Part shown: in pieces, positions 1 through 64,000 of the stretch
How the letters are laid out: the number at the start of each line of letters is the position of its first letter
Numbering within the stretch: the first letter of the stretch is position 1
Assembly (NCBI GenBank): GCA_013298845.1
Contig: JAAFJN010000010.1
Coordinates: 75,019 to 139,018 of the forward strand
From: Chitinophagales bacterium
Lineage (GTDB): Bacteria > Bacteroidota > Bacteroidia > Chitinophagales > Saprospiraceae
Direction: 5' to 3'
Length of the DNA: 64,000 nt
Position numbers and translations under genes: made by a program
The notes under the pieces: generated by a model
The model's database searches: none
What the model was told of the DNA's origin: nothing
The model's input: only the letters and a program-made list of their open reading frames with translations

Positions 1-1011
1 GGCGGCCGAAGGCACGCTTGCCATCAGGGTGGAGGATGAAATCATGCGGGCGGTAACCCCCATGAACAACAATACATTAACACCAATCAGCATCCACAGC
101 GGTGTTATGCCGAGGTTGGTATAAAACAGCACCAGTACAATTGCCCATATTGTGCCCGCCATAAACACGTACATAGTGCCAATTTTGTCCACCAATTTAC
201 CCACCAAAGGCCCGGTCAACATCGAAAAAAGTCCGGTAATCAGGTAAATTTTGGGCAAATCGGCCATGGCCAAACCAAGGTTGTTGACACCAAAAGCGGC
301 CCCAAAAGGCATGAGCATAAAACCGCCCGTTGCCAGTAGTGTGGTGGCCAAAAAAGCCCGCAAATAAAAAGGTTTACTAGCCGTTTGCCACAAATGCTCC
401 ATCGCTGAATGGTTCTTTTGAAGGGCTAAATGTTCGCGTACCGGGCGCATTTTTACCAAAATGAGCACCCAAATTGGGATAGATACCGCCACAATGGCCC
501 AAAACGGCGCGTGCCAGTTCCACAAATTAGCCAAATACAAACCAACGGGCAAACCCAATACCTGCGCTACCGCAAACGACATTTGTACAAAACCCATGAC
601 CCGTCCGCGTTGTTCGGGGGTAAAAATATCGGTGATGACGGCCAAACTAATTGAGCCAACCACCCCGCCAAAAATCCCGGTAACTACGCGGGCAGCCAGT
701 AAAAACCAATAATCGGTGGCCAAACCACACAAAAACGTACCCACCACAAAGCCGCCAAAAAAGAACAACAGCAGGCTTTTGCGGTCGTAGCGATCGGCAA
801 ATCCCGCCGCCATTAACCCCGATGCGCCTGCGCTAAAGGCATACGCCGATACGACCACGCCAAATTGCGCCGGGGTAATGTGCAGGGCGGGCATCAGTTG
901 GGCACCCAGCGGGGACAATACCATAAAATCAACGATGATCAGGAATTGAGCCAGTGAGGCCAACACGATGTAAAATACCTGATACGGGGTAAAAACTTTT
1001 TCTTTTGTCAT
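1..1011 (-). CDS. MFS transporter, DHA1/AraJ-like (3' end outside the window)
   Basis: Reading leftwards from the ATG at 1011 there is an open frame of 337 codons that runs off the window edge, so the C-terminal end is missing. It begins MTKEKVFTPYQVF and shows about ten hydrophobic segments. The motif GFADRYDRK after the second segment is the MFS loop 2-3 signature, and RGRVMGFVQMSF resembles drug/sugar-efflux antiporters of the DHA1 type. It is an inner-membrane permease of unknown substrate. The gene lies 55 bp downstream of the GH95 fucosidase on the same strand, so sugar transport is possible. However, a box CAAAGGTA at 1041-1048 could give it its own promoter, and efflux of another compound is equally possible. 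Confidence 0.85.
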   Translation of the reverse strand, partial: MTKEKVFTPYQVFYIVLASLAQFLIIVDFMVLSPLGAQLMPALHITPAQFGVVVSAYAFSAGASGLMAAGFADRYDRKSLLLFFFGGFVVGTFLCGLATDYWFLLAARVVTGIFGGVVGSISLAVITDIFTPEQRGRVMGFVQMSFAVAQVLGLPVGLYLANLWNWHAPFWAIVAVSIPIWVLILVKMRPVREHLALQKNHSAMEHLWQTASKPFYLRAFLATTLLATGGFMLMPFGAAFGVNNLGLAMADLPKIYLITGLFSMLTGPLVGKLVDKIGTMYVFMAGTIWAIVLVLFYTNLGITPLWMLIGVNVLLFMGVTARMISSSTLMASVPSAA

Positions 1012-1040
1012 GCTGTAGCGGCGAAATCGCAAATGAGTGG

Positions 1041-1048
1041 CAAAGGTA
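1041..1048 (-). promoter_or_regulatory. Bacteroidota -7 box for the MFS gene
   Basis: CAAAGGTA on the plus strand reads TACCTTTG on the minus strand, matching TAnnTTTG, 29 nt before the ATG at 1011. The nearest TTG-like -33 triplet (1064-1066) is only 15 nt away, shorter than the usual 18-21, so the call is tentative. Confidence 0.4.
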
Positions 1049-1066
1049 CCACGATTTGTTGGGCAA

Positions 1067-3475
1067 CTACCACGTGACTTCCAACCGTTGTCCTTTTTTT
1101 AACTGAATAACCTTTTCCTGTTGACCGTACACCAGTGTTGTGCTGCCGTTGACCCGCGCCGTTACGGTGCATTTGACTAATTTCTTATCACGCCACTCCA
1201 GCGCCAGTTCAAAACCGCCGCGCGCGCAAATGCCTTTTACATTGCCCGAATCCCAGGCATCGGGCAGGGCGGGGAGCAGGTGCGTTTTTTGACCATCGGA
1301 TTGCAATAACATTTCCACCACGGCAGCGGCCCCACCAAAATTACCGTCAATTTGAAACGGCGGATGCGCGTCAAAGAGGTTGGGGTAGGTGCCGCCGTGG
1401 CCTTTGTGCGGGCCGTTGGAGGCGTCGGGGTCCACGTATTTGAGCAGTTCGCGCAGCATTTTGTACGCCCGGTTGCCGTCGCGCAGGCGTGCCCACAGGT
1501 TGATGCGCCAGCCTTTCGACCAGCCGGTGGTTTCGTCGCCTTTGGTGTCGAGGGTATTGCGGCAGGCCTGGGCCAGTTCGGGTGTTGCAGCGGGGGTAAT
1601 ATGGCTTCCGGGGTATAGTCCAAATAAGTGCGATTGGTGCCGGTGCCGGGGATCCTGGTCTTCCCAATCGAAGTACCATTCCTGCAAATTACCTTTTTTG
1701 CCCACGGAATAAGGGTGCAAATTTTGGTGCACCTCCGCGGCGCGACGAACCATTTCGTCGTTGATATTCAGCACTTTAGACGCGTTGATAAATTGCTCCA
1801 ACAGTTCCCGAATCATGGCCAAATCAGCGGTACCACCGTACAACGTTGCGCCCTGGTAACCCGTGGGGGTAATGTAAAGGTTTTCGGGCGACGTGCAGGG
1901 CGAGGTGATCCAACGGCCATTTTTGTCCAATACCATCCAGTCGAGGCAAAACTGCACGGCACCCTGCATCAACGGGTAGGCTTCTTTACGCAAATATTGC
2001 TGATTTTGGGTAAAGGTATAATGTTCCCACAGGTGCGTAGCCAGCCAAACGCCGCCCATGTTCCAGTTGGCCCAGTTAGGGTCTCCTTTCCCAAAGTCGC
2101 CCACGGGATTGCTCATGGCCCAAATATCCGAGTTGTGGCAAGCGGCCCAACCACCGGCCCCGTAATAGGTTTTGGCGGTAATGGCCCCGGTAGTGGCAAT
2201 GTTTTTAATGAGACTTAACAAAGGCCGGTGCAATTCCGAAAGGTTGCCAATTTCGGCCAGCCAATAATTTTCCTCGGCGTTGATATTAATGGTGTAATTG
2301 CTGCTCCACGGTGGCCGGATGTACGGGTTCCAGATGCCTTGCAAATTGGCCGGTGCCGCGTCCGTGCGCGAGGAGGAAATGAGCAAATACCGTCCAAATT
2401 GGAAGTATAAAATCTCCAGATTTTTGTCCTCCTGGCCTTCTGCATAACGCAGTAATCGTTGGTCGGTGGCCAAATCGGGGGCGGTAGTGGCACCCAATTG
2501 CAGCGATACGCGGTTAAATAACCGTTGATAATCGGCAACATGCGCTTTTTTTACCGCCAAATAACCTTTTTGCGCGGCCGTTTTAAGGTTTTTTTGGGCA
2601 ATATCGCGGTGTGGTGCGCCCTCGGTGGCCGGATTTTTGTCAAAACCATTAAAACTCGTGGCGATGGAAACGTAAATCACGGCTTCGGTGCAACCCGAAA
2701 GTACGATGGTGCTGTCGGTGGTCGTTTGCCGTCCGTCGCGGTGAACGACCTTGAACAACGACGTAAAACGCGTGCCCCGGTTGGCGTCGAAACGTATGGC
2801 ATTAGGCATATCACCCCGGTAACTTGGCTCCACGTGGTACGGGGCATAACCACCGATTTCCAAGTTTTTTTGAGCGTCCGTTTGCGTGGTAAACTTCATC
2901 TGGCTATCGAAGCGCAAGGTGCAGTTAATGGCATTTTTTTGGTTGGCCGACAACCGAATAACCATTACCTGATCGGGTTGCGACACAAAATACTCCCGTT
3001 GGAATTGGGTGCCCTGACAGGTGTATTGTACCGTCGCCGTTGCCCGCGAGAGATCAAGTTGGCGGTAATAGTTGGTAAACGGCGCGTTACCGTGCTGCAT
3101 ATCCAGCGAAAGCGTACCGAGTGGCATGTAAGATTGGGAAAAAGCCCCCTGCAATTTGTGGTTGAGGGAATCGGCCAGCCGGTAGTTTTCGGCTTTCAGG
3201 GCCGCCCGGACGGATTCGAGGTGCTGGTGTGCGTCGGGGTTATTGGCGGCATTGACCGGTTCTCCCGACCATAAAGTCGCGTCGTTGAGGTAAATTTGAT
3301 CGGTTTGAACGCTTCCAAACACCGAGGCCCCCATTTTGCCGTTGCCCAACACAAGGGTTTCTTCAAAATACGTGGCGGGTTGTTGGTACCAAAGCCGTTC
3401 GGCGGACTGGGCCTGGGCCGCAACATGAGCGAACAGGCATACAAAAATGAATAGGGTAGTGGTGCTCTTTTGCAT
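1067..3475 (-). CDS. Glycoside hydrolase family 95, alpha-L-fucosidase-like (secreted)
   Basis: An 802-residue protein with an N-terminal signal peptide (cleavage near AQAQ, residues 20-23), so exported to periplasm or surface. GH95 hallmarks are visible: VLGNGKMGASVFG near residue 43, the (alpha/alpha)6-barrel motif WSSNYTININAEENYW near 389-404, SPENLY near 527 and HPPFQIDGNFGG near 707-718. In characterised GH95 1,2-alpha-L-fucosidases an Asn pair in the NIN-type motif, a Glu and an Asp act in inverting catalysis; the Asn-rich motif and a Glu in SPE are present here, but exact residue equivalence was not aligned. Length is normal for the family. It probably removes fucose (some members act on L-galactose) from glycans. 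No other fucose gene is adjacent except the permease downstream. Confidence 0.92.
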   Translation of the reverse strand: MQKSTTTLFIFVCLFAHVAAQAQSAERLWYQQPATYFEETLVLGNGKMGASVFGSVQTDQIYLNDATLWSGEPVNAANNPDAHQHLESVRAALKAENYRLADSLNHKLQGAFSQSYMPLGTLSLDMQHGNAPFTNYYRQLDLSRATATVQYTCQGTQFQREYFVSQPDQVMVIRLSANQKNAINCTLRFDSQMKFTTQTDAQKNLEIGGYAPYHVEPSYRGDMPNAIRFDANRGTRFTSLFKVVHRDGRQTTTDSTIVLSGCTEAVIYVSIATSFNGFDKNPATEGAPHRDIAQKNLKTAAQKGYLAVKKAHVADYQRLFNRVSLQLGATTAPDLATDQRLLRYAEGQEDKNLEILYFQFGRYLLISSSRTDAAPANLQGIWNPYIRPPWSSNYTININAEENYWLAEIGNLSELHRPLLSLIKNIATTGAITAKTYYGAGGWAACHNSDIWAMSNPVGDFGKGDPNWANWNMGGVWLATHLWEHYTFTQNQQYLRKEAYPLMQGAVQFCLDWMVLDKNGRWITSPCTSPENLYITPTGYQGATLYGGTADLAMIRELLEQFINASKVLNINDEMVRRAAEVHQNLHPYSVGKKGNLQEWYFDWEDQDPRHRHQSHLFGLYPGSHITPAATPELAQACRNTLDTKGDETTGWSKGWRINLWARLRDGNRAYKMLRELLKYVDPDASNGPHKGHGGTYPNLFDAHPPFQIDGNFGGAAAVVEMLLQSDGQKTHLLPALPDAWDSGNVKGICARGGFELALEWRDKKLVKCTVTARVNGSTTLVYGQQEKVIQLKKGQRLEVTW

Positions 3476-3571
3476 AATGTTAATTTAGCCCGAAAAGTAT
3501 AAAAAATCTTGGTGTTGCGGAGTGGTTTTGGCGGTGCAAACGAAATTTTAGATAAAAAGTGCTTTTCCTCG

Positions 3572-3579
3572 TACCTTTG
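3572..3579 (+). promoter_or_regulatory. -7 box for the Uma2 gene
   Basis: TACCTTTG matches TAnnTTTG and lies 22 nt before the ATG at 3602. No clear TTG at the -33 distance. Confidence 0.45.
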
Positions 3580-3601
3580 CAGAAAGAACTATCCCTTTGT
3601 T

Positions 3602-4189
3602 ATGATGCATATTACGTCGCTTGATCAACTTGATCCAAATGGTACTTACACCTACGCGGATTACCTGCTTTGGCAGTTCACAGAGCGGGTAGAATTACTG
3701 CGGGGTAAAATCCGCCAAATGTCGGCTCCTTCGCGCAAGCACCAGGAGATTGTGGGTAATTTATACCGAAATTTTGCAAATGTTTTGTGGAAAAGCCCTT
3801 GTAAAGTGTATATTGCTCCTTTCGATGTGCGCCTCACTCGAACACTCAACGACAAAGATGTAATGACGGTTGTTCAACCCGACCTTTGTGTGGTTTGTGA
3901 TCGCTCTAAATTGGACCAACGCGGTTGCAATGGTGCTCCCGATTTGATCGTCGAAATTCTTTCTCCTGGTAATAGCCGCACCGAAATGCGCGATAAGTTT
4001 GAATTGTACCAAGAAGCAGGTGTACTCGAATATTGGGTTGTTTCCCCAATTGAAAAAACGATTCAACGCTGGAAATTAACTGACCAAGGATATTACGTCG
4101 GACTACCTCCTATTGTGGAAGGCGATATACTAACAACCCCAATTGTCCCCAATTTGGAGATTAATGTAACGGAGATATTTGAGGATTAA
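3602..4189 (+). CDS. Uma2-family putative PD-(D/E)xK endonuclease
   Basis: 195 residues from the ATG at 3602 (a second ATG follows at 3605); an upstream extension to 3509 would overlap the promoter box and is not conserved-looking. The Uma2/DUF820 pattern is clear: an N-terminal helix with E31, then VVQPDLCVVCD (P93-D94), GAPDLIVEILSPG (E118) and MRDKFELYQEAGVLEYWVV with K132. Uma2 proteins carry a restriction-endonuclease-like fold and are expanded in cyanobacteria and filamentous bacteria; their cellular role is unsettled (mobile or toxin-like nuclease proposed). It is monocistronic here, followed by a hairpin and then the XisH/XisI pair, so three small nuclease-associated genes lie together. 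Confidence 0.9.
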   Translation: MMHITSLDQLDPNGTYTYADYLLWQFTERVELLRGKIRQMSAPSRKHQEIVGNLYRNFANVLWKSPCKVYIAPFDVRLTRTLNDKDVMTVVQPDLCVVCDRSKLDQRGCNGAPDLIVEILSPGNSRTEMRDKFELYQEAGVLEYWVVSPIEKTIQRWKLTDQGYYVGLPPIVEGDILTTPIVPNLEINVTEIFED

Positions 4190-4213
4190 ATGACGTTTTC
4201 GATCTGTTTTCAT

Positions 4214-4284
4214 GAGATTTAGCCCGATATGATTTTTTATATCGGGCTAAATGTGGTATTTTTGCGGAGATTTAGCCCGATATG
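4214..4284. repeat. Direct repeat of an 18-bp hairpin arm
   Basis: GAGATTTAGCCCGATATG occurs at 4214-4231 and again at 4267-4284, 53 bp apart, with an inverted copy between them (4239-4252). The rest of the 225-bp gap 4190-4414 holds only the XisH promoter box. Confidence 0.75.
4217..4252. terminator. Perfect 14-bp inverted repeat after the Uma2 gene
   Basis: Arms ATTTAGCCCGATAT at 4217-4230 and its exact complement at 4239-4252, separated by an 8-base T-rich loop. It could act as a terminator in either direction, although no long T-tract follows on the plus strand. A third copy of the left arm lies at 4267-4284. Confidence 0.5.
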
Positions 4285-4385
4285 GCGATTTTGTTTTATG
4301 TTTTCGGATGCGTTTTTTGATTAGAAAGTTGAATGTTTATCCCTGGCTACACCGCCTCATCTACAGATTTCTAAATTATTCTGTG

Positions 4386-4393
4386 TAAATTTG
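4386..4393 (+). promoter_or_regulatory. -7 box for xisH-xisI
   Basis: TAAATTTG matches TAnnTTTG, 21 nt upstream of the XisH ATG at 4415. The -33 region is T-rich but has no exact TTG. Confidence 0.45.
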
Positions 4394-4414
4394 CGCTATC
4401 AACAATGATACTTT

Positions 4415-4831
4415 ATGGCGAAAGATATTTTTCACTATGCTGTAAGAGCGGCATTGGAAGCGGATGGTTGGATTGTGACGGACGATCCTTACCGAATAAA
4501 AGCACTTGATACAAACTATGAGGTTGATATTGGTGCTGAGAAAATTGTGGCGGCAGAAAGGAATGGTAAAAAAATTGCAGTAGAGGTAAAAACTTTTGCA
4601 GGGCTTTCATTTACATATGAATTTCACGGTGCATTGGGCCAATATCTTAACTATGCTGCTTTTATGGAACTTCAGGATCCAGATCGAGTTTTATTTCTAG
4701 CCGTCTCAACTTCAGTGTATGAAAATTATTTTCAGCACCCTGCAATTATTTACATAGTTGAAAAATTTAGTCTAAACATTATTATTTTTGATCCAAATAA
4801 CAGCACAATAACCCAATGGCTACAAAAGTAA
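4415..4831 (+). CDS. xisH: XisH-family protein (fdxN-element excision controlling factor homologue)
   Basis: 138 residues. The opening MAKDIFHYAVRAALEADGW is characteristic of XisH. XisH proteins have a PD-(D/E)xK nuclease-like core, and the signature is visible: D38 in EVDIGAE and E57-x-K59 in AVEVKTF, followed by a helix with H and Q (YEFHGALGQYLNY). In Nostoc/Anabaena XisH is required with XisI and XisF for excision of the fdxN element; elsewhere the XisH/XisI pair occurs without any such element and has an unknown function. The 3' end overlaps xisI by 16 nt, so the two are translationally coupled. The nuclease role is family knowledge plus motif, not shown here. Confidence 0.93.
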   Translation: MAKDIFHYAVRAALEADGWIVTDDPYRIKALDTNYEVDIGAEKIVAAERNGKKIAVEVKTFAGLSFTYEFHGALGQYLNYAAFMELQDPDRVLFLAVSTSVYENYFQHPAIIYIVEKFSLNIIIFDPNNSTITQWLQK

Positions 4832-5154
4832 AAAAATACGAAAAAGTATTGGCCGAATGGATGCGGGAGTTTGCCCAAGAGCGCACCAGCCCCGAACTCG
4901 AATATCAATTCATTCAAGATAAAGACACCAAAAATTTACAGGTAGTACGTTCCGGCTGGGATAACAACCGTTATTTATACCTGGTACTATTTCATTTTCA
5001 AATAAAAGAAAATGGAAGGATATGGGTTTTTGCCAATAATACCGATATTGACTTAGAGCGGGTTTTTCAGGATTTATCTATCCCTAAAAGTGAAATTGTA
5101 CCTGCCTTTCAACCCGTTTATATGCGCACTTACGCCGGTTTTGCCGAAGCGTAA
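4816..5154 (+). CDS. xisI: XisI-family protein, partner of XisH
   Basis: 112 residues, typical XisI length. Diagnostic features are YEKVLAEWMREFA at the start, the central YQFIQDKDTKNLQVVRSGW and the end IVPAFQPVYMRTYAGFA. The start ATG lies inside the last codons of xisH (16-nt overlap), consistent with a stoichiometric pair. XisI is the non-nuclease partner and may control XisH, but this is inference. The stop codon is 12 bp from the convergent end of the propeller-phosphoesterase gene. Confidence 0.93.
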   Translation: MATKVKKYEKVLAEWMREFAQERTSPELEYQFIQDKDTKNLQVVRSGWDNNRYLYLVLFHFQIKENGRIWVFANNTDIDLERVFQDLSIPKSEIVPAFQPVYMRTYAGFAEA

Positions 5155-5166
5155 GCCCACTTGGCT

Positions 5167-7590
5167 TTACTCCTCTTCTTCATCCTCCCCCAAAACCCAT
5201 GCCCCTCTTCTCGGAGCGGGCATTTCGGCATCTTCGCCGTGGATAGCTTTCCACAACAATTGGTTAAATAACAAATCGGGAACAGCGTCTTCTTTGGTGT
5301 AATCGAACCCTTCAAACTGTTTGGACAACGGTGTTACTGCTGCGTTGTGGTCGTCGAGGTTTACGGCCGGTACTTTGTGGCCAAATGGCCGGGTATCGGC
5401 CTTCGCCGTGAAACAGCGGAACATCGGGGTGGCGGCGGCATCGTGCTGGCTCATGGGTGGTAAACCCAAAATCAGTTCCATCGTGCGCAACATGGAATTG
5501 GTGGTGTACAAGGTATGGTCCACAAAACCGCGCTTGACGTGCGGACCAGCCACAAAAGCAATCGAACGGTGGGCATCTACGTGATCGGCTCCGTTTTGGG
5601 CGTCATCTTCGAGGATAAAAACCACACTTTCTTTCCACACCGGGCTTTTGGACAAATATTCTACAAATAAACCCACCGCTAAATCGTTGTCGGCAACCTG
5701 AGCGTACGGCGTACCTTTTCCCTTGCGAAGCCCTTCGGTGTGGTCGTTGATAAAACGAAGGGTATTGAGTTGCGGCAACGCTTTGGCGACCACGAGTGAA
5801 TCAAAGTCGCGCCGCCATTGGCTAAAACGCGTGGTATCGCGTACTTCCGTGTCCCAACTGGTAAAATACGGGCAAAAATGACCTTCCAGCGCCGGAATAT
5901 TGGCTTTGAAATCGTCGGCAAATTCGCCGTAGGTGCGGTAACTGATACCGGCCCGCTGGCAATAATCCCAAATAAAACCTTTTTTGGGCCAGGCAATTTT
6001 GGCTTGACCTTCGTAGACATACTCGCCTCCGCGACCGCCGTAACTTTGAATCCAGGTTTTTTCGGTAAAATCATTGGCGTAAGCCGCTGTGCTCCAGTTG
6101 TGGCCGTCGGCACTGACTTCGGCAGCAACGTAAAAGTTATCCAGCAACACAAATTCGCGGGCGAGCGCGTGTTGGTTGGGCGTAATTTTTTCGGGAAAAA
6201 TACACAAGGCCGGGTCTCCATTGCCTTCTTTTACATCACCCAAAATTTGGTCGTAAGTGCGGTTTTCTTTAATGATGTAAAAAACGTGTTTAATTGGCGA
6301 TGGCGCACCCACTTTTTGGGGAATGGGGTTGCCTTCTTCACCTTCGGCGAGTAGTTCGCGCGCTTTGGTGTAGGGCGAATTGGCGTACACCTGCCGGGTC
6401 CAGGTTTTTAGTTTTTCTTCGGTGGGGCGCGGCAGAATACTCATGGAGCCCTTCATTAACCCGCCGATATATTCGATTTTTCGGGTGGCGGCGGTGTCGC
6501 TTTTTTGGTAAGCCACGCGTTGAGCGGTGCTGGTGGGATCGGGACCGTTTTTGTTGGGAAACGACGAAAATCCTTTGCCGTTGGTTACGAATACTTTTTT
6601 GCCCGTTGTTTTAATAGCCGTTGGGTACCAGCCCACGGGGATAAATCCTTTGGAGGTACTTTCGCCGGGTTTTGACACATCAAATACCGCCAGGCAGTTG
6701 TTATCGGCGTTGGCCACGTACAACGTTTTTTCATCGGGCGAGAGTGCCACGGCGTTGGTGGTGGAGCCGGTGGGCGCATCGGGGTAAAGGGTGGCGACCA
6801 GGGTTTCGACGGCCATACCTTTATTTAAATCAATGACACTGACCGAGTTATCATCGGCGTTGGCCACAAAAGCAAATTTTCCGTCGCGGCGGATAACCAT
6901 ATCGTTGGGGTTGTCACCGACGGTAATTTGTTGGGTAATCATTTGTTTTTCACAATTCCACACGGCGACTTTACCCGCTCCCCACAAACTAATCAGCAGG
7001 TGTTTTTGGTCGGGTGTCAGTGCGCAGGTATAGGCTTCGGCGCCCAAATCGGTGGTGTGTACCACTTTTTTGGTGCTGAGTTGAATGGCGTAGAGGCGGT
7101 TGCTTTCTTTGGAAACGGCGTACAACAAACCGCGTGGTTCGTCGAGTGCAAGTCCACCGAGCGAAATATTATCTTTAAAAGGTTGTCCGACCGCAAAAGT
7201 ATCGCGCAAAACCAGTTTTTGTTGCTGAATGGCGTACCGATAAACGGCGTTTTGGTTGCCGCCGGAAACGTACAGTGTTTTTTCGTCTTTAGAAAAAGCC
7301 AAACCCAACCAGCCGCAGGGAATTTCGAGCGCATGCAGGACTTTTTCTTTGCGGGTATCAATAAGTTGAAGGCTGTGAATGCCCTGACCATTGTTCAGTA
7401 CGGCTAAAAATTTACCGGATGCGGAAAGCGCCATGTTCATCGGGAAATCACCCAAAGGCAGCGACGTGCCCGCCGGACTAAGTTGCCAGCCATTGGGCAA
7501 CAGAATTTGTTGGTTATCATTGTTTTTTTGGCCAAAAGACAACGCCACAGCGGCGCAAAACAGGAGCAGTGTACAGTAAATTTTTTTCAT
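5167..7590 (-). CDS. Bifunctional YncE-like beta-propeller / phosphoesterase family protein
   Basis: 807 residues from the ATG at 7590 (MKKIYCTLLLFCAAVALSFG is a clear signal peptide; an ATG at 7605 would add five residues before it). Residues about 30-345 form a YVTN/YncE-type seven-bladed propeller with repeats such as VTVGDNPNDMVI, AFVANADDNSVSVIDL and VANADNNCLAVFDV. Residues about 430-760 are an alkaline-phosphatase-superfamily phosphoesterase (acid phosphatase/phospholipase C type): IKENRTYDQILGD near 443, AEVSADGHNW near 489-494 and ILEDDAQNGADHVDAHRS near 660. Probably a periplasmic metal-dependent phosphatase; the substrate is unknown. The same architecture is common in Bacteroidota. 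It has no obvious co-transcribed partner. Confidence 0.88.
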   Translation of the reverse strand: MKKIYCTLLLFCAAVALSFGQKNNDNQQILLPNGWQLSPAGTSLPLGDFPMNMALSASGKFLAVLNNGQGIHSLQLIDTRKEKVLHALEIPCGWLGLAFSKDEKTLYVSGGNQNAVYRYAIQQQKLVLRDTFAVGQPFKDNISLGGLALDEPRGLLYAVSKESNRLYAIQLSTKKVVHTTDLGAEAYTCALTPDQKHLLISLWGAGKVAVWNCEKQMITQQITVGDNPNDMVIRRDGKFAFVANADDNSVSVIDLNKGMAVETLVATLYPDAPTGSTTNAVALSPDEKTLYVANADNNCLAVFDVSKPGESTSKGFIPVGWYPTAIKTTGKKVFVTNGKGFSSFPNKNGPDPTSTAQRVAYQKSDTAATRKIEYIGGLMKGSMSILPRPTEEKLKTWTRQVYANSPYTKARELLAEGEEGNPIPQKVGAPSPIKHVFYIIKENRTYDQILGDVKEGNGDPALCIFPEKITPNQHALAREFVLLDNFYVAAEVSADGHNWSTAAYANDFTEKTWIQSYGGRGGEYVYEGQAKIAWPKKGFIWDYCQRAGISYRTYGEFADDFKANIPALEGHFCPYFTSWDTEVRDTTRFSQWRRDFDSLVVAKALPQLNTLRFINDHTEGLRKGKGTPYAQVADNDLAVGLFVEYLSKSPVWKESVVFILEDDAQNGADHVDAHRSIAFVAGPHVKRGFVDHTLYTTNSMLRTMELILGLPPMSQHDAAATPMFRCFTAKADTRPFGHKVPAVNLDDHNAAVTPLSKQFEGFDYTKEDAVPDLLFNQLLWKAIHGEDAEMPAPRRGAWVLGEDEEEE

Positions 7591-7621
7591 AAAAACAGTA
7601 AACATTGCGTTTATTGAGAAA

Positions 7622-7661
7622 CAACCGAGGATAATACGATGAATACCATTATCCCCGGTTG
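7622..7661 (-). terminator. Hairpin terminator after mscL
   Basis: 14-bp stem with one wobble (7622-7635 with 7648-7661), 12-base loop. On the minus strand a short T-rich run follows. It lies between the mscL stop and the next start on the same strand. Confidence 0.55.
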
Positions 7662-7681
7662 ATGTTGAAAATCGGATTGAT

Positions 7682-8041
7682 TTAACGTTGTTGTTGTTTT
7701 AATAAATCCCTAATTTCGGCAAGTAATGCTTCCGAAGGGGTAGGAACGGGTGCGTCATTCGGGTTTTTGCCCAAGGCGCGGAGGAAAATGAACAGTGCAA
7801 TACCGACCATGATAAAGTTGATAACGGCTTGCACGATGGCACCCCATCCGATGGCAATTCCCAGGAGTTCGACCGAGGCTTTTGAAAAATCAAGGCCGCC
7901 CATGATTACTCCAAACAAGGGGGTAAATAATTTATCCACCAAAGCGGAAATAATGTTGTTAAAAGCGGCACCTACTACCACACCTACGGCTAAAGTTAAC
8001 GCGTCGCCGCGCAAAAGGAATGTTTTAATACTTTTAAACAT
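7682..8041 (-). CDS. mscL: Large-conductance mechanosensitive channel MscL
   Basis: 119 residues from the ATG at 8041 (MFKSIKTFLLRGDALTLAVG), the conserved MscL start; a further-upstream ATG at 8074 would overlap the promoter box. TM1 with the Gly/Ala-rich pore (LAVGVVVGAAFNNIISALV), the periplasmic loop and TM2 (VINFIMVGIALFIFL) are present, ending in the cytoplasmic helix SEALLAEIRDLLKQQQ. Forms a homopentameric inner-membrane safety valve that opens on hypo-osmotic shock. Slightly shorter than the E. coli protein (136 residues) owing to a short loop. It follows the phosphonatase-like gene by 51 bp but has its own promoter. Confidence 0.96.
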   Translation of the reverse strand: MFKSIKTFLLRGDALTLAVGVVVGAAFNNIISALVDKLFTPLFGVIMGGLDFSKASVELLGIAIGWGAIVQAVINFIMVGIALFIFLRALGKNPNDAPVPTPSEALLAEIRDLLKQQQR

Positions 8042-8073
8042 AAAAAAAGTTGGTTGAATAATGACTGATAACA

Positions 8074-8105
8074 CAAAGATACACCATGTGTTTTACATCA
8101 CCCAA
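8074..8105 (-). promoter_or_regulatory. mscL promoter (Bacteroidota type)
   Basis: Minus-strand TATCTTTG (plus CAAAGATA, 8074-8081) with a TTG -33 triplet (plus CAA 8103-8105) 21 nt upstream. The -33 part lies inside the 3' end of the preceding HAD gene. Leader about 28 nt. Confidence 0.65.
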
Positions 8106-8779
8106 TTATACACCTGCGAAAGATGCCCGATAACCGCGTTAGGGTTAGCGCTTTGCAATTGCTCGGCGGTGTGCGCACCGGTTGTAATTCCCAGAGTGAC
8201 GCCGCATTCGGCATTTTGACCTTCTTCAATGTCAATGATACTATCGCCAATTTTAAGCACCCGTTCGGGGTTGGTAATGCCAAAATGCGCCATTGCTTTT
8301 TGGATCATATCGGGGGCGGGGCGGCCATTTTCCACGTCATCGGCGGTGACCGTACAGCCGATGAGATCGGAGGTGTCCCAACCCAATTTGGCCAGCAGCA
8401 TATCGGCCACGGCGCGTTCATAACCCGTATTGAGGGCCACAAAAACGCCATCGGCTTTGAGTTGTTCAAACAAGGCCGATGCGCCCGGTTGTTCGGTGAA
8501 TTGACCACGAGCGTAGGCTTTGTTCAGGCGAATTTTAAAATCGGCGAAAATGGTCTGAATATCCGCTTCCGGCACTTTAAAATCCGAAATTTGTAACAAA
8601 ATATCCCGAATGGCCTTGAGTTTTTCTTTACCCGCGCCGTACAGCAGCACCGTTTCCAGATCCACCGAAAAACCGGCTTGTTGAATGGATTGCTGCACCG
8701 TTTTATACACTATATTATCTTCGTCAATGGTCGTGCCCGCCATATCAAAAATGGCCAAATCAATCGTGCGTTGTTTCAT
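8093..8779 (-). CDS. Phosphonatase-like HAD hydrolase (TIGR03351 type)
   Basis: 228 residues from the ATG at 8779. The N-terminal motif is FDMAGTT (nucleophile D12) rather than DxDxT, as in phosphonoacetaldehyde hydrolase PhnX. A cap-domain lysine, K51 in YGAGKEK, aligns by eye with the Schiff-base Lys of PhnX, and the motif before the metal-binding Asp pair is GRPAPDM with Arg in place of the usual HAD Lys; GDSIIDIEEG follows. These are the features used to define the phosphonatase-like clade. Expected reaction: hydrolytic C-P cleavage of phosphonoacetaldehyde or a hydroxy derivative. It starts 1 nt after the stop of the FAD oxidoreductase, in an operon with that gene and a permease. Substrate is inference. 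Confidence 0.88.
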   Translation of the reverse strand: MKQRTIDLAIFDMAGTTIDEDNIVYKTVQQSIQQAGFSVDLETVLLYGAGKEKLKAIRDILLQISDFKVPEADIQTIFADFKIRLNKAYARGQFTEQPGASALFEQLKADGVFVALNTGYERAVADMLLAKLGWDTSDLIGCTVTADDVENGRPAPDMIQKAMAHFGITNPERVLKIGDSIIDIEEGQNAECGVTLGITTGAHTAEQLQSANPNAVIGHLSQVYNWVM

Positions 8780-8780
8780 G

Positions 8781-9932
8781 TTATGCGAATAATGTTGAAA
8801 TGTGTTCGGCGGCAAAACCGGCGCTGCCCGTCATGCCTTTTCCCCCAATCCCCGTAACCACGTGAATGCGGTCCTGAATAGTGGCTTGAAAAATATCGGT
8901 GTGTTTACATTGGCTATAAATACCCCACCAACGGCGTTTGACCGTCCAGGTTTGCAGGTCAAAAATGTCGGCGGCGCGATGAAGCATGATATCGTTAACG
9001 TCGTCGCGGAGGTCGAAACCCAAATCATCGGCTTGGGCGGCGGCGGCGTATTCGTGGGAATCGCCCAAAATCACCGAACCGCTGGTGGTTTGTTTAAATA
9101 AAATGTGGATTCCCCAGTGTTTTTCGGGGGAATCGGCGGGTTCGGCGGCTTTAACAGACTGCCACGACGGACATTCCGAAAACGCCTCGTACCGCCGGAT
9201 ACTCAGTCCGGTGAGGATATTACCCTCGAAGCGTTGAGTGGGTTGCTCGGCCAATTCTAACATTTGAAGTTTAACGGCCACGAGGTCGCTTTTTTGGTAC
9301 ATTTCGGGGTACAGGGTCCGAAATTCGTGCCCGCCGCACACCAATACCCGCTCGGCTTGGGTTTGCCCGCCGTGGGTATCGCGCAGGGTGCAGGTGTCGC
9401 CCGCTACGTCAATGCCGCCAATTTGGGTATTGGGAAAATAAGCCAATCCGCGTTGTTCCCGCAAATATTGCAAAATCCGGTGAATGGCCAAATGCGGCTC
9501 CAGCGACACCTCTTCGGGGAAAAACAAACCGCCCTTTACGTAATCGGCGCGTAAACCGGCGTAACGGTCGCGGCATTGTTCGGCGGTGAGCAACGTAGAG
9601 GTGTAATCGTTGTTTTGATTAATAGCCGCCAATTCTTCGAGCAGCGTCATTTCCTCGGCGTTGGAGGCGAGGTAAACGCTGCCGTTTTGCCGGAGGGAAA
9701 TATCAAATTGACGTTGAATGTTTTTATAAATATCGAGGCTTTTTCGCCCCAAAATTTGCCATTTTTGGTTCATGCCCGACGGCACCACCTGCCCAAAATT
9801 CCGCACGGTGGCGCCCTGCGGGGCGTTGTTTTTTTCAAAAAGCGCCACACTAAGCCCTTTTTCCAACGCGTGAAATGCGTGAAATGCGCCCAAAATGCCG
9901 CCGCCCACGACGGCTATATCGTATTTTTTCAT
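8781..9932 (-). CDS. TIGR03364-type FAD-dependent amine oxidoreductase (phosphonate-associated)
   Basis: 383 residues from the ATG at 9932, which overlaps the preceding stop as ATGA. MKKYDIAVVGGGILGAFHAF carries the GxGxxG dinucleotide-binding loop, and the fold is of the D-amino-acid/glycine oxidase (DAO) type; RNFGQVVPSGMN and GGKGMTGSAGFAAEHI near the C-terminus are further FAD/substrate motifs. Members of this clade occur beside phosphonatase-like HADs and are thought to oxidatively deaminate aminophosphonates (2-aminoethylphosphonate, its hydroxy or N-methyl forms) to the aldehyde. The gene sits between a permease and the HAD, which fits that scheme. Which aminophosphonate is used cannot be read from sequence. 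Confidence 0.88.
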   Translation of the reverse strand: MKKYDIAVVGGGILGAFHAFHALEKGLSVALFEKNNAPQGATVRNFGQVVPSGMNQKWQILGRKSLDIYKNIQRQFDISLRQNGSVYLASNAEEMTLLEELAAINQNNDYTSTLLTAEQCRDRYAGLRADYVKGGLFFPEEVSLEPHLAIHRILQYLREQRGLAYFPNTQIGGIDVAGDTCTLRDTHGGQTQAERVLVCGGHEFRTLYPEMYQKSDLVAVKLQMLELAEQPTQRFEGNILTGLSIRRYEAFSECPSWQSVKAAEPADSPEKHWGIHILFKQTTSGSVILGDSHEYAAAAQADDLGFDLRDDVNDIMLHRAADIFDLQTWTVKRRWWGIYSQCKHTDIFQATIQDRIHVVTGIGGKGMTGSAGFAAEHISTLFA

Positions 9933-11218
9933 GTTGTTGTTTGTAAAGTTAATTCCGTTTGTTCCTCCGTTTTGGGGGCTTTTTGGAAAAAATAAACCAT
10001 TGCCGCGAGGGAAAATACCACCGACAAACCGGCAATAATGTACGAAACGGTGGTAAAAAAGGCCAACCAATTGATACTTCCCGCGCCGCTGAAATTTTTC
10101 CACAACATCACTCCGGCGCTGCCCAAATACCCAAAGGCATCGGCGAGGTACATGAGAAACCCGACGTTGCCGACTTCGCGGTAATGGGCCAACATGCGTT
10201 CAAATAAAATGCCCTGAAACACGGTATATCCAATAAATAAACCAAAACCCGCCGTTACCATCCACGCAAGCGGACTTAACCAACCCAGTTCAAATAACCA
10301 CGTTGAAACACCCAACAACAAGCCACCCACCGAAACGGCCAATAACGTGAGCCGGAACGCCGTGGCATTGTTCCGAATGAGCGATAAACCGCCCACAAAA
10401 CCCAAAATCAGCAGCGAAACCCACAGTTCCGATTGCGCCAATACGCTCGATTGGCCCGCGTAGCCAAGTGCTGACCAAATTTCTACGGCAAAATTATCGC
10501 GGATATCGCGCAAAATGGTGAGTAATATATAGGTCAGCACCAATAGCACCAATCCCGGTGCGTAGCGCCAAAAAAGGGCTTTTCGTTGCGCACCGGTCAT
10601 GGGTAACCGTACGGACCGCGCTGCAATATCGTCGGGGGAGGGTGGTGGCAGCCGAAGTAGCATGTACGTACTGATGCCCAGCAGCGGAACAAACAAAAGC
10701 CCGGTCAGGGCGGGCATCCAAAATGGGCTAACGTGGTAATCGTCGAGCAGTACTTTCCCGATGTATTTCACCGAACCCGAAGCAAAAATAATGCTGATGC
10801 CCAAACCCAGGCTCATCAATTCGGTGCGGCGGCGGCCTTCTAAAAAGGAAAAAACCACCCCGAAAACCATACCCAACGGAACGCCATTGAGAAACAAAAA
10901 CAGCGGACTCCAAGCCACGGGAGCCACGGCAAACCCGAGGAGCGCGGCTTCGGCCCAGGCAAGCATAATTAACAAAGCCGGAATGCGGTGTCGGGGTTGT
11001 AATTCACTGATCACTTTTACCCCGATAAATTTGGACAATAAATAACCGAAGAGTTGACTGACCACCAATACCACTTTATAATCAATGCCCCACAATGCCA
11101 GATCGCTGAATTGCGCCGCCGCAAACGGTTTGCGAAAGGCGTACATGCTGTAATACGCGCCAAAGGCCGCCAATGTGCCCCAAACGGCGATGTACGCCTC
11201 CGATTTCTGTTGCTTCAT
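9929..11218 (-). CDS. DUF5690-family MFS-like permease
   Basis: 429 residues with about 12 transmembrane segments. The start YIAVWGTLAAFGAYYSMYAFRKPFAAA and the loop FLEGRRRTELMSLGLGIS are characteristic of DUF5690, a Bacteroidota branch of the major facilitator superfamily related to organophosphate/sugar-phosphate antiporters (the AYRKPF-like motif). It is the first gene of a three-gene operon, overlapping the FAD oxidoreductase by 4 nt. From context it probably imports the phosphonate consumed downstream. No clear TAnnTTTG box was found in front of it. Confidence 0.85.
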   Translation of the reverse strand: MKQQKSEAYIAVWGTLAAFGAYYSMYAFRKPFAAAQFSDLALWGIDYKVVLVVSQLFGYLLSKFIGVKVISELQPRHRIPALLIMLAWAEAALLGFAVAPVAWSPLFLFLNGVPLGMVFGVVFSFLEGRRRTELMSLGLGISIIFASGSVKYIGKVLLDDYHVSPFWMPALTGLLFVPLLGISTYMLLRLPPPSPDDIAARSVRLPMTGAQRKALFWRYAPGLVLLVLTYILLTILRDIRDNFAVEIWSALGYAGQSSVLAQSELWVSLLILGFVGGLSLIRNNATAFRLTLLAVSVGGLLLGVSTWLFELGWLSPLAWMVTAGFGLFIGYTVFQGILFERMLAHYREVGNVGFLMYLADAFGYLGSAGVMLWKNFSGAGSINWLAFFTTVSYIIAGLSVVFSLAAMVYFFQKAPKTEEQTELTLQTTT

Positions 11219-11394
11219 CGGCCAAAAGTGGCCTTATCGCGTTCAAATTGTTACCATAGATTGTATTAGGTTTGTTTTAATTTTCCGTATATTTAATGTT
11301 AAGTTAGCAATTTGACATTCTCTTGTTTTTGGGGTAATGATTTTTTTAAACTAACTTAATCTACATTGTGCCGTTTTTGGGCAACCACTGCTGC

Positions 11395-11402
11395 TACCTT
11401 TG
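11395..11402 (+). promoter_or_regulatory. -7 box upstream of the susC-like gene
   Basis: TACCTTTG, 88 nt before the SusC ATG. The nearest TTG (11377-11379) is 15 nt upstream, shorter than usual. The 272-bp gap 11219-11490 is otherwise AT-rich without other recognised features. Confidence 0.45.
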
Positions 11403-11490
11403 CCCAGTATTTTTAAAACATTTTTATCGAGTAAAAACAACGGGGTTTTACTATTTTTAACGGCATTTTTTTTCACTAAATCATACATTT

Positions 11491-14400
11491 ATGAAGTACA
11501 TCAACTTCAAGAGTTACGCTCTTGTCCTGTCATTGCTTTGCCTTTCGGTTGCCCTCAGTGCGCAAGTACGCGGCACGGTGAAAGCGGCAGAAAATGGCGA
11601 AGTACTGCCTGGCGTTTCCGTTCAGGTAAAAGGAACTACTACCGGTTCCGTTACTGACATTAACGGTAATTTTTCTATCAATGCCAAACCCGAAGATGTG
11701 CTGCGGGTTGTTTACGTTGGCTTTAATACCGTAGAAGTAAAAGTAGGTGCACAAACCACGATTGATATTGTATTGGAAACCAACTCAACCCTTGACGAAG
11801 TGGTGGTTACCGCTTTGGGTATCGAACGCGATAAAAAAGCGCTCGGTTACGCGGTTTCTGAAGTAAATGGCAACGATTTGACGCAGGCGCGCGAAACCAA
11901 CGTGCTCAATAGTTTATCGGGCCGCGTGGCGGGTGTACAAGTGGTGGGAACCCCTTCCGGGATTGGTTCTTCGGCGCGGATTACCATTCGCGGCGAGCGT
12001 TCGTTGAACATCAACAACAACCAACCTTTGTTTGTCGTGGATGGCGTGCCCATCAGCAACCAGACGTTTGGTTCTTCCGGTGGTCCCAACGGCCGTAACC
12101 AGGATGTGGACTACGGCAACGGCGCGGGTTTTGTAAACCCCGACGATATTGAAAGTATGACCATTTTGAAAGGCGCCAGCGCGGCGGCTTTGTACGGTTC
12201 ACGCGCCAACAACGGCGTTATCGTTATCAAAACCAAGTCAGGTAAAGCCTCTAAAGGTATTGGTGTGTCACTCAACAGCACGGCTTCTTTTGAAACGGTG
12301 TTGCGCCTGCCCGATTACCAAAACGTGTATGGCCAGGGCCTGAACGGCGAGTTTGGCTTTAAAGACGGTAACGGTGGCGGTTTGCGCGATGGCGTGGACG
12401 AAGCCTGGGGACCAAAAATGGACGGTCAGTTGTTGACTCAATTTGACAGCCCTACTTCCAACGGCTTCCGCGGTGGTGACGTGGGTAACCTCTACGCTCA
12501 AATTGCACCGGTGAACCTCACCAACCAGTTAAATGGTCGCGGTGAAATTACCGCTACACCATTTATCGCCCGCCCCGATAATATTCGCAATTTTTTTGAA
12601 ACGGGCCAAACGTTGACCAACAATATCGCCCTCACCGGCGGTAACGATTTTGGTACCTTCCGTTTGTCATTCACCAATTTGGACCAAAAAGGTTTTGTAC
12701 CCAACACCGATTTGAAAAGAAATACCATTTCGTTCAACGGCGGTTATAATTTGTCCAAAAAACTCACGGCAAACATCAATTTTAACTACATGAACAACAA
12801 AAGCGGCAACCGTCCGAACCTCAGTTACGGTACCGAAAACATCATGTACCTGTTCAATTGCTGGTTGCCCCGCAGCGTAGATTTGGCCGCCATGCGCGAT
12901 TACTGGCAGGCAGGCCGCGAAGGTTTGAACCAGTATGGTTTCAACTATAACTACCACGATAACCCGTATTTTAACCTCTACGAAAACACCAACAGCCAAG
13001 ATATTAGCCGCGTATTTGGTAATGCTTCGGTGACTTACCAAATTGCCGATAACCTCCGCCTCATGTTGCGCAGCGGCCTCGATGCGTCCGATGAATTCCG
13101 CGACCGTCGCCGTGCGTATTCAACGCAACGTTATTTGTTGGGCAGTTACCGCGAGGAAAAAATCCGTTTTCAGGAGCAAAACCACGACTTTTTGTTGAGT
13201 TGGGATAAATCTTTGTCTTCTCGTTTGGATTTGAACTTCTCTTTCGGTGGTAACCAAATGACTCAAGTTCGCAATGCTTCCGACGCTTCGGCTCCGGAAT
13301 TGGCCGTTCCCGGTGTGTATTCTTTGAACAATAGCCGCGTGGCGGTGCAAACCAGCACTTTCCGTTCGGAGCGTCGCATCAACAGTTTGTACGCCAATGC
13401 TCAATTGGGTTTTAACCGTTACCTCTACCTCGATTTGTCGGCGCGTAACGATTGGTCCAGCACTTTGCCTTCGGATTCTCGTTCGTACCTGTACTACTCA
13501 GCCAACGTGAGCGCAGTAGTATCCGAAATGTTGAAACTCAAACCCGGCAGTGCTTTGTCTTTTGCTAAAGTACGTCTTGGTTTTGCACAAGTGGGTAACG
13601 ATACCGATCCTTACCAATTGGCTGCCGTGTATTCGGCGCAAACACAGGCCCTCGGTCTACCAGTGTATTCCGAAGCATCACAAATTCCGAATGCTGATTT
13701 GAAACCGGAAATTTCTACTTCGTTTGAAACTGGTTTCGACGTGCGTTTCCTCAACAACCGCATCGGCCTCGACGCAACGTATTACAACACCAACAGCCGC
13801 AACCAGATTTTGCCCGTGCCGTTGTCCACTACAACGGGTTACACTGCACGTTTGATTAACGCCGGTTTGATCAACAACCAAGGCGTTGAGTTTATGCTCC
13901 ACCTCGTTCCGGTTCAACGCCGTGGCGTGTTTACCTGGAACGTTGATTTCAACGCTGCCCGTAACGTAAGTGAAGTAAAAGAACTGTACACCGACCCGGT
14001 AAGCGGCCAGGAAATTACCAACTACGTAATGGCCAGCCGTTACATTACCGTTGAAGCCCGCGTGGGCGAACAAATGGGTAATATGTACGCCATTGGTTAC
14101 GAGCGCGTTAGCAGCGACCCGAGCAGCAAATACTACGACCCAACCGGTCAGTTTGTGGGCCGTATCGTGTACAACTCAGCGGGTAAACCGATTGCAACGA
14201 CTAACCGTATTTTGATGGGCAACTACAACCCCGATTGGTTGATGGGTATCAATAACAACTTCAACTTTAAAGGCGTAAACCTCGGCTTTCTTTTTGATTT
14301 CCGCATCGGCGGTGAAATGTATTCTCATACCCAAACCGTGGGGCGCGAGGGCGGCATTATCTCTGAAACGCTCGAAGGCCGTGCTAATGGTTATGATTTG

Positions 14401-14808
14401 ACACAGGAAGGCAACGGGGTTGTGGGTAACGGCGTAATTCCGCAGGTAGATGCCGACGGTAAAATTATCGGTTATGCCGAAAACGCTCAGAAACTCTCGG
14501 CTCGTGAATGGCACACTACCATCACTTTGGGTCGCCGCGTGTTGGAAGACATGACTTACGACGCTTCTTTTGTGAAATTGCGCGAAGTACGCCTCGGTTA
14601 TACTTTGCCTAAAAAATGGCTCACCGGTGCACGCATCCAAAACGTAAATATCTCTTTGGTAGGTCGTAACCTCGCCTTGTGGACCAAAGTTCCGCACGTT
14701 GACCCAGAAACTTCTTCTACTTCCGGCGGTACGATTATCCCCGGTGTAGAATCGGTGGCTTTGCCATCTACGCGCAGTTTTGGTATCAATTTGGGCGTTA
14801 ATTTTTAA
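11491..14808 (+). CDS. SusC/RagA-family TonB-linked outer-membrane receptor
   Basis: 1105 residues. Signal peptide (residues 1-23, ending LSAQ), then a carboxypeptidase-regulatory-like Ig domain (VRGTVKAAENGEVLPGVSVQVKG, about 24-100), the TonB-box region DEVVVTALGIERDKKALGY, a plug domain with the hallmark FVVDGVPISN and ILKGASAAALYGSRANNGVI, and a long C-terminal beta barrel. With the SusD-like lipoprotein 21 bp downstream it forms a lidded outer-membrane importer for a glycan, glycopeptide or peptide. No carbohydrate-active enzyme lies next to the pair, so the substrate is unassigned. Confidence 0.96.
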   Translation: MKYINFKSYALVLSLLCLSVALSAQVRGTVKAAENGEVLPGVSVQVKGTTTGSVTDINGNFSINAKPEDVLRVVYVGFNTVEVKVGAQTTIDIVLETNSTLDEVVVTALGIERDKKALGYAVSEVNGNDLTQARETNVLNSLSGRVAGVQVVGTPSGIGSSARITIRGERSLNINNNQPLFVVDGVPISNQTFGSSGGPNGRNQDVDYGNGAGFVNPDDIESMTILKGASAAALYGSRANNGVIVIKTKSGKASKGIGVSLNSTASFETVLRLPDYQNVYGQGLNGEFGFKDGNGGGLRDGVDEAWGPKMDGQLLTQFDSPTSNGFRGGDVGNLYAQIAPVNLTNQLNGRGEITATPFIARPDNIRNFFETGQTLTNNIALTGGNDFGTFRLSFTNLDQKGFVPNTDLKRNTISFNGGYNLSKKLTANINFNYMNNKSGNRPNLSYGTENIMYLFNCWLPRSVDLAAMRDYWQAGREGLNQYGFNYNYHDNPYFNLYENTNSQDISRVFGNASVTYQIADNLRLMLRSGLDASDEFRDRRRAYSTQRYLLGSYREEKIRFQEQNHDFLLSWDKSLSSRLDLNFSFGGNQMTQVRNASDASAPELAVPGVYSLNNSRVAVQTSTFRSERRINSLYANAQLGFNRYLYLDLSARNDWSSTLPSDSRSYLYYSANVSAVVSEMLKLKPGSALSFAKVRLGFAQVGNDTDPYQLAAVYSAQTQALGLPVYSEASQIPNADLKPEISTSFETGFDVRFLNNRIGLDATYYNTNSRNQILPVPLSTTTGYTARLINAGLINNQGVEFMLHLVPVQRRGVFTWNVDFNAARNVSEVKELYTDPVSGQEITNYVMASRYITVEARVGEQMGNMYAIGYERVSSDPSSKYYDPTGQFVGRIVYNSAGKPIATTNRILMGNYNPDWLMGINNNFNFKGVNLGFLFDFRIGGEMYSHTQTVGREGGIISETLEGRANGYDLTQEGNGVVGNGVIPQVDADGKIIGYAENAQKLSAREWHTTITLGRRVLEDMTYDASFVKLREVRLGYTLPKKWLTGARIQNVNISLVGRNLALWTKVPHVDPETSSTSGGTIIPGVESVALPSTRSFGINLGVNF

Positions 14809-14829
14809 TTTTAAACATCATTCATTGAC

Positions 14830-16296
14830 ATGAAAAAATATTTTAGCAAAATAGCCACGCTGCTGCTCGTTGTGAGTTTGGCCGCCTGCACCAAAGATTT
14901 TGACGAAATTAATCAAAATCCCAATTCACCAACGACGGTAACGCCGGGATTAATTTTGCCTGGTATTCAGCGCGACATGGTGAACACCATTATGAACGAA
15001 GCGTGGGGCATTGGGAATATCGTTATCCAACACACCGCCAAAAACCAGTTTGTAAACGAAGATCGTTACCTCTGGGGCGAAATCAACGGCATTTGGAACA
15101 CCGGTTACGGCAAATTGCGCGACGTAAACGCCATCATTGACTACGCCGAAGCCAACAACCAACAAAACTACAAAGGGGTGGCGTTGGTGATGAAATCCTG
15201 GATTTTTTCGCTCATCACCGATGCTTACGGCGATTGCCCGTATTCTGAGGCTGGTAGCGGTAAAGACGGTATTTATTACCCTAAGTACGACGAACAGGAG
15301 AAAATTTACGACGGTATTCTCGCCGATTTGAAAACGGCCAACGATATCCTCGGTACCACTACGGAAGCCGTTTCGGGTGATTTGATCTACGCCGGTAACA
15401 TTACCAAGTGGAAAAAATTGGCCAACTCTTTGCGCGTTCGTGCCTTGTTGCGCATTTCTCGCAAACGCGACGTGTCGGCTCCATTGCGCGAAATTTTGGC
15501 CGATGCGGCGAAATACCCGTTGTTTGAAAGCAACGCCGATCACGCGGTGTACACGTATTTGGACAAAACGCCCGATCAGTTTCCGTTGTTCTCGGCGCGG
15601 ATTGGCTCTTTTAACGAGTTCCGTGCGAGCAAAACGTTGACGGATTACCTGCAATCAACGGCCGATCCACGCGTGGCGATTTTCTTCCGTCCAACACCCG
15701 CCAGTGCCAACACCGACACCACCATTATTCGTGGTATTCCGAATGGTTTGAACGACGTTGTTGCGCAAACGTACGCGGGTGGTCAGCAAAACCATTCACA
15801 AATTGGCGAAATTTATTACGAAAAGGCCATTTCTGCCGATGGTTTAAAAATTACCAAAGGGGTCATTATGACGTACGCCGAGTTGCAATTTTTGTTGGCC
15901 GAAGCAGCGGAACGTGGTTTATCTACCGCCAACGCGGAAACGCATTATGTAAATGCGGTAACTGCTTCGTACGCATTTTACAACCTCGTTCCCGAAGCGG
16001 GATTCTTTTCTCGCAATGATGTTGGTTATATCGGTTCTTCTTCCGAAAAATTGACTAAAATTGCGACCCAAAAATGGGTATCGTTGTATTTCCAGGGTAT
16101 GGAAGCCTGGTTTGACTGGCGCAGAACCCGTTTGCCGGCGTTAACACCCGCTGTTTCGAACCAAAACGATAATAAAATACCCGTTCGTTTTATTTATCCA
16201 ATTATCGAACAGGCATTAAATAACGGTAACCGCGAGGCCGCTGTTAGCCGTCAGGGCGAAGATAATATCAACGCGTTGATGTGGTATTTGAGATAA
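14830..16296 (+). CDS. SusD/RagB-family lipoprotein (SusD-like_2 type)
   Basis: 488 residues, with lipobox LVVSLAAC (lipidated C20), so an outer-membrane surface lipoprotein. CTKDFDEINQNPNSPTTVTPGLILPG is the typical SusD-like_2 opening, followed by the TPR-like helices (ALVMKSWIFSLITDAYGDCPYSEA, KWKKLANSLRVRALLRISRK) and the C-terminal FQGMEAWFDWRRTRLPALTP. It caps the SusC barrel and binds the ligand. It is co-transcribed with susC (21-bp gap); the next receptor gene begins 104 bp later after a repeat-rich gap. Confidence 0.95.
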   Translation: MKKYFSKIATLLLVVSLAACTKDFDEINQNPNSPTTVTPGLILPGIQRDMVNTIMNEAWGIGNIVIQHTAKNQFVNEDRYLWGEINGIWNTGYGKLRDVNAIIDYAEANNQQNYKGVALVMKSWIFSLITDAYGDCPYSEAGSGKDGIYYPKYDEQEKIYDGILADLKTANDILGTTTEAVSGDLIYAGNITKWKKLANSLRVRALLRISRKRDVSAPLREILADAAKYPLFESNADHAVYTYLDKTPDQFPLFSARIGSFNEFRASKTLTDYLQSTADPRVAIFFRPTPASANTDTTIIRGIPNGLNDVVAQTYAGGQQNHSQIGEIYYEKAISADGLKITKGVIMTYAELQFLLAEAAERGLSTANAETHYVNAVTASYAFYNLVPEAGFFSRNDVGYIGSSSEKLTKIATQKWVSLYFQGMEAWFDWRRTRLPALTPAVSNQNDNKIPVRFIYPIIEQALNNGNREAAVSRQGEDNINALMWYLR

Positions 16297-16300
16297 CATT

Positions 16301-16396
16301 TTAGTGAAAAGTGAAGATTGAAAAGTGAATAGTATAGTGTTTTTTCGCTGCTTTCCACTCTTCACTTTTCACTTTTCACTTTTCATTATTCACTAA
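16301..16396. repeat. Inverted GTGAAAAGTGAA / TTCACTTTTCAC repeat block
   Basis: The gap between the SusD-like and TonB-receptor genes consists largely of GTGAAAAGTGAA-type words (16301-16335) facing several TTCACTTTTCAC-type words (16357-16396), ending 4 bp before the receptor ATG. The two sides can pair into a long imperfect hairpin. Similar words recur at 21958-21985 and 22166-22200. Confidence 0.7.
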
Positions 16397-16400
16397 AAAA

Positions 16401-18425
16401 ATGCGACGTTATTTTTTCGTTTTTTTGTTGTTTGCGACCGGCCTTCAGGCCCAAACGCCTGATTCTCTTCCTAATACCCAACTGCACGATGTAGTTGTTA
16501 CGGCGGCCCGTAAACCGGAGTCGTTGCGTCGCACACCGGAAAAAATAACCGTTTTGACCGCCATTACCATGCGCCAGTCGCAGGCGCGTACCTTGCCGGA
16601 GGCTTTAAACCTACTCAACGGCGTATTTGTACAAAAAACCAACCACGGCGGTGGTTCTCCTTTTCTTCGCGGGCACACGGGTAACCAAACCCTGACCATC
16701 ATGGACGGTATTCGCCTGAACAACGCCACCTACCGTTACGGCCCCAACCAATACTTGAATACCTTTGATTTGTTTTCCACCGAAAAAGTAGAGGTCATGT
16801 ACGGCGCCGGTAGCACCCAATACGGCAGCGATGCCTTTGGCGGGGTGATTGCCCTGTACAGTGACTTACCCAAACTATCCGACCGCATCCGGCCGATGGG
16901 ACAGGTGACGGGGCGTTGGGTGAGCGGCGGCATGGAAAATAGCGCCCGGGCCGAAGCGGGGATTTCGGGTAAAAAAGCCGCTATTGTGGGCGGATACTCG
17001 GCGCGCCGGTTCGGTGATCTGATTGGCGGCGACACCACGGGCCGCCAAGTGCCCACCGGATACCACGAAAACGCCTGGGACGTACGCGCCCGTTGGAACC
17101 CCGCCAATAACTGGGAAATTACGGCCGTCCACCGCCATTTGGCCCAGTCGGACGTGCCGGTTTTTCACAAAATCCAATTGGAAAACTTCGCCGTAAATGC
17201 CTTTGAACCACAGAAAAGAAATATTTCCTGGCTCAAAAACGAATGGAAACCCCAGGGCGACCTGCTGCAAAGTGTATCATTGACCCTCTCCCGCCAATTC
17301 TCCGAAGAAGGCCGCGTTAGCCGTAAAAACGGCTCTAATATCCTTCGCACCGAAACCGATTCGGTCCGGACATTGGCTGCCATTGTGCAATCTAACTGGA
17401 CCCTTTTTCGGCGCGGAACTACGTCTTTGGGCGCGGAAATTTACCACGATCGGGTGTTTAGTCACCGCGAAGATCTCAACGAAACCACCCAACAAACGGT
17501 TCAAAAGCGCGGATTATACCCCAACGACGCGACCATGCAGAACTGGGCGTTGTTTTTGCTGCAAAATTACCAACTCCATACCTGGACATTCACGGCGGGT
17601 GCCCGTTACAACGGCTATTCCATTCAGGTAAACGACACCGATAACGGCGCGGTGGACCTCCGGCCGTCGGCGCTGGTGGGTTCTTTAGGTGCCGTAAAAA
17701 AACTGGGCCAACACCACTATATCACGGCCAACGCCAACAGCAGTTTCCGGGCACCTAACATTGATGATTTGGGCACTTTGGGCATCGTTGATTTTCGCTA
17801 CGAAGTGCCTAATTACGACCTGAAACCCGAAAAAGCGCTGAACCTGCAATTGGGTTACCGCTACACTGGCGCGGCCGTGAGTGGCGAGTTGACCGTCTTT
17901 CGGCAGGAACTCCGCGATTTGATTACCCGTACCCGCCGCGGCCTGGACTCGTTGCAGGGTTACCCGGTTTATTTGAAAGAAAACACCGAAAAAGGGTATA
18001 TTCAGGGCGCTGAGGCATCGCTGAATTGGGCGTTTCACCGGTTTATGCGTTGGGAAAATGCCGCTACCTACACTTTTGGGCAAAATAGCACCAAAAACGA
18101 ACCCTGGCGCCGGGTCCCGCCCGTTTTTGGCCGAAGCGCAGTCGTTTATTCCAATAAAGGCTGGTTTGCCTCCGTCGAATTGCGGTTCGCGGGCGACCAA
18201 ACCCGGTTGGCGCAGGGCGATAAAGACGATAACCGAATTCCCAAAGGGGGTACACCCGGTTGGGCGGTGCTGAATACATACGCTGGTTGGGCGGGCCGCC
18301 ATTGGTCGGTGCAATTGTCGGGCATCAATTTGAACAACGCCGATTATCGTTACCACGGTTCCGGAGTGAACGGGCAGGGTAGGAGTGTGAGTTGTAGTGT
18401 AATTTGGGCGTTGCGTCATAATTAA
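16401..18425 (+). CDS. TonB-dependent receptor (BtuB/haem-siderophore type)
   Basis: 674 residues. Signal peptide 1-17 (FATGLQAQ), a TonB-box-like segment QLHDVVVTAARKPE, then a plug domain (about 45-160) with ALNLLNGVFVQKT, LRGHTGNQTLTIMDGIRLNNATY and VEVMYGAGSTQYGSDAFGGVI, followed by a 22-strand-type barrel ending in ...ISCSVIWALRHN-like strands. It lacks the N-terminal Ig extension of SusC. No cobalamin riboswitch or iron box was recognised in the 104-bp leader, so the ligand (metal chelate, cobalamin, haem or other) is open. It may be read through from the susCD transcript. Confidence 0.92.
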   Translation: MRRYFFVFLLFATGLQAQTPDSLPNTQLHDVVVTAARKPESLRRTPEKITVLTAITMRQSQARTLPEALNLLNGVFVQKTNHGGGSPFLRGHTGNQTLTIMDGIRLNNATYRYGPNQYLNTFDLFSTEKVEVMYGAGSTQYGSDAFGGVIALYSDLPKLSDRIRPMGQVTGRWVSGGMENSARAEAGISGKKAAIVGGYSARRFGDLIGGDTTGRQVPTGYHENAWDVRARWNPANNWEITAVHRHLAQSDVPVFHKIQLENFAVNAFEPQKRNISWLKNEWKPQGDLLQSVSLTLSRQFSEEGRVSRKNGSNILRTETDSVRTLAAIVQSNWTLFRRGTTSLGAEIYHDRVFSHREDLNETTQQTVQKRGLYPNDATMQNWALFLLQNYQLHTWTFTAGARYNGYSIQVNDTDNGAVDLRPSALVGSLGAVKKLGQHHYITANANSSFRAPNIDDLGTLGIVDFRYEVPNYDLKPEKALNLQLGYRYTGAAVSGELTVFRQELRDLITRTRRGLDSLQGYPVYLKENTEKGYIQGAEASLNWAFHRFMRWENAATYTFGQNSTKNEPWRRVPPVFGRSAVVYSNKGWFASVELRFAGDQTRLAQGDKDDNRIPKGGTPGWAVLNTYAGWAGRHWSVQLSGINLNNADYRYHGSGVNGQGRSVSCSVIWALRHN

Positions 18426-18436
18426 TCGCTGCCGCC

Positions 18437-18592
18437 TTCGGCTTCGCTCAGTCGGCGCGTTGCGTCGTCTTCGGCTTCGCTCAGTCGGCGCGTTGCGTCG
18501 CCTTCGACTTCGCTCAGTCGGCGCGAAAAGCGTCGTCTTCGGCTTCGCTCAGTCGGCGCGAAGCGCCGCCTTCGGCTTTGCTCAGAATGCCG
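18437..18592. repeat. 33-bp tandem repeat, four copies plus one degenerate copy
   Basis: The core TTCGGCTTCGCTCAGTCGGC followed by GCG starts at 18437, 18470, 18503 (one base different, TTCGAC), 18538 and, degenerate, at 18571. Spacings are 33, 33, 35 and 33 bp. In the minus strand it would encode LSEAEGDATRR-like 11-mers, but there is no gene-like start or context, so it is treated as noncoding repeat DNA. Confidence 0.85.
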
Positions 18593-18638
18593 ACTGAGCG
18601 AAGTCGAAGGCGGCATTCTGAGCAAAGCCGAAGGCGGC
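18565..18638. terminator. Perfect 28-bp palindrome between convergent genes
   Basis: Left arm 18565-18592 and right arm 18611-18638 are exact reverse complements, enclosing an 18-base loop that carries an inverted form of the repeat core. It lies between the end of the TonB receptor (18425) and the end of mqnD (18644), where it could stop transcription from both sides. No T-tract follows, so it may be primarily a repeat element. Confidence 0.7.
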
Positions 18639-18643
18639 CGAAT

Positions 18644-19471
18644 TTACACAAAAAAATCGCTGCTGATTGTCCCAATTAACCCCTTTTCCCGCGCCATATC
18701 GAACATGGAACGAACAGCGTGGCGACCTTTGGGGCCCAAATCAACGGAATATTCGTTGACGTACAAATCAATGTGCGCCTGCATCACGGCATCGTCCATG
18801 GCCTGGGCGTGTTGGCGGATGTAGGGCATTACCTGATCGGTGTGCGCGTAAGCAAATTCCACACTTTCCCGAATGAGTTGATTCACCGTTTGCTGCACTT
18901 CGTGGTCCAATTCTTTTTTGACCACAATGCCGCCCAGCGGTATGGGCATGGCGGTGGTGCGCTCCCAAAATTCTCCCAAATCCATGAGTTTGACCAACCC
19001 CTTTTGCTCGTAGGTAAAGCGGTTTTCGTGGATGATTAAACCAGCGTCAAACTGGCCCGAAACCACGGCGTTTTCAATGTCGGAAAACAACACTTCCGAT
19101 TTGTGAACGGCCTTCGGGAAAGCCAGTCCGAGTAAAAAATTGGCGGTGGTCATTTTGCCGGGAATGGCGATGCGCGCGTGTTCAATTTCAGCGTTGGTGA
19201 GGGGTTGCCGGGCTACCAGTAAGGGGCCGCAGTTGTTCCCCAAGGCACTGCCCGCGTGGAGCAGTTTATAGTCGGCGGTGAGGTGCGCAAAAGCGTGGTA
19301 ACTGAGTTTGGTCACGTCGAGTTTGTGCGCAAAAGCCATTTTGTTAAGGGCTTCAACGTCGTCGAGCACGATGTCGAATTCAATTCCTTGGGTATCAATG
19401 AGGCCATTGGCCAAAGCGCCGAAGATAAAGGTGTCGTTAGGGCAGGGGGAGTATCCCAGGGTTAATCGCAT
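18644..19471 (-). CDS. mqnD: 1,4-dihydroxy-6-naphthoate synthase (futalosine menaquinone pathway)
   Basis: 275 residues, the usual MqnD length. The start LTLGYSPCPNDTFIFGAL is diagnostic; DVTKLSYHAFAHL, GSALGNNCGPLLVAR and ARIAIPGKMTTANFLLGL follow, as in the periplasmic-binding-protein fold of MqnD. The enzyme converts cyclic dehypoxanthine futalosine to 1,4-dihydroxy-6-naphthoate in the cytosol. This indicates that the organism makes menaquinone by the futalosine route rather than by Men enzymes. Divergent from the RluA-type gene (29 bp between the start codons). Confidence 0.95.
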   Translation of the reverse strand: MRLTLGYSPCPNDTFIFGALANGLIDTQGIEFDIVLDDVEALNKMAFAHKLDVTKLSYHAFAHLTADYKLLHAGSALGNNCGPLLVARQPLTNAEIEHARIAIPGKMTTANFLLGLAFPKAVHKSEVLFSDIENAVVSGQFDAGLIIHENRFTYEQKGLVKLMDLGEFWERTTAMPIPLGGIVVKKELDHEVQQTVNQLIRESVEFAYAHTDQVMPYIRQHAQAMDDAVMQAHIDLYVNEYSVDLGPKGRHAVRSMFDMAREKGLIGTISSDFFV

Positions 19472-19488
19472 ATTCTGAATATTTGTGG

Positions 19489-19496
19489 TACTTTTG
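19489..19496 (+). promoter_or_regulatory. -7 box 4 nt before the RluA-type ATG
   Basis: TACTTTTG matches TAnnTTTG and ends 4 nt before the ATG at 19501, predicting a leaderless transcript. No exact TTG in the -33 window. Confidence 0.5.
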
Positions 19497-19500
19497 CGGA

Positions 19501-20175
19501 ATGGAACCTATAATTATTTACGAAGATAACCATTTGCTGGCTATAAACAAACCAGCAGGCTGGTTGGTTCAAGGGGACAAAACCGGCGATACAACACTCA
19601 CCGACTGGGGTAAAGCCTACCTCAAGGAAAAGTATCAAAAACCCGGGGCTGTGTTTTTGCATCCCGTTCATCGCATTGACCGTCCCGTGAGCGGTGCCGT
19701 TTTATTTGCCCGCACTGATAAAGCATTGGGGCGGCTCACCGAAATGTTTCGTACCAAAGACATTCAAAAAGAATATTGGGCATTGGTAGAAAAAGCCCCT
19801 TACGTACCGCAGGCAACCTTAAAACATTATTTGGTAAAAGACGAAGCCCGCAACAAAGTAACGGCCTATGAATCGCCCAAAAACGATGCCAAAGAAGCAA
19901 TTTTAGATTATAAAATTGCCAAAAATGGCAAAAAAGGCGTTATGCTACACGTACACCCCGTTACGGGCCGACCACACCAGATTCGGGTACAATTGGCCAA
20001 AATTGGGTGCATTATCCTCGGTGATGTAAAATACGGAGCCGCCGAACCACTCGCCGATGCCAGTATCGCCCTGCATTGCCGCTCCATGTCGTTTATGCAC
20101 CCCGTTCAAAAAATCCCCGTGACGGTTTCGGCGGACTATCCGGCGGTGTTCGCGCCGCTGCACCATCCGGTGTAG
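19501..20175 (+). CDS. RluA-family pseudouridine synthase
   Basis: 224 residues from the ATG at 19501 (an earlier start at 19483 would overlap the promoter box). It has no S4 domain: it starts directly with IIYEDNHLLAINKPAGWLVQ. The catalytic motif is HPVHRIDRPVSGAVLF, with the conserved Asp of HR(L/I)D. KEYWALVEK and VHPVTGRPHQIRVQLA are further RluA-family motifs. It isomerises uridines in rRNA or tRNA; which site cannot be told, though short S4-less members resemble TruC/RluA-type enzymes. Confidence 0.9.
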   Translation: MEPIIIYEDNHLLAINKPAGWLVQGDKTGDTTLTDWGKAYLKEKYQKPGAVFLHPVHRIDRPVSGAVLFARTDKALGRLTEMFRTKDIQKEYWALVEKAPYVPQATLKHYLVKDEARNKVTAYESPKNDAKEAILDYKIAKNGKKGVMLHVHPVTGRPHQIRVQLAKIGCIILGDVKYGAAEPLADASIALHCRSMSFMHPVQKIPVTVSADYPAVFAPLHHPV

Positions 20176-20216
20176 CGCGCTTGTTATCAAAACCCAAATT
20201 TTTTCGGGAAAAACAA

Positions 20217-20224
20217 TATTTTTG
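20217..20224 (+). promoter_or_regulatory. -7 box for the CotH gene
   Basis: TATTTTTG matches TAnnTTTG, 46 nt before the ATG at 20271. No TTG at the expected distance. Confidence 0.4.
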
Positions 20225-20270
20225 CCCCTGTCTCTGTTTCTATGCGCATTTTTTTCAAAGTAACTTAACT

Positions 20271-21848
20271 ATGACAAAACTATATATATCCTTTTTTCTC
20301 ACCCTCCTCATTCATACTGCATTGTGCGCTCAGGACTTTTATAAGCCGGGTGTGCAGGAAATGAAACTCGAATTACCCAGCGCGGGTTGGCATGCGCAAC
20401 TCGATTCTCTCAAACGGGTAAACCCCGAAGCCCGGATCGCCGGAACGGCTTTACTCAATGGGCAACGGTTCGACAGCGTTGGTATTCGCTACAAAGGCAA
20501 CAGTTCTTTTTTTAGAACCAGCAAACAAACCTTAAAAAAACTCCCTTTTAACATCAAAATTGACTACCGTAAAAAGGGGCAACATTTTGGGGAATCTTAT
20601 ACCTCTCTTAAATTATCCAACGCATTTCTTGATCCTTCGTTCGTGCGCGACCCGCTCGGCTACGAAATTGTGAGCAGTTATATGCCCGCGCCCAAGTGCA
20701 ATTTTGTGCGCCTCACGGTGAACAATGAGCCGTATGGCCTGTACGTCAACACCGAAAGCGTGGATTTGGCGTTCCTGAAAAAACATTTTGGGTACAACGG
20801 CGGCCACCTCGTCAAATGTGACCCCGACCAATGGCAAAAAGTACGCAGCCAAAGTGGTTGCCCCAAAGGCGAAAATGCCTCGCTGACCTACCTCAACGAA
20901 AATTCGGGTTGTTACAGCGCGTTTTACGAAGTGGACGACGTCAGTGCCTGGAAATACCTGATCAATATGATTAAAATATTGAACAAAAAGCCCGCTGAAA
21001 TCGAAACCGTGCTCAACGTGGATCAAACCCTTTGGATGCTGGCCCTGAACAATGCTTTGGTGAACCTCGATTCGTACAACGGGCTTTTGTCGCACAACTA
21101 TTACCTGTGGTTCGATTCTACCGGCGTGGGGCACCCGTTGATTTGGGATTTGAACATGTGTTTTGGCGGTTGGCGGCGCAACCTCAGTCTGGAGGAAATG
21201 ACCGATGAACAACTCATTGGTTATCAGCCATTGGCGGAATTGGACAATAGCCGTCGTCCGCTCATTTCGCAGTTATTAAAAAACAGTTATTACCGCAAAA
21301 TTTACCTGGCGCACCTCAAGACCATTAATAAAGAATGGCTCGCCTCGGGCAAAGTGAGCCAACGCGCCGAAGCCATGATGAAGGATATTGACACGTACGT
21401 GCAGCAGGATAAACAAAAATTGTATTCGTACGAGGATTTCAAAAACGCGATGGACAAAACCATGACCGACGAAAAAGACCATATCATCGGGATTCGGCAA
21501 TTGATGAGCAAACGCGCGGAATATTTGTCCAAACACCCACTGTTGAACAAAACCGCGCCGGTATTGGATGGTCAAACGGCCCAAAAACAAGACGATAAAA
21601 CGGTATTTACGGTAAAGGCCAGCGCCGGAACCACGGCCGTGTACGCGCATTTCCGCGTTGATCGGATGTTTGCCTTTAAACGGGTAAAAATGTTCGACGA
21701 TGGCAGCAACGGCGACGCTACTGCCGCCGACGGTATTTTTACCGCCACCACCGATGCACCCGTTGCCCAATACTATTTCTCCGCCGAAAATGCCGATGCC
21801 GGGGTTACTTTGCCCGAACGCGCTTCGCAGGAATATTTTAAGTTGTAG
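20271..21848 (+). CDS. CotH kinase family protein (secreted)
   Basis: 525 residues from the ATG at 20271, which gives a signal peptide (YISFFLTLLIHTALCAQ); longer in-frame starts run through the RluA gene. The CotH core covers about residues 60-420: VGIRYKGNSSFFRTSKQTLKKLPFNIKID, TSLKLSNAFLDPSFVRDPLGYEI, LYVNTESVDLAFLKKHFG and HPLIWDLNMCFGGW near 287. The family contains spore-coat kinases and invasin-like surface proteins; the DLN motif is consistent with kinase-like metal binding. The last about 100 residues form a beta domain (TVKASAGTTAVYAHFRVD ... DDGSNGDATAADGIF). Location and target are inferred only from the signal peptide. Confidence 0.88.
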   Translation: MTKLYISFFLTLLIHTALCAQDFYKPGVQEMKLELPSAGWHAQLDSLKRVNPEARIAGTALLNGQRFDSVGIRYKGNSSFFRTSKQTLKKLPFNIKIDYRKKGQHFGESYTSLKLSNAFLDPSFVRDPLGYEIVSSYMPAPKCNFVRLTVNNEPYGLYVNTESVDLAFLKKHFGYNGGHLVKCDPDQWQKVRSQSGCPKGENASLTYLNENSGCYSAFYEVDDVSAWKYLINMIKILNKKPAEIETVLNVDQTLWMLALNNALVNLDSYNGLLSHNYYLWFDSTGVGHPLIWDLNMCFGGWRRNLSLEEMTDEQLIGYQPLAELDNSRRPLISQLLKNSYYRKIYLAHLKTINKEWLASGKVSQRAEAMMKDIDTYVQQDKQKLYSYEDFKNAMDKTMTDEKDHIIGIRQLMSKRAEYLSKHPLLNKTAPVLDGQTAQKQDDKTVFTVKASAGTTAVYAHFRVDRMFAFKRVKMFDDGSNGDATAADGIFTATTDAPVAQYYFSAENADAGVTLPERASQEYFKL

Positions 21849-21850
21849 TA

Positions 21851-22143
21851 CTAAGGACTTTTATCTAATATCTTTTGTCTTTACACCACTAAGAAACTAA
21901 GAATACACTAAGAAACACTAAGCGTAGCGTGTACATTTTAAAGGTTTTAAAGAATATTTTTCACTTTTCACTATACGCTTTTCACTACGCTACGCTTAGT
22001 GTCTCTTACATTTTCTTACAACCTTAGTGGTAAAATGAACACTCTACGACGGGCAGTCTAAGGTCTTTTATCTAATATCTTTTGTCTTTACACCACTAAT
22101 AAACTAAGAATACACTAAGAAACACTAAGCGTAGCGTGTACAT
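21851..22143. repeat. Duplicated 86-bp intergenic repeat with an inverted partial copy
   Basis: Two direct copies, 21851-21936 and 22058-22143, differ at two positions (84 of 86 identical by eye). Each contains CACTAAG-type words and ends in AAGCGTAGCGTGTACAT. Between them, 21986-22032 is a degenerate inverted copy (GCTACGCTTAGTG ... CTTAGTGG). TTCACTTTTCAC-type words fill the rest. The gap 21849-22221 holds no gene. Confidence 0.85.
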
Positions 22144-22221
22144 ATTGAGTGTTTTAAGTTAAAAAAACACTTTTCGTTTTTCACTATTCACTATTCACTC
22201 ATCTCTCCTAACTCATCTCTC

Positions 22222-22680
22222 CTAAGGCACCACCACTTCCGGCGGCAAAAACGGCCTGGCGTCGGCCCCTCCGATGATGATTTCGCGGACAATGGTGCTG
22301 CTGATGTGTGAAAACTCCGGTTGAGAAATCAAAAATACCGTTTCAATCCCTTCTCCAACGATGTGATTCAACTGCGAAATGGTTTTTTCGTAGTCAAAAT
22401 CGGAGGCGTTGCGCAGGCCCCGCAACAAATAACGGGCACCAATGCGGTGACAATAATGCGCCGTGAGGTTTTGAAAATGATCCACTTCTACGGTGGGGTA
22501 TTGCGCAAATACGTCGCGGAGCCATTGGAGGCGTTGTTCCAGCGGGAACAGGTATTTTTTGGTGGAATTGACCCCCACGGCCACGATAATCTTATCAAAA
22601 AGCGGCAAAGCGCGGCGCACCAAATCAACGTGACCAACAGTAATGGGGTCAAAAGATCCCGGGAAAACGGCAATTTTCAT
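22222..22680 (-). CDS. coaD: Phosphopantetheine adenylyltransferase
   Basis: 152 residues. AVFPGSFDPITVGHVDLVRRAL contains the nucleotidyltransferase (T/H)xGH motif; VAVGVNSTKKYLFPLEQRLQWL, RGLRNASDFDYE and EFSHISSTIVREI are CoaD signatures. It transfers AMP to 4'-phosphopantetheine, the penultimate step of CoA synthesis. 15 bp downstream of ffh on the same strand, so probably co-transcribed. Confidence 0.97.
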   Translation of the reverse strand: MKIAVFPGSFDPITVGHVDLVRRALPLFDKIIVAVGVNSTKKYLFPLEQRLQWLRDVFAQYPTVEVDHFQNLTAHYCHRIGARYLLRGLRNASDFDYEKTISQLNHIVGEGIETVFLISQPEFSHISSTIVREIIIGGADARPFLPPEVVVP

Positions 22681-22695
22681 ACTTGACGATAACGT

Positions 22696-24057
22696 TTAGC
22701 GTCTAAAACCACCTTTGGGCATACCGCCGGGCATTCCCATGCCGGGCATACCCATTTTACCCATGGGTGAATTGGCCATTTGGTGCATAAACTTCCGCAT
22801 GTCGTTAAAGTTTTTGACAAACATATTGATTTGCTCAATCGTTTGGCCACAACCTTTGGCAATGCGTTTTTTGCGGCTCAGGTTCAACGAATCCGGGTCG
22901 GCGCGCTCGGTGGGGGTCATACTTTGAATAATGGCTTCCACGCGTACGAGCGCTTTATCGTCAATATCTACGTCTTTCATGGCTTTGCTAACGCCGGGAA
23001 TCATGGCCATGAGCGACTTGAGGTCACCCATTTTTTTGATTTGCTGCATTTGCGCCAAAAAGTCGTTAAAGTCAAATTTGTTTTGTTTGATCCGTTTTTC
23101 AACGCGTTTGGCCTCCTCTTCGTCAAAGTCCATTTGGGCTTTTTCTACCAACGACACGATATCACCCATGCCGAGGATACGTTGCGCCATACGGTCGGGG
23201 TAAAACACATCCAATGCGTCAAGTTTTTCACCCATCGACACAAATTTGATGGGCTTGCCCACGGTGTATTTAATCGTCAGAGCGGCACCACCACGGGTAT
23301 CGCCGTCGAGTTTGGTCAATACCACGCCGTCAAAATTCAAGTAGCGGTTGAACGTTTCGGCAGTATTGACGGCATCCTGACCCGTCATGGAATCGACCAC
23401 AAAGAGGGTTTCGGTGGGTTTAACGGTGCCGTGGATAGCAGCGACCTCGTCCATCATGGCTTCGTCAACGGCCAAACGACCGGCAGTATCCACCACCACT
23501 ACGTTAAAACCGTTGGCTTTGGCGTGGGCAACGGCGTTTTTGGCAATTTCGATGGGGTTTTTGTTCTCCAATTCCTTGTACACTTCCACCCCGATGCTGT
23601 CGCCCAACACCGTTAACTGGTCAATCGCCGCCGGACGATACACGTCACAAGCCACGAGCAGCGGCTTGAGTTGGCGTTTTTCCTTTAAATATTTGGCTAA
23701 TTTACCGGAGAATGTCGTTTTACCGGAACCTTGCAAACCGGCCACCAGCACGACCGCGGGGGAGCCTTTTACGTTGATCCCCACCGACTGACCGCCCATG
23801 AGTTCGGTCAATTCATCCATGACAATTTTGACCATCAACTGGCCCGGATTTACGTTTTTGAGTACGTTTTCGGTACCCAAAGCCTTCTCCTTAATTTTGT
23901 CGGTGAATTCTTTGGCAATTTTATAGTTAACGTCGGCAGATACTAATGCCTTTCTAATCTCTTTGATGCTTTCAGCGACATTAAGTTCGGTAATTTTGTT
24001 ATTGCCGCTGATGAGTTTAAACGCTGAATCGAGGCGCTCACTTAGACTTTGAAACAT
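22696..24057 (-). CDS. ffh: Signal recognition particle protein Ffh
   Basis: 453 residues. N domain, then the GTPase G domain with P-loop GLQGSGKTTFSGKLA near 110, VACDVYRPAAIDQL, DTAGRL and TKLDGDTRGG, and a C-terminal methionine-rich M domain (FLAQMQQIKKMGDLKSLMAMIPG, MRKFMHQMANSPMGKMG) with a Gly/Met tail. It binds signal sequences and the SRP RNA and docks with FtsY at the membrane. Normal length. Confidence 0.98.
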   Translation of the reverse strand: MFQSLSERLDSAFKLISGNNKITELNVAESIKEIRKALVSADVNYKIAKEFTDKIKEKALGTENVLKNVNPGQLMVKIVMDELTELMGGQSVGINVKGSPAVVLVAGLQGSGKTTFSGKLAKYLKEKRQLKPLLVACDVYRPAAIDQLTVLGDSIGVEVYKELENKNPIEIAKNAVAHAKANGFNVVVVDTAGRLAVDEAMMDEVAAIHGTVKPTETLFVVDSMTGQDAVNTAETFNRYLNFDGVVLTKLDGDTRGGAALTIKYTVGKPIKFVSMGEKLDALDVFYPDRMAQRILGMGDIVSLVEKAQMDFDEEEAKRVEKRIKQNKFDFNDFLAQMQQIKKMGDLKSLMAMIPGVSKAMKDVDIDDKALVRVEAIIQSMTPTERADPDSLNLSRKKRIAKGCGQTIEQINMFVKNFNDMRKFMHQMANSPMGKMGMPGMGMPGGMPKGGFRR

Positions 24058-24088
24058 GGAAATGCTTGCTTTTGATAATTTACGGGCG

Positions 24089-24096
24089 CAAAGGTA
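24089..24096 (-). promoter_or_regulatory. -7 box for ffh-coaD
   Basis: Minus-strand TACCTTTG (plus CAAAGGTA), 31 nt before the ffh ATG, in the 45-bp gap after the glycosyltransferase stop. No exact -33 TTG. Confidence 0.45.
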
Positions 24097-24102
24097 ATTT
24101 AC

Positions 24103-25782
24103 CTAAGGTCTTTTTTCGAGAAAAACGAAACCGTTTTTGCGATAAATTTCACGGAAGCCCGGCGCGGTGGGTGGAATGGCCGGATCTTTGAGTTTTGCCA
24201 CCAGATAAACAGGTTTGTTTTGGTGGTTTTGGATGAGCGAATCCAGGTCGTCCTGGTGCACGTCGCCCACAATGGGTTTTTTATCACTGTAATACAAATG
24301 GGCAAAACTTTTGTAACCCAAAGTACGGATATAACAGTCTTCTCCTTTTTTGCTTTCGTAAAATTCAATCGCGGCCAATTGCGAAATACCTTCAATGTTG
24401 CGGATGTAAAACGCCAACGTAAAGGTCACAAACAGCGCGCCACTGGCAAAAATGATCTGTGAGCCGTCCCAAATGCGTTGTTTGAGCAAAAACCACAGGC
24501 CCACCAACGAACCCGCCGCCAATACCAAACCCGGCCAACTTTGCCACATTGCCCAATGGACGTTGGCTTTCATATTTTCCAAAGCAAAATTGTCGTTGGC
24601 AAACAAAGGTTTTAACCAATCCAAATGTTGCCCCAAATAAGGCACACTGGCCGCCACCAACCCGATAATTATCCCCAAAATAGGTAACAGCGCCAAGGTT
24701 ACTTTCGATTTCACTTCCCAGTGCATGTGTCGCCACAGGGTTAAGGCCGCCAAATAGGTGAGCGGGAAATAACACAACGACGAATAATGCACAATTTTGG
24801 TTTTTACAATCGAAAACAAAATCAGCACCACCCAAAACATAATTTGCATCCAGGTCGCAAAGTCGCTGCGTTGGCAAACGGCGAGGGTGTGGGTTTCCAT
24901 CACCTCTTCTTCCGGTTGGTTATCGCCCCACAAATTGGGAATGGCAAATACCGAGGCCGGGAAACAACCCAGCAACAGCACCACAACATGGTACCCGAAA
25001 AAGCCGCCGTGCCCCGAATCGGGCGTACTGAACAAACGGATCTGGTAGGTGATAAACTCCTGAATAAACCAGGTGCCGTGCATGGCCACTTCCAGGCCAA
25101 ACCAAATGAGTGATGCCACCGCCGCAGCGGCCGAAAACAATATAAAGTGGTTAACATAACCGGCACTTCTGAACTTGCGCATGGCCCAATAACCCATCAG
25201 CGTCAAAAATGCGATGAGGTACGCAGCCGGACCTTTGGTCATGATGGCCAGACCCAGCGACAAACCACCCAGAATCACAAACTGGTATTTTTGCCAAAAA
25301 GAAATATTGGGCTGTTGGGAAAAAAACTGCCAGCGAAAACGGATAAAACCGTAGATACCCGCAAATATGAACAGGTTGAACCAAGGGTCAATAATGCCCG
25401 ATTTGAAGTATAAATGGGGTAAAATGGACCCTAAAAAAGCCAACACCCACAACCAACCAAAAAAGCGGTCGTGCAATTGGTTACCAATTCGGTACACCAA
25501 CAACAAGGTGAGCAAGCCACAAATAGCGTTTGGAAAGCGGGCGGCGTATTCGGTTACCCCAAAGAAATGCATGGACAATGCCTGCATCCAGATAAAGAGC
25601 GGGGGCTTCTCCCAAAATGGTTCAAAGTCAATTTGTGGGCGGAAAAAATCACCGGTAACCAGCATTTCACGGGCGCATTCGGCGAAATTGATTTCGTCCC
25701 AATCAAACAGATGCACTCCTCCCAAAAATGGGAAAAAGAACAATAAGGCAAGGCCCGTAATAAATAGATAATCACGACGCAT
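24103..25782 (-). CDS. GT39/ArnT-like polytopic glycosyltransferase
   Basis: 559 residues with a dozen or so hydrophobic segments. The first periplasmic loop carries LFDWDEINFAECAREML, the acidic motif typical of PMT_2/ArnT glycosyltransferases, which use polyprenyl-phosphate sugars on the periplasmic side of the inner membrane. KPPLFIWMQALSMHFFG and ARFPNAICGLLTLLLVYRIG also fit. The C-terminal about 110 residues form a soluble domain (AIEFYESKKGEDCYIRTLGYKSF). Acceptor (lipid A, glycan or protein) unknown. It precedes ffh by 45 bp. Confidence 0.87.
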   Translation of the reverse strand: MRRDYLFITGLALLFFFPFLGGVHLFDWDEINFAECAREMLVTGDFFRPQIDFEPFWEKPPLFIWMQALSMHFFGVTEYAARFPNAICGLLTLLLVYRIGNQLHDRFFGWLWVLAFLGSILPHLYFKSGIIDPWFNLFIFAGIYGFIRFRWQFFSQQPNISFWQKYQFVILGGLSLGLAIMTKGPAAYLIAFLTLMGYWAMRKFRSAGYVNHFILFSAAAAVASLIWFGLEVAMHGTWFIQEFITYQIRLFSTPDSGHGGFFGYHVVVLLLGCFPASVFAIPNLWGDNQPEEEVMETHTLAVCQRSDFATWMQIMFWVVLILFSIVKTKIVHYSSLCYFPLTYLAALTLWRHMHWEVKSKVTLALLPILGIIIGLVAASVPYLGQHLDWLKPLFANDNFALENMKANVHWAMWQSWPGLVLAAGSLVGLWFLLKQRIWDGSQIIFASGALFVTFTLAFYIRNIEGISQLAAIEFYESKKGEDCYIRTLGYKSFAHLYYSDKKPIVGDVHQDDLDSLIQNHQNKPVYLVAKLKDPAIPPTAPGFREIYRKNGFVFLEKRP

Positions 25783-25878
25783 CTAGGAATGTAAAACCTG
25801 TTTGATAATATGAATAAACGGATATCGGGTTCTGACAGGCTATTGAAACGGCGATTTGCTGCTTTTGTTCAAAAATGC

Positions 25879-26349
25879 TTACTTCGCAATATCGAACTTG
25901 TATTCCACTACTTCGATGCGTGGGTTGCCATCGGGGCCAATATTTTTAAAAACGACGTTGATGCCAATGGTTTCGGCGGCTTCTTTTTCCGAACTGTCAA
26001 ATACCACGTTGAGGCGGCCTTTTCCGCCGGGCGCAATCACACCACGGGGGAAATCAACTTTGGTGCATTCGCAGGCATCCACAATTTCAATTTGAATTTC
26101 TTCCGACGACGTGTTGGTGTATTCAAAAAAAAGCGTCCGTTTTTCGCCTTTTTTCACCGTACCGAGATCGGTCATTTTTTTATCCCACTGCACAAAAGCG
26201 GGTTTGGCCGGTGCTGCCGGTGGGGTAGGGGTAGCGGTTTGGGATTTGGCGGGCGCACACGATACAAAAACCGTGAGGCCAACAAAAGCCGCGAGCACTA
26301 AAGTGGAAATGGATGAAAAATGTGTTTTGGGGAGGGAGAAAATACTCAT
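25879..26349 (-). CDS. DUF1573-domain lipoprotein
   Basis: 156 residues. Hydrophobic N-terminus ending in a lipobox-like VFVSC (C31), then a Pro/Ala/Thr linker and a DUF1573 domain: KKMTDLGTVKKGEKRTLFFEYTN, VDACECTKVDFPRGVIAPGGKGRLNVVFD. The ASPH/MSP-like beta sandwich with a CxC-like motif is widespread in Bacteroidota and its function is unknown. Divergent from folK. Confidence 0.88.
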   Translation of the reverse strand: MSIFSLPKTHFSSISTLVLAAFVGLTVFVSCAPAKSQTATPTPPAAPAKPAFVQWDKKMTDLGTVKKGEKRTLFFEYTNTSSEEIQIEIVDACECTKVDFPRGVIAPGGKGRLNVVFDSSEKEAAETIGINVVFKNIGPDGNPRIEVVEYKFDIAK

Positions 26350-26401
26350 AAATATTGCGGTTTAAATTCGGGTAAACGACCAAAAAATATAATTTAGGAT
26401 G

Positions 26402-26409
26402 CAAAGATA
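26402..26409 (-). promoter_or_regulatory. -7 box for the DUF1573 gene
   Basis: Minus-strand TATCTTTG (plus CAAAGATA), 52 nt before the ATG. -33 not clear. Confidence 0.4.
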
Positions 26410-26442
26410 GGAATATTTCTTTCAACACCCGTTTATACTAAC

Positions 26443-26450
26443 TACCTTTG
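26443..26450 (+). promoter_or_regulatory. -7 box for folK
   Basis: TACCTTTG, 51 nt before the folK ATG, divergent from the DUF1573 promoter. Confidence 0.45.
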
Positions 26451-26501
26451 CGGGCTAATAAGTGCCCCAATGGCCACTAACACCTTTAAATAATAGTAGG
26501 A

Positions 26502-27005
26502 ATGCTACCACAACAAGCAAAAAAATATATCAATGTTTACCTGTCATTAGGCAGTAATATGGGAGATCGGCGCCAGTTAATTACAACCGCCTCCGCGCAT
26601 ATCCACAAACGTATTGGCAAAATTGTAAAATCGAGCCACCTCTACGAAACCCAACCTTGGGGCAAAACGGATCAGGATCCTTACCTGAACCAGATTGTGA
26701 TGCTGAATACCCTGCTTGATCCGCGTGCCATGTTGGAAGAAATTACCAAAATTGAACGCGAAATGGGCCGCGAACGCAAGGAGAAATGGGGTCCACGCAC
26801 CATGGACATTGATATTTTGTTTTACGGCAAACGCGTTATTCGCGACAAAGGACTCGAAATTCCCCATCCCGAACTCCACAAACGCGCTTTTATCCTGGTT
26901 CCGATGATGGAACTTGATCCCGAATTGGAACACCCCGTGTTGCACCAGGCCATTGACCAGTTGTACATGGACTGCGAAGATAATTCAGACGTTGTGATGT
27001 TGTAG
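26502..27005 (+). CDS. folK: 2-amino-4-hydroxy-6-hydroxymethyldihydropteridine diphosphokinase
   Basis: 167 residues. NVYLSLGSNMGDRRQ at the start and the HPPK signature GPRTMDIDILFYGKRV in the middle identify it. It pyrophosphorylates the pterin in folate synthesis. It is followed after 15 bp by a deoxynucleoside kinase, a pairing common in Bacteroidota. Confidence 0.97.
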   Translation: MLPQQAKKYINVYLSLGSNMGDRRQLITTASAHIHKRIGKIVKSSHLYETQPWGKTDQDPYLNQIVMLNTLLDPRAMLEEITKIEREMGRERKEKWGPRTMDIDILFYGKRVIRDKGLEIPHPELHKRAFILVPMMELDPELEHPVLHQAIDQLYMDCEDNSDVVML

Positions 27006-27020
27006 TTTGGTCGCGCCCGT

Positions 27021-27668
27021 ATGAATAATCCGTTTGCACGTTATCCTTTTATCGCCATAGAGGGCAATATCGGATCGGGGAAAACGACTTTTTGCCACAA
27101 AATGGCGGAGCGTTTCGATTGTAATATCATCCTTGAGCAATTCACCGATAACCCGTTTTTGCCCTTTTTTTACCAACAGCCGGAACGGTACGCCTTTCCG
27201 GTGGAGTTGTTTTTTATGACCGAACGGCATAAACAACTGCAAGAGCATTTTGCCCTGCCCAATTTGTTTGAACAAACCTCGGTGGCGGATTATTTTTTTG
27301 TAAAAACCCTGCTTTTTGCCAAAAACAACCTCAACGACGAGGAATTTCGACTGTTTCAACGCTTGTTTGGGGTATTAAACAATACCTTTCCCAAACCTAA
27401 CTTACTGGTGTATTTACACCGTCCGGTCGAAACGCTGCTGCGACAAATTCGACAACGGGGGCGCAATATGGAGCAAAATATCGCCCCCGAATACCTCGAC
27501 GAAATCCAAAACGCCTACCTCGAATTTTTTAAAACCGAAAAATCCATTCCCATTGTTGTGCTCGAACTGGGCGACCTCGATTTTCAGCGCGACGAAACGG
27601 CAATGGATACGCTGGTCCGGCTGCTGGATCAGCCCTTTGAACCGGGTTCAAATATGTTGACCGTTTGA
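27021..27668 (+). CDS. Deoxynucleoside kinase (dNK family)
   Basis: 215 residues. P-loop IAIEGNIGSGKTTFC (residues 11-25), then E38 in ILEQFTDNPFLPFF, FFMTERHKQL, the (E/D)R-S-like segment FEQTSVADYFF and LVYLHRPVETLLRQIRQRGRNMEQNI with the LID arginines. It phosphorylates deoxynucleosides (dA/dG type most often in this group) for salvage. Probably co-transcribed with folK. Its last 40 bp overlap the convergent membrane-protein gene. Confidence 0.92.
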   Translation: MNNPFARYPFIAIEGNIGSGKTTFCHKMAERFDCNIILEQFTDNPFLPFFYQQPERYAFPVELFFMTERHKQLQEHFALPNLFEQTSVADYFFVKTLLFAKNNLNDEEFRLFQRLFGVLNNTFPKPNLLVYLHRPVETLLRQIRQRGRNMEQNIAPEYLDEIQNAYLEFFKTEKSIPIVVLELGDLDFQRDETAMDTLVRLLDQPFEPGSNMLTV

Positions 27669-28357
27669 CCCGCCGCCAATACCTCCGATTGTACCTGTAA
27701 GGCTTTGAAAAAATACAACACCGTGGCGCAAATAAACAGGTGGGAAATATCGAAGTAGTTGAACCACGGACTGGCCGAAAATTTGACCACAATAAAGAGC
27801 ACCGAAACTAACATCGGGATCATTCCCGTGAGCAAAAGGGTACTTACGGCCCGGTTGCCACTTTTGTACAAACGGTATTCCACGGTACTCATAATGACCA
27901 ACAAACCAATGGCGGTGTAAATTTCTACCCAAAAAAAATCGAGGGTATAAGCCGATAAAATGCTGCACAAGGCGAGGGTACTGGTATTGGCCAGCGTTAT
28001 TTTTTTGTAAGCCCCTCGTTTTTCCGTTCCGTAATACCGCAACAGCGAGGCTTGCGCCATGGCAAACGCCGAAATCATGGCCAGTTCCCACCCGGGAAGT
28101 TTCCACACCAAACCCAATTTGTACAAAAAGGCGTGTCCCAAAATCCCACCCAACAGGCTCGACCAGCCCAGCGTCAGTTGGAAATAATACATGAACTTGA
28201 GAATGGGGTGACTCAAATCCGTTTGGCGCAATTTATAACAGCAATAGAAGCAGGTAACAGCGATAAAAATCCCCGTTAAAGTAGTCACCGGTTCATCAAT
28301 GCGCAGGCCCAACAATTCAATGGATGGCTGCTGGACCTTGGTAAAAAATGTAAACAT
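27629..28357 (-). CDS. Seven-TM-like membrane protein, DUF6962-like
   Basis: 242 residues with about seven hydrophobic segments. ELLGLRIDEPVTTLTGIFIAVTCFYCCYKL at the N-terminus resembles the DUF6962 group of Bacteroidota integral membrane proteins (some similarity to alkaline ceramidase-type topology); this assignment is from memory and moderate. Histidines in ILGHAFLYKL and FDISHLFICA lie in or near membrane segments. Function unknown. It overlaps the end of the dNK gene by 40 bp on the opposite strand. Confidence 0.7.
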   Translation of the reverse strand: MFTFFTKVQQPSIELLGLRIDEPVTTLTGIFIAVTCFYCCYKLRQTDLSHPILKFMYYFQLTLGWSSLLGGILGHAFLYKLGLVWKLPGWELAMISAFAMAQASLLRYYGTEKRGAYKKITLANTSTLALCSILSAYTLDFFWVEIYTAIGLLVIMSTVEYRLYKSGNRAVSTLLLTGMIPMLVSVLFIVVKFSASPWFNYFDISHLFICATVLYFFKALQVQSEVLAAGQTVNIFEPGSKG

Positions 28358-28437
28358 AAATAAGAATAAAATAGACGGAAATAGTTCAAAATTTCAGAAA
28401 AGAGCCTCCAAATGTCGCCGGTTTAAACATTTCGTTT

Positions 28438-28445
28438 TAAATTTG
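28438..28445 (+). promoter_or_regulatory. -7 box for ruvB
   Basis: TAAATTTG, 51 nt before the ruvB ATG at 28497. No exact -33 TTG. Confidence 0.4.
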
Positions 28446-28496
28446 CGTTGAAACAGCCGCAAATATCTGTTTTTATCCAATACCTTGAGCAAATCA

Positions 28497-29501
28497 ATGT
28501 CAAATGAGCCTCAAAATAACGAGGAAAAAATAATTGAGAAGGCATTGCGCCCTAAATTGCTGGACGATTTTAACGGTCAACAAAAAATTGTGGACAATCT
28601 GCAAATTTTTATCCAGGCCGCCAAGCAACGGGGTGATGCGCTCGATCACGTCTTGTTGCACGGACCGCCGGGATTGGGCAAAACGACGCTGTCGCACATC
28701 GTTGCCAACGAACTGGAGGCCAGCATGAAAATGACCTCCGGGCCGGTGATGGAAAAACCGGGCGACCTGGCCGGTATCCTCACCAATCTGGAACCCGGCG
28801 ATGTGTTGTTTATCGACGAAATACACCGCCTCAATACCGTGGTGGAGGAATACCTCTATTCCGCCATGGAAGATTACCGGATCGACATCATGATTGATTC
28901 CGGTCCCAACGCCCGCAGTATCCAAATTGCGCTCAATCCCTTTACGCTCGTGGGCGCGACTACGCGCATGGGTTTGCTCACGGCGCCCCTGCGCGCGCGA
29001 TTCGGCATCACCTGCCACCTCGATTATTACGACGTGCCTACGTTGGAGCACATCATCAAACGTTCGTCGGAAATACTGGCCGTACCCATCACCGAAGAAG
29101 GCGCGCACGAAATTGCCCGCCGCAGCCGGGGCACCCCGCGGATTGCCAACGCCTTGCTGCGCCGGATCCGCGATTTTGCCCAAATTAAAGGAACGGGTGA
29201 AATTGACCGCAACATTGCCCGCATTGGTCTGGCGGCCCTCGACGTGGACGAACATGGCCTCGATGACATGGATAACCGCATTTTGAACGCCATTATTCAC
29301 AAATTTAAGGGTGGACCCGTGGGTTTAACCACCATTGGCACGGCAGTTGGGGAAGAAGCCGGTACCATCGAAGAGGTGCACGAGCCGTTCCTGATTATGG
29401 AAGGTTATTTGCAACGCACGCCCCGGGGCCGGGTCGCTACCGACAAAGCCTACAAACACATTGGAGCCGTGCCGCCGCGCCGCGATGGCACTTTGTTTTA
29501 A
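28497..29501 (+). CDS. ruvB: Holliday junction branch migration DNA helicase RuvB
   Basis: 334 residues from the ATG at 28497; an in-frame TTG at 28485 would add four residues and is less likely. [19 protein letters not shown], Walker [11 protein letters not shown], Walker [11 protein letters not shown], sensor [17 protein letters not shown] and the winged-helix end [19 protein letters not shown] are all canonical. AAA+ motor that with RuvA drives branch migration in recombination repair. A short TonB-domain gene follows 5 bp later. Confidence 0.98.
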
Positions 29502-29506
29502 TTTTT

Positions 29507-29992
29507 ATGGCAAAAGAAAAAACACACCGACATTTTATCCATCAGCCCGTATTCCCCGGCGGCAACAAAGCGCTGACGGAGTTTATCTACAAAAACTTGC
29601 AGTATCCAACGGCGGCCCTCGAAGCCAAAGCCGAAGGGGTGGTACTGGTGGAATACGATATTGATTACAAAGGCCGGGTAGTGGCCACGCGGGTCATTCA
29701 AAGCGTGGGCCACGGCTGCGATGAAGAAGCCTGCCGCGTTGTAAAACTATTACAGTTTGAAGTGGGCAAAAATCGCGGCGTGAACGTGTTGTTCCACCAA
29801 AAGGCCAAAATTCAGTTCAAATTACCCAAACCAGCGGTGGCGCCGCTGCCCGTTGCGCCGCCCGCTGTTCCGGAGATGACGGAGGGCGCGCCGGTGGTGG
29901 TGCAGTATGAATATACGGTGACCACAACGGCTGCGCCTGCTCCCGAAGAAGGTGCAGGGGTGGTGTTTAGTTATGTTGTTCGGTTGGGGTAG
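29507..29992 (+). CDS. TonB C-terminal domain protein without a membrane anchor
   Basis: 161 residues. Residues about 10-105 form a TonB C-terminal domain (PVFPGGNKALTEFIYKNLQYP, VVLVEYDIDYKGRVVATRVIQSVGHGCDEEACRVV), the PGG/YP/V-x-V pattern of Bacteroidota TonB. Unlike ordinary TonB there is no N-terminal membrane helix and no signal peptide; instead a Pro/Ala-rich tail (VAPLPVAPPAVPEM) follows the domain. It begins 5 bp after ruvB. As written it would be cytoplasmic, so a classical energy-transducer role is doubtful. The start ATG has no better upstream alternative. Confidence 0.8.
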   Translation: MAKEKTHRHFIHQPVFPGGNKALTEFIYKNLQYPTAALEAKAEGVVLVEYDIDYKGRVVATRVIQSVGHGCDEEACRVVKLLQFEVGKNRGVNVLFHQKAKIQFKLPKPAVAPLPVAPPAVPEMTEGAPVVVQYEYTVTTTAAPAPEEGAGVVFSYVVRLG

Positions 29993-30073
29993 GGGGGGGC
30001 TTTTGGAGAAAGGTTATACTTTACGAATTTGCGCCGTTTAGTAGCAATTTTCGTAAAGCGATTGTTGTGTGTC

Positions 30074-31576
30074 TTATTTACTATACTCGCTAGGTTTTTT
30101 GGTATTACCATCTATTACAACCATCACCAATTTAGAAGGATAATCCACTTCTTGGTCTTCAAATCCGTGAACTTTGGGTGTTAGTAGTTTTATACTGTTT
30201 TGCGGAGCAGCGACAGGCAATTTCTTTTCTGTCAAATCCAAAATGCAAAGAATTGACAGTTGTTTAGAATTGGCCGAGGCATAAGCCACTGGTTGTTTTC
30301 CATATTTTTCATAAAGTTTGTCTCGATCCGAGATGCTCTTTTCAACTTTTAATTCTACTATAAGACCTCGATATCCTATTTCGATTCTTCCTCCTGCAAG
30401 GTGAGATTCTTTGGATATTTCTTCACCTAGATAAGGCAATCCGATCAAATGTTGAATCAGTTTATCTCGAAAGTCATCCTCTGAAACCTTATTTTGGCCT
30501 TTATACACCCCTTGTTGTACGCAAAAGCCTTGATAATTAAGAATACCACTTAATAGGTGTAAAAAATTCTCTTTCTCCTCTTTGTCGATTTGTGCTAATT
30601 CCTTACTAATTGTATTGGCAATATCCAGAACAATTTTGTTCATTTTTTTGAACCCTGTAATAAAATAACTTGAATTAGGGTCAAGTACCTTAAGGATTAA
30701 TTGATCATAACCAATAATTGTTGGATATATTGTATTGCCTTTGCTATTTTGGAAATATCCTAATAATCGTATAGAAATTAACTCGTCAAAAGTGCTTTGA
30801 GGATATTTGAAAACTATATGTCCGGCGATATTATACTCTTTATTGGTTTCTTTTTTGATTTCAGGAATTGAAAGATTGAACCATTCATTGCTAGAAGTTG
30901 AAACTGGCTTTAGGATCAATATATCAAAACCTTCTGGCCACTCATTGAGTGACAACTTGCCTTTTATTGTATATAATTCTTCAGGTTTTAGGATTTGGGG
31001 ATTGGCCCAAGGCTCACCATCAATAGTGAATTGAAGAGAGAGTAAAATGATCTTGTCATCTTCTTGGCTCTGTGATTGGGGATTAAAATTTCCACGCAAA
31101 CCTTGCATAGGGTCAACAATAAATGAAAATATGGTAGGAAATGAAATCTTAGTAAAAGATGTTAAAACCTCTTGTATTTCACTTATTTCTGATATCTGCT
31201 TAATTGATTCACAAACCGCTTGGAAACTGTCTCGAAAATCAGGAATATGATTGAAGTACTCAAAATTAATTTGCTTAATATGGGTTTTACTGGCCTTTAA
31301 ATTGTTTAAACCATCTTCTGCATTCATTTCTTTTTGTGCCCATCTTAGTAAGTGGAATAATGATGAAACAAAATAATCGTAATACCTAAAAAAATCTTTA
31401 TCAGATGATTCTTTTGTCGCTTTGATGAGCTTGTTAAGTTCCAGTTTTACGGCCTCCTCCAAGATCAATACTTCTCCCACCTTGGAAATCTCGAACTCAA
31501 AAAAACTCTTAAGTAAAAGAGTTCTAAGATTTTCTTGAGAACTAACTAAATCAGGATTATATTGTCTATATTTCAT
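30074..31576 (-). CDS. Putative PD-(D/E)xK nuclease-like protein, second gene of an accessory operon
   Basis: 500 residues, not recognised as a named family. Residues 1-140 are helical; 150-300 look beta-rich (LLSLQFTIDGEPWANPQILKP, HIVFKYPQSTFDELISIRLLGYF). The C-terminal about 150 residues carry a restriction-endonuclease-like signature: a helix with acidic residues (SEDDFRDKLIQHLIGLPYLG), E399 in GGRIEIG, E408-L-K410 in LIVELKVEK and Q428 in GKQPVAYA, followed by strand LSILCILDL. The start ATG overlaps the TGA of the HEAT-like gene (ATGA), so the two are coupled. The gene is visibly AT-rich against its neighbours, suggesting transfer. No P-loop, methylase or specificity domain is present. 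Nuclease activity is inferred from motif order only. Confidence 0.75.
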   Translation of the reverse strand: MKYRQYNPDLVSSQENLRTLLLKSFFEFEISKVGEVLILEEAVKLELNKLIKATKESSDKDFFRYYDYFVSSLFHLLRWAQKEMNAEDGLNNLKASKTHIKQINFEYFNHIPDFRDSFQAVCESIKQISEISEIQEVLTSFTKISFPTIFSFIVDPMQGLRGNFNPQSQSQEDDKIILLSLQFTIDGEPWANPQILKPEELYTIKGKLSLNEWPEGFDILILKPVSTSSNEWFNLSIPEIKKETNKEYNIAGHIVFKYPQSTFDELISIRLLGYFQNSKGNTIYPTIIGYDQLILKVLDPNSSYFITGFKKMNKIVLDIANTISKELAQIDKEEKENFLHLLSGILNYQGFCVQQGVYKGQNKVSEDDFRDKLIQHLIGLPYLGEEISKESHLAGGRIEIGYRGLIVELKVEKSISDRDKLYEKYGKQPVAYASANSKQLSILCILDLTEKKLPVAAPQNSIKLLTPKVHGFEDQEVDYPSKLVMVVIDGNTKKPSEYSK

Positions 31577-34251
31577 GGAGTATTCAGGGAATTAATAAAT
31601 GTTTTGTCAATTTGTTGGTTTAAAATCTTAATCTCAAATTCTGCTATATTTCCACATGTTTTATTCGTTTCAGTGAAAAATTCATTCGATATATTCTTCT
31701 CTACTGTTTTATCAAAATAACTTGATAACTCCAGCAATGGCTCATATAGTCTGAAATAGCCAAGAATACTATATAGGTCAAGTACGTCAAAATAATGCCC
31801 ATTGTGAATTTTTTCAATAACCAGTGTTTGGATCGTATTAAGTTGGTCTACAATAACCTGCTTAGGTATTTTATAGATCGTGGCAAACAAATCCTTTCGA
31901 CTATCAAAGGATGAGCTATGATAGTCAGGGTTGGTCCTGTACAGGAAACCTAAACATTGTTCCAACCATACCTTATTAAATTCATCATTCTGGTTACGGA
32001 TAAATGTCAGTTTTTTGATAAAATCAACATCTGTGTAGTAATCTCTTGTGTTGCAATATTTTGAAATATAACCATGAACGATTATAGAATATAATTTTGG
32101 GTTTTCTTTTGTCAAGAAAAGAAGGATATCTACAAGTTCCTCACAGTAATTGTAATCTTTCTCCTCATAATAGATTTTTTCCAGTGCTTCTATCCCAGAT
32201 ACCAGAACAAATTTTTGATTTTCATTGAGAAAAGGAAAAATCTTATAGGCCAAATTGGCCGCTCTCTTATGGATTACAACATAGCTGTTGACTACCGATT
32301 TTAAAACGATCTGTATTTGTTCTTCCTCAACTTCATTTGGAAACTTCTTAATTACGGAACCAAAGGCTTCAATAGCCTTTCCTTTAACACCTCTATCAAT
32401 ATCGTTCATGAATACCTTGATCATATCAATTAGAGTATTAGTGACTAACTGTTCATGCTTTTCAATCAAATGAGTTACAAAACTTATCGCTTCATATCGT
32501 ACATCTTTTGAATCAACATCGAGCAAAAAATTATAAATCGATGGTAATATTTCTGCTAATCTTAAGGGTTCTTTAACTGACCTTCTGATTATCGCAATTA
32601 ATTTACTTTTTAGAAGGCCGTCAGATGAGCTCTTCAGGCTTGGAATAATATTTATAATTTTATTATAGTTGTCTGTTTTGTCATTTGAGATCAAATATCC
32701 AATTATTGATTCTGTTTTTTTGATTGTTCGCTCAATTTCCATCCCTATTAAGTTCCTTTCGATGTAAGTCTTCCCCTGCAATGGGTTAAAGGTAGAGATT
32801 TTACCATTTGGGTCTTCCAATTCACTCTGATACCACTTAAATGTGTTATATGCTTTGATCTGATCGACTAAATAACCTATTAATGAATCAAAATAATTTA
32901 ATAAAATACTGGCGCGTCTCTTTGAAACATCTTGTAATACTGATAATACCTCTTCTCGAAGGTCTTTTGTCGTCTCCTTTGCAAAAATTATTTGTAGTAA
33001 CTTTCTGACAATTATATCAGTATATTCTTGAGATTTGGCGATAAGATCATCCTTTAGTAAAACCAGTTTAAAGAAATGAATAAATCCTATCTTTGCTCCA
33101 TTGGTCAAGATGGGGAAGGATTTCGCAACTTGATCCATCACTTCTTCTTGATAGTACCTATACAATTCACTTAAAGTTTGACAAGTGATCGCATCGGCAG
33201 AATCTTCATAATTATCATCTTCCAATTCTAGCGATATAATAATTGTTTTGCAAAGCGATATGACTGATTCAGGATTGGCGGCAATTAAATCTTGCGATAG
33301 AAAGTTTGTATTTATTCTAATTTTTTTGTCATTTATTTTAAATTTCTCATCCAAAAGTTTGAAAAGAAGCCCTGAAGATTGTTTGTGCACGTCTAGAAGC
33401 AAGGAAATAGAATTAGGGTAAGATGGGCGGTTATCATATGGCTCTCCAATATTACGCTTAAACCATAAATAATCCAAAATTTTCTTTAGAAAGGGTTCGT
33501 ATTTGTCAATACTTTCCCATTCAATTACTAATTTTAGAACACTAGCAGTTTCATCAATATGTCTACCTTTTTCAATTGTTCGTACTAGTCTTTCAAAACT
33601 GAATGAGGAAATTTTTTTGCCAGTACGAAAGATATTTTGAGTTGTGTGAAGAATCATTGCACCAATTTCTTCATCATCAAAAAAAAGTGAGAGATAGTCT
33701 AGTGCAATTTCTCCAAAGAAGCTTGGAGAAATCTTAGATGCTTCAATAATCTTTTTAGATACTTTTTTACGCTCACCATCAATTCCTATTAATTGGATCA
33801 AATTCAAAATTGATAATTCGGTAATTTCAGATTTTGACTTTTCTTTAGCAATTAAAACTTCAACTTGTTCTTTTAATGCTTGTTTTTTTTGTTCCTCCTC
33901 TTTTTCTGCCTTGATTGCCTTTTCTTGATGCTCTTGATACTTGTGTATAACATCTCTACCAAAATTTGTTTCATGAACTTCGGTATGAAATTTGCATGAA
34001 CGACAATGTTTAATTATAAAATCGTGAGCGTTCCATTCGAAATTCATTGCTTCATAAACTCCATTGGCGTGAGGACAAGAAACTCGTAAAGTGATAGGGA
34101 GTTTATAGGCTTCAGCAGCAACACCCCCTGAAACATCTGCTATTTCTATGTGGGCACACCAATTTTTCACCTGAGGAATAAGTTCTTTATTCTTCTTTCC
34201 AAGAGTTATAGTCTCTTTTAAACGCTTATCAGTATCATCCTGCTTTGACAT
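31573..34251 (-). CDS. Large HEAT-like repeat protein with N-terminal Cys/His cluster, first gene of an accessory operon
   Basis: 892 residues, family not recognised. Residues 1-100 hold a possible zinc site: C32, C59-x-H61 and C83-x2-C86 (HCRSCKFH). A charged coiled coil follows at about 104-140 (KAEKEEEQKKQALKEQ). From about 150 to the end the protein is a long alpha-helical solenoid resembling HEAT/ARM repeats, clearest at 550-720 (VKGKAIEAFGSVIKKFPNEV, DVRYEAISFVTHLIEKHEQ). No enzyme motif was found, so a recognition or scaffold role for the coupled nuclease-like protein is likely. AT-rich codon use (many TTA, ATA, AAA) differs from the flanks. It has its own promoter at 34274-34303. Confidence 0.75.
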   Translation of the reverse strand: MSKQDDTDKRLKETITLGKKNKELIPQVKNWCAHIEIADVSGGVAAEAYKLPITLRVSCPHANGVYEAMNFEWNAHDFIIKHCRSCKFHTEVHETNFGRDVIHKYQEHQEKAIKAEKEEEQKKQALKEQVEVLIAKEKSKSEITELSILNLIQLIGIDGERKKVSKKIIEASKISPSFFGEIALDYLSLFFDDEEIGAMILHTTQNIFRTGKKISSFSFERLVRTIEKGRHIDETASVLKLVIEWESIDKYEPFLKKILDYLWFKRNIGEPYDNRPSYPNSISLLLDVHKQSSGLLFKLLDEKFKINDKKIRINTNFLSQDLIAANPESVISLCKTIIISLELEDDNYEDSADAITCQTLSELYRYYQEEVMDQVAKSFPILTNGAKIGFIHFFKLVLLKDDLIAKSQEYTDIIVRKLLQIIFAKETTKDLREEVLSVLQDVSKRRASILLNYFDSLIGYLVDQIKAYNTFKWYQSELEDPNGKISTFNPLQGKTYIERNLIGMEIERTIKKTESIIGYLISNDKTDNYNKIINIIPSLKSSSDGLLKSKLIAIIRRSVKEPLRLAEILPSIYNFLLDVDSKDVRYEAISFVTHLIEKHEQLVTNTLIDMIKVFMNDIDRGVKGKAIEAFGSVIKKFPNEVEEEQIQIVLKSVVNSYVVIHKRAANLAYKIFPFLNENQKFVLVSGIEALEKIYYEEKDYNYCEELVDILLFLTKENPKLYSIIVHGYISKYCNTRDYYTDVDFIKKLTFIRNQNDEFNKVWLEQCLGFLYRTNPDYHSSSFDSRKDLFATIYKIPKQVIVDQLNTIQTLVIEKIHNGHYFDVLDLYSILGYFRLYEPLLELSSYFDKTVEKNISNEFFTETNKTCGNIAEFEIKILNQQIDKTFINSLNTP

Positions 34252-34273
34252 ATCTTACGCTTAAATATTTTCG

Positions 34274-34303
34274 CAAAACTACCCTTACCCGCAACCCCAA
34301 CAA
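34274..34303 (-). promoter_or_regulatory. Promoter of the HEAT-like/nuclease operon
   Basis: Minus-strand TAGTTTTG (plus CAAAACTA 34274-34281) with TTG -33 (plus CAA 34301-34303) exactly 19 nt upstream. The box ends 22 nt before the ATG at 34251. Confidence 0.7.
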
Positions 34304-34363
34304 ACCAAAACACGCAGCGCATCTTACTTTGTCGCTCTTGCGAATAACTAACTCCGTCCGCAC

Positions 34364-34407
34364 CAAAAAAACATCCCGCAACCTGCTAAGAAGCAGACTG
34401 CGGGATG
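34364..34407 (-). terminator. Intrinsic terminator with a 16-bp stem
   Basis: On the minus strand CATCCCGCA (34407-34399) pairs with TGCGGGATG (34380-34372); two G-T wobbles and CTGCT/AGCAG extend the stem to 16 bp with a TCTT tetraloop. Seven T follow at once. It lies 113 bp upstream of the HEAT-like ATG and also downstream of the nucleotidyltransferase gene. Confidence 0.85.
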
Positions 34408-34456
34408 GTGAAAACGGTTATGGCGGAGCAAATTATCATCAGAGTAAATGGTTCTT
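34364..34456 (-). ncRNA. Predicted small RNA (or 17-codon mRNA) of about 93 nt
   Basis: A self-contained minus-strand unit: promoter 34461-34490, predicted start 34456, and an intrinsic terminator ending in the T-tract at 34364-34370. Within it, ATG at 34439 opens a 17-codon frame (MIICSAITVFTIPQSAS) whose TAG at 34386-34388 lies in the upper stem of the terminator. It could be a regulatory or structural RNA, a micro-peptide mRNA, or simply the terminator of the upstream nucleotidyltransferase transcript with a fortuitous promoter. No known RNA family was recognised. Confidence 0.4.
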
Positions 34457-34460
34457 GATG

Positions 34461-34490
34461 CAAAGTTAAGTCCTTTTTTAAAACCACCAA
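34461..34490 (-). promoter_or_regulatory. Promoter of the small transcription unit
   Basis: Minus-strand TAACTTTG (plus CAAAGTTA 34461-34468) with TTG -33 (plus CAA 34488-34490) 19 nt upstream. It is part of an imperfect repeat whose second copy lies at 35296-35339. Confidence 0.6.
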
Positions 34491-34591
34491 AATTTTATAG
34501 GTCAATTTTTTATATGTTCAATTCATCTGTAGGGCTGCCAGGCCAAGCGGAAATGGCCGTCGTGGTGTTACCACTATATTCGCACACCGTT

Positions 34592-35056
34592 CTACTTTTT
34601 CCTTTTTTTTGTCTTTCGCTCAAGCGTTTGAGCGTCAACTTTGTCTTTTAGCCTTCCGGTAGAGCGCTTATTTTTGAGCAAATCATCATAGCCAATAAAA
34701 TGTATCGGAATTCCTTCAAAAGTGGCTTCTTGTCGTTGAGCAAAACAAGTATCAAAATCCAACCCTTCCAACTGAATAATAAGATCTATTCGGTTAGGTT
34801 CATAGCCTAATTGTATTATGTTATCAGGATCGGATAAGTCTTCTTGCTGCAAACCCAATGCACCAAAACCAAATTCTTGTACCGTTTTTAGCAGACGACC
34901 AGCGTTTTCTGGATCGGCCCAAACCCAGAAATCAATATCCTTTGTATAACGCGGATAGCCATGGTACGCCACAGCAAAGCCGCCTACAACCAAATATTTA
35001 ACCTCGTTTGCGTTTAATAATTTTATAAACTCTTTGAAATGTTCGTCCAGTACCAT
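34592..35056 (-). CDS. MNT-fold nucleotidyltransferase (AbiEii/DUF6036-like)
   Basis: 154 residues from the ATG at 35056 (an ATG at 35068 is possible); the longer reading to 35230 is a run through the upstream gene. The nucleotidyltransferase motif is clear: VKYLVVGGFAVAYHGYPRYTKDIDFWV with G25-G26 and D40-x-D42, and a third acidic D90 in PNRIDLII. LIGYDDLLKNK-like (HFIGYDDLLKNKRSTGRLKD) closes the domain. Such proteins are typical of type IV-like toxin-antitoxin or abortive-infection modules, adding nucleotides to a target. The start lies inside the preceding 68-residue gene (59-nt overlap). Ends in a very basic tail (ERKTKKRKK). Confidence 0.87.
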   Translation of the reverse strand: MVLDEHFKEFIKLLNANEVKYLVVGGFAVAYHGYPRYTKDIDFWVWADPENAGRLLKTVQEFGFGALGLQQEDLSDPDNIIQLGYEPNRIDLIIQLEGLDFDTCFAQRQEATFEGIPIHFIGYDDLLKNKRSTGRLKDKVDAQTLERKTKKRKK

Positions 35057-35204
35057 ATTTCCAATCATTATATTGTTTCCTGATTTCCTCCAAAGCGCGA
35101 ATTCGTTCAATTGCGGGGCGACTAAGCCAATAAAGCACGTCGTCAGGTTCCTGTCCTTTTTTATAAATCCGGACAAATGGACGATTTTCAGAACTGGGTT
35201 GCAT
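34998..35204 (-). CDS. Small partner protein of the nucleotidyltransferase
   Basis: 68 residues from the ATG at 35204, chosen because the promoter box ends 15 nt upstream; a start at 35267 would precede that box. PDDVLYWLSRPAIERIRALEEIRKQYNDW and TFQRVYKIIKRKRG match the small basic proteins that regularly precede DUF6036-like nucleotidyltransferases (from memory). The overlap with the enzyme gene suggests translational coupling. An antitoxin or guide role is inference. Confidence 0.78.
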   Translation of the reverse strand: MQPSSENRPFVRIYKKGQEPDDVLYWLSRPAIERIRALEEIRKQYNDWKYGTGRTFQRVYKIIKRKRG

Positions 35205-35219
35205 AATAATTCTTTTCTG

Positions 35220-35249
35220 CAAAAGTACAAAATTACGTTGAAATATCAA
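35220..35249 (-). promoter_or_regulatory. Promoter of the nucleotidyltransferase pair
   Basis: Minus-strand TACTTTTG (plus CAAAAGTA 35220-35227) with TTG -33 (plus CAA 35247-35249) 19 nt upstream. A second box (plus CAAAATTA 35228-35235) adjoins it. Confidence 0.7.
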
Positions 35250-35395
35250 TGCAGTTGTGATATTCAAATGTCTGGTAGTTAAACTAGTTCATTAGAAATG
35301 GTTATTGCGAAAAAGTTAAAGCATTTTTTTAAAACCACCCCACAACAAATCATTTTTTTCTCGTTCCTTTGCTCCCCTTAATTACAATTCACATA

Positions 35396-36736
35396 ATGGA
35401 CGAATTACAATCCCTAATGGATGCAGTCCGGCTCACGCCCGACAATATACCACTCCGAAAATACCTTTGTGGCGAACTGCTCCGCCGCCAACGCTGGACG
35501 GAAGCCGAAATTGAGATCAAAGACGCACTCAAAATGGCGCCGCACGATATGGAGTTGAAAATTGCGTTGGCTACTGTTTTTTGTGAACAACAAAAAACCT
35601 CCCTCGGCCTTGTTTTGGTGGAAGAATTGGTGTCGCAGCCAGCGCCACCCGCGCGGGTTTGGTTTATTTATGCCAAACTTTTGCAACAAGCCCAACAGCC
35701 ACGAGCGGCTAAAGACGCTTACGAAAAGGCGATTATTATTGATCCGGCCCTCAAAGATGCGTTTTTGGAATCGGAGATCAATATGTCTTTGCAAAAAGGC
35801 ACAACACCCGAACCCTTGCGGGTGCCCGCGCACGGCGATCTCACCGAGGAGGGCAGCGAACGCTTGATTGATGTGGAACGTCCCAAAGTGACTTTTGGGG
35901 AAGTGGGCGGTATGGATAGCGTGAAAGAAGAAATTCGGTTAAAGATCATTCATCCGCTGCGCCACCCCGAAATATACAAGGCTTATGGCAAAAAAATAGG
36001 GGGTGGTATCCTGATGTACGGCCCGCCGGGTTGTGGTAAAACCCATTTGGCACGGGCTACCGCCGGTGAAATTAACGCCAATTTTATCTCCGTGGGCATC
36101 AGCGATATTCTGGATATGTGGATTGGCCAAAGCGAAAAAAATCTGCACGCCATTTACGAAAAAGCGCGCAGTATGAAGCCTTGCGTTTTGTTTTTTGATG
36201 AGGTGGATGCGCTGGGTGCTAATCGCTCGGATATGCGTCAAAGTGCCGGCAAACAATTGATTAACCAGTTTTTACAAGAAATGGATGGCATTGACGGCGA
36301 TAATGACGGGGTATTGGTGCTCGCTGCCACGAATGCACCCTGGCACCTCGATCCGGCATTCCGCCGACCGGGCCGTTTTGATCGGGTGATTTTTGTGCCG
36401 CCACCGGACGAAAATGCCCGGGTCGCCATTTTGGATATTTTGCTCAAAGACAAACCCGCGCAAAATATTGATCGAAAAGCAGTGGCGCGCAAAACGCCGG
36501 AGTTTTCCGGTGCCGATTTGCAGGCAGTGGTGGATATTGCCATTGAAAACAAATTGGAAGAAGCCATGCGCACGGGTACGCCGGTGCCGCTTACCGCTTC
36601 CGATTTTGAGTACGCCATCAAAAAGCACAAAGCCACCACCCGCGAGTGGTTTACTACGGCCAAAAATTATGCCCTTTTTGCGAATGAAGGCGGTAGTTAC
36701 GATGAAATACTTAACTATTTGAAAATCAAAAAGTAA
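35396..36736 (+). CDS. Cdc48/FtsH-like AAA ATPase with N-terminal TPR-like helices
   Basis: 446 residues from the ATG at 35396. Residues 1-135 form TPR-like helical hairpins (EAEIEIKDALKMAPHDMELKIALATVF, RAAKDAYEKAIIIDPALKDA). The AAA module follows: VTFGEVGGMDSVKEEIRLKIIHPL, Walker A GPPGCGKTH (209-217), Walker B VLFFDEVDALG (264-274), and the second region of homology ATNAPWHLDPAFRRPGRFDRVIF with both arginine fingers. No protease or membrane domain. Probably an unfoldase/remodelling ATPase. Its stop overlaps the next ATG (TAATG), so it is coupled to a TPR membrane protein. Confidence 0.88.
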   Translation: MDELQSLMDAVRLTPDNIPLRKYLCGELLRRQRWTEAEIEIKDALKMAPHDMELKIALATVFCEQQKTSLGLVLVEELVSQPAPPARVWFIYAKLLQQAQQPRAAKDAYEKAIIIDPALKDAFLESEINMSLQKGTTPEPLRVPAHGDLTEEGSERLIDVERPKVTFGEVGGMDSVKEEIRLKIIHPLRHPEIYKAYGKKIGGGILMYGPPGCGKTHLARATAGEINANFISVGISDILDMWIGQSEKNLHAIYEKARSMKPCVLFFDEVDALGANRSDMRQSAGKQLINQFLQEMDGIDGDNDGVLVLAATNAPWHLDPAFRRPGRFDRVIFVPPPDENARVAILDILLKDKPAQNIDRKAVARKTPEFSGADLQAVVDIAIENKLEEAMRTGTPVPLTASDFEYAIKKHKATTREWFTTAKNYALFANEGGSYDEILNYLKIKK

Positions 36737-38022
36737 TGGACAATCAACACTTGATCAGCCGCGCCTTAGTGCTGATAGAAACCCGCCGATATGCCGATGC
36801 GGAACAAATGCTTATCAAAGGGCTGATCGAAAATCCGCAGGATGCGGATGCTTTATCTATATTGGCATTGTGCAGGATTGGTCTGGACAAATACGCCGAG
36901 GCACTCACACCGGCTCAGCAGGCCGTTGCCATTGCGCCCGATGACCCTTTTGCCCTGACCACCCTTGGACGCGCCTTGTTTTTTAACAATAAACCCAAAG
37001 AAGCCCGCGAATACTTGCATGGTGCGTTGCAAATGGATCCATCTTTCTCGGATGCTTATTTGGTCTTGTCGCAGTTGGAATTCCACGAAAGAAACTGGGA
37101 AATGGCCCTGTACAACGCCGAACGCGGTTTGGAAAACGACCCCGAAGACCAATCCTTGATCAATCTGCGGGCAATGGCGTTGGTCAAACTCAATAGAAGT
37201 GAGGAGGCCGCCGAAACCGTGGATTACGCGCTTTACAATGACCCCGAAGACGGGTACTCGCACACCAATAAGGGGTGGGTGAATCTGGAACAAGGCAAGT
37301 ACAATGAGGCAGTAGCATCATTTAGGGAGGCATTGCGCCTCAATCCGAACAACGAATACGCACGCGAGGGGCTGAAAGACGCCATAAGTGGCAAAAACTG
37401 GTTATACCGGGGCCTGTTGAAGTATTTCCTGTTTATGGGCAAGTTGAGCGAGCGCAACCAGTGGGTGGTCATTATTGGGCTGTACGTGGGTATGCGTTTC
37501 TTGCGCACGATTTCGGAAACCAATCCATCATTACAGCCGTTTATTGCGCCGCTGCTCGTGGCGTACCTGGTTTTTGCTTTGGCCACTTGGATCGGCAAAC
37601 CTTTGTCCAATTTGTTTTTGCGCCTGCATCCGGTGGGTAAATTTGCCTTGACCGATTACGAAAAAACCATCAGCAATATCACGGGGGTTATGTTTTTTTC
37701 CGGTGTATTTGCAATGGTGGCCAGTTGGATGGAGCCAATTGAAGTGCGCAGTTTTAACCTGAGTATGTTTGGGCTTACTTTATTTGCCATGTTGGTCCCC
37801 ATTGGTGGGTTATCTTATGGACGAGCCGGTAAACCAGAGCGGACTTGGTTGTGGCTTTTTGCGGGTTTGATGTTTTTGATCGGGCCATTGCACATTGCTT
37901 ACGCTGTTTTTGCGCATCCGTTACCGGTGACGGAGACTTTATTGTTGGCTTTTGCCATTGGTATATTTTTGTATAGTTGGGTGGTGAATGCGTTTTTGAC
38001 TTGGGCTTACAAACGGTTTTAG
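36736..38022 (+). CDS. TPR-repeat membrane protein, partner of the AAA ATPase
   Basis: 428 residues. About six TPR motifs fill residues 1-210 (ALVLIETRRYADAEQMLIKGL, AREYLHGALQMDPSFSDAYLV, GYSHTNKGWVNLEQGKYNEAV). The remainder has about six hydrophobic segments (WVVIIGLYVGMRFL, FIAPLLVAYLVFALATWIG, ISNITGVMFFSGVFAMVASW). The TPR part is probably cytosolic, where it could recruit the TPR/AAA protein to the membrane. The start codon shares an A with the preceding stop. Function unknown. Confidence 0.85.
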   Translation: MDNQHLISRALVLIETRRYADAEQMLIKGLIENPQDADALSILALCRIGLDKYAEALTPAQQAVAIAPDDPFALTTLGRALFFNNKPKEAREYLHGALQMDPSFSDAYLVLSQLEFHERNWEMALYNAERGLENDPEDQSLINLRAMALVKLNRSEEAAETVDYALYNDPEDGYSHTNKGWVNLEQGKYNEAVASFREALRLNPNNEYAREGLKDAISGKNWLYRGLLKYFLFMGKLSERNQWVVIIGLYVGMRFLRTISETNPSLQPFIAPLLVAYLVFALATWIGKPLSNLFLRLHPVGKFALTDYEKTISNITGVMFFSGVFAMVASWMEPIEVRSFNLSMFGLTLFAMLVPIGGLSYGRAGKPERTWLWLFAGLMFLIGPLHIAYAVFAHPLPVTETLLLAFAIGIFLYSWVVNAFLTWAYKRF

Positions 38023-38026
38023 GCTA

Positions 38027-39178
38027 TTACGATGGGGTAGTGCCCGCCAACTGGTTCACCAACGGATTAGCATACATCGCCAACAAATACGCCCGGCCTT
38101 CGCCTTCGGTATCGTTCACTAATTTGGCGGCTTTGCCCTCCAAGTACGCGGTGCATTGCGCAATTTCTTCCGCGCCAAACGCCGTTGCTGCGAAATGGGT
38201 GCCGTGTAACAAATCGTGGGCAACGCTGTTCACCGCGTGCAGGCGGTAATTGGCGTGAATGGCTTCGTCAATCAACGCGGCCAGTTTTTCCAATTTTTTC
38301 TTGGCGTTGGGTTGTTCGTCCAGGGTGTCTAATTGTTCATGGAGGGTGGGGCAAAACTGAAAATGCACCCGGCCTTTGGAGCCGTTGAGGCCCAACATCA
38401 TGTGTTGCACATCCTCTTCAAAGGACTTTTTGTAATCGGGATTGTTCTTTTTGTTCAAAAACTCCTGGGCCATGAGTGCATCACAGGGGTTGAATTCGTA
38501 CGAAATGGACACCGGCGTGATGTGCAGCGACCGAACGTATTCTTTCAGGTCGCCTTCGTTACCGAGGCACAACATTTTGACCAGACCGGTTTGGGTAAGG
38601 TCATTGCCGTCTTTGGCGCGGCCTTCGCGTTGGGCAATCCAGATGGAGTCTTGTTTGCCCGCCACCTGATCGTGGATATAATTGGAGAGTTGTACCGAAA
38701 ATTTGTACAATTCCATGGGTGCGCCGGAGCGTTTGATCACAAAACTTTTGTTTAGGCGGAAAATCAATTCCGAAATCCGGTGCCGCATCAGGTTATCGCC
38801 GATGGCAATTTGGCTGGTATCGAAACCGTTTTCAAACAGGGTTGTATTCAGGTACGCCGAATCGAGTACGATGTCGCGGTGATTGGAAATAAACAGGTAA
38901 CGCTCGTCTTTTGACAGGTGCTCCAGGCCGCCCGCCGTGAGCGCAGCAATGCTGTTTTTTTCGATAAATTTGAGGATATTGAGAATAATTAGCCCTTGGA
39001 ACCCGCGTACATCGTTAATTTTTTCTTTGTATTCCAAAATGGCCTGAAACAAAGGCTCCGGGGTATAGGCTTTTAACCCACCCAAAAAGTGCGGATTTCC
39101 AAACAGTTCATCCAAATAAGGTTTTACAAGGCTATCGGGCAATTTATAAATGGCGTCTTCCGGCTCAAATGCTGACAT
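38027..39178 (-). CDS. PlsC/LPLAT-type glycerolipid acyltransferase
   Basis: 383 residues from the ATG at 39178; longer starts would include the promoter. The core motif is YLFISNHRDIVLDSAYL (H100), followed by NKSFVIKRSGAPMELY, SIWIAQREGRAKDGNDLTQTGLVKML and LHITPVSISYEFNPCDAL, the block order of 1-acylglycerol-3-phosphate and related acyltransferases. The usual H-x4-D is here H-R-D-I-V-L-D, with Asp at +2 and +6 rather than +5. Probably acylates a phospholipid or aminolipid precursor at the inner membrane. Convergent with the TPR membrane protein gene (4-bp gap). Confidence 0.87.
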   Translation of the reverse strand: MSAFEPEDAIYKLPDSLVKPYLDELFGNPHFLGGLKAYTPEPLFQAILEYKEKINDVRGFQGLIILNILKFIEKNSIAALTAGGLEHLSKDERYLFISNHRDIVLDSAYLNTTLFENGFDTSQIAIGDNLMRHRISELIFRLNKSFVIKRSGAPMELYKFSVQLSNYIHDQVAGKQDSIWIAQREGRAKDGNDLTQTGLVKMLCLGNEGDLKEYVRSLHITPVSISYEFNPCDALMAQEFLNKKNNPDYKKSFEEDVQHMMLGLNGSKGRVHFQFCPTLHEQLDTLDEQPNAKKKLEKLAALIDEAIHANYRLHAVNSVAHDLLHGTHFAATAFGAEEIAQCTAYLEGKAAKLVNDTEGEGRAYLLAMYANPLVNQLAGTTPS

Positions 39179-39207
39179 AATAAATGATGTGCTTCTACAA
39201 AAAGCCG

Positions 39208-39240
39208 CAAAGGTACGCAAACACTCGGTGGAATTACCAA
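39208..39240 (-). promoter_or_regulatory. Promoter of the acyltransferase gene
   Basis: Minus-strand TACCTTTG (plus CAAAGGTA 39208-39215), TTG -33 (plus CAA 39238-39240) 22 nt upstream; leader about 25 nt, supporting the start at 39178. Confidence 0.55.
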
Positions 39241-39364
39241 GGGGAAATGCAATATGAATAAATGTCTTCACCCCCCATCCATCCGGCCCTTACCAGTGCG
39301 GCCTTAGAAAAATCCCGATTTTGCTCCGTTGGAGGCCGATGAAGCCAAAAACTGTTTGAGCCAA

Positions 39365-39396
39365 AACAAAAAGCCGCCTTCAGATTTGAAGACGGC
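39365..39396 (-). terminator. Intrinsic terminator of the subtilase gene
   Basis: 10-bp stem with one wobble (39373-39382 with 39387-39396) and a GATT loop. On the minus strand it is followed by a T-rich run. It lies 74 bp beyond the subtilase stop; the remaining gap 39241-39469 shows nothing else. Confidence 0.75.
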
Positions 39397-39469
39397 CCGG
39401 TCATTTTCGCCTACGGTAATCGTTAAGGATTAAAAGAAGAAATTGATATGATCTAAAACAAGTGTTTGT

Positions 39470-40726
39470 TTAACGCACTGCAATGGGATAATTCACCCCC
39501 AAATAACTAACATTACCCGAAGATACCGGCGCAGCGTTGCGCAGTTGCATAATACCCGCTACGTGCGGAGTGGCCATTGACGTGCCGGTTAAAGTGGCGT
39601 AACCGCCGTTCAGATAAGTACTGTACACGCTGGTGCCCGTGGCAATCCAGTCAACCGGCGGACGACCGTAGTTGCTGCCGTACGTTGGGTCATTGTACCA
39701 GGTTTTGTTGCAGCGCATATTGGCTACCGTAAAAATATTGGTTCCGTTGATACATCCCGGCTGGTAATTGGCGGCATTGGCGTTGTTGTTGCCCGATGCA
39801 ATGGCGCAGCGGGTGCCACCAGCCGCCAAAGCATTAATGGCGCTGAGATACCCCGATCCCGTGGCGCAACCCGTGCCGTAAAAACCACCGAGGCTCATAT
39901 TACACACGTCACCCGGATAGTCGTAAGTACCAACGTGGTTGATGCCGGACACAATGGTAGAAGTTGCCGAACCACCCGTGCACGGGAAAACCCGAACGGG
40001 CACTACCGATGCACCGGCCGCCACGCCAATAACCCCAATGGTATTATTGATCGCACCGGCAGTTCCGGCAACGTGGGTACCGTGTCCATTACAATCATCG
40101 GCAGTACCGCCCACAAAGGTAGCGGGATAAGGTGCCGTAGTCACAACATTTAAATCAGGGTGGTCCAAATCAATGCCGGAATCAACAATCCAAATCCAGC
40201 GATCAACGTTAGCCGGGGCCGAACCACCGGCATTGGTAATGCCACACGGCGTTGTTTGTGCGTCGCCAACGGCCGGTTTTTTATCCTCTATCAAAAACGG
40301 CGGTAACGTTTCCACCCGGTCGTTTTCGATACTGGCTACTTCCGGGCGACGGCTGATGCGCTCCATGGTAGCGGCATCAATGTTGAGCGCGGCGCCCACC
40401 TGAAGGGCGGTGTAACGACTAATTACCTGACTTTCAGGAATACCCATTTCTTCCAACCAGTTGTTGAGTTGGGCGGCCACAACGGCGTTGAAGTTTTCCA
40501 TTTGCGCGGCTTTTTCGGTTCGGTTTTTTATTTGAGACCAATCCAACCGCTCGCGGGCTGGTGCAATAAAGGAAGGATTTAACATCACCAGGTATTGGTT
40601 AGGGATAATTTCACCCGCCGAACTTTGCGGGGTGACTGGTGCTAACTCTAATTCGTTGGTTTTGTGCTTGCAAAACGTGAAGAATAGAATGGATAAAACA
40701 CTTAGAACGAGAATTTTTTTGTTCAT
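39470..40726 (-). CDS. Subtilisin-like serine protease (S8), exported
   Basis: 418 residues. N-terminal hydrophobic segment ending FTFC (possible lipidated C19), an inhibitor I9-like propeptide (about 40-140: NQYLVMLNPSFI ... EVASIENDRVET), then the S8 catalytic domain with D182 in VDSGIDLDHPDL, H215 in NGHGTHVAGT and S383 in GTSMATPHVAG. The GNNNANAANYQPGCINGTNIF segment contains the oxyanion Asn region. Resembles proteinase-K-like subtilases with Cys pairs. No T9SS sorting domain at the C-terminus. Degradative role at the cell surface is inference. Confidence 0.93.
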   Translation of the reverse strand: MNKKILVLSVLSILFFTFCKHKTNELELAPVTPQSSAGEIIPNQYLVMLNPSFIAPARERLDWSQIKNRTEKAAQMENFNAVVAAQLNNWLEEMGIPESQVISRYTALQVGAALNIDAATMERISRRPEVASIENDRVETLPPFLIEDKKPAVGDAQTTPCGITNAGGSAPANVDRWIWIVDSGIDLDHPDLNVVTTAPYPATFVGGTADDCNGHGTHVAGTAGAINNTIGVIGVAAGASVVPVRVFPCTGGSATSTIVSGINHVGTYDYPGDVCNMSLGGFYGTGCATGSGYLSAINALAAGGTRCAIASGNNNANAANYQPGCINGTNIFTVANMRCNKTWYNDPTYGSNYGRPPVDWIATGTSVYSTYLNGGYATLTGTSMATPHVAGIMQLRNAAPVSSGNVSYLGVNYPIAVR

Positions 40727-40757
40727 TACTAAAATAGTTTGAGCAGGCGAACGATAA

Positions 40758-40919
40758 GAGCATGTCTAAATTTGCATTTCTCGCCGATATGAAAGTCTTT
40801 TTTCTCCCTGCGGCGTTTCTTTTTTTCGCCGTAAATAACCCATTACGACTCAAAAAAGGGCCTTGCAGGCAAAAAAAATCCAATTCATATCGTCAGAGAA
40901 TGCAATTTTAGACATGCTC
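40758..40919. mobile_element. 162-bp MITE-like element with about 37-bp terminal inverted repeats
   Basis: Both ends read GAGCATGTCTAAA followed by TTGCATT and, six bases on, CGATATGAA, i.e. imperfect inverted repeats of about 37 bp. The element is flanked by TAA on each side (40755-40757 and 40920-40922), consistent with a 3-bp TNA-type target duplication as made by some IS5-family transposases. It has no gene. The rest of the gap 40727-41059 shows no other feature. Confidence 0.75.
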
Positions 40920-41059
40920 TAATGACCGTGCGAATATATACTATGTTTGGCTTTTTTTGGTTTTGCCTCCATAAATATTTTTTATTCGGTCAAAAAAATG
41001 ATTAAACGGTATTTCGTTGTTGTCTTTTTGCAAATATTCGTTCGCCTGGCGCTCAACTT

Positions 41060-42241
41060 TTAGCACACGTGCAATACCAACCCTTTTAAATAAGCGCCCT
41101 CCGGGTGAAACATACTGACGGGGTGATCGGCCCCTTGGGTCAGGTGTTTTAATACCCTGATTTCGCGTTTTGCCTCAATGGCGGCGGCGGCAATTGTATT
41201 GTAAAACAATTCACGATCAATGACTTGTGAACACGAAAACGTGAACATAATGCCGTTGGGCGCCACTTTTTCGAAAGCCAATGCATTGAGCCGTTTGTAA
41301 CCCTGCACGGCGTTGTGGCGTTTTTCCAAAGACTTGGCAAAGGCCGGAGGATCAACAATCACGACTTCGTGTTTTTGGTCAATTTCTTTTAAATAATGCA
41401 TGACATCGGCCGTAATGGATTCGTGATGACCGGTAAATGGTGCATTCAGCGCGATATTTTCATCGGTGAGTTCCATCGCTTTGGCCGAAATATCCACCGA
41501 TTGCACGGAGGCGGCTCCGGCCTGAACGGCATAACACGAAAACCCGCCGGTGTAACAAAACGTATTTAGGACCGAACGACCGGGGACAAATTCGCGGAGT
41601 AATTGGCGGTTGTCCCGCTGATCGAGGAAAAAGCCGGTTTTTTGGCCCGTTACCCAATCAATTTTAAACTTTACGCCGTTTTCTACCACAATTGCGGATG
41701 CTTGAGCCTCGCCTGCCAGCACGCCGTTTTGTTGTTCGGCGGCGTATTTGGGCGGCAATGCTTCGGCACTTTTATCGTAAATACAGGTGATATCGCCCGC
41801 AAATACGTGCAAGAGTGCTTCGGCAATTTGGGCGCGTTGGCGGTGCATCCCGATGCTGTGGCATTGCACCACTGCTGTACTGCCGTAAATATCAATGATC
41901 AACCCCGACAGCCCATCTCCTTCGCCGTGGATGAGCCGGTAGGCATTGGTGTGTACATCTGGCAAGCGGCACCATGCGCGTACCTGGCGGGCATTGTTGA
42001 ATTTTTGCTGCCAAAACGCGGTTGTGTTGGGGTCGGCGGCCTCAAAACTCAACAACCGCACCGCGATGCTGCCATTGTGGTAATGTCCAATGCCCAACAA
42101 ATTGCCCCAGGCATCGTGCACATGTACCAAATCCCCGTCGTCGGGGTTTCCTTCCATGCGGTGAATGGCACCCGAAAAAATCCAGGGGTGGCGACGACGC
42201 ACGGGTTCTTCTTTTCCCTTTTTTAATACAATAGTTGTCAA
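41060..42241 (-). CDS. RlmI-like class I SAM-dependent rRNA cytosine methyltransferase
   Basis: 393 residues. N-terminal PUA domain (TIVLKKGKEEPVRRRHPWIFSGAI), linker, and a Rossmann methylase with GRSVLNTFCYTGGFSCYAVQAG (motif I), VDIS, and the catalytic VIVDPPAFAKS. HPEGAYLKGLVL closes the family pattern. Likely methylates 23S rRNA cytosine (m5C1962-like). The start codon appears to be TTG at 42241; no in-frame ATG gives the conserved N-terminus. Confidence 0.92.
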   Translation of the reverse strand: MTTIVLKKGKEEPVRRRHPWIFSGAIHRMEGNPDDGDLVHVHDAWGNLLGIGHYHNGSIAVRLLSFEAADPNTTAFWQQKFNNARQVRAWCRLPDVHTNAYRLIHGEGDGLSGLIIDIYGSTAVVQCHSIGMHRQRAQIAEALLHVFAGDITCIYDKSAEALPPKYAAEQQNGVLAGEAQASAIVVENGVKFKIDWVTGQKTGFFLDQRDNRQLLREFVPGRSVLNTFCYTGGFSCYAVQAGAASVQSVDISAKAMELTDENIALNAPFTGHHESITADVMHYLKEIDQKHEVVIVDPPAFAKSLEKRHNAVQGYKRLNALAFEKVAPNGIMFTFSCSQVIDRELFYNTIAAAAIEAKREIRVLKHLTQGADHPVSMFHPEGAYLKGLVLHVC

Positions 42242-42336
42242 AATACAGTTGCACTTCTCTTTTTGTCGAAATACGCGGGCAAAGTTCTATCATTGCGGCG
42301 TTTTTAGCGCATTGTTTAAACGTCTAATTTCTCAAC

Positions 42337-43665
42337 ATGAACAAAATACTTGTTTCGCTTCCGGTTTTACTCGTTTTTATGGCCTGTGCCAGTTCTCAAA
42401 AAACAATGAGTACCGGAAAAAACCAAAAAAATCGCCAATTTGAAAACGTCCTGATTGCCGAAGGTAAAAAGGGGGGCGCACTGGGGCCTTGCGAACCCAC
42501 GATTTGTATCAACCCGACCAACCCCAACAACGTAGCGGCCGGTGCTATCCTCGATGCCTACTATTGGAGTGAAAATGGCGGTAAAACCTGGAATGCCAGT
42601 CGCCTTAAATCTAAACACGGCGTTTTTGGGGATCCGGTACTCATTGCCGATGCAAAAGGTCATTTTTATTACGCGCACCTCAGTGATCCCGAAGGTAAAC
42701 AATGGGCCGGTGAAAAACTCCTCGACCGCATTGTTATTCAAAAAAGCACCGATGGTGGCAAAACCTGGACTTCGGGTTCGTATTGCGGCGAAAACCACCC
42801 CAAAGACCAGGATAAACACTGGCTTTGCGCCGATCCCAAAACCGGCCATATTTATTGCACCTGGACCGAATTTGACCTCTATAACAGTAAAGACACGAGC
42901 AAAGACCACAGTCGTATTTTGTTTTCTAAAAGCACCGACGGCGGCGAAACCTGGTCAAAAGCCACAAAAATCAACCAATTCGACGGTGATTGCCTCGATG
43001 ACGATAACACCACCGAGGGCGCAGTGCCCACCGTTGGCCCCAATGGTGAAGTGTACGTTTCCTGGGCCTGGAATGATAAAATCTGGTTTGATTACTCCCT
43101 CGACGGCGGTAAAACCTGGCAGGATAAGGATATTGTTATAGCCGATCAACCGGGCGGCTGGACCTATAACGTATTGGGGATTTCGCGTTGCAATGGGTTA
43201 CCCGTTACCGACTGTGACCGTTCCAACGGTTCCCACCGGGGCACCTTGTACGTGAACTGGAGTGATCACCGCAACGGTGAAGACAATACCGATATTTTTG
43301 TGGCCAAAAGCAAAGATGGTGGCAAAACCTGGGGAAAACCCGTGCGGGTGAACGATGATAAAACCCAAAACGAACAGTTTTTGACCTGGATGACCGTTGA
43401 TCAAGTTACGGGTTATGTGTATTGCGTTTTTTACGATCGTCGCAATTATGCAGACAAACAAACGGACGTTTATCTGGCGGTTAGCCGTGACGGTGGCGAA
43501 ACGTTTGAAAACATGAAAATCAGTAAAGAGCCGTTCGACCCGAGTAAATACGTGTTTTTTGGCGATTACAACCATATATCGGCCCACAATGGCATGGTAC
43601 GGCCCATTTGGACCCGCCTCCACGAAGGCGTATTGAGCGTTTGGACTGCTTTGATTCAGTTCTAA
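42337..43665 (+). CDS. BNR/Asp-box repeat lipoprotein (sialidase superfamily)
   Basis: 442 residues, lipobox VFMAC (C17). At least six Asp boxes of the form S-x-D-G-G-x-T-W are visible (SENGGKTW, STDGGKTW, STDGGETW, SLDGGKTW, SKDGGKTW, SRDGGETF), indicating a six-bladed beta propeller of the sialidase/neuraminidase superfamily. The catalytic sialidase arginine motif (F/Y)RIP is not seen, so sialidase activity is uncertain. Outer-membrane or periplasmic by lipobox. Confidence 0.85.
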   Translation: MNKILVSLPVLLVFMACASSQKTMSTGKNQKNRQFENVLIAEGKKGGALGPCEPTICINPTNPNNVAAGAILDAYYWSENGGKTWNASRLKSKHGVFGDPVLIADAKGHFYYAHLSDPEGKQWAGEKLLDRIVIQKSTDGGKTWTSGSYCGENHPKDQDKHWLCADPKTGHIYCTWTEFDLYNSKDTSKDHSRILFSKSTDGGETWSKATKINQFDGDCLDDDNTTEGAVPTVGPNGEVYVSWAWNDKIWFDYSLDGGKTWQDKDIVIADQPGGWTYNVLGISRCNGLPVTDCDRSNGSHRGTLYVNWSDHRNGEDNTDIFVAKSKDGGKTWGKPVRVNDDKTQNEQFLTWMTVDQVTGYVYCVFYDRRNYADKQTDVYLAVSRDGGETFENMKISKEPFDPSKYVFFGDYNHISAHNGMVRPIWTRLHEGVLSVWTALIQF

Positions 43666-43670
43666 AACAA

Positions 43671-43713
43671 GTTGCCCGTCGTAGTGTTTGGTAAAAACGC
43701 TGCGACGGGCAAC
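43671..43713. terminator. Bidirectional hairpin between convergent genes
   Basis: GTTGCCCGTCG (43671-43681) is exactly complementary to 43703-43713, 21-base loop that can pair further. It separates the BNR protein (+) from the DUF3298 gene (-). Confidence 0.6.
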
Positions 43714-43737
43714 CGTATTATGATAAACAATATTGTA

Positions 43738-44526
43738 CTAAAACCATTTGTTGCGGTCGGCTAATTTGCCCAATTCTTCCCACGTGATGGTAAATTCCGT
43801 GATGCCGTAAGCGTACGCCATAATTTCGTAAGGGTTATACACAAAACTTACGCCTTCTTTTACAATGGCATAATTAACCGGGAGGTCAACCGGCGATTCC
43901 GGATCAAACAACATTTCTTTTAAGTTATTGAGGGTGCTGTCTTCGGCCTGTTTGGTCATTACAATGTGTTTTTCCAACAACGGGCGCAAAGCCGTGGTAT
44001 CGCTGATGATGTCGGTCAGGTTCAGCACGCGACCGGTTTGCAAGTCATAGGTGGTCAGGACAACGGCGTACATACCGTGGGCACCACCGTTGTAAGTGGC
44101 GTAACTGTACGAAGAAGTAACAAATTTGGGTGATTGCCAGGTAATTTGGCCCGTACCGCTGTCGTAATAACTGGTACTGTACGTGGGGTCATCGGCCATC
44201 TTTAGTTGTTCGGTCAAATCAGTGCTCAACATGGCAACGGTACTGTCAATGGCCTGGCGCAGGGGCAGTTTGTAATGATTTCCGAGTACGGCTTTTTTTA
44301 AAGAATCATTGATGGCGACGGTGGCTTGGGCGTTTGGGCCGCCTTCGAATTGCGGAAATTCGACCACAACTTCTACACAACTGGAGTCGCGGACGCATTT
44401 CCGGACGCTGTCGCGTTGCATGGTAACGCGGAGGTCTTGGCTCACTGGCGCTTTGGGTGTTTCGTTTTTGCAGGCTGCAATCAGGCTACAGACGGTAAAT
44501 ACAATAAATGTGCGTTGTAAAAACAT
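43738..44526 (-). CDS. DUF3298/DUF4163 (RsiV-like) lipoprotein
   Basis: 262 residues with lipobox SLIAAC (C19). The N-terminal half fits DUF4163 (VEVVVEFPQFEGGPNAQATVAINDSLKKAV), the C-terminal half DUF3298 (SYSYATYNGGAHGMYAVVLTTYDLQTGRVLNLTDII, GVSFVYNPYEIMAYAYGITEFTI). Family members include the extracellular part of the anti-sigma factor RsiV, which binds lysozyme; stand-alone lipoproteins like this are common in Bacteroidota and have no proven role. Confidence 0.88.
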   Translation of the reverse strand: MFLQRTFIVFTVCSLIAACKNETPKAPVSQDLRVTMQRDSVRKCVRDSSCVEVVVEFPQFEGGPNAQATVAINDSLKKAVLGNHYKLPLRQAIDSTVAMLSTDLTEQLKMADDPTYSTSYYDSGTGQITWQSPKFVTSSYSYATYNGGAHGMYAVVLTTYDLQTGRVLNLTDIISDTTALRPLLEKHIVMTKQAEDSTLNNLKEMLFDPESPVDLPVNYAIVKEGVSFVYNPYEIMAYAYGITEFTITWEELGKLADRNKWF

Positions 44527-44543
44527 AAAATATGAATATGGTG

Positions 44544-44562
44544 TATTTTTGGCGCAAAATTA
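44544..44562. promoter_or_regulatory. Abutting divergent -7 boxes
   Basis: Plus-strand TATTTTTG (44544-44551) ends 17 nt before the CBM9-like ATG; minus-strand TAATTTTG (plus CAAAATTA, 44555-44562) ends 28 nt before the DUF3298 ATG. Only three bases separate the two boxes, so the promoters interleave. -33 triplets are not at ideal distance. Confidence 0.5.
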
Positions 44563-44568
44563 CACTTT

Positions 44569-45204
44569 ATGCAACCACTTCACATTCCTTTATTGCCTTC
44601 ATTTTCAAAAGATTGGCCACAATTGGTGCCTTCATTTACCCTGGAACAAACACCCTGGCCCGAACAATTTCCGTATAAACCACGCGTGGAAGTGGCCATT
44701 GCCCATGATCCGGGGCATATTTATTTGCATTATCGGGTGGAGGAAACGCACATTCGGGCGCACACGGATGCGTACAACGGGGAAGTGTGGAAAGATAGTT
44801 GCGTTGAGTTTTTTGTGGCTCCGATGGGCGATTCCCATTATTATAATTTTGAAATGAATTGTATCGGTGCCATTCGGTTATCTTCCGGAACGCAACGGCA
44901 GGGCAGGGTACCGGCTCCGAGGGCAGTCCTGGAACAAATAACGATAACAACCTCGTTGGAAAAGGCCGTTTTTGAAGAAAAAAGCGGCGGTTTTACCTGG
45001 GAATTAAGCGCGATTATTCCCGTTTCTTGTTTTTTTCAACACGAAATTACACAACTAAAAGAGTGCAACCTAAAGGCTAATTTCTACAAATGTGGCGACG
45101 ATCTTTCGGTGCCGCATTATTTAGCCTGGCAACCGATTGACACCCCTCAACCCGATTTTCACCGCCCCGAATTTTTTGGTAGGTTGAACCTCGCGGTGGG
45201 GTAG
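44569..45204 (+). CDS. Carbohydrate-binding family 9-like protein
   Basis: 211 residues, no signal peptide. EVAIAHDPGHIYLHYRVEETHIRA, YNGEVWKDSCVEFFVAP and YYNFEMNCIGAIRLSSG are characteristic of the CBM9-like (DOMON-like) beta sandwich, followed by GGFTWELSAIIPVSCF and PDFHRPEFFGRLNL. The family binds sugars in some members, but stand-alone cytosolic forms are uncharacterised. Confidence 0.85.
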   Translation: MQPLHIPLLPSFSKDWPQLVPSFTLEQTPWPEQFPYKPRVEVAIAHDPGHIYLHYRVEETHIRAHTDAYNGEVWKDSCVEFFVAPMGDSHYYNFEMNCIGAIRLSSGTQRQGRVPAPRAVLEQITITTSLEKAVFEEKSGGFTWELSAIIPVSCFFQHEITQLKECNLKANFYKCGDDLSVPHYLAWQPIDTPQPDFHRPEFFGRLNLAVG

Positions 45205-45214
45205 AGGCCCTTCT

Positions 45215-45267
45215 TCCTCCTCCTGCGTAACGATGGGTTTGAAACCCATCGTTACGCAGGAGGAGGA
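45215..45267. terminator. 26-bp hairpin between convergent genes
   Basis: Arms 45215-45240 and 45242-45267 are exact reverse complements around one central base, between the CBM9-like (+) and SDR (-) stops. Likely bidirectional terminator; the symmetric CGTAACGATGGG core also suggests a mobile repeat. Confidence 0.7.
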
Positions 45268-45275
45268 GGAAGGCG

Positions 45276-46079
45276 TTACTTATCTTTGGTGTTTTTAAGT
45301 TGGTTGTTCATGCTTTCTTCGGCAAATTTCCCCTGAACGCTCCAACCGCCGTCCACGTAAAACAATTGGCCGGTGACGTAACTGGAATCGTCGGAAGCCA
45401 GGAAAACGGCCGGACCCACCATTTCTTCTGGTTCGCCGGTGCGTTGCATGGGCACTACCGCGCCCCAGTTTTGACGGTAATTGGGATCTTCGGAGAGGTT
45501 GCGGTCGGTGTTGATGGGGCCGGGGCCAAATGTATTCACCCGAATCCGGTAGGGCGCGAGTTCGACGGCCATTTGTTTGGACATCGCTTCAATGGCTCCT
45601 TTGCTGGCCGAATAACAAATCAAGTTTTTTACACTCAAAACCGCGCAAATGCTGGAAATATGAATAATGCTGCCGCCAGCACCCGTTTCGCGCATCAGTT
45701 TGGCCGCTTCGATGGAGCAAAACAGCGTCCCTTTGAGGTTGAGCGATATTACTTTATCAAAAATGGCCTCATCGGTTTCCAAAAAATCGCTCCAACCGGT
45801 GATACCCGCGTTATTGACCAAGACATCCACCCGTCCGTGTTGGTGCCGAACGTAATCGAACATGGCCCGAATGTCGGCCACCGACGAAATATCCGCAAAA
45901 CAGGTTTCGGCGTTGCCACCCTGCGCCCGGATATTGGCCACCAATTCGTCGGAATATGCTGTTCCCGGTAAATCGTTCACAATCACGTGAGCGCCCTCGG
46001 CGGCAAATCCGGTGGCAATGGCGCTGCCGATTCCTTTTCCTGCCCCGGTAATCAGGGCGATTTTATTTTTTAAGCGCAT
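45276..46079 (-). CDS. Short-chain dehydrogenase/reductase
   Basis: 267 residues from the ATG at 46079. Classical SDR: cofactor loop TGAGKGIGSAIATGF, NNAG motif VLVNNAGITG, catalytic Ser in IIHISSICAV and Y-x3-K in CYSASKGAIEAM, then FGPGPINTDRNL. The Asp after beta 2 is replaced by NDLPG, so NAD/NADP preference is unclear. Substrate unknown; similar to 3-oxoacyl-ACP or glucose dehydrogenase-like SDRs. About 25 residues of polar tail follow YVDGGWSVQG. Confidence 0.9.
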   Translation of the reverse strand: MRLKNKIALITGAGKGIGSAIATGFAAEGAHVIVNDLPGTAYSDELVANIRAQGGNAETCFADISSVADIRAMFDYVRHQHGRVDVLVNNAGITGWSDFLETDEAIFDKVISLNLKGTLFCSIEAAKLMRETGAGGSIIHISSICAVLSVKNLICYSASKGAIEAMSKQMAVELAPYRIRVNTFGPGPINTDRNLSEDPNYRQNWGAVVPMQRTGEPEEMVGPAVFLASDDSSYVTGQLFYVDGGWSVQGKFAEESMNNQLKNTKDK

Positions 46080-46124
46080 GATCTTTACAATGGAGATTTG
46101 AACCGCAAGGAACAACGATTTTTA

Positions 46125-46874
46125 TTACGACTGCCGCAAATGGTCTATTTTTTCCAGAACGGTACCCAGTTCCGAAAACCGGATTACCCGCAAGGTACTG
46201 CGCAACACCCAGCCTTTGGGGTTCGACAATCGGTCAGCAAACATAGACACGCCTTCGTCAATATCGTGCAAAAAATAGTCTCGGGCAGTTCCTTCCAAAA
46301 ATGCCACGCCGAGGGCCGTATGCCAGGCGGTTTTTCGGGCCACCAGAATGCTAAAATCGGCAATGCCTTCGTCCTGGGTTTTTAGTGCTGCGTCCAGAAA
46401 ACCCAACGGCGGGCATATTTCGCTCAAGCGGTTTTGGACTTGTTCGGTAAGATTTGAAATAATCACGTTGATGGTATCAAAGTCACGTTGTAAGTCCCAA
46501 ATAGACGCACCCGGGCAGGTTTCAGCCGCCGCAATGCCTAAATCGAGGTTAATGTGCGCATTAATACCCAATAATAAATGTTGTAATACACTTATTTCGT
46601 CGGCATCGGCGGCGTTGAAAGCGGCATTCCAGGCGCGGGTGGTGGGTTGCCCGGCCCGGCGGGCGGCGTAGGCATCGAGGTAACGTTGGGCAAAAATCAT
46701 GTCGAGGCGTTCCATGCGAGCGCCGTCTTCAAATTGCCCGTTTAGAATACCATCCCGAACGGCGACAGTCATGTTATAATACAAAGCGGGAAAATAACCC
46801 ATTGCGGAGGAGCGGTTGCGGCAATCGGCAATGATGGTTTCCAATTGGGTTAATACGTCGTTGATGGTGTGCAT
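46125..46874 (-). CDS. DUF5995-family protein
   Basis: 249 residues, all-helical. MGYFPALYYNMTVAVRDGI and LLLGINAHINLDLGIAAAE match the DUF5995 family, in which a conserved His/Asn-rich motif (NAHINLDL) suggests metal or cofactor binding. Function unknown. Located 45 bp upstream of the SDR gene on the same strand, so co-transcription is likely. Confidence 0.82.
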   Translation of the reverse strand: MHTINDVLTQLETIIADCRNRSSAMGYFPALYYNMTVAVRDGILNGQFEDGARMERLDMIFAQRYLDAYAARRAGQPTTRAWNAAFNAADADEISVLQHLLLGINAHINLDLGIAAAETCPGASIWDLQRDFDTINVIISNLTEQVQNRLSEICPPLGFLDAALKTQDEGIADFSILVARKTAWHTALGVAFLEGTARDYFLHDIDEGVSMFADRLSNPKGWVLRSTLRVIRFSELGTVLEKIDHLRQS

Positions 46875-46902
46875 GGTGCCAATACGTTGGTGATCAATTT
46901 TG

Positions 46903-46910
46903 CAAAAGTA
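46903..46910 (-). promoter_or_regulatory. -7 box for the DUF5995-SDR pair
   Basis: Minus-strand TACTTTTG (plus CAAAAGTA), 28 nt before the ATG at 46874. No -33 TTG seen. Confidence 0.45.
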
Positions 46911-47145
46911 AAACGACTTTAAAATATCCTAAAAAAATATTATTAAGCGATTCCGGTGTTTCACCAAAAGTATATTACCGGTTTAAAATATTTTACCAAA
47001 CCAGAAAAAGCAAACCCCACCTTCTGCCGTAATTATTATGTTAAGGATTATTTCGCTATATTGTACTAATTCTATAAACGCGCAACTAACACCACATTTT
47101 CACGTCAATACCTCTTCAATACTTTATCTAACTGTTTATACATCA

Positions 47146-47802
47146 ATGATTAACACACAAAAATTTACTAAATTTCTTTTTGCAGGATTTTTTCTAACTT
47201 TATCACATTTTGTTACCTTTGCGGCCGATTTTTCCAAAGTAATCACTACCAGTACAGAACCTTGTGTACTTCTCATCGGAGTAGAAACGTACGGAGATTG
47301 TGACGGTGAAACGGGGGCTTTCGTTTCGGGAACGGTTGAGGGTTCCATTGCAGCGCAGTGGGGTATCAAACCGGGTGATATTATCGTGGGCATTGACCAA
47401 ACGCCCGTTGATAACCCGGAAGATCTGGTTCTTGCCAAAAACAATTACCGACCGGGAGACCAGTTTACACTTCATTTTGTACGCAACGGTAAATTACTGA
47501 CGGCCAAAATGCAGTTTCCCAAGTGCACCGTTCAAAACCACAATGAAATTTTATTCGTACAGTTTAACGTTACGCCCAACCCTTCGCACGGGTGGATTGA
47601 AGTTAACATGGATGTACAAGAAAATCCGGCGCAATTGCGCATCACTACTTTGGATGGCCATTTGGTGTATCTCAAAGATGTACCGGCGGGCTTTTTGAAA
47701 GAAACAATTCAACTGGGAAATACAGCGGGTATGTACCTGCTGACGGTGACCCAGGGCGATAAAGTAACCACTAAAAAAATTGTGGTTACTCCGTTGAATT
47801 AA
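47146..47802 (+). CDS. Secreted PDZ-domain protein with T9SS type A sorting domain
   Basis: 218 residues from the ATG at 47146, which yields a signal peptide (FLFAGFFLTLSHFVTFAA); the in-frame extension to 47038 has no such feature. A PDZ domain occupies about 45-125 (SVEGSIAAQWGIKPGDIIVGID, PEDLVLAKNNYRPGDQFTLHFVRNGK). The C-terminal about 75 residues are a Por-secretion-type sorting domain (NVTPNPSHGWIEVNMD ... AGMYLLTVTQGDKVTTKKIVV), so the protein is exported by type IX secretion. No protease domain: a bare PDZ as T9SS cargo. The gap 46911-47145 holds no other feature. Confidence 0.88.
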   Translation: MINTQKFTKFLFAGFFLTLSHFVTFAADFSKVITTSTEPCVLLIGVETYGDCDGETGAFVSGTVEGSIAAQWGIKPGDIIVGIDQTPVDNPEDLVLAKNNYRPGDQFTLHFVRNGKLLTAKMQFPKCTVQNHNEILFVQFNVTPNPSHGWIEVNMDVQENPAQLRITTLDGHLVYLKDVPAGFLKETIQLGNTAGMYLLTVTQGDKVTTKKIVVTPLN

Positions 47803-47921
47803 AATTTACAATTGTCATACGGTTAATTAGTTGCCTGGGATGTAAATCTCGGGCAATTTTATTTAATGCAGGTTTTATGCCATGCACGCCGCAAAACCGT
47901 CCTGCTTTCGCCGGAAATAAA

Positions 47922-47929
47922 TACTTTTG
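47922..47929 (+). promoter_or_regulatory. -7 box for the aminotransferase/dehydratase pair
   Basis: TACTTTTG, 28 nt before the ATG at 47958. No clear -33 TTG. Confidence 0.45.
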
Positions 47930-47957
47930 CGCCGCTTTAACCAATCCACATACGTGT

Positions 47958-49100
47958 ATGATTCCACTTTCCATCCCCAATCTTGCCGGTAACGAATGGC
48001 AATACGTCAAAGAATGCATCGAAACCGGCTGGATTTCGTCGGTCGGGGCTTACGTCGGCAAATTTGAACAAATGGTCGCCGATTACGCCGGGGCCAAATA
48101 CGGCGTGGCCACCGTTAATGGTACCGCCGCCATTCACATCGCCCTGGAATTGGCCGGTGTGGGTGAGGGCGACCTCGTTATTGTGCCCAATATCACTTTT
48201 ATTGCCTCGGCCAATGCCGTACGTTATACCGGTGCCGACCCGCTGCTCATTGACGTAGACCCGCACACCTGGCAAATGGACCTCGACTTGCTCGAACAAT
48301 TTTTGCGAGAAGAAACCTATTATAAACGCAACCATTGCTACCGGAAATCGGATCACCGGCGCATTGCGGCGATATTGCCCGTGCACGTGCTGGGCAATAT
48401 GTGCGACATGGACCGCCTGCTGCGATTGGCCCAAGAAAATGCCGTTGCCGTCATCGAGGATTCCACCGAAGCCCTCGGTTCGCGGTATAAATCCAAAAAC
48501 GCGGGCACTTTTGGCCTGCTGGGCACTTTTAGTTTTAACGGTAACAAAATCATCAGTACGGGCGGCGGCGGCGTTATCGTGACCAACGACGAAAATTTGG
48601 CCAAAAAAGCCAAACACATCACCAACCAGGCCAAAACCGACCCTTTTGAATATATCCACGACGAAGTAGGGTATAACTACCGCCTTGTGAATGTGTTGGC
48701 GGCCATTGGGGTGGCGCAAATGGAACAACTCCCCGATTTTATTACCCGCAAAAAAGTCATTGACCGCATGTACCGCGACGGACTCGAAGGAAAAGCGGGC
48801 GATGTGGTGTTTCAGCGCGTCGGCGAAAACGTGGACCCCAATTGCTGGTTGCACACGCTCAAAACTGCCCATCAGCGCCCACTTATTCAACATTTATTGG
48901 ATAATGGAGTGCAATGCCGTCCGTTTTGGGTACCCATGAACCGCTTGCGGATGTTCCGGGGTGAACAATACATTACGGCCGCCGACGAAGCGGGCAAAGT
49001 GTACGAATCGTGCATTAGTATTCCGTCGTCCACCAGCCTAACCGATGAACAGGTGCACGAAGTCATTCGCGTTATTCGCGGCTTTTTTGAAAAGCATTAA
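47958..49100 (+). CDS. DegT/DnrJ/EryC1/StrS aminotransferase, LegC-like
   Basis: 380 residues from the ATG at 47958. PLP enzyme of the sugar aminotransferase class: LAGNEWQYVKECIETGWISSVG at the start, D168 in AVIEDSTEALGS (ring N contact) and Schiff-base K197 in FSFNGNKIISTGGGG. The opening and the NITFIASANAV segment resemble LegC-type enzymes that aminate a 4-keto-6-deoxy-UDP sugar. It is followed after 14 bp by a 4,6-dehydratase-like gene, which could make its substrate. Confidence 0.9.
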   Translation: MIPLSIPNLAGNEWQYVKECIETGWISSVGAYVGKFEQMVADYAGAKYGVATVNGTAAIHIALELAGVGEGDLVIVPNITFIASANAVRYTGADPLLIDVDPHTWQMDLDLLEQFLREETYYKRNHCYRKSDHRRIAAILPVHVLGNMCDMDRLLRLAQENAVAVIEDSTEALGSRYKSKNAGTFGLLGTFSFNGNKIISTGGGGVIVTNDENLAKKAKHITNQAKTDPFEYIHDEVGYNYRLVNVLAAIGVAQMEQLPDFITRKKVIDRMYRDGLEGKAGDVVFQRVGENVDPNCWLHTLKTAHQRPLIQHLLDNGVQCRPFWVPMNRLRMFRGEQYITAADEAGKVYESCISIPSSTSLTDEQVHEVIRVIRGFFEKH

Positions 49101-49114
49101 TCCTCCATTTTTAC

Positions 49115-50329
49115 ATGAAATATTTTAACCTGAATCAATTTATCGCCTCCATTACGGGGCGCAGCGAAAGCCTGTTTAAAGCGGATATCGAGGCCAATAA
49201 AGCCCGTTTATCGCAAGAAATTAAAGGGAAATCCATTTTGGTCATTGGGGGCGCAGGCACCATTGGCAGTTCGTTTGTGCGGGCGGTGTTGCCCTTCGAA
49301 CCGGCGCGGCTATTTGTGGTGGATACCAATGAAAATGGCCTCACCGAACTGGTTCGCGACGTTCGCAGTACGCTCGATTTGTACGTTCCGCCGGTATTTG
49401 TCACGTATCCGATTAGTTTTAGCCAACCGGTTTTTGGCAAATTTTTTCAAAAAGAAGGCCCGTTTGACATTGTGGCCAATTTTGCAGCGCACAAACACGT
49501 GCGCAGCGAAAAAGACCTGATTTCCATCGAAGCAATGGTGGAAAACAACGTACTCAGCGCGCGCGATTTGTTGGAAACACTGCGCGCTCAACCACCGGCG
49601 CACTTTTTTTGTGTCTCCACCGACAAAGCCGCCAACCCGGTCAATGTCATGGGAGCGAGTAAAAAAATGATGGAAGACGTTATTTTGGCCTACGCCAATT
49701 ATTTTCCCGCTACCACGGCCCGGTTTGCCAACGTGGCTTTTTCCAACGGCAGTTTGTTGTTTGGTTTTTTGGAACGGTTAATGAAACGCCAGCCCTTATC
49801 GTGCCCATCCGACGTAAAACGCTTTTTTGTGTCGCCCGAAGAATCGGGTCAATTGTGCATGTTGGCCTGCGTTTTGGGCCAAACGGGTGAGGTGTTTTTT
49901 CCAAAATTAGATCCCGAACGGGATATGATCAGTTTTCAGCCCATCGCCCTCGATTTTATAAAAGCAATGGGTTTTGAGCCGGATATTTGCAGTTCGGATC
50001 AGGAAGCCCGCGAAAAAGCCGCCCGCCTCACGGATACTTCCACGCATTACCCGGTGTATTTTTTTGAATCGGATACCAGCGGCGAAAAGTCGTTTGAAGA
50101 ATTTTTTACCGAAGAAGAAACCCTCGAATTGGAAGCGTTCCGGGAATTGGGCATTGTTAAAAACCTGCCCCGCAAATCACTCGCGGACATTGATGCCATG
50201 ATTACCGATGTGCGCGCTTTTTTTGTCAATAACGCAACGGATAAAGCCTCTTTGGTGGATAAAATAGCCGAATACGTGCCTACTTTTGAACACATCGAAC
50301 GCGGTAAGGGTTTGGATGCTAAGATGTAA
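49115..50329 (+). CDS. CapD/FlaA1-type nucleoside-diphosphate-sugar 4,6-dehydratase
   Basis: 404 residues. Rossmann loop GGAGTIGSSFVRAV near 47-58, FAAHKHVRSEKD, and STDKAANPVNVMGASKKMMED with the M-x3-K variant of the SDR Y-x3-K found in CapD/FlaA1/PseB enzymes; FANVAFSNGSLLFGFLERL and KRFFVSPEESGQL follow. No membrane region, so a soluble PseB-like form. An extra N-terminal about 40 residues (NLNQFIASITGRSESLFKAD) precedes the fold. Acts with the aminotransferase to give an amino-deoxy sugar, probably for surface glycan or glycoprotein. Confidence 0.88.
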   Translation: MKYFNLNQFIASITGRSESLFKADIEANKARLSQEIKGKSILVIGGAGTIGSSFVRAVLPFEPARLFVVDTNENGLTELVRDVRSTLDLYVPPVFVTYPISFSQPVFGKFFQKEGPFDIVANFAAHKHVRSEKDLISIEAMVENNVLSARDLLETLRAQPPAHFFCVSTDKAANPVNVMGASKKMMEDVILAYANYFPATTARFANVAFSNGSLLFGFLERLMKRQPLSCPSDVKRFFVSPEESGQLCMLACVLGQTGEVFFPKLDPERDMISFQPIALDFIKAMGFEPDICSSDQEAREKAARLTDTSTHYPVYFFESDTSGEKSFEEFFTEEETLELEAFRELGIVKNLPRKSLADIDAMITDVRAFFVNNATDKASLVDKIAEYVPTFEHIERGKGLDAKM

Positions 50330-50336
50330 GATTATT

Positions 50337-50366
50337 TTGACGTCTCTCTAAAAAACGCTAAATTTG
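50337..50366 (+). promoter_or_regulatory. Promoter of the DUF5678/hexapeptide pair
   Basis: TTG (50337-50339) and TAAATTTG (50359-50366) with 19-nt spacing; 7 nt to the ATG at 50374, so a near-leaderless mRNA. Confidence 0.65.
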
Positions 50367-50373
50367 CATCCCT

Positions 50374-50598
50374 ATGGAAAATAACAAAAAAATACAAAAC
50401 TGGGTTAATGAGCACAAAGAATTGCTTCGGAAATACGTAGGCAAATGGATTGTCTATAAGGAAGAAGGTTTATTGGCCGTTGGCGACACTATTCAAGAAG
50501 CCGAAGAAGGGGCAAACACCACTGGCCGGAAAATATTGTATTTTGTTAATCCATTAAATTATAATGGTGTTCGTTTTCGTGCAATTCATTTTAGATAG
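50374..50598 (+). CDS. Small DUF5678-like protein
   Basis: 74 residues. LLRKYVGKWIVYKEEGLLAVGDTIQEAEEGAN fits the DUF5678 pattern of small proteins in which a short beta hairpin carries GKW(V/I). Function unknown. It has its own promoter and precedes the hexapeptide protein by 3 bp. Confidence 0.72.
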   Translation: MENNKKIQNWVNEHKELLRKYVGKWIVYKEEGLLAVGDTIQEAEEGANTTGRKILYFVNPLNYNGVRFRAIHFR

Positions 50599-50601
50599 GC
50601 C

Positions 50602-51198
50602 ATGATTTACTCTTTCCGGGGCATTGTCCCCCAAATTGACCCTACCGCCTTCATCCACCCGCAAGCCGCCGTTACAGGCGATGTGGTGATTGGTAAAAAT
50701 GTGTACGTGGGACCGGGAGCGGCAATTCGCGGCGATTGGGGCAAAATTATCATTGAAGATGGCTGCAATGTGCAGGAAAACTGTACCGTACACATGTTTC
50801 CCGGCATTACAGTCACCCTGAACGAAGGTGCGCATATCGGCCACGGAGCCATTATTCACGGGGCCAGCATCGGGCGAAACAGCCTGATTGGGATGAACGC
50901 CGTTCTGATGGACGAAGTAGAAATAGGGGAGGAGTGCATCGTGGGTGCGTTGTGTTTTATCAAAACCGGCGAAAAAATAGCCCGTCGCAGCCTGGTCGTG
51001 GGTAACCCCGGTAAAATTATCCGGGAAGTGAGCGACGATATGATCGCCTGGAAAACCAAAGGCACGGCCCTGTATCAACAATTGCCCGCCGAATGTTTTG
51101 CTTCGCTGCGCCCCGTTCCGTACGAAACCGAACGAAATACCGAGCCAAGCGACGAAAACCCGGCTGATGCCTACCAAATTTGGAAAAAATCGCAATAA
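50602..51198 (+). CDS. Gamma-carbonic-anhydrase/PaaY-like hexapeptide-repeat protein
   Basis: 198 residues. Left-handed beta helix of hexapeptide repeats (AVTGDVVIGKNVYVGPGAAIRGD). The three zinc-ligand histidines of gamma-class carbonic anhydrases are at expected places: H64 (CTVHMFPG), H81 and H86 (HIGHGAIIHG). The longer C-terminal helix and PGKIIREVSDDMIAWK match PaaY rather than CamH. PaaY is a thioesterase/CA-like enzyme of phenylacetate catabolism; no paa genes are adjacent, so the actual role is open. Confidence 0.88.
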   Translation: MIYSFRGIVPQIDPTAFIHPQAAVTGDVVIGKNVYVGPGAAIRGDWGKIIIEDGCNVQENCTVHMFPGITVTLNEGAHIGHGAIIHGASIGRNSLIGMNAVLMDEVEIGEECIVGALCFIKTGEKIARRSLVVGNPGKIIREVSDDMIAWKTKGTALYQQLPAECFASLRPVPYETERNTEPSDENPADAYQIWKKSQ

Positions 51199-51211
51199 AG
51201 GCGTATCTTTG
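51180..51211 (+). promoter_or_regulatory. Promoter of the FG-GAP/UnbV protein
   Basis: TTG (51180-51182) and TATCTTTG (51204-51211), 21-nt spacing; the -33 part lies in the end of the PaaY-like gene. Leader about 54 nt to the ATG at 51270. Confidence 0.6.
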
Positions 51212-51269
51212 CCGCAAAATACTTCATTTTGCAGGACTCCAAAAACTAATTTATTTCCAAAACAAAAAC

Positions 51270-54200
51270 ATGCGCATTTTTTACGGCATTTGCTTTGCTC
51301 TACTCTTTCTCTCCGCCTGTAACACCGCATCCGACAAGGGGGCAACTGGTTCTACCAATGGCGCACCGCTATTTACTACCATGTCGGCCCCGGAGACGGG
51401 AATTCAATTTCGCAATGATTTGACCTACGACCGCGAGTTTAACGTCTATCGCTACCGCAATTTTTACAACGGCGGCGGGGTATCCATCGGCGATATTGAC
51501 AACGATGGCCTTCAGGACGTGTTTTTTACGTCGAACATGGGGCAAAACAAACTGTACCGCAACCTGGGCAATTTCAAATTTGAAGATATTTCCGAAAAAG
51601 CCGGTATCACTGGTAAAGGATCGTGGTCAACGGGCGTAAGTATGGCCGATGTGAATGGCGATGGTTGGCTGGACATTTACGTGTGCAATTCGGGTAACCC
51701 GCGCGAAGCCGAAAAAGACAAACAGTCGTTTAGCCGCGAAAATGAATTATTTATCAACCAGCAAAACGGCACTTTTGTGGAGTCAGCCCGGGCCTATGGT
51801 CTGGCGGATCGCGGCTTAACCACCCACGCGGCGTTTTTTGATTACGACCGCGATGGCGATCTCGATGTTTATGTGTTGAACAACTCCTTCCGCGCCATTG
51901 GTTCTTTCGACCTGCGCAAAAATCTGCGCGAAACCCGCGACAGCCTCGGGGGGCATAAACTGTACCGCAACGAAGGCATGGGCAGCGCCGGTCACCCGGT
52001 TTTTAAAGATGTTTCCGTCGAAGCCGGTATCATGGGGTCCGTTATCGCTTTTGGCTTGGGCGTAACCGTGGGCGACGTGAATCAGGACGGCTGGCAGGAC
52101 ATTTACGTTTCTAACGACTTTTTTGAACGCGATTACCTGTATTATAACCAGGGGAACGGCACTTTCCGCGAAGAGTTGGAAGGTTCCATGCGCCACATCA
52201 GCGCGGCCAGTATGGGGGCTGATATGGCCGACATCAACAACGATGCCCTGCCCGATATTTTTGTGACGGATATGTTGCCCGCCGACGATTATCGCCTGAA
52301 AACCTCCACTTCATTCGATAGTCCCGACCGTTTTACGTTTACCAAAGACATTTATTACAACCAGTTCACGCGCAATATGCTGCACTTGAACAATGGAAGT
52401 ACACTTGATAACAGCGGTCAGGTACACTTTTCGGACATTGCGTGTATGGCCACTTGCGAAGCCACCGACTGGAGTTGGGGTGCTTTGATGTTTGACATGG
52501 ACAACGATGGCTGGAAAGATATTTTTGTGGCCAATGGCGTGGCGCAGGATTTGACCGATCAGGATTATTTGTTGTTTATCAGCGACCCGTCGGTACAGCA
52601 GGAAATTGTATCGGGCGGTTCGGTGAATTACAAACGTTTGATTGATTCTATTCCGTCCGTGCCCTTGCCCAATTTTGCCTTTAAAAACAACAAAGACCTC
52701 ACTTTTAGCAACCAGGCTACCCCCTGGGGCCTTGATGTGCCGAGTTTCTCGAATGGATCGGCCTACGGCGACCTCGACAATGACGGCGATTTGGATTTGG
52801 TAATTAATTGCATTAATAACGAGGCATTGGTGTATCGCAGCGAAGCCCGCCAGCAGTTGACCAATAACCACTACCTGAAATTTAACCTGAGTGGCAGCGC
52901 GGGAAACATGCTCGCTTTGGGTGCCAAAATCCACCTCCGGGCGCAGGGACAACAGTTTTACCTCGAACAAATGCCCATGCGCGGCTTCCAAAGTTCGATG
53001 GACCCACGGCCTAATTTTGGTTTGGGCAATATCACCCAAATTGACACCGTGTACATCGAATGGCCCAAAGGTACGGCCAGTTTATTAACCAATGTGCCCG
53101 CCGATCAAACGATATCAGTAGCGCAAAAAGATGCGAACCTGCCCGCGTGGCTGCCGACTTTGCGGTTAAAACAACCGAATATATTATTCAAAAAGTCCGG
53201 TGTTTCGGCGTGGAAACACCAGGAAAGCACGTTTGCCGACTGGGACCGCGATCGTTTGTTGTATTTCAAATACAGCACCGAAGGCCCGCGACTGGCTACG
53301 GGCGACGTGAACGGCGACGGCCTCGAAGATTATTTTGCGGGCGGGGCAGCCAGTCAGGCGGGAGCCATTTTTATCCAGCAACCCAACGGCATGTTTACGT
53401 TAACCCGGCAACCTGACCTCCTGAAAGACGCCGCCTGCGAAGACGTGGATGCCACCCTGTTCGATGCCGACGGCGATAAAGACCTTGATTTGTACGTGGC
53501 TTCGGGTAGTAACGAAATTGCCTCCATGACGCCGCAGTTGGCCGATCGTTTGTACGTGAACGACGGTAAAGGTAATTTTACCAAAAAAGTTGATGCTTTG
53601 CCCCAGCAAAAGCCATTTGCCAGCGCGGCGGTGCGTCCGGCCGATGTTGACGGCGACGGCGATCAGGATCTTTTTGTGGCCATGCGCCTTTTACCCGGCC
53701 GCATTGGGGTACCCGTGGGTGGCTTTTTAATGGCCAACGACGGCAAAGGGTTCTTTAGCCCCGTGCAAATGGAAACTTTCCGCAACCTCGGTATGCCCAC
53801 CGATGCCATTTGGACGGATTGGGACGGCGATAATGACCCCGATTTGCTGGTGTGCGGCGAGTGGATGCCCATTCGGATGTTCCAAAACAACGGCGGCACT
53901 TTAACCGACGTTACGACCGCAATGGGCCTAACCAACACCAACGGCCTCTGGAAAAGCGTTGAAACCGGTGATTTTAACGGCGACGGTCGCCCAGATTTTG
54001 TGTTGGGCAATATGGGTTTTAACTCCCGCCTCGAGGCTTCCCCCGAACACCCGATGGAACTGACATTCAACGACTTTGACCTCAACGGAACGCCAGAGCA
54101 GTTTTTGTCGCGTTATACCAACGATAAAATGTTGCCGTACACTTTGCGCGGCGATTTGGTGAGCAATATCCCGATTGTTAAGAAAAAATACCTGAAATTT

Positions 54201-54644
54201 AAAAAATACGGCAACCAGGGTTTGACCGATATTTTTACGCCCGAACAAATGAAAGAAGCCATTACCCTGAAAGCGGGTTATCTCGGCAACGCGGTGCTGT
54301 TGAGTCAGGCTAACGGCGGCTACCAGTTGGTGAACCTGCCCAACGAAGCCCAAATGGCCCCGCTGTACGGCCTTTGTGTGGTAGATGTTGACCAGGATGG
54401 CTACTCCGATATTGTGGCGGGTGGTAACTTTTGGGGTTCAAAACCGGAATTTGGCTACATTGATGCCGATTACGGCTTGTTCCTCAAAGGCGACGGGAAA
54501 GGCCATTTCACCCCATTGCGAACTGCGCGCACGGGTCTTTTGCTCAACGGAGAAGTTCGCGATATAAAAAAGATGACCATCGGCGGGAAACCCACTTTGA
54601 TGGTGGCGATTAATGACCAGCCGGTGGAATTTTGGCGGTATTAA
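51270..54644 (+). CDS. Giant FG-GAP/VCBS-repeat lipoprotein with UnbV (ASPIC) domain
   Basis: 1124 residues from the ATG at 51270, giving lipobox LFLSAC (C17). Numerous calcium-binding D-x-D-x-D-G repeats are spread over two propeller blocks (DIDNDGLQDVFF, DVNGDGWLDIYV, DYDRDGDLDVYV, DVNQDGWQDIYV; later DVNGDGLEDYFA, DADGDKDLDLYV, DVDGDGDQDLFV). The UnbV/ASPIC signature VDTVYIEWPKGTASLLTNV lies between them near 595. The CRTAC1-like architecture is abundant in Saprospiraceae and related Bacteroidota. Probably a Ca-stabilised surface binding protein; ligand unknown. Confidence 0.92.
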   Translation: MRIFYGICFALLFLSACNTASDKGATGSTNGAPLFTTMSAPETGIQFRNDLTYDREFNVYRYRNFYNGGGVSIGDIDNDGLQDVFFTSNMGQNKLYRNLGNFKFEDISEKAGITGKGSWSTGVSMADVNGDGWLDIYVCNSGNPREAEKDKQSFSRENELFINQQNGTFVESARAYGLADRGLTTHAAFFDYDRDGDLDVYVLNNSFRAIGSFDLRKNLRETRDSLGGHKLYRNEGMGSAGHPVFKDVSVEAGIMGSVIAFGLGVTVGDVNQDGWQDIYVSNDFFERDYLYYNQGNGTFREELEGSMRHISAASMGADMADINNDALPDIFVTDMLPADDYRLKTSTSFDSPDRFTFTKDIYYNQFTRNMLHLNNGSTLDNSGQVHFSDIACMATCEATDWSWGALMFDMDNDGWKDIFVANGVAQDLTDQDYLLFISDPSVQQEIVSGGSVNYKRLIDSIPSVPLPNFAFKNNKDLTFSNQATPWGLDVPSFSNGSAYGDLDNDGDLDLVINCINNEALVYRSEARQQLTNNHYLKFNLSGSAGNMLALGAKIHLRAQGQQFYLEQMPMRGFQSSMDPRPNFGLGNITQIDTVYIEWPKGTASLLTNVPADQTISVAQKDANLPAWLPTLRLKQPNILFKKSGVSAWKHQESTFADWDRDRLLYFKYSTEGPRLATGDVNGDGLEDYFAGGAASQAGAIFIQQPNGMFTLTRQPDLLKDAACEDVDATLFDADGDKDLDLYVASGSNEIASMTPQLADRLYVNDGKGNFTKKVDALPQQKPFASAAVRPADVDGDGDQDLFVAMRLLPGRIGVPVGGFLMANDGKGFFSPVQMETFRNLGMPTDAIWTDWDGDNDPDLLVCGEWMPIRMFQNNGGTLTDVTTAMGLTNTNGLWKSVETGDFNGDGRPDFVLGNMGFNSRLEASPEHPMELTFNDFDLNGTPEQFLSRYTNDKMLPYTLRGDLVSNIPIVKKKYLKFKKYGNQGLTDIFTPEQMKEAITLKAGYLGNAVLLSQANGGYQLVNLPNEAQMAPLYGLCVVDVDQDGYSDIVAGGNFWGSKPEFGYIDADYGLFLKGDGKGHFTPLRTARTGLLLNGEVRDIKKMTIGGKPTLMVAINDQPVEFWRY

Positions 54645-55206
54645 GCCCCGTTTTCTGGATGATTAGCAACACCAGCGACGCCATCAATAAACCTAACACT
54701 GCGCCACCCAATACATCGAGCGGGTAGTGGAGGCCAACGTAAACTTGAGAAAATGCAATCAGGGCAGCCCAAAAGAATAATACCGGGGCCGTCCATCGCC
54801 CGCACGTGGGCGCGAAGAAAAAACCAATAAAACGCGCCGCTGCGAAATGGTTGGCCGCGTGGGAGGAGGTAAAACTATACCCGCTGCCGCAGCGTTCCAC
54901 CCGCAAATCCACGTAATCTTTCACCAGTACGCTGTTGCAGGGGCGCAGGCGTTGCACCTTTTTTTTGATCAAATGGCTGCTCGTCATATCGGTTGCGCCC
55001 ACGCTCAGCACCAGTCCGAGCAAAAAGACCCAATATTTCTTTTGTTCAAAGTGCATCAGGGCGTACACCAAGATAAATAAATACAACGGCGACCAAAACA
55101 GCGGTGTGCGGCACCACGGCAACAACGTATCAAACAGGGCATTATCTAACCCCCGATTGATGGCAAAAAACAGGCTTAGGTCCAGACGAATTAGTTCTCC
55201 TAACAT
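54610..55206 (-). CDS. PAP2-family phosphatase (membrane)
   Basis: 198 residues with about five membrane segments. The three phosphatase motifs are visible: KKKVQRLRP (KxxxxxxRP), SGYSFTSSHAANHF (PSGH-like, here S-x3-SSH) and SQVYVGLHYPLDVLGG (SRxxxxxHxxxD). Acts on lipid phosphates or undecaprenyl pyrophosphate in the membrane. Overlaps the convergent FG-GAP gene by 35 bp and the upstream methyltransferase stop by 7 bp. Confidence 0.92.
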   Translation of the reverse strand: MLGELIRLDLSLFFAINRGLDNALFDTLLPWCRTPLFWSPLYLFILVYALMHFEQKKYWVFLLGLVLSVGATDMTSSHLIKKKVQRLRPCNSVLVKDYVDLRVERCGSGYSFTSSHAANHFAAARFIGFFFAPTCGRWTAPVLFFWAALIAFSQVYVGLHYPLDVLGGAVLGLLMASLVLLIIQKTGLNTAKIPPAGH

Positions 55207-55931
55207 TTTTCAGCGATAATAATCAATCGGGTAGAATTGGGTTCATCAAAAGGATTCAAATCGTAATCGCCGTACGTCGCTTTGATGGTTAGTCCGGCTT
55301 GTTGCATCAGGGTTTCGAATTCACTTAGGGTAAACAACCGGACACGTTCTTCAAAACTATACGATTGTCCGTTTACATCAAATTCCACTTTTTTGTACAC
55401 GTGTTTTTCGTCGAGGCGTTTGGTGGCGTGGAACTGAATACCGTCAATTTCTTTGGTTTCGGCGGGAACCAGGGCTTTGCGCACCCAGGCGGAATTGAAA
55501 TAATCGAGCAGCAATAAGCCGTTGGTTTTTAAACCTTTATGAATATTTTTTAACGATTTTAAATGGTCTGCATCGTTGTCGAAATAACCAAAAGAAGTAA
55601 AAAAATTAACGATGGCATCGTAGTAATTGATGCGAAAAGGCAGCCGCATATCGTGTTGGTAAAAAGTCAAGCCTGGCTGTTCAAACTGGCTGGCGTATTC
55701 AATGCTGTGCAGGGAAATATCCAGCCCCGTAACGTCAAAACCTTTTTCGGCCAAATAACGCGCATGGCGACCTTTGCCGCAGGCCAGGTCCATGATGCGG
55801 GCATTTGCCGACAGGTTTAAGGCGCTCAGCATATTGTCCAAAGTCCGCCGGGCTTCCTTTTCATCGTGTTTTTTGTATAAAATATGATAATAAGGCGAAT
55901 CAAACCACTCAGTAAACCATTCCTTTTCCAT
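55200..55931 (-). CDS. Class I SAM-dependent methyltransferase
   Basis: 243 residues from the ATG at 55931. ARIMDLACGKGRHARYLAEKGFDVTGLDIS is motif I with the acidic residue for SAM; YDAIVNFFTSFGYF and GLLLLDYFNS follow. The start EWFTEWFDSPYYHILYKKHDEKEA is shared by a Bacteroidota group of unknown substrate. Overlaps the PAP2 start, so the two form an operon. Confidence 0.9.
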   Translation of the reverse strand: MEKEWFTEWFDSPYYHILYKKHDEKEARRTLDNMLSALNLSANARIMDLACGKGRHARYLAEKGFDVTGLDISLHSIEYASQFEQPGLTFYQHDMRLPFRINYYDAIVNFFTSFGYFDNDADHLKSLKNIHKGLKTNGLLLLDYFNSAWVRKALVPAETKEIDGIQFHATKRLDEKHVYKKVEFDVNGQSYSFEERVRLFTLSEFETLMQQAGLTIKATYGDYDLNPFDEPNSTRLIIIAEKC

Positions 55932-55968
55932 AAAACGAAGTATAATTTTGGCGCGAAAGTAGTGCAAA

Positions 55969-58407
55969 TTACCGAATCAAGGTAACATCACCGCGCAGCA
56001 TAAACTTACGCCCCGGAACATGTTCCAATTCGGCCACAAACAAATACACCCCTTGGTTAGCGTCTTTGTTGCGGAAAGTTCCGTCCCAACCCGCTGAGCG
56101 GTCATTGGTAAAAGATGCTGTGCTTTCAAACACCAAATTTCCCCAGCGATCGTAAATACGCAGCCAGTTAATGGGCACCTGTTCTTTGCTAAACAACAAA
56201 AAACGCTCGTTGCCGCCCGTGGCATCTTCGGGGAAAAAGATATTGGGCGCGTACACCGAAGGTTGAATCACCACCTGAATGCTGTCGGTCGCCGTGCAAC
56301 CCTCGCTGTCGGTTACGGTCACCGTGTACCAAGTGGTTTCAAACGGCGTGACCGTAATTTGTGGGCAATCAGCGCAATTGGTAGAATCGGGAGACCACAC
56401 CGTAAAATCCACCATCCGCGAGGGCGTGGAACCCAATATAACCGTTTCGTAGGGCACAATGGGTTCGTCCAGGCGGATGTATTCGGCTTGTACCCCCAAA
56501 CTATCGGGTTGGCCAATAAATACATCAATCGGTAAGTTATAACAGCCCGTGGAGTCGCGCACGACCAATTTATAATCGCCCGATCGCAAGTTGTTGATGG
56601 TATTGTTGTACGAAAACGACTGGCCGTTATCAATCGAATATTGGTAAGGCTCCAAACCGCCGTAAGGCGCTCCAAAAGCCACCGAAGCATCGGCCAGGCC
56701 GTAACAAGAGGGCGGGGTAGTGGCGTACGGGAATTGCGGGGAATTAAAATTGGCAGTCAGGGTATCTTCCGAAAAATCGGTGCGGCGGCACACCCCCAAA
56801 TACCCCCGGGCCGTGTACAAACCCGGCGCGTAAGCCACCAAAAACGTATCCGGACCAAATTGTAACAGCGAATCGGCGTAATACCATTGTACCCCATCGA
56901 AACGCCCACTGGCCACGAGGGTATCCGGGCAAACGCCGTCTCCGATTAAATTCAGGGTGATATTGGGTTTGGCAACTTTACTAAAACCGCTGTAAAAACC
57001 ACCGAATCCGGCCGCGCCATTTCGGCCAAAATAAGCCACCTGAACGGCTCCCTGCGCGATGATACTGGCCGTTTCGGGGGGATTGTTAGACGAAAACAAA
57101 TTCAACCGGCGGTAGGTAACAAAATCGGGGTTGCCCTGCACCGCATCGGGGGCGCCAAGGGGTACGACCACGCCATCTACCCGAACGGTCACCACCGAAT
57201 CGCGCATCGCCACAATCATCAAGCCACCGTCGTATCTGATATTTCCGATGCGGTTGGGCTGGTAAATATTGTCCACGGCGTTGGGAATGGCGCAGGAAAT
57301 GGGCGGCACAAAAATCAATCCACCCGTTCGTTTTTCATCGTCGGTATTGGCCACGCCACCAATTACCTGGTACATATACGCCGGTTTGGAAGTGAGAATG
57401 TGCAGGTTTCCCGCCGCCGTAAATTGATTGGTGGGTACGGTAAAATGTTCTCCCGCCGCAAGGGTAGAGGAGGGGTTGCCATTGCCATTCAGAAAGACCT
57501 GCGTATTGTTTTCGTGGGCTACCACGTACGGTATTTCGATGATATTGCCGCCGTTTCCTTTGCACAAAATATACTCTGATCCCACCAGTTCGACGGGAAC
57601 AATTTGGTCCACGCCGATGTCGTTGGCGCCTTCGTTCACTGGTGCGCCCGTCCAGGAACCCACATTCACCGCAATGGGGTTGGAGGCCGTTAATAAAGAC
57701 CCAATCAGGCCATTGGGTGGCTGAATGGTGCCATTGGTGCCCAAATATTGCGAAAAAACGCAGGATTCGCCTTTTTGCAAGGTCAATTCAACGCCACCGG
57801 GAACTTGGGTATCCGTGCCATTAATCCGAAAGCGCACCCCGGTATCGTAATCGTTGAGTTTGATGACGGTATTATCTTCAAAAGACATAATCCCGATGAA
57901 ATTGGAACGCCCATTTCCCTGTGATACCCCCTGAATCATTTGGCCAGTCCGGAACGTAGTGCCCAACGCCGACAACCCCTTGCAGGTGAGGTCACACGCC
58001 TGGTATTCGGAACTACTGTGCGCTCGAAAATTGACGTAAAATTTCTTTTCCGCCTTGAGGACTAAGCCTTTGTTATTTAATGCGCGGTGCAGATCATCTT
58101 CGGTAACCAACGTGTAGGTGTCGTTGCTTGCACCGAGGTCGAACCGTTTGGGCGAACCGTTGGAAATGTTTAAAACCGACAAAACTGTGCCGTTGCTGGT
58201 TTCTACACTTACGGAAAAGGGCGTTTGTTCTGGCGTAGTGAGGTACAAAAACTGCGGCCCATATTCGCCCCGGGCGTGCATGGGAGGCACAAAATGTACA
58301 GAATCCAGTTGGGCAATGGCTTGAAATGGGGAGAAAACTAATAAAAAGAGGCCAATTATGCCCATTTTTTGGGCCAATTGAATATGTAAACGTGGGGTGA
58401 TGTTCAT
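55969..58407 (-). CDS. T9SS type B surface protein with IgGFc-binding-like N-terminal region
   Basis: 812 residues from the ATG at 58407, with a signal peptide (MGIIGLFLLVFSPFQAIAQ); an ATG at 58422 adds five residues and is the one placed 4 nt after a promoter box. Residues about 30-430 resemble the IgGFc-binding-protein N-terminal domain (FVNFRAHSSSEYQACDLTCKG-like, SVGSWTGAPVNEG, GVDQIVPVELVGSEYILCKGNG). A SprB-like repeat lies near 590-640 (PPSCYGLADASVAFGAPYGG). The C-terminal about 90 residues are a gliding-motility-type (CHU) sorting domain (FSKEQVPINWLRIYDRWGNLVFES), targeting to type IX secretion. Probable surface adhesin. Confidence 0.9.
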   Translation of the reverse strand: MNITPRLHIQLAQKMGIIGLFLLVFSPFQAIAQLDSVHFVPPMHARGEYGPQFLYLTTPEQTPFSVSVETSNGTVLSVLNISNGSPKRFDLGASNDTYTLVTEDDLHRALNNKGLVLKAEKKFYVNFRAHSSSEYQACDLTCKGLSALGTTFRTGQMIQGVSQGNGRSNFIGIMSFEDNTVIKLNDYDTGVRFRINGTDTQVPGGVELTLQKGESCVFSQYLGTNGTIQPPNGLIGSLLTASNPIAVNVGSWTGAPVNEGANDIGVDQIVPVELVGSEYILCKGNGGNIIEIPYVVAHENNTQVFLNGNGNPSSTLAAGEHFTVPTNQFTAAGNLHILTSKPAYMYQVIGGVANTDDEKRTGGLIFVPPISCAIPNAVDNIYQPNRIGNIRYDGGLMIVAMRDSVVTVRVDGVVVPLGAPDAVQGNPDFVTYRRLNLFSSNNPPETASIIAQGAVQVAYFGRNGAAGFGGFYSGFSKVAKPNITLNLIGDGVCPDTLVASGRFDGVQWYYADSLLQFGPDTFLVAYAPGLYTARGYLGVCRRTDFSEDTLTANFNSPQFPYATTPPSCYGLADASVAFGAPYGGLEPYQYSIDNGQSFSYNNTINNLRSGDYKLVVRDSTGCYNLPIDVFIGQPDSLGVQAEYIRLDEPIVPYETVILGSTPSRMVDFTVWSPDSTNCADCPQITVTPFETTWYTVTVTDSEGCTATDSIQVVIQPSVYAPNIFFPEDATGGNERFLLFSKEQVPINWLRIYDRWGNLVFESTASFTNDRSAGWDGTFRNKDANQGVYLFVAELEHVPGRKFMLRGDVTLIR

Positions 58408-58426
58408 GGGTGTAATTATCATTTTG

Positions 58427-58434
58427 CAAATGTA
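58427..58434 (-). promoter_or_regulatory. -7 box 4 nt before the ATG at 58422
   Basis: Minus-strand TACATTTG (plus CAAATGTA). Four nt from the upstream ATG of the surface-protein gene, or 19 nt from the ATG at 58407. No -33 triplet. Confidence 0.45.
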
Positions 58435-58568
58435 GGGGGGAATTGCGAAAATATGGTTGCATGGACGACCGGTCGCCCCTACGTTATGATTGTGTTAAAA
58501 TTAATATAAATAAGCGGCGTATCTCTCTATTCACCCGTTCTTTCCCCAAACAATTAAATAATTATTTT

Positions 58569-59309
58569 ATGAAAAAACAATGCACCATTCTAGCCTTATT
58601 GGCGCTGAATTTTCACGCTTTTGCGCAAAAAAACATTTTAAAAGACACCATTGATAACCGTAAATACCGCAACGAAATTGGCATTGATGTACAAGGTATT
58701 TTTGCCGGTAATATTGGCGGTTCCTTTATGTACAAAAAACGAACCGGCGACAAAAAACTAATCGCAGTAACGTATTCCGATAACCTGCGTTTTTCGGGCA
58801 GTTTAAGCGGCTACTACTACAATAACTCCGTAGATGCGCCTGAGTATTACCAGGTGAACGACAATTACCAAGTTATCATAGCCGCCCCCGATGACAGACA
58901 CCGGCAAAATCTCTACGTGGGAGTAGGGAAGGAGCGGATTTATTTTTACGGGCGGTTCGGGGCCTATTATGGCGTGGACGCAATTGGAGCATTCAACTAT
59001 TCAGCAGACAAAAACCGGTATTGGCAAACGTCGAGTGTCATCGCGGATTTACCCGTTCGCCAAACCAATATTAGTGTCGGAGCCGCGCCCTTCGCCGGGA
59101 TTAAATACCGAATTACCAACCGGCTCAGCCTCTCCGCCGAATGCAATTATTTCCTTGGATACGCCTTAGGACGGGTTAAAATTGGGGATAAAAAAAGTAA
59201 CCAGGCCAGTAACCAAGACCCATTTATTTTTTATACCCACTCGATCAACCACTCGTTTAATCCGCTGCGGTTTGTTACGTTGAATTATCATTTTAAACGG
59301 TATAGATAG
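58569..59309 (+). CDS. Hypothetical exported beta-strand-rich protein
   Basis: 246 residues from the ATG at 58569, giving a signal peptide (CTILALLALNFHAFAQK). The mature part alternates amphipathic strands (NEIGIDVQGIFAGNIGGSFMYKK, RIYFYGRFGAYYGVDAIGAF, LPFAGIKYRITNRLSLSAE-like) and ends in VTLNYHFKRYR, a pattern of small outer-membrane beta barrels. No family recognised; location inferred. The 58408-58568 gap shows no other element. Confidence 0.75.
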   Translation: MKKQCTILALLALNFHAFAQKNILKDTIDNRKYRNEIGIDVQGIFAGNIGGSFMYKKRTGDKKLIAVTYSDNLRFSGSLSGYYYNNSVDAPEYYQVNDNYQVIIAAPDDRHRQNLYVGVGKERIYFYGRFGAYYGVDAIGAFNYSADKNRYWQTSSVIADLPVRQTNISVGAAPFAGIKYRITNRLSLSAECNYFLGYALGRVKIGDKKSNQASNQDPFIFYTHSINHSFNPLRFVTLNYHFKRYR

Positions 59310-59323
59310 ATTTGTTTTTTCCT

Positions 59324-59381
59324 GCTCCCCTCCGTTTCGTTTTCGTTGAGGCGTGTAAAACGCCTCGCTACGGAGGGGAGC
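59324..59381. terminator. Hairpin between convergent genes
   Basis: Outer arms GCTCCCCTCCGT (59324-59335) and its complement (59370-59381) enclose an inner stem GAGGCGT/ACGCCTC (59348-59354 with 59360-59366). Likely bidirectional terminator. Confidence 0.65.
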
Positions 59382-59403
59382 GGAATATGGTAATTCGCTG
59401 TTA

Positions 59404-59862
59404 TCAATAATCAACAAATTCAGTTACCATTGGATATACCTTCATAACCGTATCAACGGATCGCCTTATCTTGATTTTCAGTTGAATACACCCACTTACA
59501 GGATAATTACACTCGTTTTTTAAGTAATAATAAACGGTATAGTACTCTGGATTGCCTTTGTCCATTCTACTGGGTGTTCCAAAAAGTGCAAAAATCTGAC
59601 TTTTTGACATGCCCTTTAGACAGGAATTGGCATTTTCCCTAAACATACGGATGCTTTCTTTTCTCAGGGCAGTATCCGACCTGATTCCATACACATTGCG
59701 ATTTACCAATACCCAGTTATCTTTAATGAATCCCATAAAGGGACTACATTGATCAACCGGGATTGGTGTGACCGGTACTTTGGGGGAATGCTTATGACAA
59801 GCAGTAATAATGAAAATTCCAGAAAAAAATATTACGAAATGAAAAATCAGATTTTTGAACAT
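59404..59862 (-). CDS. Hypothetical lipoprotein, BamE/SmpA-like fold possible
   Basis: 152 residues with lipobox GIFIITAC (C22). GMSKSQIFALFGTPSRMDKGNPEYYTVYYYL has the (G)MTxxQVxxLLGxPxxxx...WxY arrangement seen in BamE/OmlA-like domains, and four cysteines (QCSPFM, SCLKG, NECNYP, SGCIQL) follow. Likely periplasmic or outer-membrane-attached. No family name assigned. The gap 59863-60094 shows nothing recognisable. Confidence 0.7.
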   Translation of the reverse strand: MFKNLIFHFVIFFSGIFIITACHKHSPKVPVTPIPVDQCSPFMGFIKDNWVLVNRNVYGIRSDTALRKESIRMFRENANSCLKGMSKSQIFALFGTPSRMDKGNPEYYTVYYYLKNECNYPVSGCIQLKIKIRRSVDTVMKVYPMVTEFVDY

Positions 59863-60094
59863 AGAGTAGGGGAGTGGGTTTTCAAAATTCCGCTTAGTAT
59901 GAAATTGTAACTTTCTTTCTAAACGTCCTCTTTTGAAAGAAAGAACAAAATGGTTAGTTCACAAAGATACCAAATTAATTTCAATCTCCAAATCAACTTT
60001 CAATGCTGCGTTAAATCCCCAAATACGTTCTGGCGGCGTTTTTAATGCCTCTATTTAACATAATATAAATTATGGAAAAAATTACGGGCCTTTT

Positions 60095-60877
60095 TTAGCC
60101 CAAAAGACTCGCCGGCAACATCAGTAACAACGGCAAGGCGCGATTATAATTTACGGAGTCATAGTCCAAACCAATGTGCACGTTTTTGTAATAATCGGCT
60201 AAATAAGTGTGATAATAACGCTCAGACTGTATAAACCAGGCATTTTCGCCCAAAACGGACGCCAAAAACCATTTTTCCAATAACCGCGACATCCGGCCAT
60301 TCCCGTCCTCAAATGGGTGTATTTTCAGAAAAACCAGGTGTATCATGGACGCAAAATAAAATTTGGTAGCAAAATCTAATTCCTCTGCGTTATTTAACAT
60401 AATATCAATGTCGTGGAACAATTTGTTAAATTCACGTTCCACGATCGCCGGGTCTGCCGCAACGTACTCAATTCGGCCTTCTTTGTCAATAATTACTTCG
60501 TGGTTTTTACGAATTTTCCCGCGTGAATTGGCGCGCAATAAATTGGCACTCAATAGTTTATGGGCTTTGAATAAATTTTTGGCATTTAGTTCGTTTTCGC
60601 GAGCAAATTGATACGCTTTGAATAAATCATCCGTCTTACGGGTGTAATCGGCGGTAAAAGATACTTTGTAAAAACGATGCTTGAGGTAAGAATCCAACTC
60701 AATCCCCTCCCCTTCTATTTTTGACGAAAAAACGGCAGATACCGAGGTGTAAAACCCAAAATAATCATTCGTAAATTCTACAACGGGCTTTACAGGTAAA
60801 TGGGCATCTAAACGAACCGGAAGTTCGGATTTGTACCGATCCAATACGGTTTGAGGCACAAGAATCAAATCTAACAT
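60095..60877 (-). CDS. Fic-domain protein with N-terminal inhibitory helix
   Basis: 260 residues from the ATG at 60877; a start at 60895 would include the promoter box. The Fic core is complete: H187-P-F-E-D-G-N-G-R195-MSR. An inhibitory motif S-x3-E-G is present at S51-E55-G56 (FSSKIEGEG), so this is a class II (N-terminally self-inhibited) Fic AMP-transferase. Fic enzymes transfer AMP or other groups to target hydroxyls. No antitoxin gene is adjacent, consistent with in-cis inhibition. Target unknown. Confidence 0.92.
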   Translation of the reverse strand: MLDLILVPQTVLDRYKSELPVRLDAHLPVKPVVEFTNDYFGFYTSVSAVFSSKIEGEGIELDSYLKHRFYKVSFTADYTRKTDDLFKAYQFARENELNAKNLFKAHKLLSANLLRANSRGKIRKNHEVIIDKEGRIEYVAADPAIVEREFNKLFHDIDIMLNNAEELDFATKFYFASMIHLVFLKIHPFEDGNGRMSRLLEKWFLASVLGENAWFIQSERYYHTYLADYYKNVHIGLDYDSVNYNRALPLLLMLPASLLG

Positions 60878-60881
60878 TGCA

Positions 60882-60910
60882 CAAATGTAAGGCACTTATT
60901 GAAAAAACAA
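60882..60910 (-). promoter_or_regulatory. Fic promoter, predicted leaderless
   Basis: Minus-strand TACATTTG (plus CAAATGTA 60882-60889), 4 nt before the ATG; TTG -33 (plus CAA 60908-60910) 18 nt upstream. Interleaves with the divergent promoter 60899-60928. Confidence 0.6.
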
Positions 60911-60928
60911 GCCCCTACCCTATCTTTG
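60899..60928 (+). promoter_or_regulatory. Promoter of the DUF3299-like gene, predicted leaderless
   Basis: TTG (60899-60901) and TATCTTTG (60921-60928) with 19-nt spacing, 4 nt before the ATG at 60933. Confidence 0.7.
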
Positions 60929-60932
60929 CCCA

Positions 60933-61559
60933 ATGAAAAAATACCTGTTGGCTTCTCTGGCAACTGTTTTTGCCATTTTATTGCTCCGAAACCCCATCGC
61001 CAGCCTCATTGAAGCCCGTACGCGCGAAAAATCCGTCGAAATTAGTGGAAAAGATACCGCTATGGCCTCTTTAAACCCCGTGGAAGAGGATTCTTTTTGG
61101 CTGCACGATAACGTGGAAATTTTTAATAAAATTGACTCTCCCCTATTATACCAGTCCCTTTTGGCCATGGACAGCACTGGCCCGGCTCAAAAAATCAGTT
61201 GGGATAACCTCAAAGACGTCAAATTTACCCCCAAATACGTCAAAGAATACGGTCAAAACATCGATTTTCCCGTTTTTGGAAAAAAAGTAAAAGCCCTCGA
61301 CGGAAAAAAAGTGGTCATCAGCGGGTACATCATTCCCCTCGATTCGGGGGGCTTTTACGCCCTGAGCCGCAACCCGTTTAAATCGTGTTTTTTCTGCGGC
61401 GGTGCTGGCCCGGAATCTATCGTGGGTATCATCTTTGCGGCCCCGCCCAAACGGTATAAAACGGACGATTACCTGAGTTTTGAGGGCATTTTCCGCCTCA
61501 ACGACAATGATTTAGAGAAACTCATGTACCAACTTTACGCCGCTAAGGAAATAAAATGA
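60933..61559 (+). CDS. DUF3299-like protein
   Basis: 208 residues with an N-terminal membrane anchor or signal (YLLASLATVFAILLL). The core KKVVISGYIIPLDSGGFYALSRNPFKSCFFCGGAGPESIVGI matches DUF3299-like proteins of Bacteroidota, with a CxxC (C-F-F-C) that may bind metal. Proteins of this group may be tied to copper or haem-related membrane biology, but this is weak. Its last 4 nt overlap the next start (ATGA). Confidence 0.78.
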   Translation: MKKYLLASLATVFAILLLRNPIASLIEARTREKSVEISGKDTAMASLNPVEEDSFWLHDNVEIFNKIDSPLLYQSLLAMDSTGPAQKISWDNLKDVKFTPKYVKEYGQNIDFPVFGKKVKALDGKKVVISGYIIPLDSGGFYALSRNPFKSCFFCGGAGPESIVGIIFAAPPKRYKTDDYLSFEGIFRLNDNDLEKLMYQLYAAKEIK

Positions 61560-62923
61560 GCACTACCGTCATATACGTACATTTACCCGAAGCCCTGCGC
61601 GCCTTCTTGCCGCGCATTCGTTACGTATTTGATTTTATAACCGCTCACCCGTGCACCAATAAAATTTCGTTTGTGCTTGAACGCCCAGCGGAGGGCATTT
61701 TTACCACTTTGTATTATGGTGGCTCACCATCGGAGTCCGGCGGACTGCACGTGCCCTGTGACAGGGCCATTATCAGTGCTTCGCCTGAACAACAACCAAC
61801 TTATCACGCGGTGACTGCGCGTTGGGAGCATCAAATGGTGTACGGAGTAAGTTCCGGCACGAATACCACTCCAACGGACTTTTTTGGGCAAAACACGTTT
61901 GGTTTTGATTGGATTTCGACGTTGTTTTTTCATTTGAGCCGAATCGAAGAATACGCTCCAACCACTGTGGACGACATTGGATTAATGCCTTCGGCACAAT
62001 TATGGATCGTGCGCAATGGTTTGGAAAAAATTCCGGTCGCCGACCGTTTGGTGTGCGCGCTGTCGGCGGTATTTACAGGGACTTTTCGCGAAGTGCCAAC
62101 GGAGGTATGGACCTCGCACGATTTGGATACCTTGCGGGTATTTGGCGAGGGATTTAACTTGTTGCGGTACTTGGGCGGCACAGCCTGGCGGTATCGGAAA
62201 ATAACTTTTTGGCCCCAAATTGTCGCCGACTACGCAGCCGTGAAATGGAAAAACCTGAATGATCCGGCGGATAATTTTGACGTGTTGTTGCGCCTCAAAA
62301 CCACCGGAACCAAAACCCTGTATTTTGGCGGAGGTCGTCACCGGCCGCAGGATATTTTCCCACCGTTGTGCAGTGCCAGAATGTTGCAAATTCGACTTTT
62401 AGCCCAGGAAATGGGTTATCGTTTTGGTTTTCACCCGGGTTTTAGTACTTGGAAAAACGCCGAAACCTGGGAACAGGAGTGGCGCGAAGTGGGGCTTTTT
62501 ACCGGCGAACCACCCTCCCACTCCCGGCAACATTACCTGCGGTTTGCCTTTCCGGAAACAGCCGATATTTTGGAAAAAAACGGGATTAATACCGATAGTT
62601 CATTGGGTTTTAGGGATAATATTGGGTTTCGCTGCGGTACGGGTTTTTCGTTTCATTTGTACCATTTTGCCGAAGAACGGCCCTATTCCTGGACCGAAGA
62701 ACCGTTGATATTAATGGACATCGGACTACTTCGCGCCGGACGGTACCATTTGCCCACTATTATGCGGTTATCAAACGATTTTATTGGGCAAAATACCCAC
62801 AATACCCGCTTGTTACTCAACTTCCACAACTCGTATTTTTACGAGCCGGAACTGGCCAAGATTCCACTATTGCAGTTGTATAGTCAACTATTGCAAAAAG
62901 AAGTAAAACTTTTACGCGATTAA
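61556..62923 (+). CDS. Polysaccharide-deacetylase-like protein with DUF7033-type N-terminal region
   Basis: 455 residues. WTSHDLDTLRVFGEGFNLL has the D-x-D-like start of a NodB/deacetylase domain (HD-L-D), followed by FGFHPGFSTWKNAE with a His and a long C-terminal barrel-like part (FRDNIGFRCGTGFSFHLYHF). The N-terminal about 130 residues (PRIRYVFDFITAHP ... FGFDWISTLFFHLSRIEEY) look like the DUF7033 module. No signal peptide. ATGA-coupled to the DUF3299-like gene. Enzyme activity and substrate not shown. Confidence 0.75.
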   Translation: MSTTVIYVHLPEALRAFLPRIRYVFDFITAHPCTNKISFVLERPAEGIFTTLYYGGSPSESGGLHVPCDRAIISASPEQQPTYHAVTARWEHQMVYGVSSGTNTTPTDFFGQNTFGFDWISTLFFHLSRIEEYAPTTVDDIGLMPSAQLWIVRNGLEKIPVADRLVCALSAVFTGTFREVPTEVWTSHDLDTLRVFGEGFNLLRYLGGTAWRYRKITFWPQIVADYAAVKWKNLNDPADNFDVLLRLKTTGTKTLYFGGGRHRPQDIFPPLCSARMLQIRLLAQEMGYRFGFHPGFSTWKNAETWEQEWREVGLFTGEPPSHSRQHYLRFAFPETADILEKNGINTDSSLGFRDNIGFRCGTGFSFHLYHFAEERPYSWTEEPLILMDIGLLRAGRYHLPTIMRLSNDFIGQNTHNTRLLLNFHNSYFYEPELAKIPLLQLYSQLLQKEVKLLRD

Positions 62924-62924
62924 G

Positions 62925-62956
62925 TTGTAGTTAATGCAGTAGAAGATTTACTTTTG
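62925..62956 (+). promoter_or_regulatory. Promoter of the TetR-like gene
   Basis: TTG (62925-62927) and TACTTTTG (62949-62956), 21-nt spacing, 10 nt before the ATG at 62967. Confidence 0.6.
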
Positions 62957-62966
62957 CGCAAGAATT

Positions 62967-63647
62967 ATGGAATTTCAGATCAAAATTAACACAAACGATC
63001 AGTTGGCACACCGTGACCCGGAAGATACTGTTTTGGGTAGAAATATTGTGCGCAGCGGTCTGCTATTAATGTACGAGTTGGGTTTCGAACATTTTACGTT
63101 CAAAAAACTAGCCACGGAAATTAACACAACCGAAGCCAGTATTTATCGGTATTTTGAAAATAAACACCGCCTCCTTTTGTACTTGCTGACCTGGTATTGG
63201 AATTACATGGAATATTTGGTGGTCTTCAGTTTGCAAAACCTGAACGATCCTGAATTAAAAATCAAAAAAATCATCAACCTGCTGATCAACGACTTGCCTC
63301 AGGATCTGGATAGTTCCGGGCTGGACAAAAAAGCGTTGCACCATATCGTGGTGAATGAAAGCAGTAAAGTGTATTTGGTAAAAGAAGTAGAAGAAATTAA
63401 TCAGGTACACTTGTTCAAGCCATACAAGGATCTGTGTGCCCGCATTGCCGGTATCTTTCAGGAGTATGCGCCGGATTACCCATTTCCGCGCTCGTTGAGC
63501 AGCACTTTACTCGAAATGTCGCATTTCCAGTACTACTTTATGCTGCATTTACCTTCTCTTACCGATTTTGGAAAAGATAAAGACCCACAAAGTATCGCCC
63601 GTTTCCTGGAGCACCTTATCTTTACGACCTTAAAAAATAAAGGTTAG
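62967..63647 (+). CDS. TetR/AcrR-family transcriptional regulator
   Basis: 226 residues. N-terminal helix-turn-helix (GLLLMYELGFEHFTFKKLATEINTTEASIYRYFENKHRLLLYLLTWYW) fits TetR, with the recognition helix ending in IYRYFENKHRLL. The C-terminal ligand domain is not diagnostic. Target genes unknown; the DUF721 gene follows with a 1-nt overlap. Confidence 0.9.
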   Translation: MEFQIKINTNDQLAHRDPEDTVLGRNIVRSGLLLMYELGFEHFTFKKLATEINTTEASIYRYFENKHRLLLYLLTWYWNYMEYLVVFSLQNLNDPELKIKKIINLLINDLPQDLDSSGLDKKALHHIVVNESSKVYLVKEVEEINQVHLFKPYKDLCARIAGIFQEYAPDYPFPRSLSSTLLEMSHFQYYFMLHLPSLTDFGKDKDPQSIARFLEHLIFTTLKNKG

Positions 63648-63937
63648 TGCGTAAAAAAAATGATGTCACTTTAGCCGAGGCCATGCAGGCCATGCTAAAA
63701 GAGTTTGATTTAAAATCCCGTTTCGACGAAACGAGGGTACAAACGCTTTGGGGTAAATTGATGGGCAAAACCATTGCTACCTACACTACCCGTATTTACG
63801 TGCACAAAAACGTGCTACACCTTACTATTGTGTCCGCTCCCCTCAAACAAGAGTTGTCCTTTGCTAAAGATAAAATTAAGCATCTGATTAACGAGGAAAT
63901 GGGCGAACAGTACATTAAAGAAGTTGTTATAAACTAA
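63647..63937 (+). CDS. DUF721 (DciA-like) small protein
   Basis: 96 residues from a GTG start at 63647 that overlaps the preceding TAG by one base; ATG triplets nearby are out of frame. DEVTRVQTLWGKLMGKTIATYTTRIYVHKNVLHLTIVSAPLKQELSF-like region (LWGKLMGKTI, HLTIVSAPLKQEL) is the DUF721 core, related to DciA, the helicase loader. Role here unknown. Confidence 0.85.
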   Translation: MRKKNDVTLAEAMQAMLKEFDLKSRFDETRVQTLWGKLMGKTIATYTTRIYVHKNVLHLTIVSAPLKQELSFAKDKIKHLINEEMGEQYIKEVVIN

Positions 63938-64000
63938 CCTGTGCAGCCGCGATGTCCGCGCTGTTTTCACAAAAATTCTTTCAATCAATAATGGATCAAT

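Follow-up and report, generated by a model that had tools for sequence, protein, structure and literature searches.

The locus examined here raises the question of whether two adjacent, AT-rich genes of a Chitinophagales bacterium constitute a defence system in which one protein senses an invader and the other cuts nucleic acid. The genes lie in a stretch of 64,000 nucleotides (hereafter the window), and the sequence-only reading had proposed a giant HEAT-like protein coupled to a PD-(D/E)xK-like protein. The pair was found to be real and conserved, it occurs in varying loci, and it is probably a defence system.

The operon and its relatives

The major features of the operon are as follows.

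31573-34251, minus strand: gene 1, an 892-residue protein with a putative zinc domain, a coiled coil and a HEAT solenoid, the proposed sensor or regulator (open reading frame, homologues, AF2 model)
30074-31576, minus strand: gene 2, a 500-residue protein, the proposed effector (open reading frame, six full-length homologues, PADLOC LmuA)
31573-31576, minus strand: ATGA, in which the stop of gene 1 overlaps the start of gene 2, translational coupling (sequence; overlapping frames in 7/7 loci)
34304-34274, minus strand: inner TTTG-N19-TAnnTTTG promoter-like site, 22 nt 5' of the start codon (pattern search)
34491-34461, minus strand: outer TTTG-N19-TAnnTTTG promoter-like site (pattern search)
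30018-30059, minus strand: hairpin 3' of the gene 2 stop, terminator-like, lacking a U-run (fold -14.3 kcal/mol, z -4.6)

Both open reading frames (892 and 500 residues) and the ATGA overlap were recovered exactly as first described. The 4178-bp gene pair has a GC content of 32.8%, compared with a median of 48.2% for stretches of the same size taken in 100-base steps across the 64-kb window, and it is the most AT-rich of these stretches, in keeping with the earlier description of an AT-rich operon between ordinary flanks. A promoter had also been claimed upstream. The motif TTTG-N19-TAnnTTTG, which is of the type that forms the Bacteroidota promoter consensus, was found there twice, and the claim may refer to either the inner or the outer site. 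In the whole window, the pattern matched five times, against 0.63 matches expected by chance.

Gene 2 is present in a single copy in the window's genome. Within the phylum sample, gene 1 was detected in 2 of 296 genomes and gene 2 in the same 2, one of which is the window's own. When genome contigs were scanned for the conserved domain, four of the 366 pattern matches were relatives, from Gracilimonas amylolytica (locus L037), a Bacteriovoracales MAG (L038), and Rhodopirellula and Calothrix MAGs (L039 and L040). By computed kinship, Gracilimonas belongs to the same phylum as the window's genome, and its locus is the same place as that of the second positive genome of the phylum sample. Four scans of viral contigs gave 0 of 5, 0 of 58, 0 of 55 and 1 of 150 pattern matches as relatives, the single relative being an IMG/VR locus (L041). 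When the orders around three of these hosts were searched, positives were obtained in 1 of 128 genomes for Gracilimonas (Gracilimonas itself), 2 of 224 for Calothrix (Calothrix itself and genome G496, locus L084) and 3 of 170 for Rhodopirellula (Rhodopirellula itself and two distant matches at E 4.3e-9 and 4.5e-6). Gene 2 had no match in the phage records and gene 1 none in the plasmid records, while in one Rhizobium plasmid record the nuclease domain survives as a decayed remnant with stop codons upstream of it. Beyond the window, the pair is known in six places: Gracilimonas, Bacteriovoracales, Rhodopirellula, two cyanobacteria and one viral contig. The homologue counts are lower bounds because the collections were reached by few short patterns or by sampling. 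Given their rarity and the absence of synteny between their loci, the two genes are not single housekeeping genes in conserved positions, the outcome that would have spoken against a defence role.

The two genes had been expected to co-occur in varying loci, and they were together in all seven: gene 2 is in every case immediately preceded on its own strand by a HEAT-family gene, and the two reading frames overlap. The HEAT gene is full length (834-892 residues) in five of the seven. In the Rhodopirellula and Calothrix MAGs (L039 and L040), it keeps only its C-terminal third (matched by residues 554-849 and 604-858, respectively, of the query, the L041 protein), and the nuclease frame stays open; since both are MAG contigs, decay and assembly error look alike there. 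For the five intact systems, the pairwise identities of gene 1 correlate with those of gene 2 at r 0.965 (10 non-independent pairs). The window's gene 2 is the most divergent of the five intact copies, with 24-26% identity to the other four compared with 35-44% among those four.

The G+C content of the pair lies below that of the rest of the fetched locus in 7/7 loci, by 2 to 16 points. The G496 pair is an AT-rich insertion (39.1% versus 48.6%) among genes read as housekeeping. Defence genes were observed beside the Gracilimonas pair, which is flanked by AbiEi/AbiEii plus a split UG5-nitrilase DRT and, at its opposite end, by a type I methylase, and this is the sole copy in an evident defence island. 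The PADLOC analysis of neighbours covered four of the seven loci, with one ORF of the window, five of L037 and one each of L038 and L041; no match was obtained for the ORFs of the window and L038, and that of L041 was a methylase.

A same-genus relative, G385, allowed the right-hand flank of the window to be compared, this being the only flank and the only genome for which the comparison was possible. Its AAA/TPR protein is 96% identical to that in the window's flank, the most similar among the same-genus genomes, and DNA similarity of 88% starts at window position 35335 and extends rightwards. To the left of this start, G385 carries HEC-01A/HEC-01B (PADLOC, 482 and 245 bits). A fragment read as the C terminus of a tyrosine recombinase was seen at the same spot. 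Of 15 other same-genus genomes, only 2 carry a close homologue of the AAA/TPR gene (86-96%). An empty site was sought in G385, G389, G390 and G397, and none was demonstrable: in G385, a different gene stands after ruvB before the contig ends, and the AAA/TPR gene is found on a separate contig; ruvB is differently flanked in G389 and G390; and in G397, the contig stops inside ruvB. The predicted proximity to defence genes was thus borne out beside the Gracilimonas copy and at the corresponding place in G385.

Two readings other than defence bear on these neighbourhoods. The pair could be a toxin-antitoxin-like selfish module, in which a nuclease toxin is neutralised by the HEAT protein and the main benefit is stabilisation of the element. 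Such a module would be coupled, mobile and sporadic, as the pair is, and AbiE adjoins the Gracilimonas copy, while a nucleotidyltransferase-like ORF (below the Pfam cut-offs and with no PADLOC match) adjoins the window copy. However, an antitoxin of 830-890 residues with a conserved putative zinc site is far bigger than needed. Moreover, the open nuclease frame beside a cut-down HEAT gene in the Rhodopirellula and Calothrix MAGs is not expected of a free toxin, barring assembly errors, and the toxin-antitoxin reading was considered quite unlikely. A non-immune function in processing or repairing the nucleic acids of mobile elements was deemed highly improbable. It would suit the viral-contig copy, which lies between the gene for a ParB-methylase and a large ORF whose primase match falls below the cut-off, not far from a terminase and a serine recombinase, as well as the one copy that lies near a TraD-like ATPase. 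The other copies, however, are located in chromosomes or MAG contigs with no recognised phage or transfer genes adjoining, and the other home found here for the nuclease domain is a Lamassu effector.

Domains of the two proteins

The following domains and sites were assigned within the two genes.

33985-34161, minus strand: putative zinc-binding domain of gene 1, residues 31-89, W-C32-x-H34 ... C59 ... C83-x2-C86 (conservation, AF2 model)
33838-33963, minus strand: long helix (coiled coil) of gene 1, residues 97-138 (AF2 secondary structure)
31588-33819, minus strand: HEAT-type alpha solenoid of gene 1, residues 145-888 (AF2 model, Foldseek, Pfam HEAT in homologues)
30686-31132, minus strand: Ig-like beta-sandwich of gene 2, residues 149-297 (AF2 strands, many Foldseek matches Ig-like or pilin)
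30077-30481, minus strand: PD-(D/E)xK-type domain of gene 2 common to LmuA, residues 366-500 (nine-sequence alignment, AF2 element order)
30293-30382, minus strand: putative active site of gene 2, E399, E408-L-K410-V-E412 and Q428 (nine-sequence alignment)

As modelled, the product of gene 1 is an alpha solenoid of HEAT repeats. The AF2 model (mean pLDDT 77, pTM 0.53, from a six-row alignment with two rows partial) begins with a small alpha/beta domain at residues 1-83, and the putative zinc domain consists of alpha/beta elements with pLDDT 68-85 per ten-residue block. In the long helix of residues 97-138, the pLDDT drops to about 50 near the end. The coiled coil and the long helical solenoid that had been described from the sequence both appear in this model. 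With E values of 0.001 or less, Foldseek gave 294 matches, and the 50 listed were mostly HEAT proteins, including CAND1, karyopherins and SF3B1. The whole-length TM-scores were low (about 0.2-0.3), so the likeness is to the solenoid type and to no particular protein. The Pfam HEAT model scored the L041 protein at the cut-off (23.6 versus 23.5 bits) and those of L084 and L037 below it, with none for L038, and the window protein matched Cnd1 and Maestro-HEAT, both below the cut-off. Searching PDB sequences with the gene 1 profile yielded CLIP-associating protein (0.0027) and caspase-3 (about 0.07), which were judged to be generic or chance matches.

The only invariant cysteines and histidines in the five intact copies of gene 1 are C32, H34, C59, C83, C86 and H661; C334, C357, C703, C733, C766 and C866 of the window protein are not conserved. 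Of the N-terminal Cys/His cluster first proposed, C32, C59, C83 and C86 were retained as invariant, while H61 was lost from it because this position reads H, H, Y, Y, Y in the five copies, and H34 joins the invariant set. The conservation of C32/H34/C59/C83/C86 resembles that of a structural zinc site, and the domain is accordingly named a putative zinc-binding domain.

Gene 2 consists of a helical N terminus, a beta-sandwich and a C-terminal nuclease-like domain. Its AF2 model was poor (mean pLDDT 60, pTM 0.42, six-row alignment), with usable parts comprising helices to residue 142, the beta-sandwich at 149-297, helices at 308-378 and the C-terminal strands and helix. Within the C terminus of this poor model, the elements were assigned as helix 366-378, strands 388-390, 398-402 and 405-412, helix 418-426 and strand 439-447, an alpha-beta-beta-beta-alpha-beta order that is the core order of PD-(D/E)xK proteins. 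E399 and E408-x-K410 were placed on neighbouring strands, with Q428 directly after the helix.

The nuclease domain was further analysed in an alignment of nine sequences, namely the seven pair proteins and two LmuA proteins. The positions invariant in 9/9 are E366, G384, G395, G396, E408, K410, E412, Y425, Q428, Y432, L446, D447, G490, P495 and S496. E399, E408-L-K410 and Q428 had been singled out in advance as the likely nuclease residues and are indeed present, and the D/E ... (D/E)-x-K signature of the PD-(D/E)xK superfamily is kept across the gene 2 homologues. Position 399 is D in eight of the nine domains and E solely in the window copy; together with the strong divergence of this copy, the substitution suggests that the window system might be impaired.

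The nuclease core had been expected to score to restriction-like folds. The conserved residues and the element order of the poor model agree with such a core, but among the matches that Foldseek listed for the gene 2 model (50 of 1043 from the PDB and 50 of 574 from BFVD), none was described as a restriction-type nuclease. The matches listed were mostly beta-sandwich folds (Ig-like, pilin), with STAT, Integrator and others in addition, and many of those from BFVD were uncharacterised proteins. The nuclease assignment was therefore deduced from the motif, its conservation, the element order and the homology to a defence effector, and not from the fold. No match near the cut-off was obtained for the nuclease domain in Pfam or NCBIfam, and searching the PDB by sequence gave none for this domain or for the LmuA of G656. 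The same search with the whole of gene 2 gave one designed helical protein at 0.089, which is at chance level. For both window proteins, nothing exceeded the cut-offs of Pfam and NCBIfam, and nothing convincing was seen in PHROGs.

Comparison with Lamassu and Olokun

The pair as such is absent from PADLOC, where only partial matches to LmuA and to OloB/OloA were observed. In the open literature on Olokun, Lamassu and HEAT-type defence, as represented by titles and abstract openings with few subscription papers, no description of the pair was encountered.

The PADLOC LmuA model matched the window's gene 2 at 5.7e-18, with residues 312-500 aligned to positions 458-654 of 655. The C-terminal 191 residues alone scored 65.7 bits with LmuA and 43.8 of the 61.4 bits with OloB, and the remainder of the protein, split in two for the scan, had no PADLOC match. 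Neither family had been recognised from the sequence alone; for the nuclease, this no longer holds entirely, since the LmuA model covers its C terminus. Across 198 phylum genomes, the LmuA model gave a C-terminal match in the window and in G159 only, with two others matching weakly elsewhere.

The two distant matches from the order of Rhodopirellula proved particularly informative. They are the C termini of proteins of 673 and 657 residues, and both proteins sit in three-gene runs scored by PADLOC as LmuA (188 and 483 bits), LmuB (391 and 626 bits) and LmuC (155 and 248 bits). As the matches form the ends of LmuA in two LmuA-LmuB-LmuC operons, the domain is common to gene 2 and a Lamassu effector. 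The motifs kept in both the pair and this LmuA type (PADLOC PDLC03853) are GG-x2-D/E, E-x-K-x-E, Q-x3-Y, LD and a C-terminal G-x(4)-PS. According to a review (PMC10586767), the N-terminal domain of LmuA is the likely effector and the C-terminal domains are variable. In the LmuA type seen here, the nuclease-like domain is the C-terminal one.

The homology is restricted to this domain. The true LmuA proteins match model-wide (25-658 and 5-639), whereas gene 2 matches at the C-terminal domain only, and Lamassu contains an SMC-like LmuB and LmuC whereas the pair has neither, a HEAT/zinc protein being the partner instead. Membership of the pair in Lamassu proper was rejected on these grounds. A related proposal is that the pair is a divergent Lamassu branch that had its SMC-like LmuB replaced, with gene 2 as LmuA and the HEAT protein in the role of LmuB/LmuC. 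It would account for the LmuA match at the C terminus of all four pair nucleases scanned (window, L037, L041 and L084) and for the location of the nuclease domain at the same end of true LmuA proteins. Only the last 130-200 residues match, however, and not the N-terminal helical and beta-sandwich parts, and the HEAT partners of the same four nucleases, to which the scan was limited, had no PADLOC match to LmuB or LmuC. A divergent Lamassu branch was thus regarded as rather unlikely.

The Olokun models also gave scores. In the window, PADLOC assigned gene 2 to OloB at 2.1e-17 (61.4 bits) and gene 1 to OloA at 2.4e-8, and the OloB model scored the gene 2 of L037, L041 and L084 at 44, 35 and 24 bits. 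Membership of the pair in Olokun (OloA-OloB) would be consistent with these scores and with the shared layout of two coupled genes, a helical protein first and a second gene after it. This was compared directly with the Olokun pairs found in the phylum sample, those of G170 and G207 being strong and that of G255 weaker (80 and 81 bits). BLASTP of the window proteins against OloA and OloB of the three genomes gave nothing below E 0.06, and hhalign of both families against OloA and OloB, represented by three Olokun sequences only, gave a probability of 0.1 of 100. In the 296 genomes, the OloA model itself had 16 matches, of which 3 were strong and 13 weak (E 2e-6 to 1e-3, the window being among the weak); it also matched 2 of 14 controls, and it left the HEAT protein of L037 (searched at E up to 1) and those of L041 and L084 (E up to 0.001) unmatched. 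The OloA score of the window protein was therefore judged to represent generic HEAT similarity. Membership in Olokun was rejected on the hhalign and BLASTP results against these three genomes, although the 61-bit OloB score speaks against a flat rejection, and it was considered very improbable.

Proposed function

The preferred reading, which we hold to be likely, is that the pair is a mobile two-gene sensor-effector defence system in which the HEAT/zinc protein gates a DNase. Gene 1 would provide a large soluble HEAT solenoid bearing a zinc domain at its N terminus as well as a coiled coil. Gene 2, made by coupled translation, would contribute helices and an Ig-like beta-sandwich, which are probably a docking or regulatory part through which a complex of the two proteins may form, and a C-terminal PD-(D/E)xK DNase domain. 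The nuclease would be kept inactive, or kept apart, by the HEAT/zinc protein as long as the latter has not bound a ligand (DNA, RNA or protein) derived from the invader. On binding, the nuclease would be released or would oligomerise, and it would then cut DNA, either the invader's or that of the entire cell, and so might protect against phages or plasmids. Since no NTPase family match was found for either window protein in Pfam, PADLOC or NCBIfam, activation would proceed by binding alone if this gating model is true. Lamassu is listed in another review (PMC12904381) as sensing DNA topology or ends and cleaving DNA, and by this analogy, DNA is the likeliest substrate of gene 2.

Partial parallels exist in known systems. 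In DSR2, the HEAT repeats contact both activating and inhibiting phage proteins (PMC11263360), so that a HEAT solenoid is used for sensing in phage defence, as proposed here. The DSR2 effector, however, is a SIR2 NADase on the same polypeptide, whereas the pair is encoded by separate genes, and the two are likened by description and not by sequence. Hachiman (HamA-HamB) resembles the pair in its two-gene plan, with a large sensor that restrains a nuclease, according to PMC12278908, but its sensor is a helicase, whereas the pair had no helicase match in Pfam, PADLOC or NCBIfam. Taken as a whole, the interpretation first put forward from the sequence was upheld for the HEAT solenoid, the constant pairing in varying loci, the defence neighbours and the PD-(D/E)xK residues, and not for a match to a nuclease fold.

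If the defence reading is true, the pair would be a sensor-nuclease immune system new to the PADLOC library, and the nuclease domain of one Lamassu type would be a portable effector. We hypothesized further, as a tentative possibility, that one DNase module operates under two unrelated sensors, namely the SMC loops of Lamassu and an NTPase-free zinc-HEAT solenoid that would recognise the invader by direct binding. This raises the question of how an SMC complex in one case and a HEAT/zinc protein in the other can gate the same nuclease domain. Were it so, the pair would represent a widespread, NTPase-free immune system, and the swapping of sensors on a fixed effector would be traceable in sequence.

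Gene 2 domain in OloB and Lamassu searches

The PADLOC model PDLC03926 (OloB, of the Olokun system) matched the putative PD-(D/E)xK nuclease of the pair, gene 2 (window 30077-31576), with 61 bits for the whole protein and 44 bits for the C-terminal part. When gene 2 was compared with three OloB proteins, no similarity was observed by hhalign and none that was credible by BLASTP; the model may have a mixed seed. The nuclease-like domain was located at the C-terminus of LmuA, not at the N-terminus, in two Lamassu loci from genomes of the Rhodopirellula order:

L085:8066-12881, LmuA-LmuB-LmuC run
L086:8339-12952, LmuA-LmuB-LmuC run

Reduced copies of the pair

In two MAGs the nuclease ORF was still open despite the shortening of the HEAT gene, which is ascribed to either decay or MAG assembly error:

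L039:1855-2769 (Rhodopirellula), C-terminal part of the HEAT gene
L040:7103-7942 (Calothrix), C-terminal part of the HEAT gene

A decayed remnant of the gene 2 nuclease domain, with stop codons upstream, was also present on a Rhizobium sp. WSM1274 plasmid (L032:6998-7372).

Neighbouring genes

In viral contig L041, the pair is adjoined by a fusion of ParB and N6 DNA methylase (L041:4234-5805), which could mark self DNA. Directly upstream of the pair in the window lie:

34592-35267, small ORF, then nucleotidyltransferase-like ORF

The latter gave NTP_transf_5, DUF2204, and AbiEii matches, all below cut-off, and no match in PADLOC; the two ORFs are possibly a toxin-antitoxin module. A further AT-rich two-gene insert (36-40% GC; window 4415-5154) is presumably XisH/XisI-like.

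The flank matching window 35335 onwards in same-genus genome G385 (contig C317, locus L063) carries on its left:

L063:10-207, tyrosine-recombinase-like C-terminal fragment (read by eye)
L063:233-1965, HEC-01A/HEC-01B pair

This site beside the accessory AAA/TPR gene is a candidate defence hotspot.
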